Part shown: in pieces, positions 1 through 64,000 of the stretch
How the letters are laid out: each line of letters starts with the position of its first letter
How positions within the stretch are numbered: the first letter of the stretch is position 1
Assembly: GCF_900112315.1 (NCBI RefSeq)
Contig: NZ_FOLL01000002.1
Coordinates: forward strand, 124,001-188,000
DNA: 64,000 nucleotides
DNA from: Parapedobacter composti
GTDB taxonomy: Bacteria; Bacteroidota; Bacteroidia; Sphingobacteriales; Sphingobacteriaceae
Direction of reading: 5' to 3'
Translations under genes and position numbers: made by a program
The notes under the pieces: model-generated
Databases searched by the model: none
What the model was told of the DNA's origin: nothing
Seen by the model: the letters and a program-made list of their open reading frames with translations, nothing else

Positions 1-1335
1 GGGGATATCGCCTTCCAATATTGCCTCTCGGATGGCATTTTTTATCGCCCCCACTTCCCTACCCGGTTTCAGTCGGAACGCAGCCATAATATCCTCTCCC
101 GTAACGGGCGGTTGCCAGTTCCGGATTTGGTCGCGCTCCTCCACGTCTTTGAGTTTTTGTTTGACCAGCTCAAAATTCTGGCGGTATTTTTTCTTTTTAT
201 ACTCGTTCTTGGTGGTCACATCAGCGTGGCAAAGCATCATCAGGCTATCGATATCGTCGCCCGCTTCAAACAGCAAGCGTCTCACCGCCGAATCGGTCAC
301 CGTATCTTGCGCCAGCACGATGGGCCGCAGGTGCAGGAGCACGAGTTTCTGCACAAACTTCATCCTGTCGTTAAGCGGCAATTTCAGCTCTGCAAACAAC
401 TTCGGCACCATCCTGGCCCCCTTATCTTCATGCCCGTGGAATGTCCAGCCATGCCGCTTATCGAAACGTTTCGTCGCCGGCTTGGCGATGTCGTGCATGA
501 TGGCCGCCCAGCGGAGCCACAGATCGCCCCCGAGTTCGGCCACATTATCCAGTACTTCAAGGGTATGGTAAAAATTATCCTTATGCCCTTTGCCATCAAT
601 CACGTCCACACCGTGGAGGTTGGCCATCGCCGGAAAAACAATATGCAGCAAACCCGTGTCAAACAAATACCTGAACCCGAAAGAAGGTTTCGCGGCCAAC
701 ACGATTTTATTCAGTTCATCGATGATGCGTTCCTTGGAAATGATCCGTATGCGCTCACGATTATCTTTAATGGCGTTGATGGCGCGGATATCTATCTTAA
801 AATTCAGTTGGGTAGCGAAGCGTACGGCCCGCATCATCCGCAGCGGGTCGTCCGAGAACGTTTCGCCCGGGCTCAACGGCGTACGGATGACGCGTTGGCG
901 GATATCCTCCAACCCACCGAAAGGGTCGAGCAGCCTGCCGAAATCAGACTTATTCAGCGAAAGCGCCATCGCATTAATGGTAAAGTCGCGTCGGTTCTGG
1001 TCGTCTTCCAAACTGCCATCTTCTACGATAGGTTTCCGGGAATCCCTCCTGTACGATTCCCTGCGCGCCCCCACAAACTCCAGTTGCAGCTCCCCATGGT
1101 TCAGCATGGCGGTACCGAAGTTTTTATAAACCGCCACTTTGGTATCCAGGCGGTTTCCCACCCGCATCGCAAAATCGATACCACTTCCCACCACCACCAC
1201 ATCAATATCGTTCTTAAAATCGCGCCCCATGAGCCGGTCCCTCACATACCCGCCTACAACATAGCATTCCACCTGCGACTCCGCAGCGATATCGCTCAGC
1301 ACTGTAAATATCGGGTGTTGTAAAAACTCTCTCAT
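1..1335 (-). CDS. cca: CCA tRNA nucleotidyltransferase (poly(A) polymerase family, HD domain), 3' end off window
   Basis: Adds or repairs the 3' CCA of tRNAs in the cytoplasm. The 445 visible codons stay open to base 1, so the C-terminus lies outside the window. The class II nucleotidyltransferase core shows at residues 28-50, with the GGYVRD motif and metal-binding Asp43 and Asp45 in NDIDVVVVG. The RRDFTINAMA signature sits near 116-124 and the RMMRAVRFA stretch near 167-174. An HD phosphohydrolase-like domain follows, with H281-D282 in MHDIAKP. I start at MREFLQHPIF, which matches the usual family start; an in-frame ATG six codons earlier (1353) is possible. The long plus-strand open frames over this region are shadows. 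Confidence 0.95.
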   Translation of the reverse strand, partial: MREFLQHPIFTVLSDIAAESQVECYVVGGYVRDRLMGRDFKNDIDVVVVGSGIDFAMRVGNRLDTKVAVYKNFGTAMLNHGELQLEFVGARRESYRRDSRKPIVEDGSLEDDQNRRDFTINAMALSLNKSDFGRLLDPFGGLEDIRQRVIRTPLSPGETFSDDPLRMMRAVRFATQLNFKIDIRAINAIKDNRERIRIISKERIIDELNKIVLAAKPSFGFRYLFDTGLLHIVFPAMANLHGVDVIDGKGHKDNFYHTLEVLDNVAELGGDLWLRWAAIMHDIAKPATKRFDKRHGWTFHGHEDKGARMVPKLFAELKLPLNDRMKFVQKLVLLHLRPIVLAQDTVTDSAVRRLLFEAGDDIDSLMMLCHADVTTKNEYKKKKYRQNFELVKQKLKDVEERDQIRNWQPPVTGEDIMAAFRLKPGREVGAIKNAIREAILEGDIP

Positions 1336-1415
1336 GACGGTATCCGGCTTCATTAGCGCATGGCGGCCGGCAAAAATACACATTCAGTTGATAATCGCCG
1401 CATGGGCTGACGGAA

Positions 1416-2471
1416 TCAGTCCCTATCCCTTGACAAACGTCTGATGACCAATGGATTTGCCGTCAACTCCTCCTGCTCCATCCGGCGTTCCACGATGTGG
1501 GTGGCCGCGAATATAGCTTCCCGGAATGAGGTTTCGTCCGCTATATTTTTCCCCGCGATATCATAGCCGGTACCGTGGTCCGGCGACGTGCGCACCACCG
1601 GTAATCCGGCGGTAAAGTTTACGCCGCTCCTGGAAGCGATATGCTTGAACGGGATAAGTCCTTGATCGTGATACATGGCCAACACCGCATCAAACTTGGT
1701 ATACGCATCCGACGCGAAAAAACCGTCGGCCGCATAAGGGCCGAAACAGAACACGCCGGTTGATTTAGCCTGTTCGATGGCAGGGATGACCAGCTGTTCA
1801 TCTTCCGTGCCGATAAGTCCTTTGTCGCCGGCATGCGGATTCAAACCCAGCACCGCGATTTTCGGTTTTTGAATCCAGAAATCCCGCTTGAGGCTTTCGT
1901 TCATCACCGCAAGCTTGGAGACGATGCGGTCAACGGACAGGCTGGCTGCGATATCCTTTACAGGAATATGGCCCGTCACCACGCCGATGCGCAGCTCATC
2001 GCTGATCATAAACATCAGCACATCCCCACTTCCCGTACGGGATTGCAGGTATTCCGTATGCCCGGGAAAATCGAACCCCTCCTGCTGGATATTGTGTTTA
2101 TTTATCGGCGCGGTAACCAAAGCATCGATTTTGCCGTCCATCAGATCATCCACCGCATGTTGCAGCGAGAGGAACGCATATTTTCCCCCCACCTCGTTTT
2201 CTTCCCCCAGTGTTATCTTGACCTCCTCCTGCCAGACATTGATCATGTTGGGGCGTTTGCCATGCGCCTGCTCCGGCGACTGGATAACATGAAAACTAAA
2301 ATCATTAATCCCCAATGCTTTCCGATGAAACGAAGCGACCTTGGTGTTTCCATACACGATTGGCGTGAAGTATTCCAGTATCCGGTTATCCAACAAGGTT
2401 TTGATAATCACCTCTAACCCAATGCCGTTAACGTCGCCGATGGAAATCCCTATTTTCAGTTTGTCGCTCAT
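1416..2471 (-). CDS. pdxA: 4-hydroxythreonine-4-phosphate dehydrogenase
   Basis: NAD-dependent oxidation of 4-phosphohydroxy-L-threonine in the DXP-dependent pathway of pyridoxal phosphate synthesis; cytoplasmic, dimeric and metal-dependent. The 351-residue length is usual for PdxA. Family marks are the N-terminal ISIGDVNGIG, the metal-site histidine in GHTEYL, LGLNPHAGD and YHDQGLIPFK with its ligand His, then the C-terminal SPDHGTGYDIAG. The frame opens at 2501, but MSDKLKIG (start 2471) fits the family N-terminus. It is transcribed away from the DUF2905 gene side and has no obvious pathway partner nearby. Confidence 0.95.
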   Translation of the reverse strand: MSDKLKIGISIGDVNGIGLEVIIKTLLDNRILEYFTPIVYGNTKVASFHRKALGINDFSFHVIQSPEQAHGKRPNMINVWQEEVKITLGEENEVGGKYAFLSLQHAVDDLMDGKIDALVTAPINKHNIQQEGFDFPGHTEYLQSRTGSGDVLMFMISDELRIGVVTGHIPVKDIAASLSVDRIVSKLAVMNESLKRDFWIQKPKIAVLGLNPHAGDKGLIGTEDEQLVIPAIEQAKSTGVFCFGPYAADGFFASDAYTKFDAVLAMYHDQGLIPFKHIASRSGVNFTAGLPVVRTSPDHGTGYDIAGKNIADETSFREAIFAATHIVERRMEQEELTANPLVIRRLSRDRD

Positions 2472-2532
2472 GTTGTAGTTATCCTTTCTTTGGGCTACCA
2501 AAAGTAGAAAAAATTCACCTGTAATCCGTTGG

Positions 2533-2754
2533 TCAAAACAACTTTCTTACCAGCCAGACCACCACGCTGAGCACCACGCTTGCCAACAACATGCTGGCCA
2601 ACGGCATATAGAAGCTGAAGCCTGGCCGCTCTACCCGGATATCGCCCGGCAGGTTACCGAACCACCTCAGCTTATCGCCGGCAAAATAAACCGTCAGCCC
2701 GACGAGCAGCAGCAGGCCACCTCCGAAAATCAATATTTTGGCAATGTCTTTCAT
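2533..2754 (-). CDS. DUF2905 family small membrane protein
   Basis: A 73-residue protein with two transmembrane helices (about residues 7-25 and 50-70) separated by a short loop with WFGNLPGDIRVER. The loop motif (GxLPGDI followed by a hydrophobic helix) is the signature of DUF2905; the biochemical role is unknown. It is divergent from rsmA with only 34 bp between the start codons, so the two promoters must share that gap. Confidence 0.85.
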   Translation of the reverse strand: MKDIAKILIFGGGLLLLVGLTVYFAGDKLRWFGNLPGDIRVERPGFSFYMPLASMLLASVVLSVVVWLVRKLF

Positions 2755-2762
2755 GGTTTAGC

Positions 2763-2770
2763 TATCTTTG
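2763..2770 (+). promoter_or_regulatory. -7 element (TAnnTTTG) for rsmA
   Basis: TATCTTTG, a perfect match to the Bacteroidota -7 consensus, 18 bp before the rsmA start codon. A TTTG at 2737-2740 could be the -33 element, though the 22-bp spacing is slightly long. Confidence 0.5.
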
Positions 2771-2788
2771 CCGCAAAGCTAATTTACG

Positions 2789-3568
2789 ATGAGCAATGTC
2801 CGCGCCAAAAAGCACCTGGGCCAGCATTTCCTGACAGACAGGCATGCTGCCGCCAGAATCGTAGGTGCCCTACGCCCTGCGCTGGGGTATGACACGGTCT
2901 TGGAAGTCGGCCCCGGCATGGGTGTCCTTTCAGAACTCCTGCTCCGCCATACCGACTACCAAACCTGGCTCATCGATATCGATGCCGAGTCTGTACAATA
3001 CCTGAAAGACAACTACCCACAATTGGGCGGCAGGCTTATTCACGGCGACTTCCTCAATCTCGATTTTTCCGTCCACTTCCCCGGCAAACTGGCCATTATC
3101 GGTAATTTTCCTTACAACATCTCGTCCCAAATTCTGTTTAAGGTATTGGAAGAACGCGACCGCGTGCCGGAGGTGGTGGGCATGTTCCAGAAAGAGGTGG
3201 CCGAGCGCTGCGCTGCCCCGCCGGGAGGCAAAGAATACGGTATCCTGAGTGTGCTTGTCCAGGCCTACTACCACGTGGAGTACCTGTTCACGGTAAAGGC
3301 TGGTGCGTTCAACCCACCACCCAAGGTCCTGTCCGGCGTCATCCGGCTCACCCGCAATGCCAATGAGACGCTGGGCTGCGATGAAAAGCTGTTCTGGCGC
3401 GTTGTGAAAGCCGCCTTCAACCAGCGTCGAAAAACCCTGCGCAATGCCTTAGCCGTCATCGTTCCCAAAGACCGGATGGGTGAAAATCCGCTATATGACC
3501 TGCGCGCAGAACGGCTATCCGTGGCTGATTTTGTGCAATTAACCAACGACATTTCACAACAACTATGA
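2789..3568 (+). CDS. rsmA: 16S rRNA (adenine(1518)-N6/adenine(1519)-N6)-dimethyltransferase
   Basis: KsgA/RsmA dimethylates two adjacent adenines in the 3' hairpin of 16S rRNA late in 30S assembly. The 259 residues begin with the family signature KKHLGQHFL. The SAM-binding GPGMG lies at 41-45, the acidic residues of motif II at Asp63 and Asp65 in LIDIDAE, and the catalytic motif NFPY at 106-109. The C-terminal helical domain has AFNQRRKTLRNAL. Its stop overlaps the start of the next gene (ATGA at 3565-3568), which indicates translational coupling. Confidence 0.97.
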   Translation: MSNVRAKKHLGQHFLTDRHAAARIVGALRPALGYDTVLEVGPGMGVLSELLLRHTDYQTWLIDIDAESVQYLKDNYPQLGGRLIHGDFLNLDFSVHFPGKLAIIGNFPYNISSQILFKVLEERDRVPEVVGMFQKEVAERCAAPPGGKEYGILSVLVQAYYHVEYLFTVKAGAFNPPPKVLSGVIRLTRNANETLGCDEKLFWRVVKAAFNQRRKTLRNALAVIVPKDRMGENPLYDLRAERLSVADFVQLTNDISQQL

Positions 3569-4530
3569 CCAACATCCCTACCAAACTACTCATCGTTGAT
3601 GACATCCATCCCGTGTTTCTGGAGAAACTGGAAGCCCGGCACATCCCGTACGATTACCAACCGGAATTTAGCAAAGCTGACGCAGTGCGCGTCATCACAG
3701 ACTATACGGGGCTGGTCATCCGCTCCAAATTCCGGGTGGATGCCCCGTTCATCGATGCCGCCCCGCAACTCGCATTCATAGCACGCGGCGGCGCAGGTAT
3801 GGACAACATCGATGAACACTATGCGCTGGAAAAGGGCATTACATTGCTTAACGCGCCGGAAGGAAACCGGGATGCCGTGGGCGAGCACATGGTGGGCATG
3901 CTGCTGGGGCTGATGAACAACCTTTACCGAGCCAATTTTGAAGTGAAAAACGGCCAGTGGCGGCGCGAAGCGAACCGCGGACTGGAGCTGGGCGGGCGCA
4001 CGGTAGCCCTCGTGGGCTATGGCAACAACGGACAGGCCATGGCACGGAAGTTATCGGGGTTTGGCGTCGAGGTGATTGCCTATGACAAATACCGTACGGG
4101 CTTCAGCGACGCCTACGCCACCGAAGCCACCATGGAAGAGGTGACCCAACGGGCCGACGTGCTGAGCCTGCATATCCCGCTCACCAGTGAGACCCGCGGC
4201 ATGGTAAACGATGCCTACCTCGCCCGGTTCAACAAACCGATTTTCTTCCTCAATGGCGCACGCGGCGAAATCGTGGATATCCCCGCAGTGCTGGACGCCC
4301 TCGGTACCGGTGCCGTGCTGGGTGCGGCCTTTGATGTGCTTCCGGTAGAAAAGTTCCCTCAACTGGCTGAGCAGCCATGGTTTCAGCCGCTGATTAACCA
4401 TGATAAGGTGATGGTGAGTCCGCACGTGGCCGGATGGAGCGTGGAAAGCTATTTCAAGATAGCGGACATCCTTTCAGATAAGGTGATCAAGTTTTTGGAT
4501 GAAATCACCGCTGTTTCACAGAAAACGTAG
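3565..4530 (+). CDS. D-isomer-specific 2-hydroxyacid dehydrogenase (phosphoglycerate dehydrogenase-like)
   Basis: NAD-dependent 2-hydroxyacid dehydrogenase of 321 residues. A short catalytic domain flanks a Rossmann domain with GYGNNG at 151-156; catalytic Arg233 (NGARGE), Glu262 and His287 (SPHVAGW) are all present. It lacks the C-terminal ACT regulatory domain of long SerA enzymes, so it is a short type; oxidation of 3-phosphoglycerate is likely but not provable here. It overlaps rsmA by 4 bp and the convergent UbiA-like gene by 15 bp. Confidence 0.85.
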   Translation: MTNIPTKLLIVDDIHPVFLEKLEARHIPYDYQPEFSKADAVRVITDYTGLVIRSKFRVDAPFIDAAPQLAFIARGGAGMDNIDEHYALEKGITLLNAPEGNRDAVGEHMVGMLLGLMNNLYRANFEVKNGQWRREANRGLELGGRTVALVGYGNNGQAMARKLSGFGVEVIAYDKYRTGFSDAYATEATMEEVTQRADVLSLHIPLTSETRGMVNDAYLARFNKPIFFLNGARGEIVDIPAVLDALGTGAVLGAAFDVLPVEKFPQLAEQPWFQPLINHDKVMVSPHVAGWSVESYFKIADILSDKVIKFLDEITAVSQKT

Positions 4531-5400
4531 TGCCGAGCAGCCATACACGGCCAGCCACTGCAAGAGCATCATCCCATCCAGCAGCAGAAAATAGTAATAC
4601 TCGTTCTTCTTAACGGGCGGGAACCAAATGACCAGCAGGCATAGTACAGACGTTGCTACCAAGGAAAGCCTCACCGTCAATGGATAACCACTGAACCATA
4701 CCCACCCCGCGTGCAGTAACAGCAATCCGCCGGATAATGCCAGGGCCTTCCGTTCGCCAACCAATATCGGGATGGTTTTGAGACCATAGTGCCGATCCTG
4801 GTAAATATCTCGGACGTCGAACGGAATGGTGATGGCCACCACAAATAGGAACACCCATGCCATCAGTTGCAATACTCCCGGCCAATTGGTGGGAAAGCCG
4901 TCATGATAGGCCTCGGCCACCGGCAACAACACGGCACTCATGGCCCACATGGCACCGATGTAAAACAACTTGACCCCGGTAATCTGCCGCAATCCGGCCG
5001 ACCGCTCCGCTCCGGCGATACGGATAAACGGCAAGTTATACGCGAGCCCCAACATGCCCATTATCCCCAGCAGCAAGAAAGACGGCAGGTGGAGCCGGAA
5101 ACCGAGCAGCAGCAACACCACCAGTGCCGCCGCTGTCCACCCCCAAAGCGAACGCTCATGCCGGAACACCCAGCGCACCCGCCGGTAAGGCGAACGCCCG
5201 GGATGCCTGGGCCTGGCCAATATCATGCTGAAGTTATATAACGCCAAGGTCGCACAACCCAAGATAACCAAGATGCTTTGGTTGACCGGAATACCCAGCA
5301 AACGGTAAGTCAGCAGCCCTTGGGCAACAGCACAACAAGCGATAAAGACGTTGCTAAACAGCAATGTGTCCAGCAATTTGCGTATATAATTTAATTGCAT
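4516..5400 (-). CDS. UbiA prenyltransferase-like integral membrane protein, first Asp motif degenerate
   Basis: A 294-residue protein of about eight transmembrane helices. The second Asp motif of the UbiA superfamily is intact as DVRDIYQD (Asp195, Asp198, Asp202). At the position of the first motif (normally NDxxDxxxD) the sequence is LYNFSMILARPRHP around residues 54-67, with no acidic residue. Intact members transfer prenyl groups to aromatic acceptors using Mg bound by both motifs, so this one is either altered or inactive. No ubiquinone or menaquinone genes are adjacent. Its 3' end overlaps the convergent dehydrogenase. Confidence 0.7.
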   Translation of the reverse strand: MQLNYIRKLLDTLLFSNVFIACCAVAQGLLTYRLLGIPVNQSILVILGCATLALYNFSMILARPRHPGRSPYRRVRWVFRHERSLWGWTAAALVVLLLLGFRLHLPSFLLLGIMGMLGLAYNLPFIRIAGAERSAGLRQITGVKLFYIGAMWAMSAVLLPVAEAYHDGFPTNWPGVLQLMAWVFLFVVAITIPFDVRDIYQDRHYGLKTIPILVGERKALALSGGLLLLHAGWVWFSGYPLTVRLSLVATSVLCLLVIWFPPVKKNEYYYFLLLDGMMLLQWLAVYGCSALRFL

Positions 5401-5506
5401 TTGGCAGAAAATTCTCTTTTTATCAAAAAGTGTGTAAATTAGCCATCGTTAAAAACCAACTATACGCCCGTGTTATCCGGCAAAATAGCATAAAAATAAA
5501 CTAAAC

Positions 5507-7426
5507 ATGGACTTACAAATCAAATCATTCGAAGAATATCAGCGGATTTACCAATACAGCGTGGAAAAGCCGGAAGAGTTCTGGGCGGAGATAGCCGAGC
5601 ATTTCTACTGGCGGCGCAAGTGGAACAAGGTGCTGGAATGGAACTTCAAGGAACCGAACATCAAGTGGTTCGAAGGTGCCCGGCTCAACATCACGGAAAA
5701 CTGCCTGGATAGGCATGTATATAAGCTGGGCGACAAGCCGGCCATCATCTGGGAACCCAACGACCCGAACGAAGCGCACCGTGTACTCACCTACAAGCAG
5801 TTGCTTGACAAGGTAGAGCAATTTTCAAATGTACTGAAAAACAACGGCATCCGGAAAGGCGACCGCGTATGTATTTACCTCCCCATGGTTCCCGAACTGG
5901 TCATTGCCGTGCTGGCCTGTGCCCGCATCGGCGCTATCCATTCCGTAGTTTTCGGCGGCTTTTCGGCACAGTCTATCGCCGACCGCATCAATGATGCGGA
6001 CTGCCGCCTGGTGATCACTGCCGATGGCGGCTTCCGCGGCACCAAGCAGATAGCGCTGAAAAGCATCGTAGACGACGCGCTGGTGCAATGCAAGTCGGTA
6101 GAACGGGTCATCGTGCTCACCCGCACCCGCACCCCGGTATCCATGATAAAGGGACGCGATGTCTGGTGGGAAGATGAAATCAAGAAAGTAGAAACCCAAG
6201 GCAACCCGCCCTGCCCCGCCGAAGAAATGAACGCCGAAGACCTGCTGTTCATCCTGTATACCTCCGGATCCACCGGTAAGCCCAAAGGCGTGGTACACAC
6301 CTGCGCGGGCTACATGGTCTATACGGGCTACACGTTCACCAACGCCTTCCAGTACCAGCCAGATGAAGTCTATTTCTGTACGGCAGATATCGGCTGGATT
6401 ACCGGCCACTCTTACATCATCTACGGCCCACTGTCGCAAGGCGCTACATCGCTGATGTTTGAAGGCGTACCCAACTGGCCCGATGCCGGCCGCCTGTGGG
6501 ATATCGTAGAGAAACACAAAGTCAACATCCTGTACACAGCGCCTACCGCGATCCGTTCGTTGATGGCTGCGGGCGACCAATACGTAGAAGGCAAAGACCT
6601 CAGCACCATCACCAAGCTCGGCACCGTGGGCGAACCCATCAATGAAGAAGCCTGGCATTGGTACGACCAGAAAATCGGCAAGGGCAAGGCACCGATTGTT
6701 GACACCTGGTGGCAAACCGAAACCGGTGGTTTCCTCATTTCACCCATTGCCGGTGTTACCCCCACCGTACCGGGCTACGCCATGTTGCCCCTACCGGGCG
6801 TACAGCCGATATTGGTAGACGAAAACGGGCAGGAAATCGAAGGCAACGGTGTAAGCGGCAACCTATGCATCAAGTACCCCTGGCCGGGCATGATACGCAC
6901 CACGTATGGCGACCATGAGCGGTGCCGCCAAACCTATTTCTCCGTATATGAAAACCTGTATTTCACGGGCGACGGCTGCTTGCGGGATGAAAACGGTTAT
7001 TACCGGATTACCGGCCGCGTGGATGATGTGCTCAACGTATCAGGCCACCGCATCGGCACCGCCGAGGTGGAAAACGCCATCAACATGCACAGCGATGTCA
7101 TTGAGTCGGCCGTGGTAGGTTATCCACACCCTGTTAAAGGACAAGGCATTTATGCCTTTGTCATCGCCAGCCAGCACCATACCGATGAGGACCTGACCCG
7201 GCAGGACATCAACCAGACGGTGAGCCGCATCATCGGCGCCATTGCCAAGCCCGACAAAATTCAGTTTGTGAGCGGCCTGCCCAAAACACGCTCCGGAAAA
7301 ATCATGCGGCGCATCCTGCGGAAGATTGCCGAGGGCGATACGTCCAACCTGGGAGATACGACTACGCTGCTCGACCCCGCTGTGGTAGACGAAATCAAGG
7401 AAGGTGCCGAGAAACTAAGGGGGTAA
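5507..7426 (+). CDS. acs: acetate-CoA ligase (acetyl-CoA synthetase)
   Basis: AMP-forming ligase that activates acetate to acetyl-CoA through acetyl-AMP; cytoplasmic. The 639 residues fit the family. The N-terminal ACS domain carries WFEGARLNITENCLDRH. The AMP-binding P-loop-like motif YTSGSTGKPKG is at 251-261, with VDTWWQTETGG and YFTGDGC further on. Near the C-terminus is the acetylation-site motif RSGKIMRR, with the catalytic lysine at 598. It is monocistronic: divergent from the UbiA-like gene and closed by a strong hairpin terminator at 7444-7483. Confidence 0.97.
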   Translation: MDLQIKSFEEYQRIYQYSVEKPEEFWAEIAEHFYWRRKWNKVLEWNFKEPNIKWFEGARLNITENCLDRHVYKLGDKPAIIWEPNDPNEAHRVLTYKQLLDKVEQFSNVLKNNGIRKGDRVCIYLPMVPELVIAVLACARIGAIHSVVFGGFSAQSIADRINDADCRLVITADGGFRGTKQIALKSIVDDALVQCKSVERVIVLTRTRTPVSMIKGRDVWWEDEIKKVETQGNPPCPAEEMNAEDLLFILYTSGSTGKPKGVVHTCAGYMVYTGYTFTNAFQYQPDEVYFCTADIGWITGHSYIIYGPLSQGATSLMFEGVPNWPDAGRLWDIVEKHKVNILYTAPTAIRSLMAAGDQYVEGKDLSTITKLGTVGEPINEEAWHWYDQKIGKGKAPIVDTWWQTETGGFLISPIAGVTPTVPGYAMLPLPGVQPILVDENGQEIEGNGVSGNLCIKYPWPGMIRTTYGDHERCRQTYFSVYENLYFTGDGCLRDENGYYRITGRVDDVLNVSGHRIGTAEVENAINMHSDVIESAVVGYPHPVKGQGIYAFVIASQHHTDEDLTRQDINQTVSRIIGAIAKPDKIQFVSGLPKTRSGKIMRRILRKIAEGDTSNLGDTTTLLDPAVVDEIKEGAEKLRG

Positions 7427-7432
7427 GTTATT

Positions 7433-7825
7433 TTAAAGGTAAACAAAAAGCGGCTCACCTGTTGGAGCCGCTTTTTGTTTACCGCTAAGATCATCTGCCA
7501 AGGCGCCGTTGGCAGGCTGCTGCCAGTATATAACACCCCCTGCCGGTCCGAGCGCTGTAAGACACATGTCTACCTCATTTACTCCTCGTATCACGCTCTG
7601 CATCCCGCCATTCTCGAACGTTACGGACATATCAAGAGGAAAGTTTACGCAGATCTTGGCTGTCCTTAACCTGAACTGTAAATTGCGGTCGCCTGTTTCG
7701 GATATCTCTTCAAAGAGACTTAAGTGTATGGTTTCGTCGCTTACTTCACCAAGATTTTCCTTGTTACAGGAGAACATAGCAGGCAGGATAACGGACATAG
7801 CTGCCAGGAAAATAGGTTTTTTCAT
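7433..7825 (-). CDS. small predicted lipoprotein, last gene of the SusCD locus
   Basis: 130 residues with a lipoprotein signal, hydrophobic residues 4-18 then a lipobox ending at Cys20 (AMFSC). The rest is not a family I recognise; it may form a short beta domain (about residues 33-90). The final 16 codons are encoded inside the terminator hairpin at 7444-7483, so the C-terminal tail may be an accident of a lost earlier stop. It lies 26 bp after the barrel-like ORF in the same direction and probably shares its transcript. Confidence 0.55.
   Translation of the reverse strand: MKKPIFLAAMSVILPAMFSCNKENLGEVSDETIHLSLFEEISETGDRNLQFRLRTAKICVNFPLDMSVTFENGGMQSVIRGVNEVDMCLTALGPAGGVIYWQQPANGALADDLSGKQKAAPTGEPLFVYL
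7444..7483. terminator. bidirectional intrinsic terminator between acs and the minus-strand locus
   Basis: A near-perfect inverted repeat, AAACAAAAAGCGGCTC ... GAGCCGCTTTTTGTTT, with an ACCTGTTG loop. A T-run follows the stem on either strand, so it can stop acs on the plus strand and the SusCD-linked operon on the minus strand. The last 16 codons of the minus-strand lipoprotein ORF run through it. Confidence 0.85.
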
Positions 7826-7851
7826 AATTTACTGGTAAATTAGTGTCCTAT

Positions 7852-8163
7852 TCAAGACGATGTATTACCGAAAAACGCTATACATCCTAGCCAGTCGAAC
7901 CCCGAACTTCCGCCGTTCACGCCCAATCCAATCAGCACATGGTTGAACCGGTAGGCCACTCCAAGTCCTGCACTGAAGAGAAAAGTTTTCGCCTTAGCTG
8001 CATCCAGTGCTTCTAACCGCGTATTCAGTCCGCTGAAGCTATGGATTTCGCCGCCAGCAGAAACGGTAAATTCAAAAGGCAGTTTCGATTTTTCGGCGGT
8101 TGTCTGAGCCAACAACAGCATGGTGTAGGCCGAGAATACTATTGTTAAAAGATATTTACTCAT
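7852..8163 (-). CDS. short barrel-like secreted protein, probably truncated
   Basis: Taking MSKYLLTIV as the start gives 103 residues with a signal peptide (cleavage probably near LLLAQTT). Alternating amphipathic strands follow (FEFTVSAGGEIHSF, TFLFSAGLGVAYRF, HVLIGLGVNGG), as at the N-terminus of an outer-membrane beta-barrel. It stops after about three strands, far too short for a barrel of eight or more. The frame opens at 8247, overlapping the upstream DUF4302 stop (ATGA), but the later start gives the clean signal peptide. A remnant of a longer gene is my preferred reading. Confidence 0.5.
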   Translation of the reverse strand: MSKYLLTIVFSAYTMLLLAQTTAEKSKLPFEFTVSAGGEIHSFSGLNTRLEALDAAKAKTFLFSAGLGVAYRFNHVLIGLGVNGGSSGFDWLGCIAFFGNTSS

Positions 8164-8243
8164 TACTCCTCTTTTTTGTTTGTTCAAAATTTTGTTCTGC
8201 CCAATAATGCCGCGGCATGCTTTGTCTCGCGCCGTCGGATTCG

Positions 8244-9557
8244 TCATCTTAATAAACCAGTAAACGTAAAGCCAGGGTGTTCATGGCTACTGAACTGGGC
8301 CAATAAGTTGCCCGTTTCAGGATGCACGAAATAATCTACTGTAAAAGTATCCGTATTAATCCGCTGTGCCAATAGCGGCGCTAAATCATTAGCAATTAAA
8401 TTCTCGTTACCCCCTTGTGTTGTTCCGTAATTAAACTTGAATTGCCCATCCGAAGTTTTACTATAACTATAATTGTAAGTTAATGTGAATGCGGAAGCAT
8501 GGGGTGCAAAAATAGCCACTGTCAAAGCGCCACCTGCGCTAAAATTAAATGTAATTGTTTGCATATTCAATGGCACCTGACCGATGCTCCAACGTGACAC
8601 GCCTGCAACAGCAGCAGCTCTCCGAACAACAAAATCGCTCCCCCACCCAGGATAGTTGGTTGCATTTGGCACAACTACCGCACTATATCTCGACCCTAAA
8701 AGTGCAGCCAGTGGAAGCGCTGGAGTTTGACTGGCACTAAGGGGTACCAGCGCGCCGGTAGTGGTTACCAGAAAAAGTTGATCTAAATTTTCATCCCACT
8801 TTAAACCGACGAAATCCACGCCACCTACCCGAAATGGTGAAATTAGCTGCAAACCATCTTTTGAATAGGCATAAAATCTACTATCTGTTTCGGCATCACT
8901 TTTCTCTTCATTTAACCAAGATAGCGAAATACGCCGCTCAGGCGCATCCATCGAAAAGCTGACCTCTATGTGTTCTCCGGGTGTTGATAGGCTCTCAAAG
9001 GATAGATAAGGATTATTTGCCAAATAAGTGCTGATGGTGGCCAATTGTTCGGCGAAATTGCCCTCCACAAAAAAATTACGGACAGCCGCATCCGCCCTGT
9101 ATAATTTGAGGATACTGGCGTTGAGATTTCCCTCCAGAATAATGGTATCCCCAACTATCTTTTTAAATGTAAACGCGGTATCCGCCCCCGGTGTTGTCAG
9201 TGCAAAGTTTGCGAATGCTGATGTCTGCTCAAAAGACAAAACAGGTAGCGACTTATCCACTTTGAACCGGAATCCTACCTGCGTTCCCTCTTGCATATCT
9301 TCCCGGGCATCATTGAAAAAATACGTTGTTTGGCTATCCAAAAAATCAAAAAATCCGTAATATAGCCCTAACCGTTTGGGTTGCAATACATACTCCCATC
9401 CCGCTGCGTGACCAGCAATGAGGTCGGTATATAGGCGTAAATTCTCATCGGGATCCCCGTAAACATTTTCTACGGCTATCGGTTCCAGCCGATTTTTCGC
9501 ACATCCCCCAATTACGAGAAGAAGGCATCCAATTGCATAAAAAAATATATTCTTCAT
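8244..9557 (-). CDS. DUF4302 domain lipoprotein (second copy in operon)
   Basis: 437 residues with a lipoprotein signal (lipobox ending at Cys19, VIGGC). Like its upstream neighbour it opens with a region resembling the DUF4302 start (decision residues LYTDLIAGHAAGWEYVL), followed by a long beta-rich body including DTIILEGNLNASILKLYRA, which matches DTLRLKGNLNGSELLLVRA in the neighbour. DUF4302 proteins are known mostly as surface lipoproteins encoded with SusC/SusD and a zinc peptidase; their ligand is unknown. It lies 17 bp after the first copy. Confidence 0.75.
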   Translation of the reverse strand: MKNIFFYAIGCLLLVIGGCAKNRLEPIAVENVYGDPDENLRLYTDLIAGHAAGWEYVLQPKRLGLYYGFFDFLDSQTTYFFNDAREDMQEGTQVGFRFKVDKSLPVLSFEQTSAFANFALTTPGADTAFTFKKIVGDTIILEGNLNASILKLYRADAAVRNFFVEGNFAEQLATISTYLANNPYLSFESLSTPGEHIEVSFSMDAPERRISLSWLNEEKSDAETDSRFYAYSKDGLQLISPFRVGGVDFVGLKWDENLDQLFLVTTTGALVPLSASQTPALPLAALLGSRYSAVVVPNATNYPGWGSDFVVRRAAAVAGVSRWSIGQVPLNMQTITFNFSAGGALTVAIFAPHASAFTLTYNYSYSKTSDGQFKFNYGTTQGGNENLIANDLAPLLAQRINTDTFTVDYFVHPETGNLLAQFSSHEHPGFTFTGLLR

Positions 9558-9573
9558 TATTAGTTATCTTAAT

Positions 9574-10845
9574 TTAACGAAAGCGAATCCATATCCGTCC
9601 ATCGGATACTGAAACCAAATCATACGCATTTTTCCCTGTCTGATAGGCATAGAAGCCCTCTGGATCGGTCCAGATAGCAGCGGTATTCTGAATTTTTGGA
9701 AGGTGTGCTGCTCCCGGATTCGTACCGGACAGTCCAAGGTAATTGGAGAAATCCATTATCCCCTCGCTGTTGAATGCGGTTCTAAACACCGGGCCAACGG
9801 TATTAGCACCATTATTGAAAACCGTGAATAGTATGTCATAGTTATCTACATAATAACGGGGCTCATAAACCATGCGGACAAATCCAGGTATCGATCGCAC
9901 ATCAAAGATGTCAAACGTGCCACTAAAGTTAACGCCCGTGCTTGAGCTATAGACGTACGACTCTATATACATCCGTCGTGGCGCATCGCGGTCAATGATA
10001 AACGGTTCCGGTAAATTCAAAATAACGGCATCGATTTCATCATTTACTTTTAACGTGGCCCGATATTCGTCCGGTTCGATATCAAAATCATTTAACGATG
10101 TGATGGTTAGTGCACCATCATTAAAAGGTGTCCGTAAAATTATCCCGTCATCGGCTACTGCATATTCGGTATTAAATCGCTTAAAATCGTCATCGCTACC
10201 ATAATAAAAGCTAACGGTATTGATCTCGGTATTAATAGTAATACCGTATGTTCTATCGGCGATTTCGATTTTATTAAAATAATTCGAAAATCCATTAACT
10301 TCATTCACATACTGATTATACAGGAAAGCCCGCTCAATATAGTCCGCGCCCTGATTAGCATTAGCCCGGACCAAGAGCAGTTCGCTCCCGTTGAGGTTGC
10401 CTTTGAGCCGGAGCGTATCAGGCGACACGTTTAAAATGGAAAATTCAAAATCGGACACCAACCCCTGCCCGGCCGCTCCTCCACTTTTTGCGGGGTCAGG
10501 ATCGCTCAGTTCATGTAAATACGAATAGCTGTCAAAATATAAACTGATCACTTGAGTCGCTTTGAGACGATATGAACTTTCCTTTGCCGTTGTAGCATAG
10601 GCAGCATTCATGGCAGCCTGGGTTCGGACACGATTATCCGGCGTAAATACGAACTTAAAGGTATATCCACCTCCGCCTTCCGGAAACAAGTATCCAATCC
10701 ACCCGTTGGGGGCTGTTGTCAGTTGGGTTTCATATTGTGCTATCAGCTCTCCCAGCTTCTTGTCCGGCCGCTCCCATGCCACTTCTTGTTTCTTGCAAGC
10801 GGTGGCAGTCAGTAACAGCAGCCCGTAACCTATTATCTTTTTCAT
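9574..10845 (-). CDS. DUF4302 domain lipoprotein (first copy in operon)
   Basis: 423 residues from MKKIIGYG, with a lipobox ending in TATAC at Cys17. The N-terminus has the DUF4302 pattern (LIAQYETQLTTAPNGWIGYLFPEGGGGYTF split over residues 34-65), then a domain with SDFEFSILNVSPDTLRL and LKGNLNGSELLLVRA. The frame extends eleven codons upstream (10878), but the later start gives the lipoprotein signal. It is a tandem paralogue of the next gene. Probably surface-exposed and part of the same uptake complex. Confidence 0.78.
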   Translation of the reverse strand: MKKIIGYGLLLLTATACKKQEVAWERPDKKLGELIAQYETQLTTAPNGWIGYLFPEGGGGYTFKFVFTPDNRVRTQAAMNAAYATTAKESSYRLKATQVISLYFDSYSYLHELSDPDPAKSGGAAGQGLVSDFEFSILNVSPDTLRLKGNLNGSELLLVRANANQGADYIERAFLYNQYVNEVNGFSNYFNKIEIADRTYGITINTEINTVSFYYGSDDDFKRFNTEYAVADDGIILRTPFNDGALTITSLNDFDIEPDEYRATLKVNDEIDAVILNLPEPFIIDRDAPRRMYIESYVYSSSTGVNFSGTFDIFDVRSIPGFVRMVYEPRYYVDNYDILFTVFNNGANTVGPVFRTAFNSEGIMDFSNYLGLSGTNPGAAHLPKIQNTAAIWTDPEGFYAYQTGKNAYDLVSVSDGRIWIRFR

Positions 10846-10875
10846 CCTTAAATTATTTAGTAGCATCGAAGCTTG

Positions 10876-10927
10876 CATGAACCGCTATGCATTTATTGCA
10901 GCAATAGTTCATGTAAGTTCATCATAA
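10876..10927. promoter_or_regulatory. nested inverted repeat between metallopeptidase and DUF4302 genes
   Basis: CATGAAC (10876-10882) and GTTCATG (10907-10913) form an outer pair. Inside lies a perfect 13-mer palindrome TATTGC-A-GCAATA (10894-10906). GTTCAT recurs 10 bp further on (10917). It could be an mRNA hairpin setting expression of the distal genes, or an operator. Confidence 0.4.
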
Positions 10928-11008
10928 ATTAACACCTAATAAATAGCTCCAAAAGGCCCACACATTAACCGCGTATATGAACGTACTGTAACTGGCCTCA
11001 TCGATACA

Positions 11009-11872
11009 TCAGCTTTGTGGCGCAGTGATGGACTGGATTGCTGCACTTACCTCGGCCTGCAATTCTCTGAAATCAATATTTAGAACATCCCTGTAGTACG
11101 AGACCACCAATTCCTCTTTGGTCCTGAATATATTCGCCACATCAGGATTTGCCGCCACAACAGCGTCAAAAGCAGCTTGTCCTTCTACCAATAAAAAGGC
11201 GATGGTTTCTACAAAGTCTTCCCGTTCCGCTGCCTTCGCATAAGCCGTAATAAGTCCCTGTGCATTAGCTTGCGCATTGGTAGAGTTAAACCAGGTTGCC
11301 GTATACCACTGCGAACTAAGCCCTCGCCAAGCTTGCGGATAGTCTATCGTTTGGTGCAAGATATGCGCAAACTCATGATGGATGGTATGCAGCATGCGGA
11401 TGACCTCCGCTCGATTGGTAGGTTCAAAATCATTTACCACAAACAATGTGATTTTTGTTCCACCTTCCGCAGTCCCAAGGATTATCGTTCCATTGCTTTG
11501 GTATTCCGCACTTCCTACCAATACAAACTTGGATAATGCATAAGTCTTCAGAAACCCGCCACCTCCCAATTTTTCGTAGGGTTTCATCCAGATATCCCGC
11601 ACAGCTTCCAGCACCGGTATCACGCGCTCCTCGTCCGGAGGAACTAAGGTGCGATTATAGTTTACCTCGTAAGGATCCCATTTATACTTTACTTCGATAT
11701 TATAAGTTTTAATAAAATTATCCTCGATAAACGCATCGATTTCCCCAGGCACCCAGACATCACCCCCTAATCCGATTATTGGATCAGTCGGTAATTCGTC
11801 CGATTTCTGACAGGAGAGAACACTGAATACAATCAGTACCTGTACGATTAAAATTATCTTTTTCATATTCAC
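11009..11872 (-). CDS. putative zinc-binding metallopeptidase lipoprotein (SusD-associated)
   Basis: 287 residues with a lipoprotein signal (lipobox Cys21, SVLSC). It contains the zincin motif HEFAH (His166, Glu167, His170) in HTIHHEFAHILHQ. The family, a putative zinc-binding metallopeptidase (Peptidase_Mx-like), is routinely found immediately after susD in Bacteroidota. The start could be codon 1 or the second Met (11866). It lies 19 bp downstream of the SusD gene, so co-transcription is almost certain. It probably trims a surface protein or peptide substrate before import through SusC. Confidence 0.82.
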   Translation of the reverse strand: MNMKKIILIVQVLIVFSVLSCQKSDELPTDPIIGLGGDVWVPGEIDAFIEDNFIKTYNIEVKYKWDPYEVNYNRTLVPPDEERVIPVLEAVRDIWMKPYEKLGGGGFLKTYALSKFVLVGSAEYQSNGTIILGTAEGGTKITLFVVNDFEPTNRAEVIRMLHTIHHEFAHILHQTIDYPQAWRGLSSQWYTATWFNSTNAQANAQGLITAYAKAAEREDFVETIAFLLVEGQAAFDAVVAANPDVANIFRTKEELVVSYYRDVLNIDFRELQAEVSAAIQSITAPQS

Positions 11873-11891
11873 ATATTTTAGAAGTCACCAA

Positions 11892-13388
11892 CTAACGCGG
11901 ATTTGCTTGGATACCTGCCAAGACGACCTCTTCAGGAAGTTGCAATAACCGTTGCGGGTCGTTAGGTCCCAATACATACGTTTCTCGTCTGTCAGCAGTC
12001 TGATGGATTACCGGCAGTTTATGCCGAAGAATATCAAACCACCTTAACCCTTCATGCACAAATTCACGGCGCTTGAAATCCAGCGTTGCGTCAATCAGGT
12101 TTTGCTTCAGGTTGTCACTCCCATAAAAGCTGCGCAACTTCGCTCTCGTTATCGTGTGTTGTGCCGGATTATAAACGGGGTTATTTTGACTCACGTAAAC
12201 CTTTTGACTGGCAAAAGTGTTGAGGTCTTCGATTGAACGGTCGAAATCACCCATTTGTGCATACGCCTCAGCCCGATTCAGCAACACTTCATCGCCCGAA
12301 AACAGCGGAATCATGTTATAGGGATTGCCATATTCAGCGTTGATCGTGGTCGTCACGAAGTGCTCCCTGAATTTGGGGATGTTATATACCAGCTCCGTAC
12401 CACCATAGACCATATAAGCATATGTACCACCAGTTACATTTGCTCCAAAGAACAACTCACCTAAAAGCGGGGTTGTTATGCCATATCGGTACGAAGCATA
12501 ACTCCGCCCCCATATGCTTCCAGCTTCCACAAGCAGCAAATTCGCCGGATTTTCGAAATGCGTATGCCATTGCTGTTTGGCATAGTATTCCATGGAGCGG
12601 AAGGCAGCGGTATTGACCGTCCGAATCAACGAGACAATGCTGACACCGGAGAACACATTGTTAGCATGTTCAATCACTTTTTCATACTCTTGCTTAAACA
12701 AATAGAAACGAGTCGCAAACGCATTTGCGGCAGCCCGCGTAAAATGGTATTTAGGGACGCGGTATCTGGTATCATCGATTAGGGGCAATCCCTCAACCAA
12801 ATCCCTTTCGATCTGGTCATACACATAAGAAACAGTATGGCGTTCATACTTTTTTAGTACCGCGTCTTCAGGCTCCGTTACATAGGGTATTCCCGGATCT
12901 GTATCGGCAGTCAATGGATCGTACGCCCGCGCAAATAAAGTAACCAGCATGAAATGTGCATACGCCCGGGCAACCAACGCCTCACCTTTTTGCGATACGT
13001 AATCTGCCGGATTATCCGCTTCTGCAATTACCTTTAGTGCCTGATTTGCCGCGGCAATTGCCCTATAACAAGCATACCAATAATTCACCGGCGAATCCGT
13101 AGACACATTCTGCACATCCTGAAACATCCAAGGGTCTCGGTTAACTGCTGTTCCCGCGCCGGCAGAAGGCCCTTTATCTCCGGTGTTATCTGACAAGGAT
13201 TCCATGAACGTGATATAATTAGCCCTTGGATAAGCCGAGGTCAATAGTTCGCTTACCTTCTGCGGGTCATCTATTACTGTACGCATATCCGGCGGCGTTT
13301 CCAGAAACTTCTGACAGCCTATCACTGAAAAAAAGACAAGGAAAGTTGCTGTCCATCCTATTTTTGTTTTCGTCTTCATTGCGGTCAT
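11892..13388 (-). CDS. RagB/SusD family surface nutrient-binding lipoprotein
   Basis: 498 residues. The lipoprotein signal has its lipobox at SVIGC (Cys25 from the first Met). The SusD pattern is present: an N-terminal domain with ANQALKVIAEADNPADYV, then the TPR-like helices AYAHFMLVTLFARAYDP. The C-terminal SusD-like domain has EVLLNRAEAYAQMGDF, DFKRREFVHEGLRWFDILRHKLPV and a terminal tail. It caps the SusC barrel and delivers ligand. The start codon overlaps the SusC stop by one base (TAATG), indicating translational coupling. The ligand cannot be read from sequence; nearby genes suggest protein or peptide rather than glycan, since no glycoside hydrolase is present. Confidence 0.92.
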   Translation of the reverse strand: MTAMKTKTKIGWTATFLVFFSVIGCQKFLETPPDMRTVIDDPQKVSELLTSAYPRANYITFMESLSDNTGDKGPSAGAGTAVNRDPWMFQDVQNVSTDSPVNYWYACYRAIAAANQALKVIAEADNPADYVSQKGEALVARAYAHFMLVTLFARAYDPLTADTDPGIPYVTEPEDAVLKKYERHTVSYVYDQIERDLVEGLPLIDDTRYRVPKYHFTRAAANAFATRFYLFKQEYEKVIEHANNVFSGVSIVSLIRTVNTAAFRSMEYYAKQQWHTHFENPANLLLVEAGSIWGRSYASYRYGITTPLLGELFFGANVTGGTYAYMVYGGTELVYNIPKFREHFVTTTINAEYGNPYNMIPLFSGDEVLLNRAEAYAQMGDFDRSIEDLNTFASQKVYVSQNNPVYNPAQHTITRAKLRSFYGSDNLKQNLIDATLDFKRREFVHEGLRWFDILRHKLPVIHQTADRRETYVLGPNDPQRLLQLPEEVVLAGIQANPR

Positions 13389-16300
13389 TATAAATTAGCT
13401 TTTAATGATAAGGTAAACTGCCTGGGAATTGGCAAAGCAACCCCACCAGAACCGTAAAATTCCGGATCCTGCCCATTGAGGGCCGGATCTGAATAGATCA
13501 ACCAAAGGTTATTGGCGACTAAGGTGACTGAAAGATTCTTGAACCAAGCATCTTTTAGGACACGCTTCGGAAACTCATACCCAACCGTTACCTGTTTCAA
13601 TCGGGCGAAGCCGCCGTCTGCGACGCGGGCATTGGAATAATTATAAGCATTGTAAACCTGGTCTCCCGGTAGTCTTGACTCTGTACGTAAATCAGCAATA
13701 CCGGGTGCCAGATTCTCATAAGGCAATACAAACCTACTTAAGAAATCATAAGACATCGCGTCCAAATCACTGTATGAATTTTTGTAGATTGGATTCAGTC
13801 TCACCTTATTGCCCATACTATATGTAAGCAGCACCGAAGCATTGAAATTTTTGTACCGTACCGTATTGAAAAATCCGCCGTTAAACGTCGGATCAACCGG
13901 CCCTTCATAACGCAAATAGTCTGTCATCGTACTTTGCAGGTACACATTATTGGAAATTGTTCCGTCTTCGTTTACGTATTGCGGAACGCCCTGCTCTTCA
14001 TTCAACCGTTCAAAGTCTATGGAAAACAAACCCCGATGCGGGAAACCAACTTTAGCTCCTCCTATGTTGCTGACCAAATCCCATATCATTGGCCGGTTAC
14101 TTAAGCGGGTGATTTCAGCCTTATTAAAAGCATTGGTTAATTGCGTTTTCCAATTCCAGTTCGCGCCTTTAATCACTTCTGCCCTGACCAAAAGTTCAAT
14201 TCCTCTTGATTTCATATCGGCATAATTGGCGAATTTAACCTGTTCACCGCCGATACCGGGAGTAATCAAGCCCCCGATTAAATCAAATGCATTCCGATTA
14301 TACAAATCTACCGTAACCTGTAACCTTCGGCTCCATAACTGTGCGTCCACGCCGACATTAGCCTCATATTGCTTTTCCCAGGTGAGGTCGCTATTTGCCA
14401 AATTCTCGATATTCAACACCGGCTCGATTTCGGGCAGATAAGGCCTCGTAGTATTTGCACTTCGCACTACCAAGCTGGAGTTGGTCGCATCGCCCATACT
14501 GGCTGTCAGACCGTATGTTCCACGAACCGTCAAAGCATCAAAGAACGATTGCCTTTTCATAAAAGCCTCTTCATCAATATTCCATGATCCGCTCAGATTC
14601 CAGGTAGGCAACCACCGCGCAGTACGCGACTCACCCAGTTGATTTGATCCATCATACCGGAGTGTGCCTGTCAACTGGTATTTCCCCTTGTAAGAATACG
14701 TTGAGTTTGCAGCAAAAGCGACGTAACGGTCCTGAAATAAATTTACTGCATAATAGACCTGATTTGCCTCCACGTCACGCCGAATTACACGGGGATCCAA
14801 AAACGGCACCCCTCCCTTGTTAAACTGGTAACCGTAGCCGGTGAAGGACTTCTGCATCCTATCCAAATACCTTAACTCTTGGGTCAAAAACGCGGTGACA
14901 TAGTGGGCATCCCCCAATGTTGCATCCCAATTAAAGCTATTCCTCAGATAATAGCTTTTTAAGCTGTTATCACGGGTCAAATACATTCCTCCATAAGGCA
15001 ACACCGTAATCGGCAAACCGTCCGGATCATCCGGATTGGTATATAAAAACCGGTTCGCTTGCGCGACGGTGCTATTTTCCCTGCCGGTAACCCCATAGGT
15101 GGTTCCTGCGCGGTAAGCATGCGCTAAATTGGAATTTTCGGTAATTTTATGATCCGTTCCCGTATTTACGTAACGATAAGCCCCAAGAAAGTTATATTTG
15201 ATATTTTTAGGCAGCTTATAATTTACTTCCCCCTGAATCTTTAAATCCACCATGTTCAGTTCAATACTATTGTTCTGAAGCTCATGCAAAATGTTGAACG
15301 GTGCATAGTTCATGGTGAAGAATTCATAATTCCCATTATTATCATATGGTCTGATAATGCGGCTGGTATTGAGCGCGTAGCTGAACGGGTTAATGTCGAA
15401 ATCGCGAGAAACTTCTCCTGTCACCGGATTGCTATCCTGTTCCAACGTTCCGGGAGCATTCTGGTCCCTAATCGATCCCGTAGTAATCAAACCGAAAGAC
15501 AATTTATCGTTTACTTGAAAATCGCCCCTAATGTTTCCAGTAAAACGCTGAACCCGGTTTCCTACGGTCCAGCCATTGTCTTGCAGGTACGAAGTTGAGT
15601 AATACATTTGGGTCTTCTCCGTTCCTGAAGTCACACTTAACGAGTGCTCCTGTTGCAATGAATTTTTGAAGAGCGCATCGAACCAATTCGTATTGGCATA
15701 GACATATTGCTCAAGAAATTCCCTCCGGCTGCTTGGCGTATTCATCACCGCCGGAGTGCCATCAGGATTCCAAGAAACCAGCCCTTGTGCCAATTTTGTA
15801 TACGCTCCGCCTTTCGCTGCATTAATCAATGACGTGTAGTTAATAGCACCTTTACGTTCCAATTCTGCATAGATGGACATCTGGTCATAAGAATTTACAA
15901 TGTCAAATTGGCTATAGGAGGGCTTCAGGAACGATGTCAAGTTGGCCGTATACGAAATGACCGGAGCGACTCCGGCGCGCCCTCTTTTGGTTGTAATCAG
16001 AATAACCCCGTTCATCGCTCTTGCACCATATAGTGACGTTGCCGCTGCATCTTTGAGTATCTGGAAAGATTCGATGTCATCCGGATTGATACCCGCAACA
16101 GACGACCCTAATAATGTCGTCGCATCGCCCGTAGACAACTGATCGTTGGAAACGTTTACCACATCTTCCAATATAATCCCATCTACAACCCACAACGGTT
16201 TATTTTCGCCGGTAATGGAAGTCGCCCCCCTGATTCTGATTTTTGGAGCAGCACCAAAAGTGCCAGAGACATTTTGTACCGCAACACCAGCCACCTGTCC

Positions 16301-17062
16301 TTCCAACATCCGACTGACATCAGGTATACCGGCCCGTTGGGCATCGTCTGCTTTCAGGGTGGTAGCAGCTCCCGTGAACTTTCTTCGATTGATATTTTGA
16401 TAGCCTGTGGTAACAACTTCCTCCAATGCCCTGACTGCCTCCTCCATAACAACATTGAATACCGTGTTACCAGCCACATTGATTTCACGTGTCTGATAGC
16501 CGATGTAAGTGAACACCAAAACCGCGTCAGTCGGCACCGCCACCCTGAATCCGCCAGCGGCATTGGTTGTGGCTACAGAACCCGGTTGTCCCTTGATGCT
16601 CACCGTTACGCCACTTAACGTTTGCCCATTGGCGTCACGAACTACGCCCGACACGGTTTGTTGTGCGAGTAGGATATTTTCTACACCAACAGCCCCTTCT
16701 TCATTGATAATTACCGTTTCCGCAATTATCCTATAGGTTAGTCGCCGGTTTTTGAGCACCTGATCCAACGCTTCCTCGATAGAGGCCTCCCGGAGTTCAA
16801 CATTGACCGTTCCTGCTTTTTTCACCACGTCGTCACTATAGAGGAAGCGATGTTTCGTTTGCGAAGTAATAGCCGAAAAAACCGTCTCCAGATTTGTATC
16901 CTTCAACGACAGAGATATTTTCTGTGCCATGCTCTTAGCATGCCCCGCCGTTACGAACACCAACAGCAGAAAAATCGAAATTTTCATGATTAGCCAAGCT
17001 TTGTCAAAAACCAGTGCACGTAGATTATGCCCATGGCCTTTGCCAATTGGTAAGTAATTCAT
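13388..17062 (-). CDS. SusC/RagA TonB-dependent outer-membrane transporter with STN domain
   Basis: 1224 residues. A signal segment (MKISIFLLLVFVTAGHA, beginning at residue 27 of a long N-terminal extension) precedes an STN domain at about 45-100 (ISLSLKDTNLETVFSAI). That domain relays substrate loading to a FecR-type anti-sigma factor. Then come a carboxypeptidase-regulatory-like repeat (VSGVVRDANGQTLSGVTV), a TonB box region (EEVVTTGYQ), a plug with the SusC signature (LWVVDGIILEDV, ILKDAAATSLYGARAMNGVILITTK) and the barrel, ending in LSLKANL. The STN domain and the adjacent sigma/FecR genes together mark it as a ligand-sensing transporter. Confidence 0.95.
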   Translation of the reverse strand: MNYLPIGKGHGHNLRALVFDKAWLIMKISIFLLLVFVTAGHAKSMAQKISLSLKDTNLETVFSAITSQTKHRFLYSDDVVKKAGTVNVELREASIEEALDQVLKNRRLTYRIIAETVIINEEGAVGVENILLAQQTVSGVVRDANGQTLSGVTVSIKGQPGSVATTNAAGGFRVAVPTDAVLVFTYIGYQTREINVAGNTVFNVVMEEAVRALEEVVTTGYQNINRRKFTGAATTLKADDAQRAGIPDVSRMLEGQVAGVAVQNVSGTFGAAPKIRIRGATSITGENKPLWVVDGIILEDVVNVSNDQLSTGDATTLLGSSVAGINPDDIESFQILKDAAATSLYGARAMNGVILITTKRGRAGVAPVISYTANLTSFLKPSYSQFDIVNSYDQMSIYAELERKGAINYTSLINAAKGGAYTKLAQGLVSWNPDGTPAVMNTPSSRREFLEQYVYANTNWFDALFKNSLQQEHSLSVTSGTEKTQMYYSTSYLQDNGWTVGNRVQRFTGNIRGDFQVNDKLSFGLITTGSIRDQNAPGTLEQDSNPVTGEVSRDFDINPFSYALNTSRIIRPYDNNGNYEFFTMNYAPFNILHELQNNSIELNMVDLKIQGEVNYKLPKNIKYNFLGAYRYVNTGTDHKITENSNLAHAYRAGTTYGVTGRENSTVAQANRFLYTNPDDPDGLPITVLPYGGMYLTRDNSLKSYYLRNSFNWDATLGDAHYVTAFLTQELRYLDRMQKSFTGYGYQFNKGGVPFLDPRVIRRDVEANQVYYAVNLFQDRYVAFAANSTYSYKGKYQLTGTLRYDGSNQLGESRTARWLPTWNLSGSWNIDEEAFMKRQSFFDALTVRGTYGLTASMGDATNSSLVVRSANTTRPYLPEIEPVLNIENLANSDLTWEKQYEANVGVDAQLWSRRLQVTVDLYNRNAFDLIGGLITPGIGGEQVKFANYADMKSRGIELLVRAEVIKGANWNWKTQLTNAFNKAEITRLSNRPMIWDLVSNIGGAKVGFPHRGLFSIDFERLNEEQGVPQYVNEDGTISNNVYLQSTMTDYLRYEGPVDPTFNGGFFNTVRYKNFNASVLLTYSMGNKVRLNPIYKNSYSDLDAMSYDFLSRFVLPYENLAPGIADLRTESRLPGDQVYNAYNYSNARVADGGFARLKQVTVGYEFPKRVLKDAWFKNLSVTLVANNLWLIYSDPALNGQDPEFYGSGGVALPIPRQFTLSLKANL

Positions 17063-17180
17063 ACATTTGAATCATTAAGGTTAGTTAAAACTTATTTGCT
17101 TGAAACACGGGTTTTTACGACCTTGACTACTACGGGGGTGTTGGCGCATCCCCGTTGCTTTTTGGTCTATATGCCGTTGT

Positions 17181-17201
17181 TTAGGGGTAATGGTTTCTCA
17201 T
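17181..17201 (-). other. possible six-codon leader ORF with Shine-Dalgarno, upstream of susC
   Basis: On the minus strand an AGGAGG (17209-17214) sits 7 bases before ATG of the mini-ORF MRNHYP-stop. Strong Shine-Dalgarno sequences are rare in Bacteroidota, so it stands out. It lies in the 165-bp fecR-susC gap and may regulate susC translation or be a coincidence. Confidence 0.25.
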
Positions 17202-17227
17202 ACTTTTGCCTCCTTTTCGTTAAGTGG

Positions 17228-18397
17228 TTAATTATTGAATATTACGCGGACCTTTCGCCCATTGATGTCAAATTCCGCTTTGCTGAGATAATGCAGCATT
17301 TCCAATACTTCGGTTAGGTTTACATGGCGGCTAATCTGGCCGCTATACCCCACCTGCAAAGGTACCCTGCCTTCATATTCCACCTCCAAATCGTACCAAC
17401 GCGCAAGCTGCTGCATGATGTCTTTGATATTGTCGCTCTTGAACAGGAATTCGCCGTTCTTCCAAGCTGTTGCTTTGGCAATATTCGCTTGGCGGATGGT
17501 GATGTTTTTTCCGTTGAAAAAAGATTGCTGGCCCGGCGACAATCGGTATTGCTGCCGTCCGGCGGTGACCCTCACCGCGCCTTCAACCAACGTGGTGGTT
17601 ACCGCAGATGTATAGGCATGGACATTGAAGTGCGTACCCAATACTTCTATCTCGGTGTCATTCACCATCACTTTAAACGGCCGTTGTGCATCATGCGCCA
17701 CCTCAAAATACGCCTCGCCTTTTACGGATACACGGCGTTCTTCATCGCCGAAGTGTACCGGAAAGCGGAGCTCCGACAGCGCATTAACCCACACTTTGGT
17801 GCCGTCTGACAAGACAATGCGGTATGTGCCTGCCTTGGGAACCACCAGGGTGTTGAATATAGGTTCATGGTTAGGCTGCTGGCCGGGTTTAGCGTACGTG
17901 ATTTCACCATCTCTACCTGAAATTACCGTGCCGTCGCGCTCATTGAGCTCGTCCATCTCTTCTTCAAGGTCTACGCTGCGCCCGTCTGAAAGCTGTAATT
18001 GTGCCCGGTTGCCCCCCGGTAACACATCGTTTTTATAATGGCTGCTGAGTGCCGGTACGACCCTATCATCGTTTACCGGAACTCGCTGCCACCAGGTTCG
18101 GGAGATAAAAAAAACCAAAATCACTGCTGCGGCATACCCCGCATACCGCATCATACGCGTATCCCATTGCCTATGCTTGCGGTTACGCATGGTCTGCCAA
18201 GCTGCATCTACATCTATTGCGTTCAGAAAGTCAATATCACCCTGGGCTTTGTCCGTATCGCGGAACGACTCCAAAAGTGCACGGTTTTCTTCCCGCTCAT
18301 CCAACCATGCCCGGAGGGCCGTCATTTCTTCGGCAGAAATATTCTGGCGGAGGTATTTTCCTATAAGCTCGGCAATCTGGTACGCTTCTGGCTTCAT
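17228..18397 (-). CDS. FecR family anti-sigma factor
   Basis: 389 residues: an N-terminal cytoplasmic helical region with ALRAWLDEREENRALLESF, then one membrane helix at about 104-122 (YAGYAAAVILVFFIS). The periplasmic FecR domain carries NTLVVPKAGTYRIVLSDG, TKVWVNALSELRFP, RRVSVKGEAYFEVAHD and FKVMVNDTEIEVLGTHFNV. A C-terminal DUF4974/STN-like domain follows (NLTEVLEMLHYLSKAEFDI). It senses SusC occupancy through the STN domain and releases the ECF sigma factor. Unusually it is separated from its sigma gene by about 980 bp of 21-bp repeats instead of being directly adjacent. Confidence 0.93.
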   Translation of the reverse strand: MKPEAYQIAELIGKYLRQNISAEEMTALRAWLDEREENRALLESFRDTDKAQGDIDFLNAIDVDAAWQTMRNRKHRQWDTRMMRYAGYAAAVILVFFISRTWWQRVPVNDDRVVPALSSHYKNDVLPGGNRAQLQLSDGRSVDLEEEMDELNERDGTVISGRDGEITYAKPGQQPNHEPIFNTLVVPKAGTYRIVLSDGTKVWVNALSELRFPVHFGDEERRVSVKGEAYFEVAHDAQRPFKVMVNDTEIEVLGTHFNVHAYTSAVTTTLVEGAVRVTAGRQQYRLSPGQQSFFNGKNITIRQANIAKATAWKNGEFLFKSDNIKDIMQQLARWYDLEVEYEGRVPLQVGYSGQISRHVNLTEVLEMLHYLSKAEFDINGRKVRVIFNN

Positions 18398-18624
18398 TAA
18401 TATTCGTCTTTTGCTTGCCCTTTTCCTGTTATCAGGCGGTGTGTTTGCTTCTTAATATTAAAGAAACCTAAAGTTTAAAAGTGGGTGACAGCGAAATGAA
18501 AAAAAAGCTTCGCTTACTATTTATACTTGGTAAGGAGACGAAATAAGGAGCTCACGGAGTTAAATCCGATAGCTTCCAGGTTTCTTTCGCCCGCAGGGCG
18601 TTCGCAAGCCGGAAATACCCTGAA
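18398..18624. other. gap between fecR and the 21-bp array
   Basis: AT-rich stretch holding, on the minus strand, a weak hairpin (AGCGAA ... TTCGCT, about 18493-18518) with a T-run, and TAAACTTTAG near 18470 that could act as a -7 element for fecR. The last 84 bases (18541-18624) keep the 21-bp register of the array but not its core. Confidence 0.35.
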
Positions 18625-19329
18625 ACCGTCCTGAAATGTCCTATAACCGTCCTGAAATGTCCTATAACCGTTCTGAAACACGCTATAACCGTCCTGAAAT
18701 GCCGCGGCACCGTTTTGCAACACGGCAGAACCATATGGTTTTAACGCGCTACCGGATGCCGGCAGCCCATTTCCATATGGAAACGCTCCATTTCCATACG
18801 GAAACGCTCCGTTTCCGTATGGTTTTGGGTTAAAACCATATTATTCCGCCGCAAAACCGTACGGTTTGCCGTCCAAACCGTACGGAAATGGGCGATAGGC
18901 GTACGGTATCTGTTTATTGGCGTACGCATCCAGCCCATTGCCGTACGGATATACGCTCGTACCATACGGTTGCGGCATCGTTCCGTATGGTGCCTGCCTG
19001 AAACCGTTTTACGCCAACGCTCCGGCGTACGGAAGGAGGGCGTTTCCGTACGGTAGTAAAGCTTTTCCGTATGGAAATCGCGCTCTTCCGTATGGAAATA
19101 GCGCATTTCCGTACGGTATTGGCCTATAACCGTATGCCTATATGCACCAACCGTACGGTGCCATTGCAATACCATACGGCAATACCGCATCGCCGTACGG
19201 ATTTCCGCCGGAAGTGGACGGTTTAGCGGGATTTCCGGACGCATATCCCGATATATCGAGGTGTCGATATTCAATGCCGGAATCGACGGCTTTGACGGAA
19301 TTGGCGGTTTTGTCGCCTTTGTGGCGCAA
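18517..19329 (-). pseudogene. possible decayed heptad-repeat coding frame across the 21-bp array
   Basis: Because 21 is divisible by three, one minus-strand frame reads heptads throughout: NGAFPYG-type units in the centre and YRTFQDG / YSVFQNG units at the fecR end. Glycine recurs every seventh residue, with F or L three before it. The frame begins at ATG 19329 and is broken by stops at 19138-19140, 19009-19011 and 18841-18843. In it the two variable core bases (R and Y) fall on silent third positions of Pro and Tyr codons. A different minus-strand frame (18741-19274, 177 codons, heptads such as RTExxxF) has no stop at all, but there the same variation changes amino acids. No signal peptide is seen in either. 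I regard coding as unproven. Confidence 0.3.
18625..19254. repeat. array of 30 tandem 21-bp units centred on CCRTAYGG palindromes
   Basis: Thirty consecutive 21-bp units with no indel. Most have the form N-CCRTAYGG-N12; within the best-conserved units the palindrome extends to TTTCCRTAYGGAAA. Exact cores: CCGTACGG in seven units (first-unit-based numbers 12, 13, 16, 21, 24, 26, 28), CCATATGG in two (6, 8), CCATACGG in three (9, 17, 27), CCGTATGG in four (10, 18, 22, 23). GCGTACGS variants occupy units 14, 15 and 20. Units 1 and 2, at the fecR-proximal end, are identical; units 1-5 have lost the palindrome but keep the period. The phase can be followed weakly beyond both ends (about 18541-19317). 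It lies between the ECF sigma and FecR genes. Confidence 0.95.
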
Positions 19330-19376
19330 CTAAGCGGCTGGCGAGGGTGAAAACGGAGAGCGGGAAAGCCGGAAAG

Positions 19377-19916
19377 TTAAGCAACGTACAGGGCTGCGAT
19401 TAACGCGAAAAACTCCGGATTTAACTTCGCTCGTAGCAGTTTGAGTCCGCGCTGCTTTTGTGTCTTTACGGTATTGATACTGATCTGCAACTGTTCGGCA
19501 ATTTGGGAATTACTGAGCCCTTCAAGATAGCCCAAGCGGAACACTTCTTTACATCCCAGGGGCATGCCTTGCATAATCCGGTTTACTTCGTCCATCACCT
19601 CCGAACGGATGATGCGGGCCAGCACCTGGGCTTCTTCAAAACTTTGCCCGGCGATCCGCGATGCATAGCGATCGGCAACCTTGCCGCGCCGCACCGCGTT
19701 GAGGCAACCGTTTCTGACGGACGAGTACAGAAAATTCTTTACCGCGTCTTCATGGGATGCAATATGCGCCTTGTGATCCCAATAGGCCATAAATGCATCT
19801 TGCACAATGTCTTCAGCGTGTTCCTGGTCGCCAAGAAACTGCCAGGCAAAATGACACAGCCGTGCATAATAACGCTTGAATAGCCTTTCTGCGGATAGTT
19901 CGTAAAGTTTTTCCAT
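19377..19916 (-). CDS. ECF RNA polymerase sigma-70 factor (FecI-like)
   Basis: 179 residues. Sigma region 2 is LFKRYYARLCHFAWQFLGDQEHAEDIVQDAFMAYWD split over about 13-49; region 4 is the helix-turn-helix LPLGCKEVFRLGYLEGLSNSQIAEQL plus ISINTVKTQKQRGLKLLR. This is the Bacteroidota FecI-like group that pairs with FecR anti-sigmas and drives SusC/SusD operons. Its target is presumably the susC promoter at about 17063-17200. The cognate fecR gene begins almost a kilobase downstream, beyond the repeat array. Confidence 0.93.
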   Translation of the reverse strand: MEKLYELSAERLFKRYYARLCHFAWQFLGDQEHAEDIVQDAFMAYWDHKAHIASHEDAVKNFLYSSVRNGCLNAVRRGKVADRYASRIAGQSFEEAQVLARIIRSEVMDEVNRIMQGMPLGCKEVFRLGYLEGLSNSQIAEQLQISINTVKTQKQRGLKLLRAKLNPEFFALIAALYVA

Positions 19917-20030
19917 TTAGGTGCGTTAGGGAATGCCAAACCATATCCCTCTTGCCTCAATTTATGCGTGTTTGCAATTGGTACCCAAATATTGGAAAAC
20001 TCATCGAATTATCCAAATTAAAAAGCAAAA

Positions 20031-21113
20031 TCAATTAAGTTCAAACGTAAATTCATCATACGGTTCGGTGCGCCATGCGAGCTGCCGGGTGGACGGCGAT
20101 ATGGCAAAAAGTGGTGAGAATGTCTTTACCTTAACGGTTTTACCATCGGGCATGAATTCCATATAGCGCAGCCAGCCGTCGCCGCCATTGCCATGCCAGC
20201 CACCGCCCAGTGCCTGCGCGTTGAAAACCATTTGCTGCACGCGCTTACCGGCGGCGTTGGTGTCGGTACGGAAACCGATATGGCCCAATACGTCATCGGG
20301 CTTACCGATGTGGCCGCTGAACACCAATTCGATGTTCTTGGATGGCTTTACCAGCTTCTCCCATATCGCAGCGCCATAGTTGCCGTCGGTAATGGGATAA
20401 CCTTCTTTAACGATATGCTCGCTCGCGGCGTTGAGGTATGAGTGCGTGAGCAGGATGACGGTATGATCGGCGTATCGTTCTTGATCGACGGTTTGCTTGG
20501 CCCAGCGGAGCACCGTGTCGCGCGGGGCAAATTCAAGCACCATCACGAGGAATTTCCGTCCGTGGGGCGACGTGAATTCGTAGGTAGCGTTGGTCAACGA
20601 GGGATAGCCATCGGCATCGATGCCTACGTCGCGGAGCATTTTCTGCGACAACGGATTTTTGTCAACAGGGAAATAACGGTCGAAATTCGTACGGCGGTAT
20701 TCGATGTTTTTCACGCCGTAATCATGGTTGCCGGTGCCGGCCACATAGGGCACCTTACCGTCCAGCCGCCCGAAAGCGCGCGCCACGGCTTCCCATTGCT
20801 GCTTGCCGGGCTGGTTGCCTTGTGTACCGTTGGGGTTAAGCCAGTCGTTATGCTCTACCATATCGCCGGTGCAGAGCACCAGCTGGATATTCAGCGGATC
20901 GATTTGTTCGCTTATCCACCCCGTCATCAGCTCCAGGATACCCTGATTGCGTTCAAACTTGACATAGCTCTGCGGATCGGGGATAAGTACCATGGACCAT
21001 GACTGCGGGTCGCTGAGTTTGGGAGGTTGGTAGGCTTGCTCCTGGGCCCGGAGGGCAGTTACGGAAAAGGCAAAGGATAATACGATAAGGAAACGGAATA
21101 GATGATATTGCAT
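20031..21113 (-). CDS. exported calcineurin-like metallophosphoesterase
   Basis: 360 residues with a cleavable signal peptide (hydrophobic 5-22, ALRAQEQ). Metal-site motifs in order: LIPDPQSY, CTGDMVEHND, GTGNHDYG, LLTHSY and FSGHIGK. The two-metal phosphoesterase fold is clear, but PDPQ replaces the more usual DxH in the first motif, which is common in this secreted subgroup. Substrate unknown; periplasmic or extracellular. It ends at 20031, downstream of the sigma gene start on the same strand, with a 114-bp gap. Confidence 0.85.
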   Translation of the reverse strand: MQYHLFRFLIVLSFAFSVTALRAQEQAYQPPKLSDPQSWSMVLIPDPQSYVKFERNQGILELMTGWISEQIDPLNIQLVLCTGDMVEHNDWLNPNGTQGNQPGKQQWEAVARAFGRLDGKVPYVAGTGNHDYGVKNIEYRRTNFDRYFPVDKNPLSQKMLRDVGIDADGYPSLTNATYEFTSPHGRKFLVMVLEFAPRDTVLRWAKQTVDQERYADHTVILLTHSYLNAASEHIVKEGYPITDGNYGAAIWEKLVKPSKNIELVFSGHIGKPDDVLGHIGFRTDTNAAGKRVQQMVFNAQALGGGWHGNGGDGWLRYMEFMPDGKTVKVKTFSPLFAISPSTRQLAWRTEPYDEFTFELN

Positions 21114-21143
21114 AATAGTATCTGATTGGTTAACGATTATGGG

Positions 21144-22103
21144 TTATTTATTCACTATATTGGACGGGTTGCCCGCCAGGTAGTCCTTCAAATTTGCCAC
21201 CACCTGATCCATCAACCGCGCACGGGCTTCTTGGGTCGCCCAGCCGATGTGCGGGGTAATGAAGCAGTTTTTGGCAGCAAACAGCGGATTGCCGGATGCT
21301 GGGGGCTCGGTTGACAGCACGTCTAATCCTGCGCCGGCGATCTGACCGCCGTTTAATGCGGCGGCAAGGTCTTCTTCTACAATCAACGGACCCCGTGACG
21401 TGTTTACCAGGAAAGCCGTAGGCTTCATCTTCGCTAAGGCCACGCGGTTGATCATGCCTTGGGTCTGCGGTGTAAGCGGGCAGTGAAGACTCACCACATC
21501 GGCCTGCTCCAGCAGTTCGTCCAGCTCGACCCAACGGAAATTTTTCCGGTGGGACTGGTCGGTTTGGGTACGGCTATGCGCCAGGATGCTCATCCCGAAT
21601 GCAGCCGCGATATCGGCTACCTGCTGGCCGATATCGCCAAAACCGATAATGCCGAGCTTTTTTCCGGAGAGTTCAACCAACGGGTAATCCCAGAAACTGA
21701 AATCGGGGGAACGCGACCAGTTGCCTTCCAGCACGCTGTCGCTGTGCTGCTGCACGTGGTGGCAGTGTTCAAGCAGTAGCGCAAACGTGAGTTGTGCCAC
21801 GGAGGGGGTGCTGTAGCCGGGTACGTTGGTAACCACGATGCCGCGCTGCCGGGCGTAGTCAACATCAATGATGTTATAGCCCGTGGCCGTTACGCCAATA
21901 TATTTCAATTCGGGCAATTGTTCCAGCGTCTGCCTGTCCAGCGCTACTTTGTTCGTAAGGATGGCTTCTGCGTCGGCTGCGCGTGCCACGATTTCGGACT
22001 TGGCCGTCCGGTCATAATACATGACTTCGCCCAGGGCTTCCAATGCCGACCAGCTCAGGTCGCCGGGGTTAAGTGCATATCCGTCTACTATTACGAGCTT
22101 CAT
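21144..22103 (-). CDS. D-2-hydroxyacid dehydrogenase (glycerate dehydrogenase-like)
   Basis: 319 residues with the two-domain NAD-dependent 2-hydroxyacid dehydrogenase fold: VTATGYNIIDVDYA, Rossmann GFGDIG in LGIIGFGDIGQQVAD, catalytic Arg in VNTSRGPLI, Glu in DVLSTEPP and His in ITPHIGWA. PGYSTPSVAQ and the overall pattern resemble hydroxypyruvate reductase/glycerate dehydrogenase. It is a paralogue of the enzyme at 3565-4530. It sits 30 bp from the metallophosphoesterase and is divergent from mrpA. Confidence 0.85.
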   Translation of the reverse strand: MKLVIVDGYALNPGDLSWSALEALGEVMYYDRTAKSEIVARAADAEAILTNKVALDRQTLEQLPELKYIGVTATGYNIIDVDYARQRGIVVTNVPGYSTPSVAQLTFALLLEHCHHVQQHSDSVLEGNWSRSPDFSFWDYPLVELSGKKLGIIGFGDIGQQVADIAAAFGMSILAHSRTQTDQSHRKNFRWVELDELLEQADVVSLHCPLTPQTQGMINRVALAKMKPTAFLVNTSRGPLIVEEDLAAALNGGQIAGAGLDVLSTEPPASGNPLFAAKNCFITPHIGWATQEARARLMDQVVANLKDYLAGNPSNIVNK

Positions 22104-22197
22104 GGGGCCAATTTAACCATCTTTTTCGACCACCGTGAAGTATTATTGGCAAATTTTATATATTTTCGGGGCTTTCCGGACTAAACATATACAATTG

Positions 22198-24507
22198 ATG
22201 CTGATTGCTGTATTGTCGGGCCTCCTCTTTTCGTTGCTGTATATCCCTTTCGGTAAGTACCTTAAGGGGCGGTTGGCTGTCGTGGCAGCCCTGCTGCCCA
22301 TCGGGTTATTCGCTTATTTCTGTAGCTTTATCCCGGCCGTGAGTGCCGGAAACGCCCAGGTTTTCCAGTATCCCTGGATACCTTCCATGGGGGTTAACCT
22401 GGATTTCCGGCTGGATGGGCTTTCCTTGCTGTTCAGCCTCCTGATTACCGGTATCGGATCGCTGATTTTCCTGTATGCTTCGGCTTACCTCAAAGGGCAT
22501 CCGTACCTCGGCCGCTTTTACGCATATTTATGCCTGTTTATGGCGGCAATGCTGGGTGTGGTGCTGTCGGACAACGTGTTGCTGCTTTTTGTCTTCTGGG
22601 AGCTGACCAGCATCAGCTCGTTTTTCCTTATCGGCTTCAACAATGATGATGCAGCATCCCGCAAAAATTCGTTAATGGCACTGGCAGTGACGGGCGGCGG
22701 CGGGTTCCTGCTGATGGGGGGGCTGGTATTGATGGGCCACCTATCCGGCACCTATTCCATCCGCGAAATGTTTGCCTCCAATGAGTTCCTGAAAGCGCAC
22801 GCACTGTATCCGCTGATACTGGCCTTGGTATTCATGGGAGCATTTACCAAATCGGCCCAGTTTCCCTTCCATTTCTGGCTGCCGGGGGCCATGAAAGCCC
22901 CCACGCCCGTGTCGGCCTACCTGCATTCGGCAACCATGGTAAAAGCGGGTATCTACCTGCTGGCCCGGCTGTATCCAGTATTGGGCGGCACCGATTGGTG
23001 GACGTATCCGCTGATCGTGGTGGGCGGGATTACGATGCTTTACAGTGCTTTCCATTCCATCTTCCGCACAGACCTGAAGGGCATTCTGGCATACTCAACC
23101 ATATCGGCGCTGGGCATCCTGGTATTTCTTATCGGCATCGGCACGACACAAGCGCTCCTCGCAGCTGCGGTGTTCATCCTGGTGCACGCCCTGTATAAAG
23201 CATCGCTGTTCCTGACCACGGGGGTTATTGACCACGAAACCGGAACACGCGATGTGACGAAGCTGTCGGGCCTGCGGCTGGTGCTCATGCCCCTTGCCGT
23301 GGCGGGTTTGCTGGCAGGTCTATCCAGTGCAGGGCTGCCCTATACGTTTGGCTTCATCGGTAAAGACCTCATCTACGAAGCCACACTGAATACGGGCGGC
23401 GCGATGCCGGTTATCTTGACCTCGCTTGCCGTCATCACCAACATCTTGTTGTTATATGCCGGCCTTTTGGCGGGCTTAAAGCCCTTTACCGGCAGTCTGC
23501 CGTCGTCGTTCGCCGACATACATCTGCCGCATTGGTTGATGTGGACGCCCCCGGTACTATTGGCGCTGCTGGGCATCGCCTTCGGCGCTTTCCCTGCGCT
23601 TGCGGATACGGCCCTACTGAATCCTGCAGCGGCAGCGATGATCAATGAATCGATCGATTCGCCGCTAAAAATCTGGCATGGGTTCAACCTGGTGTTGCTC
23701 CTCAGCGGTACTACACTCGTATTGGGTGCGGTATTGTACCTCATGCGCAAACCATCGGCCGCATCCGTTACCTGGATGGCGCGGTTTGATCATATTTCTC
23801 CGAAACATATCATGGGCCGTACCGTGCAGTACGCGGCAAAAAGCGCAGCCGTCTACACCAAAACGTTGCATAATGGCTACCTGCGGGTATACCTGTTGTG
23901 TATTATCCTGTTTGCGATTGGGCTGCTTGCATTCCGGCTGTTCACGGGCGGGCCGGTGCAGTGGACGATTAATGAACTGGGGCCCGTGACCAGTTATGAA
24001 CTTATTGTGGCAGGCATCCTTATCGGAGCCATGTACCTTACGGTGACCACCCCTTCGAGGTTGGCGGCCATTGCGGCTATCGGTGTTATCGGCTATTGCA
24101 TCTGCCTTCTGTTTGTATTCTACAGCGCCCCGGATCTGGCGATGACCCAGTTTACCATTGATACGCTCACCGTGGTGTTGTTTGTGCTGGTATTGTTCAA
24201 GCTCCCCCCTTTCCTGAACTTTGCCAACCGCAGCGTGCGTATACGCGACGGTGTGGTAGCTACCTGTTTTGGCGCAATCATTTCGCTCATCGCCATCCAG
24301 GTACTGAATGAACCGACCGACAAGACGGTTAGCCAATATTATGGCGACAATGCCTATCTGCTTGCGAAGGGGAAAAATGTGGTCAACGTCATTTTAGTGG
24401 ATTTCAGGGGAATGGATACCATGTTTGAAATCGTGGTGCTGAGCATCGCGGCCATTGGGGTTTATAGTTTGTTGAAATTACGGCTGCGCGCCTCGGATAA
24501 AGATTAA
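22198..24507 (+). CDS. mrpA: Na+/H+ antiporter subunit A
   Basis: First gene of the Mrp operon. Taking the ATG at 22198 gives 769 residues, normal for MrpA. Features are about twenty transmembrane helices, the proton-translocating core FTKSAQFPFHFWLPGAMKAP with its key lysine, HSATMVKAGIYLLARL, and HALYKASLFLTTGVIDH. The C-terminal part (from about residue 600) is the MrpB-like extension with YSAPDLAMTQFTIDTLTV. It works with MrpB-G as one inner-membrane complex exchanging Na+ for protons. The frame is open back to 22135, but that start adds a polar stretch not expected here. Confidence 0.95.
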   Translation: MLIAVLSGLLFSLLYIPFGKYLKGRLAVVAALLPIGLFAYFCSFIPAVSAGNAQVFQYPWIPSMGVNLDFRLDGLSLLFSLLITGIGSLIFLYASAYLKGHPYLGRFYAYLCLFMAAMLGVVLSDNVLLLFVFWELTSISSFFLIGFNNDDAASRKNSLMALAVTGGGGFLLMGGLVLMGHLSGTYSIREMFASNEFLKAHALYPLILALVFMGAFTKSAQFPFHFWLPGAMKAPTPVSAYLHSATMVKAGIYLLARLYPVLGGTDWWTYPLIVVGGITMLYSAFHSIFRTDLKGILAYSTISALGILVFLIGIGTTQALLAAAVFILVHALYKASLFLTTGVIDHETGTRDVTKLSGLRLVLMPLAVAGLLAGLSSAGLPYTFGFIGKDLIYEATLNTGGAMPVILTSLAVITNILLLYAGLLAGLKPFTGSLPSSFADIHLPHWLMWTPPVLLALLGIAFGAFPALADTALLNPAAAAMINESIDSPLKIWHGFNLVLLLSGTTLVLGAVLYLMRKPSAASVTWMARFDHISPKHIMGRTVQYAAKSAAVYTKTLHNGYLRVYLLCIILFAIGLLAFRLFTGGPVQWTINELGPVTSYELIVAGILIGAMYLTVTTPSRLAAIAAIGVIGYCICLLFVFYSAPDLAMTQFTIDTLTVVLFVLVLFKLPPFLNFANRSVRIRDGVVATCFGAIISLIAIQVLNEPTDKTVSQYYGDNAYLLAKGKNVVNVILVDFRGMDTMFEIVVLSIAAIGVYSLLKLRLRASDKD

Positions 24508-24509
24508 CC

Positions 24510-24923
24510 ATGAAGAGTACGATATTAAAAACCGCATCCAGTTATTTGTTGCCCATCTTGCTGCTTTTTTCGATATTCATCCTGTTGCGGGGCCACTACC
24601 TTCCGGGGGGCGGGTTTGTAGGGGGGCTTATTGCCTCAATTGCCTTTGTGCTTCATAGCTTCACGCATGACACGGAAGCCACCCTGCAATTGCTTCGCAT
24701 CCATCCCCGAGCATTGATTCCCGTGGGGCTGGGGGTGTCTGCCCTGAGCATGTTTGTTCCGTTTCTGGGTGGGCTGCCGGTGATGACGGGCCTGTGGTTT
24801 GACGAACCCGTACCGGTCATCGGCCTGATCGGCTCGGCTTTGGTTTTCGATTTGGGGGTATACCTGGTGGTCATCGGCGTGGTGTTAACCGTTTTGTTTA
24901 CCATTTCTCAATATAGCGAATAA
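24510..24923 (+). CDS. mrpB: Na+/H+ antiporter subunit B
   Basis: 137 residues, four transmembrane helices. The start STILKTASSYLLPILLLFS and the GHYLPGGGFVGGL motif are diagnostic of MrpB. It begins 3 bp after the mrpA stop and is part of the hetero-oligomeric Mrp complex. Confidence 0.93.
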   Translation: MKSTILKTASSYLLPILLLFSIFILLRGHYLPGGGFVGGLIASIAFVLHSFTHDTEATLQLLRIHPRALIPVGLGVSALSMFVPFLGGLPVMTGLWFDEPVPVIGLIGSALVFDLGVYLVVIGVVLTVLFTISQYSE

Positions 24924-24924
24924 T

Positions 24925-25281
24925 ATGGAACTCGTTTTCGTCATATTAATCGGGGTACTGTATGCGGGCGGGATTTTTATGCTGCTCCGCAGAAGCATGG
25001 TAAGGCTGCTGATTGGCATCGCTCTTTTGGGTAACGGTGCGAACCTGTTGATATTTTTGCTGGGTGGGATTACTAAGGGAAAACCGCCGGTTATCGGCGA
25101 TGCCGCCAGGGTGTTTACCGACATTTACGCCGACCCCATCCCGCAGGCGCTGATCCTGACCGCCATTGTCATCAGCTTTGGGTTGCAGGCGTTCGCCATT
25201 GTCCTGTTGAAGCGGGTTTATGTACTGGTCAATTCAGATGATTTGGATGATTTAAACACACCGGAAGAAGAAGATATATGA
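24925..25281 (+). CDS. mrpC: Na+/H+ antiporter subunit C
   Basis: 118 residues, three transmembrane helices, homologous to Nuo[21 protein letters not shown] and [17 protein letters not shown] are family signatures. It starts 2 bp after mrpB, and its last bases overlap mrpD (ATGA at 25278-25281). Confidence 0.94.
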
Positions 25282-26795
25282 CCTCCAACGCTGTTGTTTT
25301 ACCTTTTATAGTCCACTTGTTTACGGCCATCCTGCTGCTTTTTTTCTGGCGCAAAACCGTCGCTCAGCGAATCATCAGCGTGATGGGTAGTACGCTCGCA
25401 CTGACGGTCGCTATCGGCCTGTTTTCATCTGTATGGAATGACGGTATTCTCACCATGCAGGCCGCTGGGTGGGCTGCACCTTTCGGTATTTCGTTTGTGG
25501 CCGATGTATTCAGCAGCAGCATGGTGTTGCTTACTTCGTTTTCGGGGCTTGCTGTTGCCGTCTATTCTGCCACAGGCATATCACGCGGCCGCATGCTTTT
25601 TGGGTATTTCCCTATGTTCCATTTCCTGTTGATGGGTCTCAACGGGGCTTACCTCACCGGCGATATTTTCAACCTTTACGTCTGGTTTGAGGTCATCATC
25701 ATCGCATCGTTTGTACTGATGAGCCTCGGCGGGCGGAAAGCCCAGATTGAAGGTTCGGTCAAATATATGGCCATGAATATTCTGGCGTCTACCTTTTTCC
25801 TTACCGGTATCGGCATCCTCTATGGTATCACAGGCTCGCTGAATATCGCCGACTTGTCGCTGAAGGTGGGCGCCATGGAAAACCGTAAGCTGGTAGACAT
25901 GACCGCTATTTTCTTTATCGTGGGATTCGGTATCAAATCGGCCGTTTTCCCGCTGTATTTCTGGCTTCCGTCGTCATACCATACGCCGCCATCGGCCGTA
26001 GCGGCCATATTCGGTGGATTATTGACCAAGGTGGGCATCTATGCGCTGTTCCGTATTTTCACGCTGATTTTTGTACCGGATGATTTCCTGAGCAATTTGT
26101 TGATTGTACTTGCCGTACTTACCGTTCTTACCGGCACGTTCGGGGCGGTTATTAAGAACAATATCCGCCGCCTGCTCTCGTACCTGATTGTCTGCCATAT
26201 CGGCTTTATGGTTGGCGGATTGGGCATGTATTCGGAAGTGGCCCTTGCTGGGGCGTTGTTTTACCTGTTTCACGACATGATGGTGAAGACTAATATTTTC
26301 CTCATCGCCGGATTGATACGGAAACTGCGGGGCACCATGAACATGGATAAAATCGGCGGACTGTATGCGGAGTACCCATTGTTGTCGTTGCTGATGGCCG
26401 TTGTCCTGTTCTCGTTGGTGGGCATTCCGCCCCTTTCTGGATTCTGGCCTAAAATCTATTTGTTTGAAGCCGGTTTCATGGACCACCATTATGCTTTGGT
26501 GGCCGCAATTATCATCGGCAGCTTCGCCACGTTATACGTAATCGCTAAAATGTGGGCAAAGGTGTTCTGGAAAAGCCAACCGGAAGGCATAGCAGGTGTG
26601 GAGGACGGATTCCGGCCCATGAGCAATTTCCGGAGATCGTTGCTGGTGGGGCCCATTGTTTTTCTGGCGGCCATTACCTTGTTTATCGGCTTGGGGGCTG
26701 AACATATTGTTACGGTAGTTAACCATATTGTCAGGGAAATGAAAGATACCTCGCCTTATATCCAAGCGGTTTTGGAAATGCATGTATCACCATAA
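25278..26795 (+). CDS. mrpD: Na+/H+ antiporter subunit D
   Basis: 505 residues, about fourteen transmembrane helices, homologous to NuoM/NuoN. GIKSAVFPLYFWLPSSYHTP carries the conserved lysine, followed by FGGLLTKVGIYALFR and LFYLFHDMMVKTNIFL. It forms the second proton-pumping module next to MrpA and overlaps mrpC by 4 bp. Confidence 0.95.
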   Translation: MTSNAVVLPFIVHLFTAILLLFFWRKTVAQRIISVMGSTLALTVAIGLFSSVWNDGILTMQAAGWAAPFGISFVADVFSSSMVLLTSFSGLAVAVYSATGISRGRMLFGYFPMFHFLLMGLNGAYLTGDIFNLYVWFEVIIIASFVLMSLGGRKAQIEGSVKYMAMNILASTFFLTGIGILYGITGSLNIADLSLKVGAMENRKLVDMTAIFFIVGFGIKSAVFPLYFWLPSSYHTPPSAVAAIFGGLLTKVGIYALFRIFTLIFVPDDFLSNLLIVLAVLTVLTGTFGAVIKNNIRRLLSYLIVCHIGFMVGGLGMYSEVALAGALFYLFHDMMVKTNIFLIAGLIRKLRGTMNMDKIGGLYAEYPLLSLLMAVVLFSLVGIPPLSGFWPKIYLFEAGFMDHHYALVAAIIIGSFATLYVIAKMWAKVFWKSQPEGIAGVEDGFRPMSNFRRSLLVGPIVFLAAITLFIGLGAEHIVTVVNHIVREMKDTSPYIQAVLEMHVSP

Positions 26796-26806
26796 AATGA
26801 AACGTC

Positions 26807-27283
26807 ATGGCTAAACAATTTTTGATGAACCTGCTGCTTGCCTTTATCTGGGTAGCCCTGACCGGTGCACTTTATTACTCGAATTTCCTGTTTGGCTTCG
26901 GTGTGGGTTTTTTCCTGATGTGGGTGATGAACCGCGGCGGAACAGACGACCGCTACTTTACCCGCGTACCGAAGGTTATCGGCTTTTTCCTGTACTTCGT
27001 GTATGAAATGGTGAAGGCGAATATACAAGTTGCGTACGACGTGATTACGCCAAAGTATTTTATGAAACCGGGCATCGTCAAATATCCGATGAATGCCAAA
27101 ACTGACTTCGAAATCAATATGCTTTCCACGGTCATTTCATTGACGCCGGGCACATTGATCATCGATGTCAGTGAAGACCGTAAAGTGTTGTATATCCATG
27201 TGATGTACCTCAGGGACAAGGAGCAGTTTATCCGTCAGATTAAGGATGGTTTTGAACGTAGATTATTGGAGGTGATACGATGA
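26807..27283 (+). CDS. mrpE: Na+/H+ antiporter subunit E
   Basis: 158 residues. Two or three N-terminal membrane helices, then a soluble tail with ISLTPGTLIIDVSEDRK and LYIHVMY, characteristic of MrpE. It overlaps mrpF by 4 bp (27280-27283). Confidence 0.93.
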   Translation: MAKQFLMNLLLAFIWVALTGALYYSNFLFGFGVGFFLMWVMNRGGTDDRYFTRVPKVIGFFLYFVYEMVKANIQVAYDVITPKYFMKPGIVKYPMNAKTDFEINMLSTVISLTPGTLIIDVSEDRKVLYIHVMYLRDKEQFIRQIKDGFERRLLEVIR

Positions 27284-27552
27284 CGCTAAGCGGTTATATC
27301 GATTATGTGATTCTACCCATCTTGGGTTTGTCGTTGTTATTGACATTTGTCCGGCTGTTTAAGGGACCGAATATCGTCGACCGGGTTATTGCCCTTGATT
27401 TGCTCATCACCGTCGGCGTAAGCGTCATTACCGTATACAGCATCAGTACGCAGGAGTCGACTTTTATCGATGTGGGGATGATATTAGCCCTGATCGCTTT
27501 TTTGGGCACCATTGCTTTTTCGTATTACTTGGAAAAAAGGGGGAGAAAATGA
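27280..27552 (+). CDS. mrpF: Na+/H+ antiporter subunit F
   Basis: 90 residues, three transmembrane helices. FKGPNIVDRVIALDLL is the MrpF signature, with an acidic residue in the second helix. Overlaps both neighbours by 4 bp. Confidence 0.93.
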   Translation: MTLSGYIDYVILPILGLSLLLTFVRLFKGPNIVDRVIALDLLITVGVSVITVYSISTQESTFIDVGMILALIAFLGTIAFSYYLEKRGRK

Positions 27553-27950
27553 CTGACATTATTATCGGTATCCTGTGCACACTTGGTGCACTTACCATCC
27601 TTATCGCCGCCGTGGGTATCTTACGTATGCCTGATTTTTACCTGCGGCTTTCTGTCACGGTAAAAGCCGCCACCTTGGGTGGCGGATTGCTCCTTTCTGC
27701 CGCGGCAGTTTATTTCACCGACGAAGTTTCGGTAACCACCAAGGCGCTGGCTATTATCTTTTTCTTGATTTTAACCGGGCCGGTTGCGGCTCACCTCATC
27801 GGCCGCACAGCGTATGTCATCGGCACCGAACAGTGGAAAGGGACCATAAGGGATGATCTGACCGGCATGTACCACAAAGATTCCACCGAACCGGGTAGTG
27901 GCGAGAACGCCGAGGAAAACGGGGGCCATGAAGTCCCGCCGGCCAGTTAA
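27549..27950 (+). CDS. mrpG: Na+/H+ antiporter subunit G
   Basis: 133 residues. Three transmembrane helices with GILRMPDFYLRLSVTVKAAT near residues 23-42 and LTGPVAAHLIGRTAYV near 77-92, followed by a soluble acidic tail of about 30 residues. Last gene of the seven-gene Mrp operon; its stop overlaps the convergent lactonase gene by 4 bp. Confidence 0.93.
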   Translation: MTDIIIGILCTLGALTILIAAVGILRMPDFYLRLSVTVKAATLGGGLLLSAAAVYFTDEVSVTTKALAIIFFLILTGPVAAHLIGRTAYVIGTEQWKGTIRDDLTGMYHKDSTEPGSGENAEENGGHEVPPAS

Positions 27951-29059
27951 AACACCAAACATACCGGAGCCCCCACGGCAATGCGGTGGCCGGTATCGTT
28001 CAACAGGCCCGTTGCGGCATCCCGTGCAAAGATGACCACCTCATCTGACTGCTGGTTGGCCACCAGCAAATGCCGGCCGTCCGGCGAAATGACCAGGTTC
28101 CGGGGGCCGACGCCAAGCACGGACTGGTTACTCACCTTGGTCAACTTTCCCGTATCGGAATCCACGGCGTAAATGGCGATGGTGTTTGCGTCGCCCCTGT
28201 TTGATGCATACAGGAACCTGCCATCCGGCGATAATTTAACATCGGCAGCACCATCTTCTCCTGAAAAATCGCGCGCGTTGATGTCGGCTTCCTGGATAGC
28301 CTCCCATATTCCGTTTTGTTGCTGAAACACCCGTATTTGGCCAGCCATCTCCTCTACCAAATAGATAAACCGGCCATCAGCGGATAGCGCGACGTGGCGG
28401 GGTCCGCCGCCCGGTGTTCCCTTGACGAAGGGTTGTCCCGCAGGAACCAACGGCTTATCCGGGCTTTCGGGCCGGTAGTCGTATACCTGAATCTTATCCG
28501 TCCCTAAATCCTGCACGTATACCTGTTTTTCATCTGGACTGAAAAAGGCGGAGTGAACGTGCGGTCCCTGCTGCCTATCAGGGTCAGGACCGCTGCCCTT
28601 GTGCTGGACCAACTGCTTCAGCTTCCCCAAGCGGCCGTCCGCCTGGATGGGGAAAACGCTGATGCTTCCCCCTGAATAGTTGGAAACAATCACATGGGTG
28701 CCTTGCCTATCGGTAGCCACGTGACAGGGATGATCGCCCTGCGTAAGCTGTTGGTTCACCAATGTCAGTGTTCCGGACGCTTCGTCATAACGGTACGCAC
28801 TTACCGCTCCCTGCCCGCCGCCATTTTCGTTTGCGGCATAGACGTACAGGCGATCGGCACTAAGGGCAAGAAAAGAAGGGTTGTCTGCGGCAACCGAATT
28901 TTTAGGCGTAGCCTGTCCGGTGGCCGCATCAAACGTATAAGCGTAAATCCCCTGGCTCTTACCGGTGTTGGTATACGTACCGATGAGCAAATTAAGTTGT
29001 TGTTGGGCAAAAAGTGTCATCGGTAATGTTAACAAACCAAATACTGCCAGTGTTTTCAT
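27947..29059 (-). CDS. lactonase-family seven-bladed beta-propeller (6-phosphogluconolactonase-like), exported
   Basis: 370 residues with a signal peptide (TLAVFGLLTLPMTLFAQ). Blade repeats run throughout, of the type ALSADGRFIYLVEE, KLSPDGRFLYASNRG and VISPDGRHLLVANQ, with GPDPDRQQGPHVHSAFFSPD near residue 152. This is the lactonase (Pgl-like) propeller family. The signal peptide argues for a periplasmic sugar-lactone substrate rather than cytosolic 6-phosphogluconolactone. Together with the next two genes it suggests oxidised-sugar metabolism. Confidence 0.85.
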   Translation of the reverse strand: MKTLAVFGLLTLPMTLFAQQQLNLLIGTYTNTGKSQGIYAYTFDAATGQATPKNSVAADNPSFLALSADRLYVYAANENGGGQGAVSAYRYDEASGTLTLVNQQLTQGDHPCHVATDRQGTHVIVSNYSGGSISVFPIQADGRLGKLKQLVQHKGSGPDPDRQQGPHVHSAFFSPDEKQVYVQDLGTDKIQVYDYRPESPDKPLVPAGQPFVKGTPGGGPRHVALSADGRFIYLVEEMAGQIRVFQQQNGIWEAIQEADINARDFSGEDGAADVKLSPDGRFLYASNRGDANTIAIYAVDSDTGKLTKVSNQSVLGVGPRNLVISPDGRHLLVANQQSDEVVIFARDAATGLLNDTGHRIAVGAPVCLVF

Positions 29060-29063
29060 GAAC

Positions 29064-30119
29064 TTATCCTAACCCCAACAACCGCTTATTACTCTCTTCA
29101 TCGGCCTTTCCTCCTGCGAAATCATCGAATGTTTTCTCCGTGACACGGATAATGTGATCGTTGATGAACACAGCCCCTTCGCGGGCGCCATCCTCAGGAT
29201 GTTTGAGGGCACACTCCCATTCCATCACGGCCCAGCCCTTGAAATCATAGGCAGTCAGTTTACTGAATATCGCCTTGAAGTCCACTTGCCCGTCGCCCAA
29301 CGATCGGAACCTGCCCGCGCGCTCCACCCAACCCGAATAGCCACCATAAACGCCCTGCTTACCCGTTGGGTTAAACTCGGCATCCTTCACATGGAACATC
29401 TTGATGCGCTCATGGTAATGGTCGATATACGCCAGGTAATCCAGGCATTGCAGCACGAAATGCGAAGGATCATACAGCAGGCAAGCCCTGGGGTGGTTAT
29501 CCACCTTTTCCAGAAAGCGCTCATAGCTAACACCATCGTGCAGGTCCTCCCCCGGGTGAATCTCGTAACATACGTCAACACCATGTTCGTCAAACACATC
29601 CAATATGGGGCGCCAGCGTCTGGCCAGTTCCGTAAAGCCGGTATCCACCAGTCCCTGCGGGCGCTGTGGCCAGGGATAAACGGTATGCCAAAGCAATGCG
29701 CCGCTGAACGTGGCATGGGCATCCAGGCCGAGGTTACGGGAAGCCTGAGCGGCGTATTTCAGTTGCTGCACGGCCCATTCGGTACGCGCCTTCGGATTGT
29801 TGTGGTATTGCGCCGGAGCAAACCCGTCGAACAGTTGGTCATATGCTGGATGCACAGCGACCAGCTGCCCTTGCAGGTGCGTAGACAGTTCGGTAATTTC
29901 CAAACCGATTTCGTTGATCATGCCTTTAACATCATCGGCATAGGTTTGGCTTTCGGCCGCCTTCTGGAGATCAAAATAATTAGTTGCCCACGTTGGGATC
30001 TGTATTCCTTTGAATCCCAAATCTTTTGCCCACCGGCAGATGGATTCCAGCGTATCAAATGGGGGAGTATCGCCTAAAAATTGCGCCAGAAAGATGCCCG
30101 GTCCCTTAATTGTTTGCAT
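29064..30119 (-). CDS. sugar phosphate isomerase/epimerase family TIM-barrel protein
   Basis: 351 residues from MQTIKGPGIFLAQFLGD; the frame opens 33 codons earlier but that extension is basic and atypical. It is an AP endonuclease 2/xylose isomerase-like TIM barrel. Metal-site candidates are Glu in CYEIHPGEDLHDG, Asp/His in LLYDPSHFVLQCLDY, His in FHVKDAEFNP and Glu in VMEWECALKHPEDGA. Such enzymes isomerise or epimerise keto sugars or inosose compounds. It lies 4 bp from the lactonase and 40 bp from the Gfo/Idh gene, all on one strand. Confidence 0.85.
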   Translation of the reverse strand: MQTIKGPGIFLAQFLGDTPPFDTLESICRWAKDLGFKGIQIPTWATNYFDLQKAAESQTYADDVKGMINEIGLEITELSTHLQGQLVAVHPAYDQLFDGFAPAQYHNNPKARTEWAVQQLKYAAQASRNLGLDAHATFSGALLWHTVYPWPQRPQGLVDTGFTELARRWRPILDVFDEHGVDVCYEIHPGEDLHDGVSYERFLEKVDNHPRACLLYDPSHFVLQCLDYLAYIDHYHERIKMFHVKDAEFNPTGKQGVYGGYSGWVERAGRFRSLGDGQVDFKAIFSKLTAYDFKGWAVMEWECALKHPEDGAREGAVFINDHIIRVTEKTFDDFAGGKADEESNKRLLGLG

Positions 30120-30159
30120 AGCGTATCGTCTTGTTTTGAATATCAGTGAATAGTTGTAC

Positions 30160-31332
30160 TTATACCGTAAAAGGCGTCCATTTCTCGTCGCTTTCATTGC
30201 TCCGGATAACGCAGTCAAGGAATGCCATTCCCCTTACGCCATCCGCCACCGACGGAAAATCATATTCTCCGGCCTGCCACTCTTTTCCGGCCAATTTCGC
30301 TCCTAACGCCCAGGCAAAGCTTTTATACAGGTTGCCAAACGCTTCCAGGTAACCTTCAGGATGGCCTCCCGGCGTACGGCAGAACGCCGCTACCTCGGGC
30401 GACATGCCCCCGGCTGCCGCGCGGAAAATCTGTGTTGGCTGATCCAGCCACTTCACCAGCAAACTGTTGGGTTCCTGCTGGCTCCATTCCAATCCGCCGT
30501 TCTCGCCATAAACACGTATTTTCAAGGCATTTTCTTCACCTGCGGCCACCTGCGAGGCGATTAACACGCCGCTCGCACCACCATCGAATCGCAGCAGGAT
30601 ATTGCCGTCGTCTTCCAACTTCCGGCCCGCTACATAAGTATACAGCGCTGCGCAGAGGTGCGTGGTACGCTGCCCCGAAATGAACTCCGCGAGGTGCAGT
30701 GCATGCGTACCGATATCGCCCATACAGCCGCTCTTTCCAGATTTGGCGGGATCCGTACGCCATGATGCCTGCTTGTTGCCGTCCTGTTCTGACGACCTGC
30801 TGAGCCATCCCTGCGGATACTCGACATACACCTTACGGATTTTACCCAAGGCACCGTCACGCACGAGCTTCCTCGCCTGCCGTACCATGGGGTAACCCGA
30901 ATAGGTATGCGTAAGCAAAAACAAGAGTCCCGTTTCCGCTGCTTTCTGCTGCAATTGTTTGGCTTCATCCAGATCAAAAGTCATCGGCTTATCCAGTACC
31001 ACATGAAAGCCGTTTTCCAGGGCCATCATGGCCGGTTCGAAATGCACATGATTGGGCGTAACAATACTCACAAAGTCCATGCGCTCCCCTTCTGGCAGCT
31101 GGCGTTCCTGTGCTATCATTTCCTGATAGCTCCCGTATACACGGTGCTCGGGCAGAAAAAGCGCTTCGCCGCTTTCCTTAGACCGTCCGGGATCTGAACT
31201 GAACGCTCCGCAAACCAATTCAATCAATCCGTCCATGTTAGCGGCTATGCGGTGTATTTCACCGATGAAGGCGCCTTTTCCGCCGCCTACCATGCCCATC
31301 CGAAGTTTACGATTGATACTGTTGTTGATCAT
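30160..31332 (-). CDS. Gfo/Idh/MocA family oxidoreductase
   Basis: 390 residues. N-terminal Rossmann fold with MGMVGGGKGAFIGEIHR, then IVTPNHVHFEPAMMALENGFHVVLDKPMTFDL including the conserved EKP-like lysine (here DKP). The C-terminal alpha/beta domain has GCMGDIGTHALHLAEFISG with the usual active-site His. Acts on a sugar or inositol with NAD(P). Probably the first gene of a three-gene unit with the isomerase and the lactonase. Candidate operator repeats lie just upstream (31366-31391). Confidence 0.87.
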   Translation of the reverse strand: MINNSINRKLRMGMVGGGKGAFIGEIHRIAANMDGLIELVCGAFSSDPGRSKESGEALFLPEHRVYGSYQEMIAQERQLPEGERMDFVSIVTPNHVHFEPAMMALENGFHVVLDKPMTFDLDEAKQLQQKAAETGLLFLLTHTYSGYPMVRQARKLVRDGALGKIRKVYVEYPQGWLSRSSEQDGNKQASWRTDPAKSGKSGCMGDIGTHALHLAEFISGQRTTHLCAALYTYVAGRKLEDDGNILLRFDGGASGVLIASQVAAGEENALKIRVYGENGGLEWSQQEPNSLLVKWLDQPTQIFRAAAGGMSPEVAAFCRTPGGHPEGYLEAFGNLYKSFAWALGAKLAGKEWQAGEYDFPSVADGVRGMAFLDCVIRSNESDEKWTPFTV

Positions 31333-31614
31333 AATATGAGAATTTAACTATTAAAACGGAATGTTATCGTTGGCACATCGTTGGTTAACCATCTCCACAA
31401 AAATAGCACTCTTGGCCAAATAAGGAGGACTTTCCGTCAACTATTTTTAGCGTGGCGAATCGTTCACCGCCCCACCGCACACCGTTGAAAGTCAACCCTC
31501 ATAATCGTGAAAATGTGTTAAATTTGGTTAAATAGCGGCACGGTTGCTATCAAATTATGTACATTAGCCCGCAGAACAGCGGCGTTTGGCGCATTATGTT
31601 TCTTGCAATACGGA
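31333..31614. promoter_or_regulatory. divergent regulatory gap between oxidoreductase and PPIase genes
   Basis: 282 bp with no gene. Two ATCGTTGG direct repeats 11 bp apart (31366-31373, 31377-31384) run into a perfect palindrome TGGTTAACCA (31382-31391), close to the minus-strand start: a plausible repressor or activator site for the sugar genes. TAAATTTG at 31519-31526 is a perfect -7 element facing the plus-strand chaperone genes; I see no well-spaced -33 box for it. Confidence 0.45.
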
Positions 31615-32460
31615 ATGGTTAAGGTATGTCTGTTGGCTATTGTCGTCTTTACATCGCTGGTTGCGGCATGCCGCCACGGCGTGAAGCCGCAGCCGGTGGC
31701 ACGATCATATGATAAATACCTCTATCCGGCAGATTTGCAAGGGGTGGTACCCGAGGGCGTTACAGGCGATGACAGCATCCAGTTGGCGCGGGCTTATATA
31801 GAACAGTGGTTACGGCAGCAGGCGTTGCTACATCATGCCCAGCGCAACGTCAACATCAACACGAATCGCCTGGAGCGGCAAGTGGAAGAATATAGAAACG
31901 GGCTCATTGTCTATGAATATGAACAGGCCTTGGTTGGCCAAAAACTGGATACGGTGGTAACCGATCAGCAGGTCCAGGATTTTTATCAAACGCGCAAGGA
32001 ACTGTTCATCCTTAAACAGCCTATCCTGAAGGTATCGTATATACAGCTGAAGAAGGATGCACCGGAACTTGATCGGGTAAAACGCTGGTTTGGGTCCACG
32101 GATTTCAAGGAGCGGGATTTGCTGGAAAAATACTGCGCCATGTATGCTACCCAGTATGCGCTACACGATACCTCGTGGCATTACGTGGATGAACTGCAGC
32201 GGAAAATCCCCTTGTCGGAGATCAGTGAGGCACAATACGGGCAAACAGGCCGAATTTTTGAAATAATTAAAAATAATGAATTATATCTGATAATTTTGCA
32301 CGATTCAAAATTCAGGGATACCCGTTCGCCGATGTCGCTGGTCAGGCATGACATCCGCAACCTGATTCTGAACAAACGCAAAATTGAATTGATAGACCAA
32401 ATGCAAAAAAGCATCGTGAGCGATGCCCGCAAAAAGAACGATATCGAAATATATAACTAA
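31615..32460 (+). CDS. SurA/PpiC-type chaperone-like lipoprotein
   Basis: 281 residues from MVKVCLLAIV, with a lipobox ending at Cys19 (LVAAC). The body is mostly helical, with WLRQQALLHHAQRNV and TVVTDQQVQDFYQTRKELFILKQP, a pattern of SurA-like N-domains. I cannot see a clear catalytic parvulin domain. The stop abuts the next gene's start (32460/32461), so the two are coupled. A role in outer-membrane protein folding is inferred from the neighbour. Confidence 0.7.
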   Translation: MVKVCLLAIVVFTSLVAACRHGVKPQPVARSYDKYLYPADLQGVVPEGVTGDDSIQLARAYIEQWLRQQALLHHAQRNVNINTNRLERQVEEYRNGLIVYEYEQALVGQKLDTVVTDQQVQDFYQTRKELFILKQPILKVSYIQLKKDAPELDRVKRWFGSTDFKERDLLEKYCAMYATQYALHDTSWHYVDELQRKIPLSEISEAQYGQTGRIFEIIKNNELYLIILHDSKFRDTRSPMSLVRHDIRNLILNKRKIELIDQMQKSIVSDARKKNDIEIYN

Positions 32461-33828
32461 ATGAGTAGACATAACTGCATTTTTCTGGTTTTGGCAATCG
32501 TAGGAGCCACCAACTTGGCCATAGGCCAAGAATCGCGGGTTATTGATAAGGTGGTAGCGGTAGTGGGTTCTAACATCATCCTGCAATCGGAAATCGAAAT
32601 GCAATATGCCCAATACCTGGCCCAAGGCAATAAGGCTGACGAGGATTTTAAATGCTATATTCTCCAGCAACAACTCACGCAAAAACTGCTGGCCCAGCAA
32701 GCTGCCATTGACTCCATCGAAGTGAGTGAAAGCGAGGTTGACGACCAGATCAATGCGCGTTTGCGCTATATGGCGAACCAGGCGGGTGGGCAGGAGCGCC
32801 TTGAACGGTTCCTGAACCGGTCGTTGCTCCAATACAAAGAAGAGATGCGCCCCAGCATATACGAACAGATGAAAGCCGGCAAAATGCGGCAAAACATCGT
32901 TTCGGGCATCGATGTGACGCCACTGGAGGTAAAGCGGTATTTTGAATCGCTGGAAAAAGACAGTTTACCTTATTTCAGCACCGAGGTGGAGGTGGGCGAA
33001 GTTGTGGTATACCCACAACTTACACGAGAAGAGAAGCAACGGTTCCGCGACCGTGCGGAGGAACTCCGGAAACAAGTGGTAGAAGGTGCTGATTTTGCAA
33101 CGGTAGCCCGGCTGTATTCCGAGGATAAAGGATCGGCCGCGTATGGAGGTGACCTTGGGTTTCACACCCGTGACATGATGGTGAAGGAATTTACCGCAGT
33201 GGCCTTCCGCTTGAAGCCCGGCGAAATCTCTCCGGTATTTGAATCGGAGTTTGGTTTCCATTTCCTGCAAGTGCTGGAACGGCGGGGCGAGGAAGTTCAT
33301 ACCCGCCATATATTGATCCAAATCAAGCCCACCTCAGCGAGCCTGGACAGGGCCAAAGCGCATATCGACAGCATCTATGGACAGGTGGTCGATAAAAAAC
33401 TCGATTTTTATACCGCTGCAACGCTTTATTCTGACAACAAGGAAACCAAGTACAACGGCGGGATGTTGCTTAACATGGAAAACCAGCAAGGCCGGACAAC
33501 ATTGATCCCCATCGAAAAACTGGATGCCTCAATCTTCACGGCCATTGACACCTTACAACCGGGGCAGTATTCGCGCCCCGCGCAATTTACCGACCATACC
33601 GGCAAGACCGGATACCGGTTTACCTACCTGAAATCGAGGACACCGCCCCACCAGGCTAACCTGGAGCAGGATTTCGCGAAAATCAAGGAAGCTGCCCTTG
33701 ACGACAAGATTAACCGCCGACTGAGCGAATGGTTCGAAAGCCGTCGTAAGGTGACGTTTATCTCCATCAATGAGGCGTATCGTCAATGCGATGAACTGAA
33801 AATCTGGTTGACGGGGGAAGAACAGTAG
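32461..33828 (+). CDS. SurA-like periplasmic peptidyl-prolyl isomerase
   Basis: 455 residues: signal peptide (residues 1-21, LAIG), a SurA N-domain beginning VIDKVVAVVGSNIILQSEIE, and two PpiC parvulin domains. The first has FATVARLYSEDKGSAAYGGDLGF and EFGFHFLQVLER; the second has TRHILIQIKP and TLYSDNKETKYNGGMLL. It escorts unfolded outer-membrane proteins across the periplasm. It forms a pair with the lipoprotein before it. Confidence 0.9.
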   Translation: MSRHNCIFLVLAIVGATNLAIGQESRVIDKVVAVVGSNIILQSEIEMQYAQYLAQGNKADEDFKCYILQQQLTQKLLAQQAAIDSIEVSESEVDDQINARLRYMANQAGGQERLERFLNRSLLQYKEEMRPSIYEQMKAGKMRQNIVSGIDVTPLEVKRYFESLEKDSLPYFSTEVEVGEVVVYPQLTREEKQRFRDRAEELRKQVVEGADFATVARLYSEDKGSAAYGGDLGFHTRDMMVKEFTAVAFRLKPGEISPVFESEFGFHFLQVLERRGEEVHTRHILIQIKPTSASLDRAKAHIDSIYGQVVDKKLDFYTAATLYSDNKETKYNGGMLLNMENQQGRTTLIPIEKLDASIFTAIDTLQPGQYSRPAQFTDHTGKTGYRFTYLKSRTPPHQANLEQDFAKIKEAALDDKINRRLSEWFESRRKVTFISINEAYRQCDELKIWLTGEEQ

Positions 33829-33829
33829 T

Positions 33830-33885
33830 GGTGATGGGTGGTTGGTGATGGGTGGTCGGTGATGGGTGGTCGGTGGATGGTGGAC
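33830..33885 (+). repeat. 14-bp tandem repeat, four copies
   Basis: Unit GGTGATGGGTGGTY at 33830, 33844 and 33858, then a degenerate copy at 33872. It begins immediately after the surA-like stop codon and ends 2 bp before the convergent gene's stop. G-rich on the plus strand. Confidence 0.9.
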
Positions 33886-33887
33886 GG

Positions 33888-34751
33888 TTAGCGTTCAAAT
33901 AGCATTTCAATAACCACGCGCCACTGGAAATCGGGCTGGAGTTGCCATATCCGCACGTAATTGCACATGATTTGGTCAGTTGCGGTAGCTACCTTGGCCG
34001 TACCGTAGGAATAGGCCAGTTCCCCGCTATAAGAGCGACTGGCCACCAACGACTCCGCTTCAATGGCGATATCTTGTTTATCAACGAAAGCAAGGATATT
34101 CTTCTTCCCTACAATCGGCGTATGCCAGGGGAAATAAAAACGGGCATCCTCCGCCACGAATTCGCCATAGGCCACTTCAGCGTTTGACTTTAATACCGCA
34201 GACAATAACTGGTCATTCTGTAAGACAATCTCTTTCCGTTGCTGTATCCGCTCTTTGGTCCTGAAGCGGGTATAGTCCTTATCGTCCGGCTCAATATACT
34301 GGAGATCGGGTTCTTCCTTTCGCCCATGGTGTTCTACTGTTGCCCGAAGGTCTATCTTCCAATTGCCTTTACGGTCGCGCCGCCATACCGCCAAGTATTC
34401 ACCGTACCGCTTTACGGCACCTACCCGCTGGAATGACATCGGGCCGGCCGTCACCCCCCATTCCATGCTTTTCGCTACCGCGGCAAATGTAGGTTTCCAC
34501 GTCAGCACATCCGGAATATTGGGCCGGTTATTCAGGTAGCTCCGGGCCTCCACCGGAGACGGCACAAAAAAAATGGTGTTTTCATCAACCACCGAAAGCA
34601 GCGCAGCATGCGGCCCCACTGTGGCCGACAACCTTGCCGCTGTGCGATCTGCAGCGAGCAAACTTCCCACTTTACCCAATAATTGGGCAGATGAAGGAAT
34701 GAACAGGGTGAGTAAGCAGCCAAGTATGCTAAAGCGGAGCATGTATACCAT
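33888..34751 (-). CDS. exported NTF2-like (SnoaL/DUF4440-type) domain protein
   Basis: From MVYMLRFSILG (34751) 287 residues, with a signal peptide (CLLTLFIPSSAQ). The first part has ADRTAARLSATVGPHAALLSVVDENTIFFVPSP; the second, with AEVAYGEFVAEDARFYFP and an ending WRVVIEMLFER, has the look of a SnoaL/DUF4440 fold. The recorded frame opens at 34883 inside cysS, but the start after the cysS stop is more sensible. Function unknown; export suggests a periplasmic role. I may have the fold wrong. Confidence 0.6.
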   Translation of the reverse strand: MVYMLRFSILGCLLTLFIPSSAQLLGKVGSLLAADRTAARLSATVGPHAALLSVVDENTIFFVPSPVEARSYLNNRPNIPDVLTWKPTFAAVAKSMEWGVTAGPMSFQRVGAVKRYGEYLAVWRRDRKGNWKIDLRATVEHHGRKEEPDLQYIEPDDKDYTRFRTKERIQQRKEIVLQNDQLLSAVLKSNAEVAYGEFVAEDARFYFPWHTPIVGKKNILAFVDKQDIAIEAESLVASRSYSGELAYSYGTAKVATATDQIMCNYVRIWQLQPDFQWRVVIEMLFER

Positions 34752-34755
34752 GTTA

Positions 34756-36219
34756 TCAAATCTTATTCCAAAGCGTCCCTTCTTTACTGTCTTTGAGCTG
34801 GATGCCCATGGCGCTGAGCCCCTCCCGGATGCGGTCGGACATCGCATAGTCTTTATTCTGCTTGGCTTCGTTGCGCAAGGCAATGACCACCGCCATCAAT
34901 TTATCGAAATCGTCTGAACCGGTATTGTCGTCAACCAGACCGAGCACATCGTAAACAAACTGCTGCATCAATACCCTCAATTGCTCAAGGGAAGCCGCAT
35001 CAATCGCAAGCTTGCCGTCATAGCTGCTATTGATGATACGTACCGCCTCAAACAGTTCAGCAATCAGGATGGGGCTATTAAAGTCATCGTTCATGGCCGC
35101 GTAGCACCGTTGCCGCAACCCTTCAATATCCACATCGGCTTTCTGGGCCGTGGCTTTCAATTTCGGCAGCAGAGCCATGGCGTTCATCAGCCGTTTATAT
35201 CCCTTGTCTGCGGCGTCAAGCGCCTCGTTGGAAAAGTCGAGCGTGCTCCGGTAGTGCGCCTGAAGCATAAAAAAGCGGACGGCCATGGGCGAGTAGCCAC
35301 GGTTCAGCAAGAGATGGCTTCCACTGAACAGTTCATGCGGCAAAAAGCCGTTGCCGGCCGACTTGGACATGCGTGCGCCGTTTACCGTAAGCATGTTGGT
35401 ATGCATCCAATATTTCGCAGGTTGCGTGTGGTTGCAGGCCTGCGACTGCGCAATCTCGTTGGTATGATGCGTAGCCGCCAGATCCATCCCCCCACCGTGG
35501 ATATCGAACTGTTCGCCCAGGTACTTGCTGCTCATGGCCGAGCATTCGATATGCCAACCCGGGAAGCCGACGCTCCATGGCGAAGGCCACCGCATGATAT
35601 GTTCCGGCTTGGCCTTGATCCACAAGGCAAAATCCAACCGGCCGCGCTTTTCATCCTGCCCGTTTAGCTCACGCGTATTGTTGAGCAGGTCGTCCAGCTT
35701 GCGATTGGTCAGGATGGTATAATCATGATCCTGCACATACTTTTCCACATCGAAATATACCGTGCCGTTTACTTCATAGGCATATCCATGCGCAATGATT
35801 TTCTTGACCATTTCGATCTGCTCCGAAATATGGCCCGTTGCCGTGGGTTCAATGCTCGGAGGCAAGGTATTGAAGAGCCGCATCACCTCATGGAAGCCCA
35901 AGGTATACTTCTGTACAATCTCCATCGGTTCCAGCCGCTCCAGTTTGGCCTTTTTGGAAAACTTGTCGTCTCCCTCATCGTTATCCCCTTCCAGGTGGCC
36001 GGCATCGGTGATGTTGCGCACGTAACGTACCTTATAACCCAGGTGCAGCAGGTAGCGGAAAATCAGGTCGAAAGACACAAATGTGCGGCAGTTGCCAAGA
36101 TGCACGTCGCTATATACCGTGGGGCCACAGACATACATGCCCACAAAGGGGGGATTCAGCGGCTCAAACTTTTCCTTCTTCCTTGTTATGGTATTGTAAA
36201 GAACCAATTGGTTATCCAT
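34756..36219 (-). CDS. cysS: cysteine-tRNA ligase
   Basis: 487 residues, class I aminoacyl-tRNA synthetase. The zinc-site cysteine is in YVCGPTVYSDVHLGN with the HIGH-type HLGN motif; GWHIECSAMSSKYLG and HHTNEIAQSQA supply further zinc ligands, and the KMSKS loop is RMSKSAGN. The C-terminal helical anticodon-binding region has EAKQNKDYAMSDRIREGL. Charges tRNA-Cys in the cytoplasm. It is the downstream neighbour of der, 18 bp apart. Confidence 0.97.
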   Translation of the reverse strand: MDNQLVLYNTITRKKEKFEPLNPPFVGMYVCGPTVYSDVHLGNCRTFVSFDLIFRYLLHLGYKVRYVRNITDAGHLEGDNDEGDDKFSKKAKLERLEPMEIVQKYTLGFHEVMRLFNTLPPSIEPTATGHISEQIEMVKKIIAHGYAYEVNGTVYFDVEKYVQDHDYTILTNRKLDDLLNNTRELNGQDEKRGRLDFALWIKAKPEHIMRWPSPWSVGFPGWHIECSAMSSKYLGEQFDIHGGGMDLAATHHTNEIAQSQACNHTQPAKYWMHTNMLTVNGARMSKSAGNGFLPHELFSGSHLLLNRGYSPMAVRFFMLQAHYRSTLDFSNEALDAADKGYKRLMNAMALLPKLKATAQKADVDIEGLRQRCYAAMNDDFNSPILIAELFEAVRIINSSYDGKLAIDAASLEQLRVLMQQFVYDVLGLVDDNTGSDDFDKLMAVVIALRNEAKQNKDYAMSDRIREGLSAMGIQLKDSKEGTLWNKI

Positions 36220-36237
36220 GGGCGCGAAAATACGAAT

Positions 36238-37539
36238 TTATTTCTGCCGGAAATACACTTGGATGGGCACCCCCTCAAAATCAAAATGTTCCCGCAGTTT
36301 GTTTTCAATAAAACGACTGTAAGGTTCTTTGATGTATTGCGGTAAGTTACAGAAAAAGGCAAACATAGGGGATTTTCCGGGCAGCTGGGTAACGTATTTG
36401 ATTTTGACGTATTTGCCCTTTACCGCAGGCGGAGGATAGCTTTCGATGATGGGTAGCATCACATCGTTCAACTTCGACGTGGGTATTTTCTTGACTTTAT
36501 TCTCATAAACCTTGGCGGCCGCTTCTATGGCCTTGAAAATCCGCTGCTTTTCGACCACGGAGGTAAAAACAATCGGTACATCGGTAAAAGGAGCGATCTT
36601 TTCCCGGATGAGATCTTCGAACACCTTGGTGGTCTTGTTATTTTTCTCGATTAGGTCCCATTTATTTACAAGGATAACCACCCCTTTGCGGTTTTTTTCG
36701 GCCAAATGAAAAATATTGATATCTTGCGCTTCAATCCCCTCCGTAGCGTCCAGCATCAATATGACGACATCCGACTCTTCCAACGCTTTGATGGTGCGCA
36801 TCACCGAGTAAAACTCGATGTTTTCCTTCACTTTCGCCTTACGGCGCAGCCCTGCGGTGTCGATGAGAACGAAGTCGTGCCCGAATTGGTTGTAATGAAT
36901 CCGGATGGAGTCTCTCGTCGTGCCGGCAACGGGCGTAACAATGTTCCGCTCTTTACCTACGAGGGCATTGATAAGGGACGATTTGCCCACATTTGGCCGG
37001 CCCACAATAGTGTATTTCGGACGTTCGTCCGCTTCCGGATCTTCCTGCCCGAAATGCTGCACCACTTCGTCCAGCAATTCTCCCGTGCCCGAGCCTGTAA
37101 TGGACGAGATTGGATAAATTTCTCCCAGCCCGAAACTGTAGAATACAGTGGCTTCTTGCTGCAACAACGGATGATCTACCTTATTGACCACCACAAAGAC
37201 CGGCTTCTTGCTGCGGCGGAGCACATCGGCAATGGCATCGTCCAGATCAGTTATTCCGGTGATAACATCCACCATAAACAGGATGACGGACGCCTCTTCA
37301 ATGGCAATAAGCACCTGTTCGCGGATGGCTGCCTCAAACACATCGTCAGACCCATGTACGTACCCGCCCGTATCAACAACCGTAAAGTTCTTGCCCGTCC
37401 ATTCGGCTTGGCCGTAATGCCGGTCGCGGGTAACACCACTGAAGTCGTCTACAATGGCCCTGCGGCTCTCGGTCAGCCGGTTATACAGGGTCGATTTCCC
37501 GACATTCGGCCGGCCTACTATTGCGATGATATTTGCCAT
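36238..37539 (-). CDS. der: ribosome-associated GTPase Der (double Era-like)
   Basis: 433 residues with two tandem G domains: [14 protein letters not shown] at about 8-21 with VDTGG and NKVDHP, then [14 protein letters not shown] near 180 with DTAGL and NKWD. A C-terminal KH-like domain ends in PIQVYFRQK. Needed for 50S assembly. The duplicated domain is diagnostic. Confidence 0.97.
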
Positions 37540-37591
37540 AAGACTGCAAAGGTAAGGATAACGAATGGTTTATCGGGCATTTATGAACTAA

Positions 37592-39106
37592 CTACGATCG
37601 GAGCAACGTTAACACATCGTCTAAGTAAGTCCGATCATTTGCCAGCCGAGGTACCTTGTTCTGTCCGCCGAGTTTGCCCCGAGCTTTCATCCAGCGATAG
37701 AACGTACCGTCTGGAGCATTGTGGATGATGGGGAAACGCAACGCCAGATCGTTGAAGCGCTTCGCATCATAATCCGAGTTGACTTCACGCAACGTGGTAT
37801 CCAGCACCCTGCAGAACGTATCAAAATCGTTGGGTTGTTCATCAAATTCAATGATCCACTCGTGCGCACCTGCCTCCTCCCCCTGGAAATAAACCGGCCC
37901 GGCAGTATAATCACGGATGGCCGCCCCCGTTTCCGCGCAGGCCCGCCGCAGCGCTTCGTCCGCATTATCCACGATAACCTCCTCCCCAAACGTATTGATA
38001 TACTGCTTGGTGCGTCCGGTAATCTGGATACGGTAAGGATGGAGATTGACGAATTTGATCGTATCGCCCACGATGTAACGCCATAAGCCTGCGTTGGTAG
38101 AAATCACCAACGCATAATTTTTCCCCAATTCCACCTCATGCAAGCCCAATGTCTTCGGCTGTTCATCATGCAGGTTTTCCACCGGCAGAAACTCATAATA
38201 GATGCCGTAATCAAGCATGAGCAACAAATCTTCTGAATCCGACTGGTCCTGCAAGGCAAAATACCCTTCCGAGGCATTGTAATTCTCCAGGTAATACATC
38301 CGGTCAGAAGGAATCAGCTTTTTGAATTGCTCGCGGTATGGTTTGAAGCTCACCCCGCCGTGGCTGTAAAATTCCAAGTTGGGCCATACTTCCAGCAAGT
38401 TTGCCTTACCCGTTATCTCCAGGATACGCTTGGCCAGCACCACATTCCAAGTGGGCACGCCCGACAGGTTGGTTACATTCTCAAGAATCGTCAATTGAGC
38501 CACATTTTCGATCTTCTCTTCGAAGTTGGGGTTCAGTGTCGTTTCGACATCGGGGGTACGGTTTAATTCTGCCCAGAACGGCAGGTTACGGATAATGATG
38601 GACGAAAGATCGCCATAATAGGAATCTGAATTGAAGCTGTTGATTTGCGAGCTACCCCCCAGCACCACCGCTTTCCCGGTCAGTATTTTCGTGTCCGGGC
38701 GGTTGTGGCAATACACAGACAGCATGTCTTTACCGCCTTGGAAATGGCAGTCTTCCAGTGCCTCTTCGCTGACGGGAATAAACTTACTGCGATCTGCCGT
38801 GGTACCCGACGATTTGGCAAACCACTTGATATCCGAAGGCCATAAGATATTCTGCTCCCCTTTAATCATGCGGTCGATATAAGGCTTCAGGCTGTTATAG
38901 TCCTGTAAAGGCACCCGTTCCTTGTAAGTTTCAGCAGTCAGTATAGAGCTGTAGCCGTATTTCTTACCCCATTCCGTGGCTTCAGCCGCGGAGATGAGGC
39001 TTTGGAACCATTCGTCCTGCACCTCGTGCGGATATTTCATGAAAAGCTCGATTTGGTGAATCCGCTTTTTCATGATCCAAGTGAATATTGAATTGATGAG
39101 GGCCAT
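37592..39106 (-). CDS. GH3 auxin-responsive promoter family protein (acyl-adenylate/amide synthetase fold)
   Basis: 504 residues of the GH3 superfamily: FAKSSGTTADRSKFIPVS with the ATP-binding SSGTT motif, VPTWNVVLAKRILE, LYHGGVSF-like SHGGVSFKPYR and EVIVDNADEALRRAC. Plant members conjugate amino acids to acyl groups; bacterial members are common in Bacteroidota but their substrate is not established. It is 5 bp from the lptB gene, transcribed downstream of it. Confidence 0.85.
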   Translation of the reverse strand: MALINSIFTWIMKKRIHQIELFMKYPHEVQDEWFQSLISAAEATEWGKKYGYSSILTAETYKERVPLQDYNSLKPYIDRMIKGEQNILWPSDIKWFAKSSGTTADRSKFIPVSEEALEDCHFQGGKDMLSVYCHNRPDTKILTGKAVVLGGSSQINSFNSDSYYGDLSSIIIRNLPFWAELNRTPDVETTLNPNFEEKIENVAQLTILENVTNLSGVPTWNVVLAKRILEITGKANLLEVWPNLEFYSHGGVSFKPYREQFKKLIPSDRMYYLENYNASEGYFALQDQSDSEDLLLMLDYGIYYEFLPVENLHDEQPKTLGLHEVELGKNYALVISTNAGLWRYIVGDTIKFVNLHPYRIQITGRTKQYINTFGEEVIVDNADEALRRACAETGAAIRDYTAGPVYFQGEEAGAHEWIIEFDEQPNDFDTFCRVLDTTLREVNSDYDAKRFNDLALRFPIIHNAPDGTFYRWMKARGKLGGQNKVPRLANDRTYLDDVLTLLRS

Positions 39107-39111
39107 AGGTG

Positions 39112-39846
39112 TTATAGCTTTTTTCTACGCAGCTCAAAGTTGCGGCCCAGGTAAAACTTACGGGCCATTTCATTGACCGAGATTTCTTCGGGCGTGCCGG
39201 CAAGCATAATCTTACCTTCGGTAAGCAAGTATGCCCTGTCGGTAATGGACAGCGTTTCCTGCACGTTATGGTCGGTAATCAAGATACCAATGTTACGGTG
39301 TTTGAGTTTAGAAACTATCGTCTGGATTTCCTCTACGGCGATGGGGTCAACACCGGCAAAAGGCTCGTCAAGCAAGATAAAATTAGGATTTGCCGCCAAA
39401 GCACGGGCAATTTCTGTACGGCGGCGCTCGCCTCCCGAGAGCAAGTCGCCCCGATTTTTGCGGACACGATTCAAGCTGAATTCTGCCAGCAATTCCTCCA
39501 GTTTTTCCTGCCGCTCCGCTTTATCCTGGTAATGGATTTCCAACACGGCCATGATATTATGTTCCACCGATAGTTTCCTGAACACCGAGGCTTCCTGTGC
39601 CAGGTAACCGATCCCCTTCTGTGCCCTGCGGTACATCGGGTCTTCGGTAATTTCCTCGTCGTCCAGGTAAACATGGCCTTCATTAGGCTTGATAAGGCCC
39701 ACTATCATGTAAAACGATGTGGTTTTGCCCGCCCCGTTGGGTCCCAGCAGCCCCACAATTTCTCCCTGCGACACTTCAAACGACACATCGTTTACCACCG
39801 TGCGCTGCCTGTATTTCTTGATAAGGTGTTCTGCTCTTAGTATCAT
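39112..39846 (-). CDS. lptB: LPS export ABC transporter ATP-binding protein
   Basis: 244 residues: Walker A GPNGAGKT near 35-42, signature [15 protein letters not shown], Walker [14 protein letters not shown] and switch histidine [10 protein letters not shown]. The pattern [17 protein letters not shown] and [17 protein letters not shown] matches LptB specifically. It powers lipopolysaccharide transport across the inner membrane with LptF/G (not in this window) and LptC (46196). Confidence 0.93.
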
Positions 39847-39870
39847 TTCGTAGTGCCTAACCGGCTTTAA

Positions 39871-41571
39871 CTAAATCCGGATGTCCTTTATATTCAATTG
39901 GATGTTTCTTTTGCTTCGCCAAACGTTTTCCTCGATGGTATAACACATATCGAATACACTGCCCCGGTTAATCGCCTCCGCATACCCTCCCAGCCCAAAA
40001 CCTATACAATCAAACGCGGCCGTGCCCGGCTGCATCACCGTCATTTTGAGGTGGCTGCCGCCCACAACCGCCGCGGGACCACAAACCCCGACCCCCTTAC
40101 TGAGGAACAGAGGTGTCTCGTTCTGCGGCCCGAATGGCTCAAACTGCCGCAAAATACGGAAAAACTTGGCATCAATGGCCGACATGTCCAACACGGCATC
40201 GATCAGAATCTCCCGTTGCAGCATATCCGGGAGGATATTAGCCGACACCACCTCTTCGAACCGCTGCTGGAACAGCGGGATGTTTTCAGGCTTCATGGTC
40301 AACCCGGCGGCGTATTTATGCCCCCCGAACTGATCAAGCAGGTCGCTGCAGGCATTAAGCGCTTCATACAAATCAAAGCCCATTACAGATCGCGCCGATC
40401 CAGTCACATGTCCGTTCGTTTGCGTAAGCACCACGGTAGGCCGGTAATATTTCTCGGTAAGCCGTGTAGCCACGATACCGATAACCCCTTTATGCCAGTC
40501 CGGCCGGAACACCACGGTACTTTTCCGTTCCTGCAGGGCCTCGTCGCCATCAATCATAGCCAATGCCTCTTCGGTAATCCGCACATCGAAATCCTTGCGC
40601 TGGGCATTCTGCACATCAATGCTGCTGCTATATACGGATGCCTCCTGCATGGATTTCGAAACCAATAATTTAACCGCATCCTTCGCATGATCTATCCGCC
40701 CCGCGGCGTTGATGCGGGGGCCAATCTGGAATACAATGTCGTTTACGGTAAAGTTGCCCGTTTTATGGGTAGACAAATCAATCAGCGATTGCAGGCCGCA
40801 GCAGGGATTGCTGTTTAACTTTTGAAGCCCGAAATGCGTAAGCACGCGGTTTTCGCCCGTAATGGGTACCATATCCGACGCGATGCCCACGGCAACCAGA
40901 TCCAGGTATTGGTAACATTGGTTGACATCCATGTTATTTTTCAGGATAAACGCTTGGATGATTTTGAAACCAATGGCACAGCCCGGCAGCTCCTTATAAG
41001 GATAAGGGCAGTCGGCACGCTTGGGATCCAGAACCGCTACAGCATCCGGTAACCGGTCGCCCGGCAGGTGGTGATCGCCGATGATGAAATCGACGCCGCG
41101 TTGCCGGGCGTATGCGATTTTATCGACAGCCTTGATACCGCAGTCCAACGCGATAACCAACGAAAAGCCTTGATCAGCAGCATAGTCAATGCCTTGAATG
41201 GATATCCCATACCCTTCTGTATAGCGGTCGGGCAAATAAAACTCGAGCCGTGAATGGAACTGCCGGAAGAAGCTGTACACCGTGGCCACGGCCGTGGTGC
41301 CGTCCACATCGTAGTCACCGTAGATGAGCACTTTCTCGTTATTGCCGATCGCCCGTTCGATACGCGCAATGGCCTTATCCATATCGCGCATCAGAAAGGG
41401 GTCGTGAAGCGCGGATAGGTCCGGACGGAAAAACCGCTTAGCATCCTCGAAACACCCAATACCCCTGCTAACCAGCAGATCTGCCAAAATCATGCTGATA
41501 CCAAGTTCATCACGGAGCTTTTGTGAAGCCGCGGGATTATGGCATGAAGCGATAGCCCATCTTTTCTGCAT
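39871..41571 (-). CDS. recJ: single-stranded-DNA-specific exonuclease
   Basis: 566 residues. DHH phosphoesterase motifs: the Asp pair in YGDYDVDGTTAV, ALDCGIKA, and the DHH motif in GDHHLPGD. The DHHA1 half has GHVTGSARSV and GGHKYAAGLTM, followed by an OB-fold region. Degrades 5' single strands in recombination and repair. It is divergent from the MBL hydrolase, with a shared inverted repeat between them. Confidence 0.95.
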   Translation of the reverse strand: MQKRWAIASCHNPAASQKLRDELGISMILADLLVSRGIGCFEDAKRFFRPDLSALHDPFLMRDMDKAIARIERAIGNNEKVLIYGDYDVDGTTAVATVYSFFRQFHSRLEFYLPDRYTEGYGISIQGIDYAADQGFSLVIALDCGIKAVDKIAYARQRGVDFIIGDHHLPGDRLPDAVAVLDPKRADCPYPYKELPGCAIGFKIIQAFILKNNMDVNQCYQYLDLVAVGIASDMVPITGENRVLTHFGLQKLNSNPCCGLQSLIDLSTHKTGNFTVNDIVFQIGPRINAAGRIDHAKDAVKLLVSKSMQEASVYSSSIDVQNAQRKDFDVRITEEALAMIDGDEALQERKSTVVFRPDWHKGVIGIVATRLTEKYYRPTVVLTQTNGHVTGSARSVMGFDLYEALNACSDLLDQFGGHKYAAGLTMKPENIPLFQQRFEEVVSANILPDMLQREILIDAVLDMSAIDAKFFRILRQFEPFGPQNETPLFLSKGVGVCGPAAVVGGSHLKMTVMQPGTAAFDCIGFGLGGYAEAINRGSVFDMCYTIEENVWRSKRNIQLNIKDIRI

Positions 41572-41629
41572 ATGTTTCCTCTATATAAGCTGTCCTCAAT
41601 GGCAGCCGAGAGATCGATAAATCTGCCTC

Positions 41630-41655
41630 TTATGCAAACGCAGGCACTTGCATAA
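41630..41655. promoter_or_regulatory. inverted repeat TTATGCAA-N10-TTGCATAA (candidate operator)
   Basis: Arms at 41630-41637 and 41648-41655 are fully complementary (8 of 8), with 18 bp between arm starts. The right arm covers the putative -33 element of the promoter for the MBL gene. It lies in the divergent recJ-MBL gap and so could control either gene. Confidence 0.55.
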
Positions 41656-41677
41656 AAAGCAATTTTACCTAAGTTTG
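41648..41677 (+). promoter_or_regulatory. Bacteroidota promoter for the MBL hydrolase gene
   Basis: TTG at 41648-41650 and TAAGTTTG at 41670-41677 match the -33 and -7 boxes, 19 bp apart and 28 bp before the start codon at 41706. The -33 box lies inside the inverted repeat at 41630-41655. Confidence 0.6.
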
Positions 41678-41705
41678 TATCCTACGAAGCTGTAAAGATA
41701 AAAAC

Positions 41706-42488
41706 ATGCAAGCACATTCTTTATTCGAAGGTTCATTTTCCGTCGATTCATCCAAAAAGTTCATTCCATTTGACGCCAGCAAAGACAATAAGAAAGACCG
41801 CCCGGGGTCGCTATTTATCCACGTGCATCCATTTCTAATTGAATCGGCGGCCGGACTGCTGCTGCTCGATACCGGCATTGGCCACACGCTGCCTGATGGT
41901 ACGCTGCAATTGCATAATAATATACGCAAAGCCGGTTTTGAACCAAGCGACATCCGATACGTACTGCTGTCGCACCTGCATAAAGATCATGCAAGCGGCA
42001 TGGTGCTGGAACAAGACGGACAATTGCGGCTGGCATTTCCAGACGCCGAATATGTCATCCAGCGAGGCGAATGGGAAGACGCTTATAGCGGCAAGTCAGA
42101 CTCCTACAAAACAGAGCTGTTCGATGTGCTGCAACGAAGCGGCAACTTGTTGTTGATAGATGGCGACGGCATACTGAACAACGAAGTCAGCTATGAAGTT
42201 TCAGGAGGCCACACACCCCATCATCAGGTATTCCATATCCGCACAGGGGGCGAGCATTACTTTTTCGGGGGCGACGAAGCCCCGGAGCCTGAACAGTTTT
42301 TCCGCCAATTTGCGGCGAAATATGACTATGATGGGCGGAAATCCATGACCCTGCGTCAACAGTACTTTGAACAGGGGTGTGCCGAAGGCTGGGTGTTTCT
42401 GATGTACCATTCTACCAACATCGCTATCGGGCGGCCCGAACCAAAAGAAACCGGAGGCTACCGCCTGGTAGATGCCACAGGGGGATAG
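41706..42488 (+). CDS. MBL-fold metallo-hydrolase
   Basis: 260 residues. Metal motif HLHKDH (HxHxDH) in VLLSHLHKDHASGM near residues 94-107, preceded by the strand LLLLDTGIGHTLPDG; later histidines in SGGHTPHHQVF and the aspartate in YFFGGDEAPEP complete the two-metal site. Substrate unknown; the quorum-sensing lactonase-like subgroup also has this shape. It has its own promoter and a possible operator. Confidence 0.85.
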   Translation: MQAHSLFEGSFSVDSSKKFIPFDASKDNKKDRPGSLFIHVHPFLIESAAGLLLLDTGIGHTLPDGTLQLHNNIRKAGFEPSDIRYVLLSHLHKDHASGMVLEQDGQLRLAFPDAEYVIQRGEWEDAYSGKSDSYKTELFDVLQRSGNLLLIDGDGILNNEVSYEVSGGHTPHHQVFHIRTGGEHYFFGGDEAPEPEQFFRQFAAKYDYDGRKSMTLRQQYFEQGCAEGWVFLMYHSTNIAIGRPEPKETGGYRLVDATGG

Positions 42489-42495
42489 CCTTTCG

Positions 42496-42615
42496 TCAAA
42501 GCAGCCCCAACACCGCCACAACAGGCCTGTGGTCTGAAGCATAGGTTTCAGCAACCACATGGTGTTCAAGCACTTCCATAGCCGTCTGCGGCCGATAAAA
42601 AATATAGTCGATCAC
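42496..42615 (-). pseudogene. C-terminal fragment of an endonuclease/exonuclease/phosphatase family gene
   Basis: About 39 residues ending at the stop at 42496 match the C-terminal signature of EEP-fold hydrolases: VIDYIFYRPQTAMEVL followed by ASDHRPVVAVLGLL (the catalytic SDH motif). The upstream part of the frame (to 42714) shows no homology and the other catalytic motifs are missing. A deleted gene is the likely explanation. Confidence 0.7.
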
Positions 42616-42676
42616 GCAATAACTTAATACTCCCCTAACACTCAAGTAATTTCCCTTCTTCACATTTGTGTGCAAT

Positions 42677-42790
42677 ATGGTATACCTGTTAGAAATAGCC
42701 GTTTGCATCTCCATCCTTTGCTTGATTGCGGTATCTTATTTATTTGTGAAATACATCGATGTAAGGTTTGAAGACAGGGAAGACTACTAA
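42677..42790 (+). CDS. 37-residue single-helix membrane peptide
   Basis: ATG at 42677 opens a 37-codon frame: a hydrophobic helix at about residues 4-24 (LLEIAVCISILCLIAV) and an acidic-basic cytoplasmic tail ending KYIDVRFEDREDY. Its stop (TAA, 42788-42790) is only 9 bp before the next gene, which fits an operon. CACATTTG (42661-42668) nearly matches the -7 consensus. Short single-helix peptides like this are often missed. No family recognised. Confidence 0.5.
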   Translation: MVYLLEIAVCISILCLIAVSYLFVKYIDVRFEDREDY

Positions 42791-42799
42791 CATCAGCTT

Positions 42800-43651
42800 A
42801 TGAGTAAACGGGATGTAGACTTAGTTGTGATTTCGGACGTACACTTGGGTACTTATGGATGCCATGCCAAGGAACTGCTTCGCTACCTCAAAAGTATCCG
42901 GCCAAGACAAATCCTCCTCAATGGCGACATCATTGACATCTGGCAATTCAGCAAACGGTATTGGCCAGAATCCCACATGAAGGTGGTGCGGAAAATCCTC
43001 AAATTTGTGGCCGAAGGGGTTCCTGTGACTTACCTAACAGGCAACCACGACGAAATGCTCCGCAAGTTTGCCGATTTCCGGCTGGGATCACTGACCCTCA
43101 CAAACAAGCTTTCCCTGCGTGTGGGTAAAAAGCAAGCGTGGGTATTCCACGGCGACATTTTTGACGTGACCATGCAGCACTCCAAATGGCTTGCACGGTT
43201 GGGTGCGATTGGTTACGATAGCCTAATTCTGCTAAACAGCATGGTCAACTGGATGCTCACGAAGCTGGGGCGGGAAAAGATGAGTCTCTCAAAAAAAATC
43301 AAGAACAGCATCAAAAATGCGGTGAAGTTCATTAACGACTTTGAGGTGACGGCGGCCACGCTGGCCATCGAAAAAGGTTATCAGTATGTTATCTGCGGCC
43401 ACATCCACCAGCCCGAAATCCGCCAAATCGAAACCGACAAAGGGGCCGTGACTTATCTTAATTCTGGCGACTGGGTGGAAAATCTTACCGCACTGGAATA
43501 TCATGACGGCGCATGGAGCATCTACCGATACCACGCCAAAGACTATATCTCGGCCGATCTGGAACTTGACACGTCTGAGAATGACGACCTAAGCGATAAG
43601 CTCGACATTAGACGGCTATTGGATTTACTTAAGTCCGAGCCGGCGGTATGA
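42800..43651 (+). CDS. LpxH-like UDP-2,3-diacylglucosamine diphosphatase family metallophosphoesterase
   Basis: 283 residues of the calcineurin fold: ISDVHLG, LNGDIIDIW, LTGNHDE, FHGDIFD and CGHIHQPE in order, which gives the full two-metal site. The family hydrolyses UDP-2,3-diacylglucosamine in lipid A synthesis. A second, more canonical LpxH is at 55635, so this copy may have a different phosphoester substrate. Confidence 0.82.
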   Translation: MSKRDVDLVVISDVHLGTYGCHAKELLRYLKSIRPRQILLNGDIIDIWQFSKRYWPESHMKVVRKILKFVAEGVPVTYLTGNHDEMLRKFADFRLGSLTLTNKLSLRVGKKQAWVFHGDIFDVTMQHSKWLARLGAIGYDSLILLNSMVNWMLTKLGREKMSLSKKIKNSIKNAVKFINDFEVTAATLAIEKGYQYVICGHIHQPEIRQIETDKGAVTYLNSGDWVENLTALEYHDGAWSIYRYHAKDYISADLELDTSENDDLSDKLDIRRLLDLLKSEPAV

Positions 43652-43725
43652 AGATAACCTTCAGGCTTGTTTTGCCAATTGTTAATTAACCGCTATTATT
43701 GTAGTGCCATTGCGGCACATGCAAT

Positions 43726-44706
43726 ATGATTGATCAGTTCCGGAAATATACGCCGTTAAACATAGTCTTGCTTTCGTTGATTGGGCTTTTGCTATGCCTG
43801 GGCGTATTCACGCACCTTCCGGAAAACCTGATGCCGGTATTCTTCGAGCCGGCCATCAGCAATTTTACGGGAAAATTGTCGCCTCAGAACATCTCACCCG
43901 AAACAAATGTCGTTATTACATTGGCCCTTACCATCGCGCAAGCGTTGATGATAAACCGGGTGGTCAATCAATTTAACTTAGTGGGCCGCCCCAGCTTTTT
44001 GGCTGCCTTGATGTACGTGACACTTGCCAGCTTAGTACTACCTTTTTTGGTCCTGTCTCCCATACTGATTTGCAATTTCCTGGCTATCTGGATGCTCAGC
44101 AAACTCCTCAACATTTACAGACGTACGGAAATCAAGTCGTTAATGTTTGATCTGGGGATGATTGTTGCCCTGGGCAGCCTGGTATATTTCCCCTTTATCA
44201 TGATGCTACTGTTGCTGTGGTGTAGCTTGATGATCTTCCGGGCATTCAACTGGCGAGAGTGGCTGGCCGCCCCCATCGGTTTTGTCAGCGTTTATTTTCT
44301 GTTAAGCGTCGTTTACCTGTGGTTTGATCGGATGGACGAATTTTACGAGATATGGCTGCCTTTTGCCTATCCGCTTCCAACCTCCATCCACATGGAAACT
44401 TATGATTATCTGGTGCTGTTCCCGGTTGTGGTCATTCTCATCCTGTTTTTCTTTACGTTAAGACAGAACCTTCTGAAAAGCGTGGTACACATCCGTAAGT
44501 CGTTCCAGCTCCTATTTTGCATGGCTGTGCTGTCTGTCGCCTCGTTTTACCTGAACGCCGATTTAGCCATTAACCATTTTCTGTTATGTGTGCCTCCGAT
44601 AGCCATATACATGACCTATTATTTTAACTACGCCACCCTGCGGTGGCTATATGAAGGTGCGTTTGCCCTACTACTGGCCACCATCATTTATTTTCAATTT
44701 TTCTAA
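43726..44706 (+). CDS. DUF6427 family polytopic membrane protein
   Basis: 326 residues with about nine hydrophobic helices; starts MIDQFRKYTPLNIVLL. The arrangement and RLYHLFRAFNWREW-like segment (MIFRAFNWREWLAAPIGF) match DUF6427, a Bacteroidota-specific family of unknown function found close to LPS and envelope genes, as here. Confidence 0.75.
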   Translation: MIDQFRKYTPLNIVLLSLIGLLLCLGVFTHLPENLMPVFFEPAISNFTGKLSPQNISPETNVVITLALTIAQALMINRVVNQFNLVGRPSFLAALMYVTLASLVLPFLVLSPILICNFLAIWMLSKLLNIYRRTEIKSLMFDLGMIVALGSLVYFPFIMMLLLLWCSLMIFRAFNWREWLAAPIGFVSVYFLLSVVYLWFDRMDEFYEIWLPFAYPLPTSIHMETYDYLVLFPVVVILILFFFTLRQNLLKSVVHIRKSFQLLFCMAVLSVASFYLNADLAINHFLLCVPPIAIYMTYYFNYATLRWLYEGAFALLLATIIYFQFF

Positions 44707-44773
44707 GCAATTTAAAAACAGCGTTTTAACCTTTTTTAACAAAAAGAATAACCCGCTTCAATTAAAAATTAGA

Positions 44774-44781
44774 TAGCTTTG
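44774..44781 (+). promoter_or_regulatory. -7 element for the outer-membrane protein gene
   Basis: TAGCTTTG, a perfect TAnnTTTG, 63 bp before the start codon at 44845. No convincing -33 box. Confidence 0.4.
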
Positions 44782-44844
44782 CAATCGTTTTTGTTAACTT
44801 GATTATCGTTCGCTCTGAATTATCATAACAGTTCTACTCAGCAA

Positions 44845-46176
44845 ATGCAGTACCGCACGCCGAAGTTCCCATATCGTCACAGGCATCGCTTCCAGCAAGC
44901 TTTTGTGTTTCTTACGCTCCTTTTGGCAAGTACCCTGGTACATGCACAACGGTCGACCACCAGTTCGCCGTACTCACGATTTGGCATCGGCGAACTCCGG
45001 GGGGATTTATTACCGCAAACCCGCGCCATGGGCGGTATCGCTACCGGGGTGCGCTACCTGGGGGGGTACAGCAATATCAACGTAAGCAACCCTGCCTCCT
45101 ATTCAGCGTTAACGCTGACGACCGTCGATATCGGCGTGTTCGGCAACATTACGCAACTCAGCAGAAATCAGCTTTCCGAAAATTCATATAACTTTTCGTT
45201 GGGCCACATCAATTTCGGCATTCCGCTGGGCCGGCCGGGAGGAATCAGCTTTGGTATCATGCCCTTTTCGGACGTGGGGTTCAGCCATGCCATCTCCGGC
45301 ACAATTGACACGACGCAAATCCGGACGGTTTATGCCGGAGCAGGGGGAACAACCAAGGCCTATCTGGGATACGGGGTGCAGATCAATAAAAATTTCAGCG
45401 TGGGTGCCAACGTATCCTACTTATTCGGCACGCTAAACAACATCCGGTCAGTAGAATTTCCGAATGATATCGGCGCGTTGAACATCCGGGTAGACAGTAG
45501 CCAATATGTCAACGGATTCAGCTTTGATTATGGCGCACAGTATTTTCAGCCATTGGGCAATAACGTGAGCCTTACCATCGGCTACTCGGGAGCTGCCGGC
45601 GGCCCCCTGAACACCCAGGCATCACGGGTGGTGACCCGCACGCCCACCAGCGTGGAAGATGATTACGAAAACCTGCCTGTAGACACGGTGGCTACCTATC
45701 AAGGCCAACAACAACAGATAACAATGCCCATGAAACACAGTGTGGGCTTTACGTTGGCAAAAGGTGGCAAATGGATGCTCGGCGGCGACGTGAACTACGC
45801 CAAATGGAGCAGTTACCGGATAGCCGGACATAACCCCGCCCTGACAGATAGTTATGGTTTCGCCTTTGGCGGGCAAATTACCCCTGACATTACATCGGTC
45901 AGGTATTTTAATGTAGTGGACTATCGGCTGGGATTCAAATACAATAAGTCATACATCAACATTGACAACCAGGACATCAACCAGATGGCACTGACGGTAG
46001 GTTTCGGCTTTCCGCTACCCTCATTATTCGGTGGATCTTTCTACAAAATCAATTTCTCTACCGAATTGGGCCAGATGGGCACGCTATCAAACAACCTGGT
46101 GCGCGAACGGTATATTAATTTCCATTTAGGGTTTACGCTCAACGAACGCTGGTTCAGGCGGACCCGATATGATTAA
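44845..46176 (+). CDS. outer-membrane beta-barrel protein (FadL/OmpP1-like)
   Basis: 443 residues with a signal peptide (hydrophobic about 20-33, LVHAQ). RFGIGELRG, RAMGGIATG and NISNPASYS-type segments (INVSNPASYSAL) and barrel strands through to LGFTLNERWFRR are typical of FadL-like transporters or PorV/PorQ-type proteins. Substrate unknown. First of a run of envelope genes. Confidence 0.75.
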   Translation: MQYRTPKFPYRHRHRFQQAFVFLTLLLASTLVHAQRSTTSSPYSRFGIGELRGDLLPQTRAMGGIATGVRYLGGYSNINVSNPASYSALTLTTVDIGVFGNITQLSRNQLSENSYNFSLGHINFGIPLGRPGGISFGIMPFSDVGFSHAISGTIDTTQIRTVYAGAGGTTKAYLGYGVQINKNFSVGANVSYLFGTLNNIRSVEFPNDIGALNIRVDSSQYVNGFSFDYGAQYFQPLGNNVSLTIGYSGAAGGPLNTQASRVVTRTPTSVEDDYENLPVDTVATYQGQQQQITMPMKHSVGFTLAKGGKWMLGGDVNYAKWSSYRIAGHNPALTDSYGFAFGGQITPDITSVRYFNVVDYRLGFKYNKSYINIDNQDINQMALTVGFGFPLPSLFGGSFYKINFSTELGQMGTLSNNLVRERYINFHLGFTLNERWFRRTRYD

Positions 46177-46195
46177 CTGTACGTAATGAAGTGCT

Positions 46196-46777
46196 ATGGA
46201 TATGCTGGGCAGAAAATGGAGTTACCTCGCATGGGTATTATTCGGCATAGCCGCACTGGCTTCCTGTGAAACGGATCTGAAAGAGGTAGATCGCATCGCC
46301 GCCATTCAGGCGGAAGAACCGGTGGATGTTTCCCTCGATGTGACTGTCATTTACAGCGATTCTGCCGAGGTGAAAGCCAGGCTGACCGCCCCTGAAATGC
46401 GGCTCTACCATGTTGAAAACCCTTATTACGAATTTCAGAAAGGCATAACCATCATTTTTTATGATGAAAACGGCTCAGAGACACAGCGCATCACCGCCAA
46501 TTATGCCATACAGAAAGAAAAGGAAGAACTGACGGAATTCAGGGACAATGTGGTCATCACACGGGCAGATGGCACCGTGATAAAGACGGAGGAACTTATT
46601 CATGACCAGAAAGCGAACACCTTTTACAACCATGTACCGATTGCGGTATATTCACATGACGGACAAAACAACTACATGGGGTCATCTTTTACCTCGGATG
46701 GCGACTTCCAGGATATCGTGGTACAGAACTCAACCGCCTTATATGTCTTAGAAGAGGGACAATCGCCCGGATTTTAG
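46196..46777 (+). CDS. lptC: LPS export ABC transporter periplasmic protein LptC
   Basis: 193 residues: lipoprotein signal with Cys24 (ALASC), then a beta-jellyroll with YSDSAEVKARLTAPEMRLY, KGITIIFYDENGSE, and LTEFRDNVVITRADGTVIKTEEL. It links LptBFG to the periplasmic LptA bridge. Like most Bacteroidota members it is a lipoprotein rather than the single-helix form known in Escherichia coli. Confidence 0.85.
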   Translation: MDMLGRKWSYLAWVLFGIAALASCETDLKEVDRIAAIQAEEPVDVSLDVTVIYSDSAEVKARLTAPEMRLYHVENPYYEFQKGITIIFYDENGSETQRITANYAIQKEKEELTEFRDNVVITRADGTVIKTEELIHDQKANTFYNHVPIAVYSHDGQNNYMGSSFTSDGDFQDIVVQNSTALYVLEEGQSPGF

Positions 46778-46848
46778 GGCTTACAGCAGGCAAATCGGTA
46801 TATTGCACATAATTTAACCATGCAACTATTCTTTTTTTGATAAAAGTC

Positions 46849-46860
46849 GTATCTTGCGCC
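46849..46860 (+). promoter_or_regulatory. -7 region of the ppiD gene (shared 12-mer)
   Basis: GTATCTTGCGCC, containing the near-consensus -7 TATCTTGC, occurs here and again at 51043-51054 before the polyprenyl synthase gene. It lies 87 bp before the start codon at 46948. Confidence 0.4.
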
Positions 46861-46947
46861 TCATTTTAAAAAAGGTATAGAAACCACCTGCAAACAAGGG
46901 TTTAAGATTTACAATAACAGCTTAAAAAAAACAGTTTTATACACGCT

Positions 46948-49059
46948 ATGGGATTAATGAACTTTTTGCGGAACCGTGCGGGAGTGATTATCGTTGTTAT
47001 TATCGGTTTCGCAATTTTTGCGTTTCTTTTGGGGGACGTGATTAGCTATGGTACACCTGTTTGGGCCCGCCACCAGAACCAGGTGGGTAGCATCAATGGC
47101 GAATCCATCGACATCACGACATTTAATGCACAGGTAGAGCAGACATCGGAGATGTTCCGCCAGCAAATGGGTGGAGGAACCCTCAGCCCCCAGATGAAGT
47201 CATGGGCCGTACAGCAGGTGTGGGGCCAATACCTGAATCGCGAACTGCTGAAAAGCGAAGTTGAACAAATCGGCCTTACGGTGGGCAAAACGGAATTGAA
47301 CGATCTGGTACAGGGCGATAACCCTTCCATGCAGATCCAGCAAGCATTCCGCAATCCGCAAACCGGCCAGTTTGACCGCGACCAGCTCAATAGCTTTATT
47401 GCCCAGGTAGGTACCCTGCCCAGGAACCACGAAGCCCGCAACCAATGGGAGGCGTTGCTGCAGAACATTATTGATGAACAGCTAAGCGCCAAATACACTA
47501 ACCTGATCAACAACAGCATTTACGTAACCTCGCTCGAAGCCACCGAAGAATATAATCAACGGAACAAACTGGCCAATTTCGAATATGTCCTGCTGGACTA
47601 CAATACGGTTCCAGACAGTGCGATCACCATCACCGAGCAGGATTACAAGGAATATTACAACGAAAATAAAGGGGTGTTCAAGAACCCTGAGGAAACGCGG
47701 AGCCTGGAGTTCGTGGTATTTGATGCGAGTCCAACGGCGCAGGACACCGCAAACGTGCGTACTGCCATCGGAGAGCTGAAAGCGCAGCTGGCAGAGTCGA
47801 CCACCGACTCCCTTTTTGCTGCGGTCAATTCTGATACCAAATACCCTTACATTTACCGTAAAAAAGGAGAATTTAGTCCGGCGTTGGATTCATTGGTATT
47901 CAATGTACCCGTAGGCACCACCGTTGGGCCGGTACTTTCCAATGGCCGCTTTGAAATCGCCAAAGTGGTCAGCAGCAAAGTGGGGCCTGACTCGGTTAAG
48001 GCCAGTCACATCTTGCTTAACCCCGCTACAGAAGGCGGTATGGATAAAGCCCAAGCGAAGGCCGACTCCATCAAGCGGTTGGTTGAAAAGGGCGAAAGTT
48101 TCGCAGCGTTGGCCGTACAATTCAGCACAGATGAAGGCAGCAAAATAAACGGAGGCGAACTCGGCACCTTCGGGCGGGGCAGAATGGTACCGGCATTTGA
48201 AGATGCCGCTTTTGATGCCAGGAAAGGCGATGTCGTTGTCGCAACATCGCAGTTCGGCGTGCATATCATCAAAGTAGCGGATCAAATCGGCTCATCGCGG
48301 GTGGTCAAGGCAGCTATTGTGGACAAACAAGTAACAAGTGGCCGAGAAACCATGGATGCTGCCTATAATAAAGCGACCGAATTCTTCGGCGCCCTTAATA
48401 AGGGCAACTTCCAGGAAACGGCGACCCAGCAGGGTCTTTCAGTATTGAAGGCCGACAACATTACCGCTTTGGAAACCATGTTGATGGGCACAGAAGTACC
48501 GCGTGAGCTGGTACGATGGGCTTTCGAGGCCGACAAGGGCGATATTACCGATCAAATCTACGAGTCTGACAATAAATACGTTGTAGCCCGGTTAACCGGC
48601 ATCCGTAAGAAGGGCCAATTGCCGTTGGAGGCAGTAAAAGCCGATATCGAAAGCGTGGTTCGCAACCGGGTCAAAGCCAAAAAACTGATAGCTCAGGCTA
48701 CCGAAGCTGCCAAGGGGGCCAACACGCTGGCGCAAATCGGCCAGAAGCTCGGAAAAACTCCGGTACTGGCAGAAAACATCGTTTTTGCCAACCCCGTAAT
48801 CCCCGGCGTGGCCCAGGAAAATGCCGTGGTAGGCACCGCTTTTGGCCTTCAACCGAAGCAACCGTCAAAACCGGTAAGCGGATCACAGGGCGTATATATC
48901 GTAGAAGTGACCGGTTTTGTAAACCCGCCTGCTCCTACCGACCTCAACGGACAGAAACGGCAAATGGCCCAGTCGCTGGCACAGCGGTCGTGGTCGCTTG
49001 CCTTCCGCGCTTTACAGGACAAAGCCGATATTGTGGATAACCGGGCCCGTTTCTTTTAA
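46948..49059 (+). CDS. ppiD: PpiD-like membrane-anchored peptidyl-prolyl isomerase
   Basis: 703 residues. One N-terminal helix (AGVIIVVIIGFAIFAFLLG), then a SurA N-like domain with VGSINGESIDITTFNAQVEQ. The parvulin domain spans about residues 350-450 (KASHILLNPATEGGMDKAQAKADSIK split, FAALAVQFSTDEGSKINGGELGTFG). The C-terminus is a long helical region. PpiD acts on newly secreted proteins at the Sec exit. It sits between lptC and DUF2480. Confidence 0.9.
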   Translation: MGLMNFLRNRAGVIIVVIIGFAIFAFLLGDVISYGTPVWARHQNQVGSINGESIDITTFNAQVEQTSEMFRQQMGGGTLSPQMKSWAVQQVWGQYLNRELLKSEVEQIGLTVGKTELNDLVQGDNPSMQIQQAFRNPQTGQFDRDQLNSFIAQVGTLPRNHEARNQWEALLQNIIDEQLSAKYTNLINNSIYVTSLEATEEYNQRNKLANFEYVLLDYNTVPDSAITITEQDYKEYYNENKGVFKNPEETRSLEFVVFDASPTAQDTANVRTAIGELKAQLAESTTDSLFAAVNSDTKYPYIYRKKGEFSPALDSLVFNVPVGTTVGPVLSNGRFEIAKVVSSKVGPDSVKASHILLNPATEGGMDKAQAKADSIKRLVEKGESFAALAVQFSTDEGSKINGGELGTFGRGRMVPAFEDAAFDARKGDVVVATSQFGVHIIKVADQIGSSRVVKAAIVDKQVTSGRETMDAAYNKATEFFGALNKGNFQETATQQGLSVLKADNITALETMLMGTEVPRELVRWAFEADKGDITDQIYESDNKYVVARLTGIRKKGQLPLEAVKADIESVVRNRVKAKKLIAQATEAAKGANTLAQIGQKLGKTPVLAENIVFANPVIPGVAQENAVVGTAFGLQPKQPSKPVSGSQGVYIVEVTGFVNPPAPTDLNGQKRQMAQSLAQRSWSLAFRALQDKADIVDNRARFF

Positions 49060-49086
49060 CGGGCTGACACCAAAGGATATTTTACG

Positions 49087-49094
49087 TAACTTTG
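49087..49094 (+). promoter_or_regulatory. -7 element for the DUF2480 gene
   Basis: TAACTTTG, a perfect TAnnTTTG, ending just before the terminator stem at 49096. The start codon is at 49131, leaving a short leader that includes that hairpin. Confidence 0.35.
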
Positions 49095-49095
49095 T

Positions 49096-49127
49096 ATCCG
49101 GATGGCCTTAAGCTGTCCGGATTTTTT
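49096..49127 (+). terminator. intrinsic terminator after ppiD
   Basis: ATCCGGA (49096-49102) and TCCGGAT (49116-49122) form a 7-bp stem with a 13-base loop, followed by a T-run. It ends 3 bp before the DUF2480 start codon. Confidence 0.6.
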
Positions 49128-49130
49128 GTT

Positions 49131-49646
49131 ATGGAAATACAAGAAACAATCGTAAACAAAGTTGCCCAAAGTGGCCTGGTTACGGTAGACCTCGCCCAGT
49201 TTGCCCCCCAGGGTGAACGCGTCATATATGATATTAAAGACAATTTATTCCACGGCCTTATCCTGAAAGAAAAGGATTTCAGGGATTTCGTCAAGGAACA
49301 TGACTGGCAGCAATATACCGGAAAGTTTGTTGCTATCACCTGTACAGCAGATGCTATAGTACCCACCTGGGCGTACATGCTGTTGGCCAACCGGCTGCAG
49401 CCGTATGCCAAAGACATCGTGTTTGGCGACCCCAGCACCTTGGAAACCGTGCTGTTCGAAAGGGCATTGGAAAAATTGGATATCGAAACATACCGTGACC
49501 AACGTGTTGTAGTGAAAGGATGTGGCGATATTCCGGTTCCTGAATCGGCCTTCGTCAAGTTTACAGCCATGCTCAGCAAAGTAGCCAAAAGCATCATGTA
49601 TGGCGAGCCTTGTTCCACCGTTCCCATTTTCAAACGGAAGGCATAA
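49131..49646 (+). CDS. DUF2480 family protein
   Basis: 171 residues from MEIQETIVNKVAQSGLVTVDL; the open frame begins 13 codons earlier but there is an obvious start here. The family is conserved in Bacteroidota and has no assigned function. Two halves are seen: YDIKDNLFHGLILKEKDFR and VKGCGDIPVPESAFVKF. It overlaps nothing; the DUF3108 gene follows 2 bp later. Confidence 0.8.
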   Translation: MEIQETIVNKVAQSGLVTVDLAQFAPQGERVIYDIKDNLFHGLILKEKDFRDFVKEHDWQQYTGKFVAITCTADAIVPTWAYMLLANRLQPYAKDIVFGDPSTLETVLFERALEKLDIETYRDQRVVVKGCGDIPVPESAFVKFTAMLSKVAKSIMYGEPCSTVPIFKRKA

Positions 49647-49648
49647 CC

Positions 49649-50449
49649 ATGATTATCAAAACATCTATCACGCTTTTGTGCAGCCTGTTCGGTCTGGCAC
49701 TGGTAGCGGTGGGGCAACCGCTTCCTTACCTGAAGGAACCTTCCTTTAAGGCCGGTGAGGAATTGCATTACCGCCTGCGTTATGGCGTTGTATCGGCCGC
49801 CACCGGAGTATTGAAAGTAGAAGACTCCAAGATAAAATTCAGCAGTCCGCATAGTTATCACTTGTCGGCCCGCGGAAGCACCTCCGGCACGTTCAGCATT
49901 TTCTACACGGTGGACAACCGCTACGATTCATACATCGATTCACGGACGTTCTTGCCCCACTATTACACAGAAAACATCCGTGAAGGGAACTACCGGCGGA
50001 CGGACATTGTTCGGTTTAACCATCCGAAACGGACGGTTCAGGGCAACAAGGGCACGTTTAAAAGTGAGTCGGCACAGACGTTTGATCTGCTATCCGCCTA
50101 TTATTTTGCGCGCAACCTCGATTTATCAAACATCAAGCCGGGGCACTCGTTTAAACTGACGTATTTCCTTAACGATGAGATTGCCACCTTGGGCATTGAA
50201 TACATCGGCATCGAACAGATAAAAACACCCCTGGGAACGCTGGAGTGCCTGAAATTCAGTCCAGAAATAGCCCCGGGCCGAATCTTCCGGAAAGACAGCC
50301 GGCTGTACCTTTGGGTAACCAATGACGGCAACCGAATTCCCGTAAGAGCCCACGTAGAAATACTCATCGGCTCGGTTACCTTGGAACTGACGAATGCGAA
50401 AGGACTTAAACACCCTTTGGGGAAACGATTGGAAGGGGTATCAAAATAG
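49649..50449 (+). CDS. DUF3108 domain exported protein
   Basis: 266 residues from MIIKTSI with a signal peptide (CSLFGLALVAVGQ). Beta-rich body with FKAGEELHYRLRYG at the start, then SAQTFDLLSAYYFARNLD and TLECLKFSPEIAPGRIF, the DUF3108 signature. Periplasmic lipid- or LPS-related roles have been suggested for the family; here it sits beside envelope genes, which fits. Confidence 0.8.
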   Translation: MIIKTSITLLCSLFGLALVAVGQPLPYLKEPSFKAGEELHYRLRYGVVSAATGVLKVEDSKIKFSSPHSYHLSARGSTSGTFSIFYTVDNRYDSYIDSRTFLPHYYTENIREGNYRRTDIVRFNHPKRTVQGNKGTFKSESAQTFDLLSAYYFARNLDLSNIKPGHSFKLTYFLNDEIATLGIEYIGIEQIKTPLGTLECLKFSPEIAPGRIFRKDSRLYLWVTNDGNRIPVRAHVEILIGSVTLELTNAKGLKHPLGKRLEGVSK

Positions 50450-50455
50450 TCAACC

Positions 50456-51022
50456 ATGATGATCGAAGTAGGTAATGTGTTGGTAAGTGAAGAACTGATC
50501 AGGGAAGAGTTTGTGTGTAACCTTGGCAAGTGCCAGGGCGCGTGCTGTGTAGAAGGCGATGCTGGAGCACCATTGCAACGGGATGAGCTTGCCATACTGG
50601 CGTCTGTTTACCCGCAAGTAAAGCCGTATATGACCAAGAAAGGCATCGCAACGGTGGAAGCCTCGGGCACCCATGTAACCGATGCCGACGGCGACCTGAC
50701 CACGCCCTGTGTAGATGGGCATAAAGAGTGTGCATACGTAACCTGGGAAAACGGCATTACCAAATGTGCCATCGAAAAAGCCTATGAAGCGGGCGCCATC
50801 AATTGGAAAAAGCCCCTCTCCTGCCACCTTTATCCGATACGCACCACGGCATACCCAGCCTTTGACGTGCTGCACTACGACCGCTGGCACATCTGCCATT
50901 CGGCTTGCTCGCTCGGCAGGGAACTGAAGGTTCCCGTATATACCTTCCTGAAGGAGCCCCTCATCCGCAAGTACGGCGCGGAGTGGTATGCCGATCTCGA
51001 AGAATCGGTACGCATGCTGTAG
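50456..51022 (+). CDS. DUF3109 family cysteine-rich protein
   Basis: 188 residues with cysteine-rich signatures: EEFVCNLGKCQGACCVEGD, PCVDGHKECAYVTW, TKCAIEKAY, LSCHLYPIR and WHICHSAC. This is the DUF3109 family, related to CxxCxxCC (YkgJ-like) metal-cluster proteins. Binding of a metal or iron-sulfur cluster is likely; the reaction is unknown. Confidence 0.85.
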   Translation: MMIEVGNVLVSEELIREEFVCNLGKCQGACCVEGDAGAPLQRDELAILASVYPQVKPYMTKKGIATVEASGTHVTDADGDLTTPCVDGHKECAYVTWENGITKCAIEKAYEAGAINWKKPLSCHLYPIRTTAYPAFDVLHYDRWHICHSACSLGRELKVPVYTFLKEPLIRKYGAEWYADLEESVRML

Positions 51023-51042
51023 GTTAATTATAAAATATATTA

Positions 51043-51054
51043 GTATCTTGCGCC
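51043..51054 (+). promoter_or_regulatory. -7 region of polyprenyl synthase gene (shared 12-mer)
   Basis: GTATCTTGCGCC, identical to the sequence upstream of ppiD (46849-46860), with near-consensus -7 TATCTTGC at 51044-51051, 16 bp before the start codon. Confidence 0.45.
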
Positions 51055-51067
51055 GATTTTATTCCGA

Positions 51068-52039
51068 ATGCTCAAGCTAAGCGAAATACAACAACCCATT
51101 GCCCGTGAATTGGCGCTATTCGAAGACAAGTTCAAAGCTTCGATGCAGAGCTCGGTTCCATTGCTCGACCGCATAACCCATTACATCGTAAAACGCAAAG
51201 GCAAACAAATGCGTCCGATGTTTGTCTTCTTCTCGGCGGGATTATGCGGCACCATCAACGACGCCACCCATCGTGGAGCAGCCCTGGTGGAACTTTTACA
51301 CACTGCCACCCTGGTGCATGACGACGTGGTAGACAACGCCAATGTACGACGGGGCTTCTTCTCGGTAAACGCCCTTTGGAAAAACAAGGTGGCTGTGTTG
51401 GTGGGCGATTTCCTGCTGGCTAAGGGCATGCAGCTATCTTTGGCGAATGACGACTTTGGCATGCTCAAGATTGTGAGTGATGCGGTTCAGCAAATCATCG
51501 AAGGAGAATTGCTGCAATTGGAAAAAGCCCGGCGTATGGACATCGAGGAGTCGATATATTTCGAAGTTATCCGGCAGAAAACCGCCTCGCTAATCGCCTC
51601 GTGCTGCGCATGCGGAGCAGCCTCTGCGGGAGGCGATCAAACAACCATCAAACAAATGCACCTCTTCGGAGAAAAGGTAGGCATCGCCTTCCAGATTAAA
51701 GACGATCTTTTCGACTTCGGTATCGATGATGTTGGTAAACCGCTGGGGAATGACATCAAAGAAAAGAAGCTCACGCTGCCACTGATATATGCGCTGAAAC
51801 AGGTTAGCCGACCGGAAAAAAGGCGCATCATCAATCTGGTGAAAAACCACCATGAAGACCGCAACAAGGTTAACGAAGTGATTGCCTTCGTCAAGGCCAA
51901 TGGCGGAATGGAATATGCCACATCACAGATGCTGGCTTACCAGCAAGAGGCATTTGACATCCTGGCCCAGTTCCCATCCAGCGAATACCGGGATGGACTG
52001 GAGCAACTGGTACGTTATACAACTGAACGCAACAAATAA
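51068..52039 (+). CDS. polyprenyl synthetase family protein (trans-prenyl diphosphate synthase)
   Basis: 323 residues. First aspartate-rich motif DDVVD at 85-89 (LVHDDVVDNA), second DDLFD at 212-216 (FQIKDDLFDFG), plus KGKQMRP for pyrophosphate binding. Condenses IPP with an allylic diphosphate to make long trans-prenyl diphosphate, most likely for menaquinone side chains. Similar to IspB. The next gene starts 1 bp after it. Confidence 0.93.
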   Translation: MLKLSEIQQPIARELALFEDKFKASMQSSVPLLDRITHYIVKRKGKQMRPMFVFFSAGLCGTINDATHRGAALVELLHTATLVHDDVVDNANVRRGFFSVNALWKNKVAVLVGDFLLAKGMQLSLANDDFGMLKIVSDAVQQIIEGELLQLEKARRMDIEESIYFEVIRQKTASLIASCCACGAASAGGDQTTIKQMHLFGEKVGIAFQIKDDLFDFGIDDVGKPLGNDIKEKKLTLPLIYALKQVSRPEKRRIINLVKNHHEDRNKVNEVIAFVKANGGMEYATSQMLAYQQEAFDILAQFPSSEYRDGLEQLVRYTTERNK

Positions 52040-52040
52040 C

Positions 52041-53093
52041 ATGAGTCACGAATTATTATTCTTTGGCGGTTTTCTACTTTTCATCGTGTTGATGCTGGCC
52101 ATTGACTTAGGACTTTTCAGCAAGAGCAACAAAGCCGTCAGCTTTACCCAGGCCGCCATCATGAGTGCTGTATGGGTTACCTTTGCCCTGCTGTTTTACG
52201 TGGTATTGCGTATATGGGGCCACGAGCTGCACGACATCCAAGACTTCGCCCAGCTCGCAGAGGTCACTAAGAAGCACCTGCATAATATCCGGCTAATACC
52301 AGATGACTTTGCCGCAAGTTTGGAACGGTACCGCCAGAATCTTGCGCTGGAGTACATAACAGGTTACGTGGTAGAATATGCCCTATCCGTAGACAATATC
52401 TTTGTGATGGTATTAATCTTCACATCCTTCGGTGTCCCTCCCCAATATTACCATAAGGTATTGGTATGGGGCATCATCGGGGCCATCGTATTACGTTTCC
52501 TGTTTATCTTCATCGGAGCGGCACTTATCGCGAAGTTCGGCTGGATTCTCTACCTTTTTGGATTCTTTTTAGTCTATACGGGCATCATGATGTTTGTGCA
52601 CCGCAACGACGAGGAGGAGATAGATCCGCAAAATCATAAGGTGGTCAAGTTCGCTTCGAAATACTTTTCCGTTTATCCCACATTTGTCGGCGGGCGATTT
52701 TTCCATGTCGAAAATGGGAAGAAGTACGTTACGCCGCTGTTTCTGGTATTGCTGGTCATCGAGTTTACGGACTTGATTTTTGCGGTCGATTCCATCCCTG
52801 CCATCTTCGCCGTAACCAAAGATCCGTATATTGTATTTTTTTCCAATATTTTCGCTATTCTGGGCCTGCGTTCCATGTTTTTCCTGCTGGTTAACATCAT
52901 CCACAAGTTCCATTACCTCAAAACCGGACTGTCGTTTTTGCTGGTGTTCATCGGAGCCAAGATGCTGCTGCACGACTGGCTGCACGCGTGGGGATTCACG
53001 ACATCCCATTCGTTGATAATCATCGTCTCGATTCTGGCCATCAGCGTGGTAGCGTCGTTGCTATTTCCCAAGCAGGAAAAAACCAACGCCTAA
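52041..53093 (+). CDS. TerC/Alx family membrane protein
   Basis: 350 residues, about nine transmembrane helices, starting MSHELLFFGGFLLFIV. ALSVDNIFVMVLIF with its acidic residue and VIEFTDLIFAVDSIPAIFAVTKDP are the TerC repeat signatures. The family exports or senses manganese or related cations. It starts one base after the prenyl synthase stop (TAACATG), so the two genes are co-transcribed. Confidence 0.9.
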   Translation: MSHELLFFGGFLLFIVLMLAIDLGLFSKSNKAVSFTQAAIMSAVWVTFALLFYVVLRIWGHELHDIQDFAQLAEVTKKHLHNIRLIPDDFAASLERYRQNLALEYITGYVVEYALSVDNIFVMVLIFTSFGVPPQYYHKVLVWGIIGAIVLRFLFIFIGAALIAKFGWILYLFGFFLVYTGIMMFVHRNDEEEIDPQNHKVVKFASKYFSVYPTFVGGRFFHVENGKKYVTPLFLVLLVIEFTDLIFAVDSIPAIFAVTKDPYIVFFSNIFAILGLRSMFFLLVNIIHKFHYLKTGLSFLLVFIGAKMLLHDWLHAWGFTTSHSLIIIVSILAISVVASLLFPKQEKTNA

Positions 53094-53113
53094 AAAAGGA
53101 AAACGCATAAAAC

Positions 53114-53401
53114 CTACCGGAACAGTACGTCCCTGATATCGGCGTTCCGCTCGAATACCGTTTTGGCATAGGGACATAGCGGCAGAATCTTAAACTGGTT
53201 TTCCCGGGCAAAATCCACCGCCGCCATAACCAGCCCCTTGCCTACCCCTTGTCCCGAAAACGCGGGGTTCGCCTCGGTATGGTCGATAATGAACCGGTTG
53301 TCGCCCGCCCACGTATAGGTCATCAAGCCAGCCTGTTCACCATTAATTGTCGCAGTGAACTGTCCTTTTTTGCCATTGTCATCTCTCAGAATTTCCATCA
53401 T
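53114..53401 (-). CDS. GNAT family N-acetyltransferase (short, NATD1/YjdJ-like)
   Basis: 95 residues: GLMTYTWAGDNRFIIDHTEANPAFSGQG then VGKGLVMAAVDFARENQFKILPLCPYA. The acetyl-CoA loop GQGVGKGL and the terminal CPYAKTVF mark the small N-acetyltransferase class. Substrate unknown. Confidence 0.85.
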   Translation of the reverse strand: MMEILRDDNGKKGQFTATINGEQAGLMTYTWAGDNRFIIDHTEANPAFSGQGVGKGLVMAAVDFARENQFKILPLCPYAKTVFERNADIRDVLFR

Positions 53402-53410
53402 TTTGTCGTT

Positions 53411-55567
53411 TTACTGGCTATCAGCCGCTGTCAAATAAGGGGTTCCGGTATGCTGGAAAAGGAACGCCCATTTATCCGCCTGTTCAGCGATGATCATCGC
53501 CGTGGGTTTACCGGCACCATGTCCAGCTTTGGTCTCGATACGGATCAGCACCGGATTCGGCCCCCTGTGGTACTCCTGCAAACGCGCGGCAAACTTAAAC
53601 GAATGCGCAGGCACCACGCGGTCGTCATGATCGGCCGTGGTAACCATGGTGGCCGGATAAGCCGTACCTGGCTTCAGGGCGTGGTATGGTGAATAAGCGT
53701 GCAGGTAGTTAAACATTTCTTCGTTGTCGTCTGCCGTACCATAATCGTAGGCCCACCCGGCACCCGCCGTAAACTTATGGTAGCGCAGCATATCCAATAC
53801 GCCCACTGCCGGGAAAGCCACCCTGAACAATTCAGGACGTTGGGTCATGGCGGCGCCCACCAGCAACCCACCGTTGGAACCACCAGCAATACCCAGCTTT
53901 TCAGCAGTGGTATAATTCTCATTTATCAAGTATTCAGCTGCCGCGATAAAGTCGTCAAACACATTCTGCTTTTGCATTTTCGTGCCTGCCAGATGCCATT
54001 TCTCGCCATATTCTCCGCCTCCCCGTAAATTGGCCACTGCATATATGCCCCCTTGTTCCAGTAAAATAATGTTGGATGTGCTGAATGAGGGAGTAAGGCT
54101 AATGTTGAACCCCCCGTAACCATACAGCAATGCCGGATTGCTGCCGTCCAGCTTGATTCCCTTTTTATGGGTGATAATCATAGGCACCTTCGTCCCATCC
54201 TTCGATGTATAGAACACCTGCTTAGACTCGTAATTCGAAGGATCGAAGTCCACTCCTGATTTTTTATACACTTCCGATGTTCCGGAAACGATGTCATATT
54301 TGAAAATCGTGGGCGGATAAACATAATTGGTAAACGAATAGTATAGCTCCCTATCTTCGGCTTTGGCCCCGAACCCACTTGCCGACCCTACACCTGGTAG
54401 CTCAATGGTTCGTTCCAGCTCACCTGCCCGGTTGTATTGCAACACCATAGACGTTGCATCTTTGAGGTAGTGTGCAAAAATACGGCCGCCACCGGTACCC
54501 GGGTTCAGCACATGTTCAGTTTCCGGTATCAGATCAACCCAGTTTTCCGGTTTGGGATTGCTGGCGTCAACCGTTACGATTCTGCCGTTGGGCGCATTCA
54601 GGTTTGTATAAATATAGAGCTTTCCGCCATCGTTGTCTATGACACTGTGGTCTTTGTCAAAATTGTCCACCACGTTTACGATGGGACTATCAGGTTTGGT
54701 CAAATCCCGGATATATAGTTCACCCCCACTCGTGGTATTTGCCGCAGAAATAACCAGAAACCGCTCATCTTCGGTGAGATACCCACCGATGTAACGGCGC
54801 GGTTTATCGGGACCACCGAATACCAGTTGATCCGCGCTCTGCGGCGTGTTGAGTTTGTGGAAATACAATTTATGCTGATCCGTTACCCCTGAGAGCGCAC
54901 TGCCCGCTTTGGGTTTATCGTAGCTGCTGTAATAAAAACCTTCATTGCCACGCCAGGCCAGACCACTAAATTTAACGTCCACCAACGTATCGCCCACACG
55001 GGACTTATCGTCCGCCCGGATCACCACCACCTTTCGCCAGTCAGAGCCACCCTCAGAAATCTGGTAAGCCACCAAGCTGCCATCCTTGCTGAAGGCTATG
55101 CCGGCCAGTGAAGTTGTGCCGTCGTCAGAAAACTTATTAGGATCAAGAAAAACTTCCACCTCACCGTCATCCCCCCGCTGGCGGTACAGCACGCTCTGGT
55201 TCTGCAGGCCATCATTCTTATAAAAATAAGTATATTCACCTTCCTTAAACGGAGCAGAAAACTTCTCGTAATTCCACAACTTTTCCAGCCGCTTGTAAAT
55301 CGCCTCACGAAACGGGATTTGTTCCAGGTAATTGTTGGTTACCTTATTCTGAGCTTTCACCCAGGCCTTGGTGTCTGCAGCCGTATCGTTTTCCAGCCAG
55401 CGATACGGGTCGGGCACCGCGGTACCGAAATACTGGTCGACAACGTTTCCTCTTTTTGTTTCCGGATACGGCAACAAAGTAATGTCCGGTGCCGGGTTGA
55501 TGGCCTTTTGCTGTTGACAGGCCGTAATCAGTGTAGCCAATACAAAAAGATTTACATTTTTATTCAT
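53411..55567 (-). CDS. prolyl oligopeptidase (S9A) lipoprotein
   Basis: 718 residues from MNKNVNLFV, with a lipobox ending LITAC (Cys17). N-terminal propeller with YRWLENDTAAD, then the catalytic alpha/beta-hydrolase domain: nucleophile serine in GIAGGSNGGLLVGA, aspartate in DHDDRVVPAHS, histidine in AGHGAGKPT. Cleaves peptides after proline; export as a lipoprotein is usual in this phylum. Confidence 0.93.
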   Translation of the reverse strand: MNKNVNLFVLATLITACQQQKAINPAPDITLLPYPETKRGNVVDQYFGTAVPDPYRWLENDTAADTKAWVKAQNKVTNNYLEQIPFREAIYKRLEKLWNYEKFSAPFKEGEYTYFYKNDGLQNQSVLYRQRGDDGEVEVFLDPNKFSDDGTTSLAGIAFSKDGSLVAYQISEGGSDWRKVVVIRADDKSRVGDTLVDVKFSGLAWRGNEGFYYSSYDKPKAGSALSGVTDQHKLYFHKLNTPQSADQLVFGGPDKPRRYIGGYLTEDERFLVISAANTTSGGELYIRDLTKPDSPIVNVVDNFDKDHSVIDNDGGKLYIYTNLNAPNGRIVTVDASNPKPENWVDLIPETEHVLNPGTGGGRIFAHYLKDATSMVLQYNRAGELERTIELPGVGSASGFGAKAEDRELYYSFTNYVYPPTIFKYDIVSGTSEVYKKSGVDFDPSNYESKQVFYTSKDGTKVPMIITHKKGIKLDGSNPALLYGYGGFNISLTPSFSTSNIILLEQGGIYAVANLRGGGEYGEKWHLAGTKMQKQNVFDDFIAAAEYLINENYTTAEKLGIAGGSNGGLLVGAAMTQRPELFRVAFPAVGVLDMLRYHKFTAGAGWAYDYGTADDNEEMFNYLHAYSPYHALKPGTAYPATMVTTADHDDRVVPAHSFKFAARLQEYHRGPNPVLIRIETKAGHGAGKPTAMIIAEQADKWAFLFQHTGTPYLTAADSQ

Positions 55568-55634
55568 GTCCTTGTGCACTAAGGGTTAGTTTGTGAAACA
55601 AAGCTAACAAGTTTTTCGCTATTTTAGCACCGCG

Positions 55635-56390
55635 ATGACAGTACGCGACAAGATTTATTTTGCTTCCGATTTTCATTTGGGAGCCCATCCCCGTTCGACG
55701 GTGCGGGAACGGGAATTGCGGATTGTCAGCTGGCTGGACGCCATCAAAGCCGATGCCGCCGAGCTTTACCTGGTAGGCGATGTCTTCGACTTCTGGTTTG
55801 AATATGCCACGGTGGTGCCAAAAGGATATATCCGTTTCTTGGGCAAGCTGGCAGCGCTCGCCGACGCCGGTGTAAAAATCACCTTATTCAAAGGCAACCA
55901 CGACATGTGGATGTTCGGCTACCTGCGGGACCAGTTGGGTGCAACGATTGTCGACAACGAACTGGTCATCGAACGCGGCGGCAAAACTTTCTTCCTTCAC
56001 CACGGCGACGGGCTCGGACCGGGCGACCACAAGTATAAACTGCTGAAGAAAATATTCCGGAGCCGGTTTTGCCAATGGCTGTTCGCCAGGCTGCATCCCA
56101 ACCTGGGCATCGGCATTGCACAACGGTGGTCGGCCCATAGCCGTATTGCATCCGGCAGCCGGGAGCTATTCCAAGGTGAAGATAAGGAATGGCTGGTGAT
56201 ATATGCCAAAGAGGTTCTTCAAGACAGGCATTACGATTACTTCATTTTCGGCCACCGGCATCTTCCGCTGGACGTGGCCCTGCCCAACGGCAGCCGGTAC
56301 GTTAATCTGGGAGAATGGATCCATTCCGATACTTATGCGGTATTTGACGGTGACGAGTTAACACTGCGCCGGTGGGAATCTCAGTGCTGA
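55635..56390 (+). CDS. lpxH: UDP-2,3-diacylglucosamine diphosphatase
   Basis: 251 residues with the calcineurin motifs FASDFHLGA, LVGDVFDFWFEY, FKGNHDMWMF, HHGDGLGPGD and FGHRHLP. GDVFDFWFEY and GDGLGP are typical of LpxH in this phylum. Hydrolyses UDP-2,3-diacylglucosamine to lipid X in lipid A synthesis at the inner membrane. Its stop overlaps the next start (TGATG). Confidence 0.88.
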   Translation: MTVRDKIYFASDFHLGAHPRSTVRERELRIVSWLDAIKADAAELYLVGDVFDFWFEYATVVPKGYIRFLGKLAALADAGVKITLFKGNHDMWMFGYLRDQLGATIVDNELVIERGGKTFFLHHGDGLGPGDHKYKLLKKIFRSRFCQWLFARLHPNLGIGIAQRWSAHSRIASGSRELFQGEDKEWLVIYAKEVLQDRHYDYFIFGHRHLPLDVALPNGSRYVNLGEWIHSDTYAVFDGDELTLRRWESQC

Positions 56391-56953
56391 TGGATATTCA
56401 GGCCATCATAAATAATATCAGCGCATTGGAACCCAGCTCCATGATGCGGCTGGCTGCCATTATGCATCCCGTCCAACTTAAAAAGGGCAGCATGCTCTTT
56501 CATGCCGGCAAGCTGGAACACCACCTCTACCTGATAGCTCAGGGGGTGGCCCGCGTATATTACTATGACGATGCGGTCGACGTAACGTTGGCCTTCGGTA
56601 CAGAAGGCGAGGTGTTGATCTCACTGAACAGCTATATTCAGCACCGCCCCGGCTACGAAAACGTGGAGCTTCTGGAAGATAGCCAACTCTATCGGCTGAC
56701 AATGAAAGAACTCCACCAGTTGTATGCCGAAGATATCCACATCGCCAACTGGGGAAGGAAATTAGCTGAAAAGGAACTTATCAAAACCGAAGAACGGTTA
56801 ATGTCGCGCCAGTTCAAGACTGCAGCCGAACGTTACCGGGAGCTGCTCCATCATCAGCCAAAACTATTGCATCGCGTGCAGCTTGGGCACATCGCCTCCT
56901 ATCTCGGCATCAGCCAGGTCACGCTGAGCCGCATCCGGGCCCAAGTGAAGTAA
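56390..56953 (+). CDS. Crp/Fnr family transcriptional regulator (cNMP-binding-like)
   Basis: 187 residues from the ATG that overlaps the lpxH stop. N-terminal cyclic-nucleotide-binding-like beta roll (LKKGSMLFHAGKLEHHLYLIAQG) and a C-terminal helix-turn-helix (VQLGHIASYLGISQVTLSRIR). It lacks the usual cNMP-binding RxA signature, so ligand binding is doubtful. A possible site type is TGTGATNNNNATCA near 61789 and 63936, but no link is shown. Confidence 0.82.
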   Translation: MDIQAIINNISALEPSSMMRLAAIMHPVQLKKGSMLFHAGKLEHHLYLIAQGVARVYYYDDAVDVTLAFGTEGEVLISLNSYIQHRPGYENVELLEDSQLYRLTMKELHQLYAEDIHIANWGRKLAEKELIKTEERLMSRQFKTAAERYRELLHHQPKLLHRVQLGHIASYLGISQVTLSRIRAQVK

Positions 56954-56979
56954 TCTTATTTTTTAGCATTTGTAAAAAG

Positions 56980-57020
56980 ATAGCGCCGATGCAATGCCGA
57001 TCTTTGCAGCGCTATTTTTA
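56980..57020 (+). terminator. hairpin with U-run between the crp-like and SMR genes
   Basis: ATAGCGC (56980-56986) pairs with GCGCTAT (57009-57015), with an inner TGCAA/TTGCA pairing, then a T-run, ending about 12 bp before the SMR start codon. It can end the lpxH/crp transcript or act as an attenuator for the exporter. I see no guanidine riboswitch consensus. Confidence 0.5.
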
Positions 57021-57031
57021 TTGAATTTGCT

Positions 57032-57361
57032 ATGAATTGGATTATCCTCATCATTGCGGGCTTGTTTGAGGTAGGGTTTACCGCAAGTCTTGGTAAGGCG
57101 AAGACGACCACCGGTACGGAATCAATCCTGTGGTACGGCAGTTTTGCCGTATGCCTCACCCTGAGTATGACACTGCTGATAAAAGCCACGCAGACCCTCC
57201 CACTTGGCACGGCCTACGCCGTATGGACCGGTATCGGAGCCGTAGGTACCGTACTGGTGGGCATTATTTTCTTCAAAGAACCCGCCACACTATGGCGGAT
57301 CATCTTCATTACCACACTCATCGGTTCAATTATCGGACTGAAAACCGTTTCTCCATACTGA
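57032..57361 (+). CDS. SMR family exporter (SugE/Gdx-type)
   Basis: 109 residues, four transmembrane helices. The essential glutamate is Glu13 (GLFEVGF) and LPLGTAYAVWTGIGAVGT is the SugE/Gdx subgroup signature. Gdx proteins export guanidinium; others of the family export quaternary ammonium cations. Which substrate applies cannot be decided here. Confidence 0.88.
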   Translation: MNWIILIIAGLFEVGFTASLGKAKTTTGTESILWYGSFAVCLTLSMTLLIKATQTLPLGTAYAVWTGIGAVGTVLVGIIFFKEPATLWRIIFITTLIGSIIGLKTVSPY

Positions 57362-57381
57362 TACCCACGCGATTTCACATC

Positions 57382-57409
57382 TTGGGAAACCATAAAATAC
57401 GTATTTTTG
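57382..57409 (+). promoter_or_regulatory. promoter for prfA
   Basis: TTG at 57382-57384 and TATTTTTG at 57402-57409 (17-bp gap) match the Bacteroidota -33 and -7 boxes. The prfA start codon is 83 bp downstream. Confidence 0.5.
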
Positions 57410-57491
57410 TGGGCAATCATATGTTTCGCCTTCGCCGATGATAGTCCTTGAGACAATACTTTGGAAGGTGCATGCATAAAAAACAACACGT

Positions 57492-58565
57492 ATGTTAGAA
57501 AAGCTGAAAGCCATAAAAGATCGTTGGGAAGAAGTGGAGCGCGAGCTGAGCAATCCTGAAACCATCAACGACATGAAACGGTTTGCCCAGCTCAACAAAG
57601 AGTATAAAGATTTGGGCAAAATCGTCGAACAGTACCATATATACAAAAATATGGTCAGCAACATCGAAACCAACAGGGATATCCTGGCCAACGAAAAAGA
57701 TCAGGAACTGCGGGAAATGGCCAAAGAAGAACTGGACATCCTGCTGGAACAAAAAGAAACGAAAGAGGAAGAAATCCGGTTGATGCTCATTCCGAAAGAT
57801 CCCGAAGACTCCAAAAACGCCATTCTGGAAATCCGGGGAGGTACGGGCGGTGATGAAGCAGCATTGTTCGCGGGCGATCTTTACCGGATGTATACCCGCT
57901 ATTTTGAACAGAAAGGCTGGAGAGCTGAAGTGATGGATGTGACCGAAGGCACGGCGGGCGGTTACAAGGAGGTGATCCTGAAGGTAACAGGCGAAGATGT
58001 GTACGGCCAGTTGAAATACGAATCAGGCGTGCACCGCGTACAACGTGTGCCCGACACGGAGACGCAAGGCAGGGTACATACCTCAGCCGCCTCGGTGGCC
58101 GTATTGCCAGAAGCCGAGGAGGTGGACGTGGAGATCAATCCCGCCGATATTGAGATGCAGACCTCCCGGTCCGGCGGTGCCGGCGGCCAGAACGTGAACA
58201 AGGTAGAAACCAAGGTACAGTTGACCCACAAGCCTACGGGCATTGTGGTCGTATGCCAAGTGGAGCGCTCCCAATTGGCTAACCGCGAATTAGCCATGGA
58301 GATGCTGCGCTCCAAGCTGTATGAGCTGGAGGTGCAAAAAAAGCATGGCGATATCGCCGCCAAGCGGAAAACCATGGTTTCAACGGGCGACCGTTCCGCC
58401 AAGATCCGGACCTATAATTACCCACAGGGGCGGGTAACCGAGCACCGCATCGGATTGACCCTTTACAACCTTCCGGCCATCATGGACGGTGATATTCAGG
58501 AAATTATCGACGCCCTTCAGTTCGCTGAAAATGCCGAGAAAATGAAAGAAGGAGCAACCGCATAA
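57492..58565 (+). CDS. prfA: peptide chain release factor 1
   Basis: 357 residues. The codon-recognition tripeptide PDT is at 187-189 in [10 protein letters not shown], and the GGQ hydrolysis motif at 231-233 in [12 protein letters not shown]-terminal helical domain with [20 protein letters not shown]. Terminates translation at UAA and UAG. No hemK/prmC methyltransferase follows. Confidence 0.97.
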
Positions 58566-58582
58566 ATATTTTTAAAAAAATA

Positions 58583-58612
58583 TTTGCAAATAGAGAAAAC
58601 ACGCTATATTTG
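58583..58612 (+). promoter_or_regulatory. promoter for tRNA-Asp
   Basis: TTTG (58583-58586) and TATATTTG (58605-58612) are exact -33 and -7 boxes with an 18-bp gap, 22 bp before the tRNA. This is the best promoter match in the window. Confidence 0.8.
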
Positions 58613-58634
58613 CAGTCCCAAACGACGGGAAGCA

Positions 58635-58708
58635 GGTCTGGTAGTTCAGCTGGTTAGAATACATGCCTGTCACGCATGGGGTCGCGGGTTCGAGTCCCGT
58701 CCAGACCG
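58635..58708 (+). tRNA. tRNA-Asp (GTC)
   Basis: 74 bases. Acceptor stem GGTCTGG/CCAGACC, D-loop with AGCTGGTTAGA, anticodon loop CTGTCAC giving anticodon GTC, T-loop GGTTCGAGTC and discriminator G. The CCA is not encoded. Confidence 0.97.
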
Positions 58709-58711
58709 CTG

Positions 58712-58744
58712 AGCGGGGGAATTGAAAAATTCTCCCGCTTTTTT
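58712..58744 (+). terminator. terminator of tRNA-Asp
   Basis: AGCGGGGGAATT (58712-58723) pairs with AATTCTCCCGCT (58728-58739), a 12-bp stem with one G-T pair and a 4-base loop, then a run of six T. Confidence 0.8.
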
Positions 58745-58899
58745 GTATAATCTAACAAGCCCCTGCTGCTCTTTGGTTTCTTCCATAACAATATGTTTTA
58801 ATGGTTGGAGGGCTGCTTTACGGCGGTCTTCCATAAATAATCTAATTTTTGCACCCAGATGGTAGACGCAGTTTAAGTTTGTTACTTTGTCGCATGAGC
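58745..58899. other. 155 bp of unassigned sequence after the tRNA terminator
   Basis: No gene that I can support. A minus-strand frame (58670-58933) spans it and runs into the tRNA's complement, so its C-terminus is an artefact; the part here has KIRLFMEDRRKAALQPLKHI, which matches nothing I recognise. Confidence 0.4.
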
Positions 58900-58987
58900 A
58901 TATAAGCTCACCACTTGTACTATTTAAGCTCACAAAACCGATTATTTGAGCTTATAATATTTAAGATAAGAGCTCATTATTAACAGC
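58900..58987. repeat. four 22-bp units with AGCT boxes
   Basis: AGCT occurs at 58905, 58927, 58949 and 58971, exactly 22 bp apart, in the contexts TAAGCTCA, TAAGCTCA, TGAGCTTA and AGAGCTCA. Each unit begins AT and has AGCTYAY after three bases. The last unit runs into the IS66 remnant. Confidence 0.7.
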
Positions 58988-59160
58988 GTGCCGCCATGAT
59001 CTATTCATTCTTCGCCATCTGCAAAAAACACGAAGTCAACCCATTCCACTGGCTGAAATATACACTGGAAAACATCATGGCCATAAACCATAAAAACTTA
59101 AAGGTCCTCTATCCGCAGAACTATAAAAATATGGTTCAGAATCAAACATGTAGTTCGTAG
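58984..59160 (+). pseudogene. C-terminal remnant of an IS66-family transposase
   Basis: The frame reads QRAAMIYSFFAICKKHEV then NPFHWLKYTLENIMAINHK and NLKVLYPQNYKNM, the C-terminal domain of IS66 transposases, before a stop at 59158. A stop codon (58981) precedes it, and the whole N-terminal and DDE region is missing. Only about 54 codons survive. Confidence 0.85.
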
Positions 59161-59170
59161 GGCGGATACG
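59133..59170. mobile_element. IS66-type right end, copy A
   Basis: AAACATGTAGTTCGTA (59144-59159), followed by GGGCGGATACG to 59170, overlapping the transposase stop, which is where the right end of IS66 elements usually lies. Near copy at 59666. Confidence 0.6.
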
Positions 59171-59326
59171 ATGAAAGATTTCCCAGATGAACGGGGGAAT
59201 TTGATCGCTGAAGCGGCGCCCACGAATTACCTTATTGATTAAGATGGGCGGATCGTGTTCAGAGACTTCCTTATCAACGACAAGAACCGGGGCCCTCTGG
59301 AGCTGATGATCTGGCTTGTCGGGTGA
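59171..59326 (+). pseudogene. thioredoxin-like (TlpA/redoxin) C-terminal fragment, interrupted
   Basis: 52 codons with an internal TAA: EAAPTNYLID-stop-DGRIVFRDFLINDK and LELMI. The APTxYLIDxDGRIVF pattern is the C-terminal half of TlpA-type thiol reductases. The CxxC catalytic site is absent, as is most of the gene. It begins right at the IS66 end, which suggests that the element removed the rest. Confidence 0.7.
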
Positions 59327-59654
59327 AGGGGATATGGCTCAATGCCGGTACAATCGCGGAGTGGTACAGGAAAACGTTTTTTGTACTTTTGGTAAACATG
59401 CATCGATGAATGCGGCTGGCTGGGCAGGGACGTCGTCGGAACCTGAAGTCTTGGTAGATTTCTCCCGACTTTTTACTGACTTTCTCCCCACTATTTCCCG
59501 CCGTATCTTTGGGATTGCTTTGCCCCTGCTTTGCTTTTTCTTTGGAATTTTGTGGACACGCCGTGGACCAGCCCAAAGCGGACCGCGGGAGACGGGGGGA
59601 TTTGGTCAGAAGAAAGGGGGTAGTTAAGGTGCTGTTGGCATGCGATAAGATTAG
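59327..59654. other. 328 bp of unassigned sequence between element ends
   Basis: Open frames exist on both strands, but neither reads like a known family. TACTTTTG at 59384-59391 matches the -7 consensus. I see no terminal repeat or RNA gene here. Confidence 0.35.
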
Positions 59655-59694
59655 GGTTCAAAAATTAAACATGTAGTTCGTAAGGTGCATACGT
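59655..59694. mobile_element. IS66-type end, copy B (solitary)
   Basis: The same 16-base core AAACATGTAGTTCGTA (59667-59682 by alignment), then AGGTGCATACG. Same orientation as copy A, 523 bp apart. No transposase is attached, so it is a stray end left by another insertion. Confidence 0.55.
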
Positions 59695-59703
59695 TACGGC
59701 AGA

Positions 59704-60465
59704 TTACAATTCCATCCACTTCAGGAATTCGGGAGCTTTCAGCTTGCTGACAATGACACGTTCTGGGACTTCGACGCTTAATTTTAACACCAGACGCCTG
59801 TTAAAGTAATGTTCAGCCATAACGAGCACATCCCGGTTGATAATGAATTGTCGGTTGGCCTTGAAAAACCGGTAAGGGTCCAATAAAGGTGCTAAATCGT
59901 CAAGAACTTCCCTAATGATATAGCACCGCCCACCTTTGGTATATGCGCTTACCGTACCACCAGCGGAATGGATAAAGGCTACCTCCGATGTCTTCAATGG
60001 AATGATTTTTTCGTTTCTATAAACCAAAAGGCTGTTTTTGTAATTGGGTTGGATACATTTCAGCAGCGCTGCCATCTGTCGCCGCATTTCTGGTTCGCCA
60101 CCCATAACATGTTTCAGGCGCTCATACTTCCGCAGGCTTTTCTCCAGTTTGCCCTCGTCAATGGGCTTCAAAAGGTAATCGATGCCGTTGGCTTCAAAAG
60201 CCCTGATTGCATAGCTATCAAACGCAGTGCAGAATATTACGGGGCACCCCGCATCTGCCACATGAAAAATATCAAAACTCAGCCCATCGGCAAGCTGGAT
60301 GTCTGAAAAAATCAGATCCGGAACAGGATGGTGTTGCAACCATTCGATGGAAGCATTAATCGATGATAAGATGGCTACGACACGCAACCTATCATCCAAT
60401 CGCTCCACCATCGCCTTTAGCTCCTTGGCTGTCTTAACTTCATCCTCAATGATTAGAATATTCAT
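59704..60465 (-). CDS. LytTR-family response regulator
   Basis: 253 residues. Receiver domain with phosphoacceptor Asp55 in DLIFSDIQLAD, acidic pocket EDE at 7-9 and Lys in DYLLKPIDEG. C-terminal LytTR DNA-binding domain with SLLVYRNEKIIPLKTSEVAFIHSAGG and NRQFIINRDVL. It overlaps the kinase gene by 4 bp (ATGA) and forms a two-component system with it. Confidence 0.93.
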   Translation of the reverse strand: MNILIIEDEVKTAKELKAMVERLDDRLRVVAILSSINASIEWLQHHPVPDLIFSDIQLADGLSFDIFHVADAGCPVIFCTAFDSYAIRAFEANGIDYLLKPIDEGKLEKSLRKYERLKHVMGGEPEMRRQMAALLKCIQPNYKNSLLVYRNEKIIPLKTSEVAFIHSAGGTVSAYTKGGRCYIIREVLDDLAPLLDPYRFFKANRQFIINRDVLVMAEHYFNRRLVLKLSVEVPERVIVSKLKAPEFLKWMEL

Positions 60466-61463
60466 GATCCGTTTATTATTAAGGGTACGGCAACCGTGAA
60501 GCGATCTTCTAATTGCCGGACACGGACTTCTAAGCCGGCCAATAGGCGATACCGCTCACGGATGTTACTCAGCCCTGTTCCTGTGCCAATAGGCACGAAT
60601 CGTTTCCGGTTCAGCGAGTTACTCACAGCTAACCAGTTTGCTCCAATAGTATAAATATTGATGGTAAGCGGAGCGGTATCCGCTACCGTATTGTGTTTCA
60701 CGGCATTCTCAATCAACAATTGCAAGGTCATCGGCGGTAGTTTTCTGGCATAACACGCTTCATTTACATCAATGCCTATCACCAACGCATCCTCAAACCG
60801 CTCTTTCAGAATATGCAAATAGGCTTCGGTGAAGTCCAGTTCTTCGCGTAGGGTTACCAGATCCGCCTGCCTGCTGTTCAGCAGGTAACGGTACACTTCG
60901 GCTAAGCGCTGAATGAACTGGCGGGGAACTGGCTCGCTCACCATACTTCGCAAGGTACCTAACGAGTTAAACAGGAAATGCGGATGCACCTGCTCCTGCA
61001 GCAGGGTCAGCCGTGCTTGCAGATTTTCTTTCTTCAATCGTTCGTTTTCGAGCTTGGATTGCTGGCTCATAGCCGCCATCCGCAGCAAATAGGCGATGAA
61101 AAAAAGGAACCCGCCGATAACCATACCGCGCATGAGCAGAAGAAAATGTACTGCGTGCATACCTCGCGGCAGCACTACTACCCGCTCGCGGACTTCCGAA
61201 ACGTCACGGAGGCCATAAAACAGTACCAACGAAATGACCATACAACCGGTGATGGCAACAACGCTCTTCCATCCATAATGCCGGGGGACGGTCAATTGGA
61301 TGACCCACTGGACCAGCAACCAATTCAGGAAGGCGTTGGCAAAAGCCCCTGCAAACGTAAGCAAAGACGCTATCGCCTCCTCACGGTAGCTGCGCAGCAC
61401 ATAACCAAGAAGTGCAACAAAAAGCGAAATAACGAGTCCGGTAAGCGGGTAAAACCGTTTCAT
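60462..61463 (-). CDS. LytS-like sensor histidine kinase
   Basis: 333 residues from MKRFYPLTGLVISLF; the frame runs 41 codons further upstream, but those residues are not membrane-like. Four transmembrane helices come first, then a coiled segment and the His_kinase domain with HPHFLFNSLGTLRSMV, ending in an ATPase domain with LLIENAVKHNTV and GTGTGLSNIRERYRLL. No extracellular sensor domain. Pairs with the LytTR regulator. Confidence 0.9.
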   Translation of the reverse strand: MKRFYPLTGLVISLFVALLGYVLRSYREEAIASLLTFAGAFANAFLNWLLVQWVIQLTVPRHYGWKSVVAITGCMVISLVLFYGLRDVSEVRERVVVLPRGMHAVHFLLLMRGMVIGGFLFFIAYLLRMAAMSQQSKLENERLKKENLQARLTLLQEQVHPHFLFNSLGTLRSMVSEPVPRQFIQRLAEVYRYLLNSRQADLVTLREELDFTEAYLHILKERFEDALVIGIDVNEACYARKLPPMTLQLLIENAVKHNTVADTAPLTINIYTIGANWLAVSNSLNRKRFVPIGTGTGLSNIRERYRLLAGLEVRVRQLEDRFTVAVPLIINGS

Positions 61464-61786
61464 AACACAAAAGTACCGATTTACCGTACAGGATGGCGTT
61501 GCGTACCCATCAAACGGACAAATGGCATGATGGACGGTCCTACTTCCCGGGCGTGATAAAATCGGATAGCCTTGCCTTGACTGCAATGATGAAGTAATTT
61601 GTGCTTACCTTAATGAATGGGCGGGTACAGAACCATCGTCGGCATGTGTGCCGACTACATGCTGCAGGTACACCTACATTACTGGACGCCAACGACCTTG
61701 TGTAGCAGGCCCGTTCCGCGTTCGCCCGACTGCTTCCGGGAAGAAAAAGCCGGCGCATAAAGTTGACGCGGCCAATCGCTTGCGTT

Positions 61787-61802
61787 TGTGATTGAAATCA
61801 CG
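61787..61802. promoter_or_regulatory. Crp/Fnr-type inverted repeat site
   Basis: TGTGATTGAAATCACG: a match to TGTGA-N6-TCACA with one mismatch and to TGAT-N4-ATCA. It sits 96 bp before the start of the membrane protein gene. A near copy is at 63934. Confidence 0.55.
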
Positions 61803-61864
61803 GCCCTTCTGGTTTGCTTTCTTCATGTTTGCGAAAAAACGGCGGCAGCCTGACAGGGTGAGCC

Positions 61865-61896
61865 GCTATCAGACTTGTTCGCTATCAGACTTGTTC
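61865..61896 (+). repeat. 16-bp perfect tandem duplication upstream of a start codon
   Basis: GCTATCAGACTTGTTC occurs twice back to back (61865-61880, 61881-61896), ending 1 bp before the ATG at 61898. Confidence 0.95.
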
Positions 61897-61897
61897 A

Positions 61898-62458
61898 ATG
61901 AAGAAAGAATGCATTAACAGATGGCAAACCGATCTGTCTATAAGCAGTGGGAACGGCTTGGACTTCATTTTTGCCGGGGTGGTGGTGTGGGGGCTTTCAA
62001 CCCGGATCTGGTCGCTCGATTTCACGCCGTATACCAAAGCGGTATTGGTACTGTTCGCTACCGGACTGCTGTTTCCCCTGGCTTGGCTCTTTTCCAGGCT
62101 ACTAAAGACGAACTGGAAGAACAGCAGTAATCCGCTGCAACCGCTTGCGTTATGGTTTAACGTTGCCCAGCTCTTCTATATGCCGATGCTGGCGTTGGTA
62201 TTGCTCAGACTCCCCGAGTGCTTTATCACGGCATTCGCTATTATCACAGGGGGCCACTTTTTTCCCTTCGCTTGGCTGTACAGAACAAAATGGTACGCAA
62301 TTTTTGCCGGTGTTATCCCGGCCGGTGCGTTGCTGATCACGATTACTGCCGCCGATGACCACCTGTATGCAATACCCCTTTTCGTTTGTATGTCGCTCGT
62401 GCTACTGGCGGTTTGCTTATATGCTGATTTGAACCGAAAGCATAATGGCAATCAATAA
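61898..62458 (+). CDS. polytopic membrane protein (DUF7010-like)
   Basis: 186 residues, about six transmembrane helices, with LDFIFAGVVVWGLSTRIW, FATGLLFPLAWLFSRLL and ITGGHFFPFAWLY. The overall pattern resembles DUF7010, but I am not sure. The cytoplasmic N-terminus is short. Function unknown. Confidence 0.6.
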   Translation: MKKECINRWQTDLSISSGNGLDFIFAGVVVWGLSTRIWSLDFTPYTKAVLVLFATGLLFPLAWLFSRLLKTNWKNSSNPLQPLALWFNVAQLFYMPMLALVLLRLPECFITAFAIITGGHFFPFAWLYRTKWYAIFAGVIPAGALLITITAADDHLYAIPLFVCMSLVLLAVCLYADLNRKHNGNQ

Positions 62459-62562
62459 CCGTATGGCGAAACAGGCACGTCATCCGGCAATTTGTCCGCT
62501 TCATGGTAATTTTACCCCATACTTGTTCGGATTCGCCGGTACTTTGCAGGTACAAATCAGCG

Positions 62563-62588
62563 TATGATGAAAATGAAAATGAAAATGA
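62563..62588 (+). repeat. ATGAAA hexamer repeat at a gene start
   Basis: ATGAAA (AAATGA) repeats about four times in a row from 62567, coding for MKMKMKMK at the N-terminus. Slippage would change the number of possible start codons without breaking the frame. Confidence 0.75.
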
Positions 62589-62959
62589 AATTGAACGTTT
62601 TGAAATGCGTATTGACGCTATCCGTGTTGGGAATAGCCCACGGTGTATTTGCACAGTCCAAACTTACCGAAGAGCAAAAGAAAGAGTTAGCAGCTAAAAT
62701 GAAAACCTACCGGGCTGAGCTTAATCTGTCGGAAGAGCAACAGGAAAGAATGAAAGCCATCAACACCACATACTTCGAGGGGCTGGCGGCTCTCAAAGCG
62801 TCACGCGGCTCGAGGCTGTCGAAGCTCAAGCAATTCCGGGCACTCAGCGAGACGCGCGACGAAGAAATGAAAAGGATACTGGACAAAGAACAGTACAAAC
62901 GTTACAAGGCGATGCAGAACGAAATGAAAAGTGAAATAAAGAGCCGAAGGAAATCATGA
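62564..62959 (+). CDS. small exported helical protein (Spy/CpxP-like)
   Basis: 131 residues: a signal peptide with an MK-repeat start (MMKMKMKMKLN), then KLTEEQKKELAAKMKTYRAE with LNLSEEQQERMKAI and long charged helices (ETRDEEMKRILDKEQYKRYKAM). The helix pattern is like Spy or CpxP, with LTEEQ resembling the LTxxQ motif. It overlaps the following esterase gene (ATGA at 62956-62959), so the two are coupled. The first codons lie in a hexamer repeat. Confidence 0.65.
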   Translation: MMKMKMKMKLNVLKCVLTLSVLGIAHGVFAQSKLTEEQKKELAAKMKTYRAELNLSEEQQERMKAINTTYFEGLAALKASRGSRLSKLKQFRALSETRDEEMKRILDKEQYKRYKAMQNEMKSEIKSRRKS

Positions 62960-63921
62960 AACCAAAAAGACACATCCGTTTGGCACTGCTGGCCGTGCTG
63001 ACACTTTTTTCGTTTGGTGGATGTGCAGGCGAGGCACCCCATCCGGCTCCCCGTTTTCCATGGGAAAACTGGCTGGATTGGGAACGCCTTGTCAACTGGG
63101 ACACGCTGATGGTTGATGGCCGGGCACGCACGTTCAACGTGCACCTGCCGCCCCAGTATGAAGAAGGGGCCGACACGTTCCCGTTGGTCATTGGCCTGCA
63201 TGGGCTGGGCGGCAGTGCCGTGCAGTTTGACCGTCACTACCATTTCTCCGGGAAAGCCGACCGGGAGGGCTTCGTCGCGGTGTACCCCAATGGTGTAAGA
63301 AGTGACGGGCGCTTCGGCATACGGACATGGAATGCTGGAACATGCTGTGATTTTGCCATGCGGGAAAACGTCGATGATGTCCGCTTCATCAGCGAACTCA
63401 TCGACAGATTGCTTGAATCGTATCGAATCGATCCAAAGCGCGTCTATGTGACAGGCATGTCCAACGGCGGGATGCTTACGTACCGCCTCGCCGCGGAGAT
63501 TCCTCAAAAGATAGCCGCGATAGCGCCCGTGAGCTGCACGATGGTGTTCGACCCACCTGCTGACCAGCCCCGCCCGGTACCGATCATCCACCTGCACTCC
63601 GTGTTGGATGAGATTATTCCCTACAACGGCGGCACCAATTCGCTGGGCTATCATTTTCCGCCTGTTGATTCGATACTGAACGTATGGGCAGCGCGTAACG
63701 GCTGCTTGCCCGACCCACAGGTAACGGAGGGAGCGGGTTACACGGTGAAACAATGGGTAGATGAATTGGACTGCCCATTTATGGTGCACTATCTCACCGA
63801 GGATGGCGGCCACTCTTGGCCGGGTGGAGAGCAGGTACGGCCCGGTGCTGCGCCGCCATCAGCAGCAATCAATGGCAATGAACTGATATGGGGCTTTTTC
63901 CAGCGCTTCCACCTTCCATAA
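62956..63921 (+). CDS. secreted alpha/beta-hydrolase esterase (LpqC/PHB depolymerase-like)
   Basis: 321 residues, with a lipobox-like SFGGC (Cys23). Active site: Ser169 in GMSNGGM, Asp218 in HSVLDEI, His286 in GGHSWPGG; LHGLGGS near 81-87 supplies the oxyanion hole. The family includes poly(3-hydroxybutyrate) depolymerases and feruloyl esterases; the substrate here is undecided. It is coupled to the small helical protein before it. Confidence 0.85.
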   Translation: MKPKRHIRLALLAVLTLFSFGGCAGEAPHPAPRFPWENWLDWERLVNWDTLMVDGRARTFNVHLPPQYEEGADTFPLVIGLHGLGGSAVQFDRHYHFSGKADREGFVAVYPNGVRSDGRFGIRTWNAGTCCDFAMRENVDDVRFISELIDRLLESYRIDPKRVYVTGMSNGGMLTYRLAAEIPQKIAAIAPVSCTMVFDPPADQPRPVPIIHLHSVLDEIIPYNGGTNSLGYHFPPVDSILNVWAARNGCLPDPQVTEGAGYTVKQWVDELDCPFMVHYLTEDGGHSWPGGEQVRPGAAPPSAAINGNELIWGFFQRFHLP

Positions 63922-63933
63922 TCTGATGTACTT

Positions 63934-63949
63934 TGTGATCCAAATCAAA
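63934..63949. promoter_or_regulatory. second FNR-like inverted repeat
   Basis: TGTGATCCAAATCAAA: TGAT-N4-ATCA, like the site at 61789. It follows the esterase stop and probably belongs to a gene beyond the right edge. The remaining 50 bases hold no gene. Confidence 0.5.
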
Positions 63950-64000
63950 GCTTAGTAAATGACAAAACCAGACTTTTGCATAACACCTATTGGCTATGAA

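What the first reader, a model, noticed from the sequence alone, without database searches (positions are those of the whole stretch)
58900..58987. Four AGCT boxes at exactly 22-bp spacing beside an IS66 remnant
AGCT centres at 58905, 58927, 58949 and 58971 lie in TGAGCTTA/TAAGCTCA contexts, and every 22-bp unit starts with AT. Regular spacing of short palindromes resembles an iteron or regulator array. It lies between a tRNA terminator and a transposase relic, so it may come from a mobile element.
Basis: seen in the sequence. Interest (0 to 1): 0.52.

Follow-up and report, generated by a model that had tools for sequence, protein, structure and literature searches.

The report
Orphaned operator of a Fic regulator
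The four regularly spaced boxes look like the left-over control region of a lost gene for a DNA-binding Fic protein; fuller copies sit directly before that gene in many Bacteroidota, and phages carry unexplained stand-alone copies, often right beside tRNA genes.

Summary
In detail: AGCT starts at 58905, 58927, 58949 and 58971, and all four 22-bp units begin with AT. They are best read not as iterons but as half of the operator-like array of a lost Fic gene. A protein-first search for that family (N-terminal winged helix plus Fic domain) gave 80 named loci. Of the 76 with at least 150 bp upstream, 58 carry at least three of four boxes (> > < <) at exactly 22 bp; 100 shuffle rounds gave none. 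Half-site variation tracks the protein's own winged helix (partial Mantel r 0.45, P 0.0002), not its Fic domain, and a TAnnTTTG promoter motif lies at the array end in 58 of 73 loci. Best reading: an autoregulatory operator. Window 58857-58983 is 84% identical to the distal half of such an array in Sphingobacterium chuzhouense; the rest and the gene are missing, and an IS66 fragment starts at 58984. The exact four-box pattern also occurs in 37 viral stretches (four control patterns: 0). Four have the Fic gene; 20 of the other 33 lie 6-12 bp from a tRNA gene. That part is unexplained.

The parts
58901..58910 (+). box 1, forward half-site TATAAGCTCA
   Evidence: compared with half-sites
58923..58932 (+). 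box 2, forward half-site TTTAAGCTCA
58947..58956 (-). box 3, reverse half-site TGAGCTTATA
58969..58978 (.). box 4, AGAGCTCATT; palindromic core GAGCTC, so its direction is ambiguous; the same letters AGAGCTCATT in L057 and L058
58895..58899 (-). TGAGC just left of box 1, facing away; also present beside box 1 in L057 and L058
58857..58983 (+). remnant homologous to the distal half of a Fic-gene operator region and its left flank (84% identity over 127 bp to Sphingobacterium chuzhouense, locus L058)
58984..59169 (+). 3' fragment of an IS66 element abutting the array; the proximal module and Fic gene expected here are missing
58635..58709 (+). tRNA-Asp (GTC), conserved neighbour

Best explanation
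The array is an orphaned operator. Intact loci of the same kind have one or two modules of four half-sites (> > < <, 22 bp or two helical turns apart) in the promoter region of a gene encoding an N-terminal winged helix fused to a Fic domain. Most likely this protein binds its own array as a multimer lying on one face of the DNA and covers the promoter's -7 element, so that it represses its own gene. Shown here: the linkage, the spacing, the half-site, the promoter-like motif at the array end, the covariation with the protein's winged helix, and the homology of the window copy. Inferred: that the protein binds, that the effect is repression, and what relieves it (perhaps nucleotide or target binding by the Fic domain, in which the catalytic histidine position was glutamine in every sequence read). 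In the window the proximal half and the gene are missing and an IS66 fragment abuts the break, so the array is probably without function there.
For: Linkage: of 80 loci found by protein alone, 76 had at least 150 bp upstream; 40 have the exact four-box module, 45 within 1 bp per step, 58 at least three of four boxes; 100 rounds of shuffling gave 0 for both. All 50 exact modules in the 571 kb of the 80 loci lie just upstream of, or (L127) across, the start of the Fic match. DNA-first: of 4 of 395 phylum genomes with the exact module, 3 have the Fic gene beside it. Specificity: in 18 genomes chosen for the gene or the array, a strict three-box pattern hit 16, and every one of its places lies beside the Fic gene or a fragment of it. 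Covariation: half-site differences correlate with winged-helix differences after controlling for the Fic domain (r 0.447, P 0.0002); the reverse control gives r -0.024, P 0.665 (67 loci). Promoter: 62 TAnnTTTG motifs at the array end in 58 of 73 loci, 58 of the 62 at offsets -31, -20, -11 or -9 from the last reverse box; 18 expected from overall density. Spacings 22, 44 and 66 dominate (226, 145, 74 box pairs); some Bacteroidales use 32, 21-22 or 43, still near whole helical turns. Model: mean pLDDT 89.6, winged-helix elements within 2-65. Precedent: the Fic-HTH protein CccR represses its own gene through a long inverted repeat (PMC9755527, passages). Window.
Against: No binding or expression was measured. 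Thirty-three viral stretches have the array without the Fic gene in the DNA held, and of 20 such records searched only 1 gave a winged-helix hit, a weak one, so the array must have another reader or use there. The arrays also fold as RNA hairpins. Box 4 of the window copy departs from the reverse consensus. Eighteen of the 76 loci have fewer than three of four consensus boxes in register; some show variant boxes by eye. The GCTCA core was fixed by the search pattern, so only the flanking positions of the half-site carry information, and the Mantel test does not fully remove shared ancestry. At offsets -9 and -31 (25 of 62) the promoter motif shares its TTTG with the box itself, so it is not independent of the box. 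A Bacteroides plasmid relative (L200, 65% identity) has no boxes in the 300 bp before its annotated start, though that reading frame lacks most of the winged helix.
Confidence: 0.8

Rival explanations
1. The array acts as RNA: boxes 1-4 and 2-3 pair to form a nested hairpin in the leader of the Fic transcript, or between phage tRNAs, and controls processing or translation.
For: Eight arrays folded as RNA have z-scores from -2.57 to -8.58. In six clusters of solo phage arrays the array lies 6-12 bp from tRNA genes.
Against: Inverted half-sites pair by construction. The exact 22-bp pitch within each side is not needed for a hairpin, and 20- and 24-bp versions are absent from viral contigs. Some Bacteroidales have 32 bp on one side and 22 bp on the other, which suits helical phasing better. 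Half-sites covary with the protein's winged helix, and the promoter-like motif lies at the array end at Fic loci, so most of the array would precede the transcript.
Confidence: 0.12
2. Another conserved host regulator, not the Fic protein, binds the array.
For: 19 of 20 phage records with solo arrays gave no winged-helix hit. Consensus boxes are shared by distant members of the phylum.
Against: Half-site variation follows the Fic protein's own winged helix and not its Fic domain. Two of five proteobacterial relatives at about 30% identity show by eye a different repeated motif upstream (L234, L236), and L054 at 43% shows CCTATCA/TGATAGG. The array occurs only beside the gene or its remains in 18 genomes chosen for the gene or array.
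Confidence: 0.1
3. The array is part of the ends or recombination site of a mobile element, or an iteron.
For: It sits among IS66 and other mobile-element remnants, and Fic genes of this family occur on phage contigs.
Against: In the Fic loci scanned the exact modules lie only at the start of the Fic gene, with a promoter-like motif. The IS66 copy does not contain it.
Confidence: 0.04
4. Chance spacing of a common tetramer.
For: AGCT is short and the region is AT-rich; a three-AGCT pattern is not rare genome-wide (4 against 11 in the control).
Against: Homologous arrays in other genomes at 78-93% identity; shuffled and altered-pitch controls at zero for the module.
Confidence: 0.01

Closest known systems
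CccR of Yersinia pseudotuberculosis (PMC9755527; passages seen)
   Same: A Fic domain joined to a DNA-binding domain; represses its own gene by binding a long inverted repeat (AGATAATCAT-N26-ATGATAATCT) in its promoter as a dimer.
   Different: DNA-binding domain at the C-terminus, an active Fic enzyme that AMPylates FtsZ, one inverted repeat; here the winged helix is N-terminal, glutamine replaces the catalytic histidine, and there are mostly four to eight half-sites on a 22-bp pitch.
CbFic2 of Coxiella burnetii (PMC10628234; passages seen)
   Same: Fic protein with a DNA-binding HTH domain; DNA binding is proposed to drive dimerisation.
   Different: No operator array in the passages seen; C-terminal HTH; active enzyme with HPFDDGNGR.
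SoFic anti-phage AMPylator (PADLOC SoFic and PDC-S04 models; PMC12249575, abstract seen)
   Same: Profile match over residues 134-304 (E 3.5e-18).
   Different: The match covers only the Fic part, and the active-site histidine is not kept here. A defence role was not tested.
BlaI/MecI-type winged helix (Pfam Penicillinase_R)
   Same: 15 of 24 winged-helix segments match it at E up to 0.01 (best 2.1e-6). From recall, these repressors bind inverted repeats over their promoters.
   Different: Standalone repressors without a Fic domain; different operator sequence (recalled).
TAACTGA repeats of Beggiatoaceae and Bacteroidetes (PMC4679880, abstract seen)
   Same: Short repeated motif upstream of genes.
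   Different: Different heptamer, direct repeats, upstream of many genes.

Membership tests
Autoregulatory operator of a Fic/HTH protein (CccR type) | array lies in the promoter region of a gene for a Fic protein with a DNA-binding domain | tested here: met
   58 of 76 loci with three or more boxes; winged helix in the model; the window copy itself has lost the gene
Autoregulatory operator of a Fic/HTH protein (CccR type) | inverted half-sites that match the encoded protein's DNA-binding domain | tested here: inconclusive
   inverted half-sites are present and covary with the winged helix, partial Mantel r 0.447, P 0.0002, but binding was not tested
Autoregulatory operator of a Fic/HTH protein (CccR type) | the protein binds the site and represses its own gene | not testable with these tools
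   needs gel shift and reporter assays
Active AMPylating Fic enzyme | histidine of HPFx[D/E]GN[G/K]R (motif from the abstract of PMC2686095 in the listing; its catalytic role recalled) | tested here: not met
   glutamine at that position in 74 of 74 readable sequences; 6 of 80 could not be read
Class II Fic protein | inhibitory motif (S/T)xxxE(G/N) before the Fic core (recalled; TSAIEG quoted for CbFic2) | tested here: met
   SSQIEGN in 74 of 74
Plasmid iterons | direct repeats beside a replication initiator gene | tested here: not met
   mixed orientation; the linked gene is Fic
IS66 end | sequence present in an intact IS66 copy | tested here: not met
   homology to the intact copy starts at 58984

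The most novel reading that the evidence does not exclude
A catalytically altered Fic family (Gln for His) works as a transcription factor with a four-to-eight-site cooperative operator, and phages carry single stand-alone copies of that operator, kept beside tRNA genes, to titrate or exploit the host's Fic regulator.
Probability: 0.25. Interest if true: 0.85.

Novelty: new variant of a known kind. Interest (0 to 1): 0.6.

Why it matters
It turns a curious repeat into a likely operator for a widespread Fic family in the Bacteroidota (at least 577 relatives; two members tested reach no NCBIfam cut-off) whose catalytic histidine is replaced by glutamine, which points to regulation and not AMPylation. 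The 22-bp > > < < code is strict enough to find such loci by DNA alone. The phage solo copies pose a direct, testable question: why would a phage keep one bacterial operator next to a tRNA gene?

Tried and rejected
IS66 origin of the boxes: rejected, homology to the intact copy starts at 58984. Conservation beside tRNA-Asp: rejected, none of the 8 other genomes of the genus has a 22-bp pair of boxes or of AGCT within the 1.35-1.4 kb held downstream (one genome in two pieces). Rfam at gathering scores, window 57500-60500: only the tRNA. TAACTGA repeats: abstract only, a different motif. Phages phi4:1 and Lak-A1 and record MT835539, which matched the DNA around a phage array, show no module in the stretches fetched. 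Phage solo arrays as ordinary promoters: disfavoured, TAnnTTTG is in phase in 2 of 21 solo representatives (L138, L156; a third, L145, has one far out of phase) and in 4 of 4 Fic-linked ones. Winged helix in array-bearing phages: 1 of 20 records, weak (E 0.0025, 21 positions).

DNA-first pattern AAGCTCA-N12-TTTGAGCTT in the family: 13 of 301 genomes, reversed-letter control 0. Inspection: intact Fic beside it in G115, G243 and G130 (which also has a fragment); Fic fragments in G213 and G249; by eye only the gene start in G007; solo arrays in the window's genome, G045, G302 and G175; in G020, G051 and G260 I see no array.

Literature: with operator and sequence terms, listed no paper. Searches listed papers of which I opened four (PMC9755527, PMC10628234, PMC12249575, PMC4679880), in part. 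I found no description of this array there, but the library lacks most subscription papers and preprints.

Full report
What is in the window. AGCT starts at 58905, 58927, 58949 and 58971, exactly 22 bp apart, and each 22-bp unit from 58900 begins with AT. Within the window three such boxes in a row are expected 0.02 times, though genome-wide a near-identical three-AGCT pattern is no rarer than its letter-reversed control (4 against 11). In direction the boxes are forward, forward, reverse, and one with a palindromic core. A tRNA-Asp ends at 58709. An IS66 3' fragment runs 58984-59169, 86% identical to a copy in the same genome whose 508-residue transposase ORF is open. To the left of this point that copy has transposase coding sequence, not the boxes.

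The array exists elsewhere. A DNA search of 100 genomes (the own genome included) matched the array itself in three others (G008 at 87%, G045 at 78%, G007 at 84%). In G008, the same contig as Parapedobacter soli, seven boxes by eye (five by the strict GCTCA/TGAGC rule) lead straight into a gene for a 348-residue protein with a Fic domain (Pfam E 5e-14, residues 204-298) and an N-terminal winged helix. In G007 six boxes lead to what looks by eye like the same gene start, cut short; tblastn did not find it.

Protein-first test. Searching with the protein found the gene in 15 of 201 family genomes at E 1e-60. By eye 14 of these 15 have such boxes upstream; L054, the most distant, shows CCTATCA/TGATAGG in their place. 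Four of the 80 had under 150 bp upstream and were left out. Of the other 76, 40 have the exact module GCTCA-N17-GCTCA-N14-TGAGC-N17-TGAGC, 45 within one base per step, and 58 at least three of four boxes in register; 100 rounds of shuffling gave 0. All 50 exact modules in the 571 kb of the 80 loci lie at the start of the Fic match. Several loci have two modules. Over 382 in-register half-sites from 76 loci the consensus is TnnRGCTCA; the core was fixed by the search pattern.

DNA-first test. The exact module occurs in 4 of 395 genomes of the phylum; 3 have the Fic gene beside it and one (L176) does not in the 3 kb held. In 18 genomes chosen for the gene or the array, a strict three-box pattern hits 16, always beside the Fic gene or its remains. 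So the array looks like a private operator for one gene, not a regulon.

What binds it. Half-site differences between 67 loci follow the winged-helix sequence when Fic-domain divergence is held constant (partial Mantel r 0.447, P 0.0002); the reverse test gives r -0.024, P 0.665. Left out of this test: 6 of 80 loci whose frame could not be read, those with fewer than two half-sites, and near-identical ones. Variant boxes are visible by eye: ATTACGGATCA in L059 and L060, ATCGGCTCA in several Bacteroidales. Of five proteobacterial relatives at about 30% identity, two (L234, L236) show by eye another repeated motif upstream; a Bacteroides plasmid relative (L200) whose frame lacks most of the winged helix shows no boxes.

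How it would work. TAnnTTTG, recalled as the Bacteroidota -7 element, occurs 62 times at the array end in 58 of 73 loci, 58 of the 62 at offsets -31, -20, -11 or -9 from the last reverse box; 18 would be expected from its overall density there. At -31 and -9 (25 of 62) the motif shares its TTTG with the box, so these are not independent of it. Boxes two turns apart on one face, over the -7 element, suggest a multimer that shuts its own promoter. The Fic domain keeps the inhibitory motif SSQIEGN (74 of 74) but has glutamine where the catalytic histidine should be (74 of 74). The model is confident (mean pLDDT 89.6); its best matches in the PDB are FICD and other Fic proteins. CccR is a precedent for a Fic protein that represses its own gene through an inverted repeat (PMC9755527, passages). 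That this family binds and represses is inferred.

What happened in the window. The stretch 58857-58983 is 84% identical over 127 bp to the distal half of the array of Sphingobacterium chuzhouense (L058); nearly the same stretch is 82% identical to S. haloxyli (L057) and 93% over 86 bp to G213 (L034), which has a Fic fragment beside it. Homology stops at 58983, where the IS66 fragment begins. The proximal boxes and the gene are missing, and no Fic gene of this family was found in this genome at E 1e-60. The array is absent beside tRNA-Asp in the other 8 genomes of the genus. To its left, 58757-58849 resembles DNA that in L017 follows a TraN-like ORF (name recalled). The simplest history is a horizontally gained Fic locus that decayed. 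Other arrays without a Fic gene in the DNA held are L019, L025, L032 and L176.

Phages. The exact four-box pattern occurs in 37 stretches of viral contigs. Four control patterns with as many fixed bases (24-bp pitch, 20-bp pitch, outward order, letters reversed) gave 0 each. Four of the 37 have the Fic gene. The other 33 have none in the DNA held and form 15 clusters by spacer similarity; 20 of them, in six clusters, lie 6-12 bp (difference of coordinates) from a tRNA gene, and in 10 of 11 members of the largest cluster, and in L140, the array fills the gap between tRNA-Lys and tRNA-Ile. Two lie inside ORFs (L166, L170) and may be chance. In 20 records searched the central inverted pair occurs at one place each (two with overlapping hits), even at 300 kb, and the winged helix is absent but for one weak hit. 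Of 21 solo representatives only 2 have the promoter-like motif in phase. I cannot explain these copies. A decoy or exploited site for the host's Fic regulator is the boldest reading; an RNA hairpin between tRNAs is the main alternative.

Verdict. The finding is real and most likely regulatory in origin, but in the window it is a relic. The wider system is a new variant of a known kind (an autoregulated Fic/HTH protein) with an unusual operator and an unexplained phage side.

Noticed in passing
L136-L172 (viral contigs): Stand-alone four-box arrays in phages, 20 of 33 within 6-12 bp of a tRNA gene, mostly without the promoter-like motif (2 of 21 representatives have it in phase).
   Followed up: partly
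74 readable Fic loci among L056-L135: Fic motif with glutamine in place of the catalytic histidine in 74 of 74, with the inhibitory motif kept.
   Followed up: partly
window 58757-58849: Remnant resembling DNA that follows a TraN-like conjugation ORF in L017 (name recalled); a sign of a decayed conjugative element.
   Followed up: partly
window 59645-59693: Second copy (82%) of the stretch at 59123-59170 near the IS66 fragment end, about 520 bp further on.
   Followed up: no
window 59704-61586, minus strand: LytTR response regulator and histidine kinase genes side by side, an ordinary two-component pair.
   Followed up: no
L060 and L056: In Arcticibacter (L060) the first ATG of the Fic frame is followed two codons on by an in-frame TGA, so the true start is probably the later ATG (MAR, MAE in L056), which puts the last box wholly upstream of the gene.
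   Followed up: no
L149, L153, L171, L172; by eye also L046 and L047: The Fic gene with its array sits near a small conserved ORF and, in L149 and L153, a long ORF that looks like a phage tape-measure protein (recalled), as if carried as phage cargo; L025/L145 has a solo array beside the same small ORF.
   Followed up: partly
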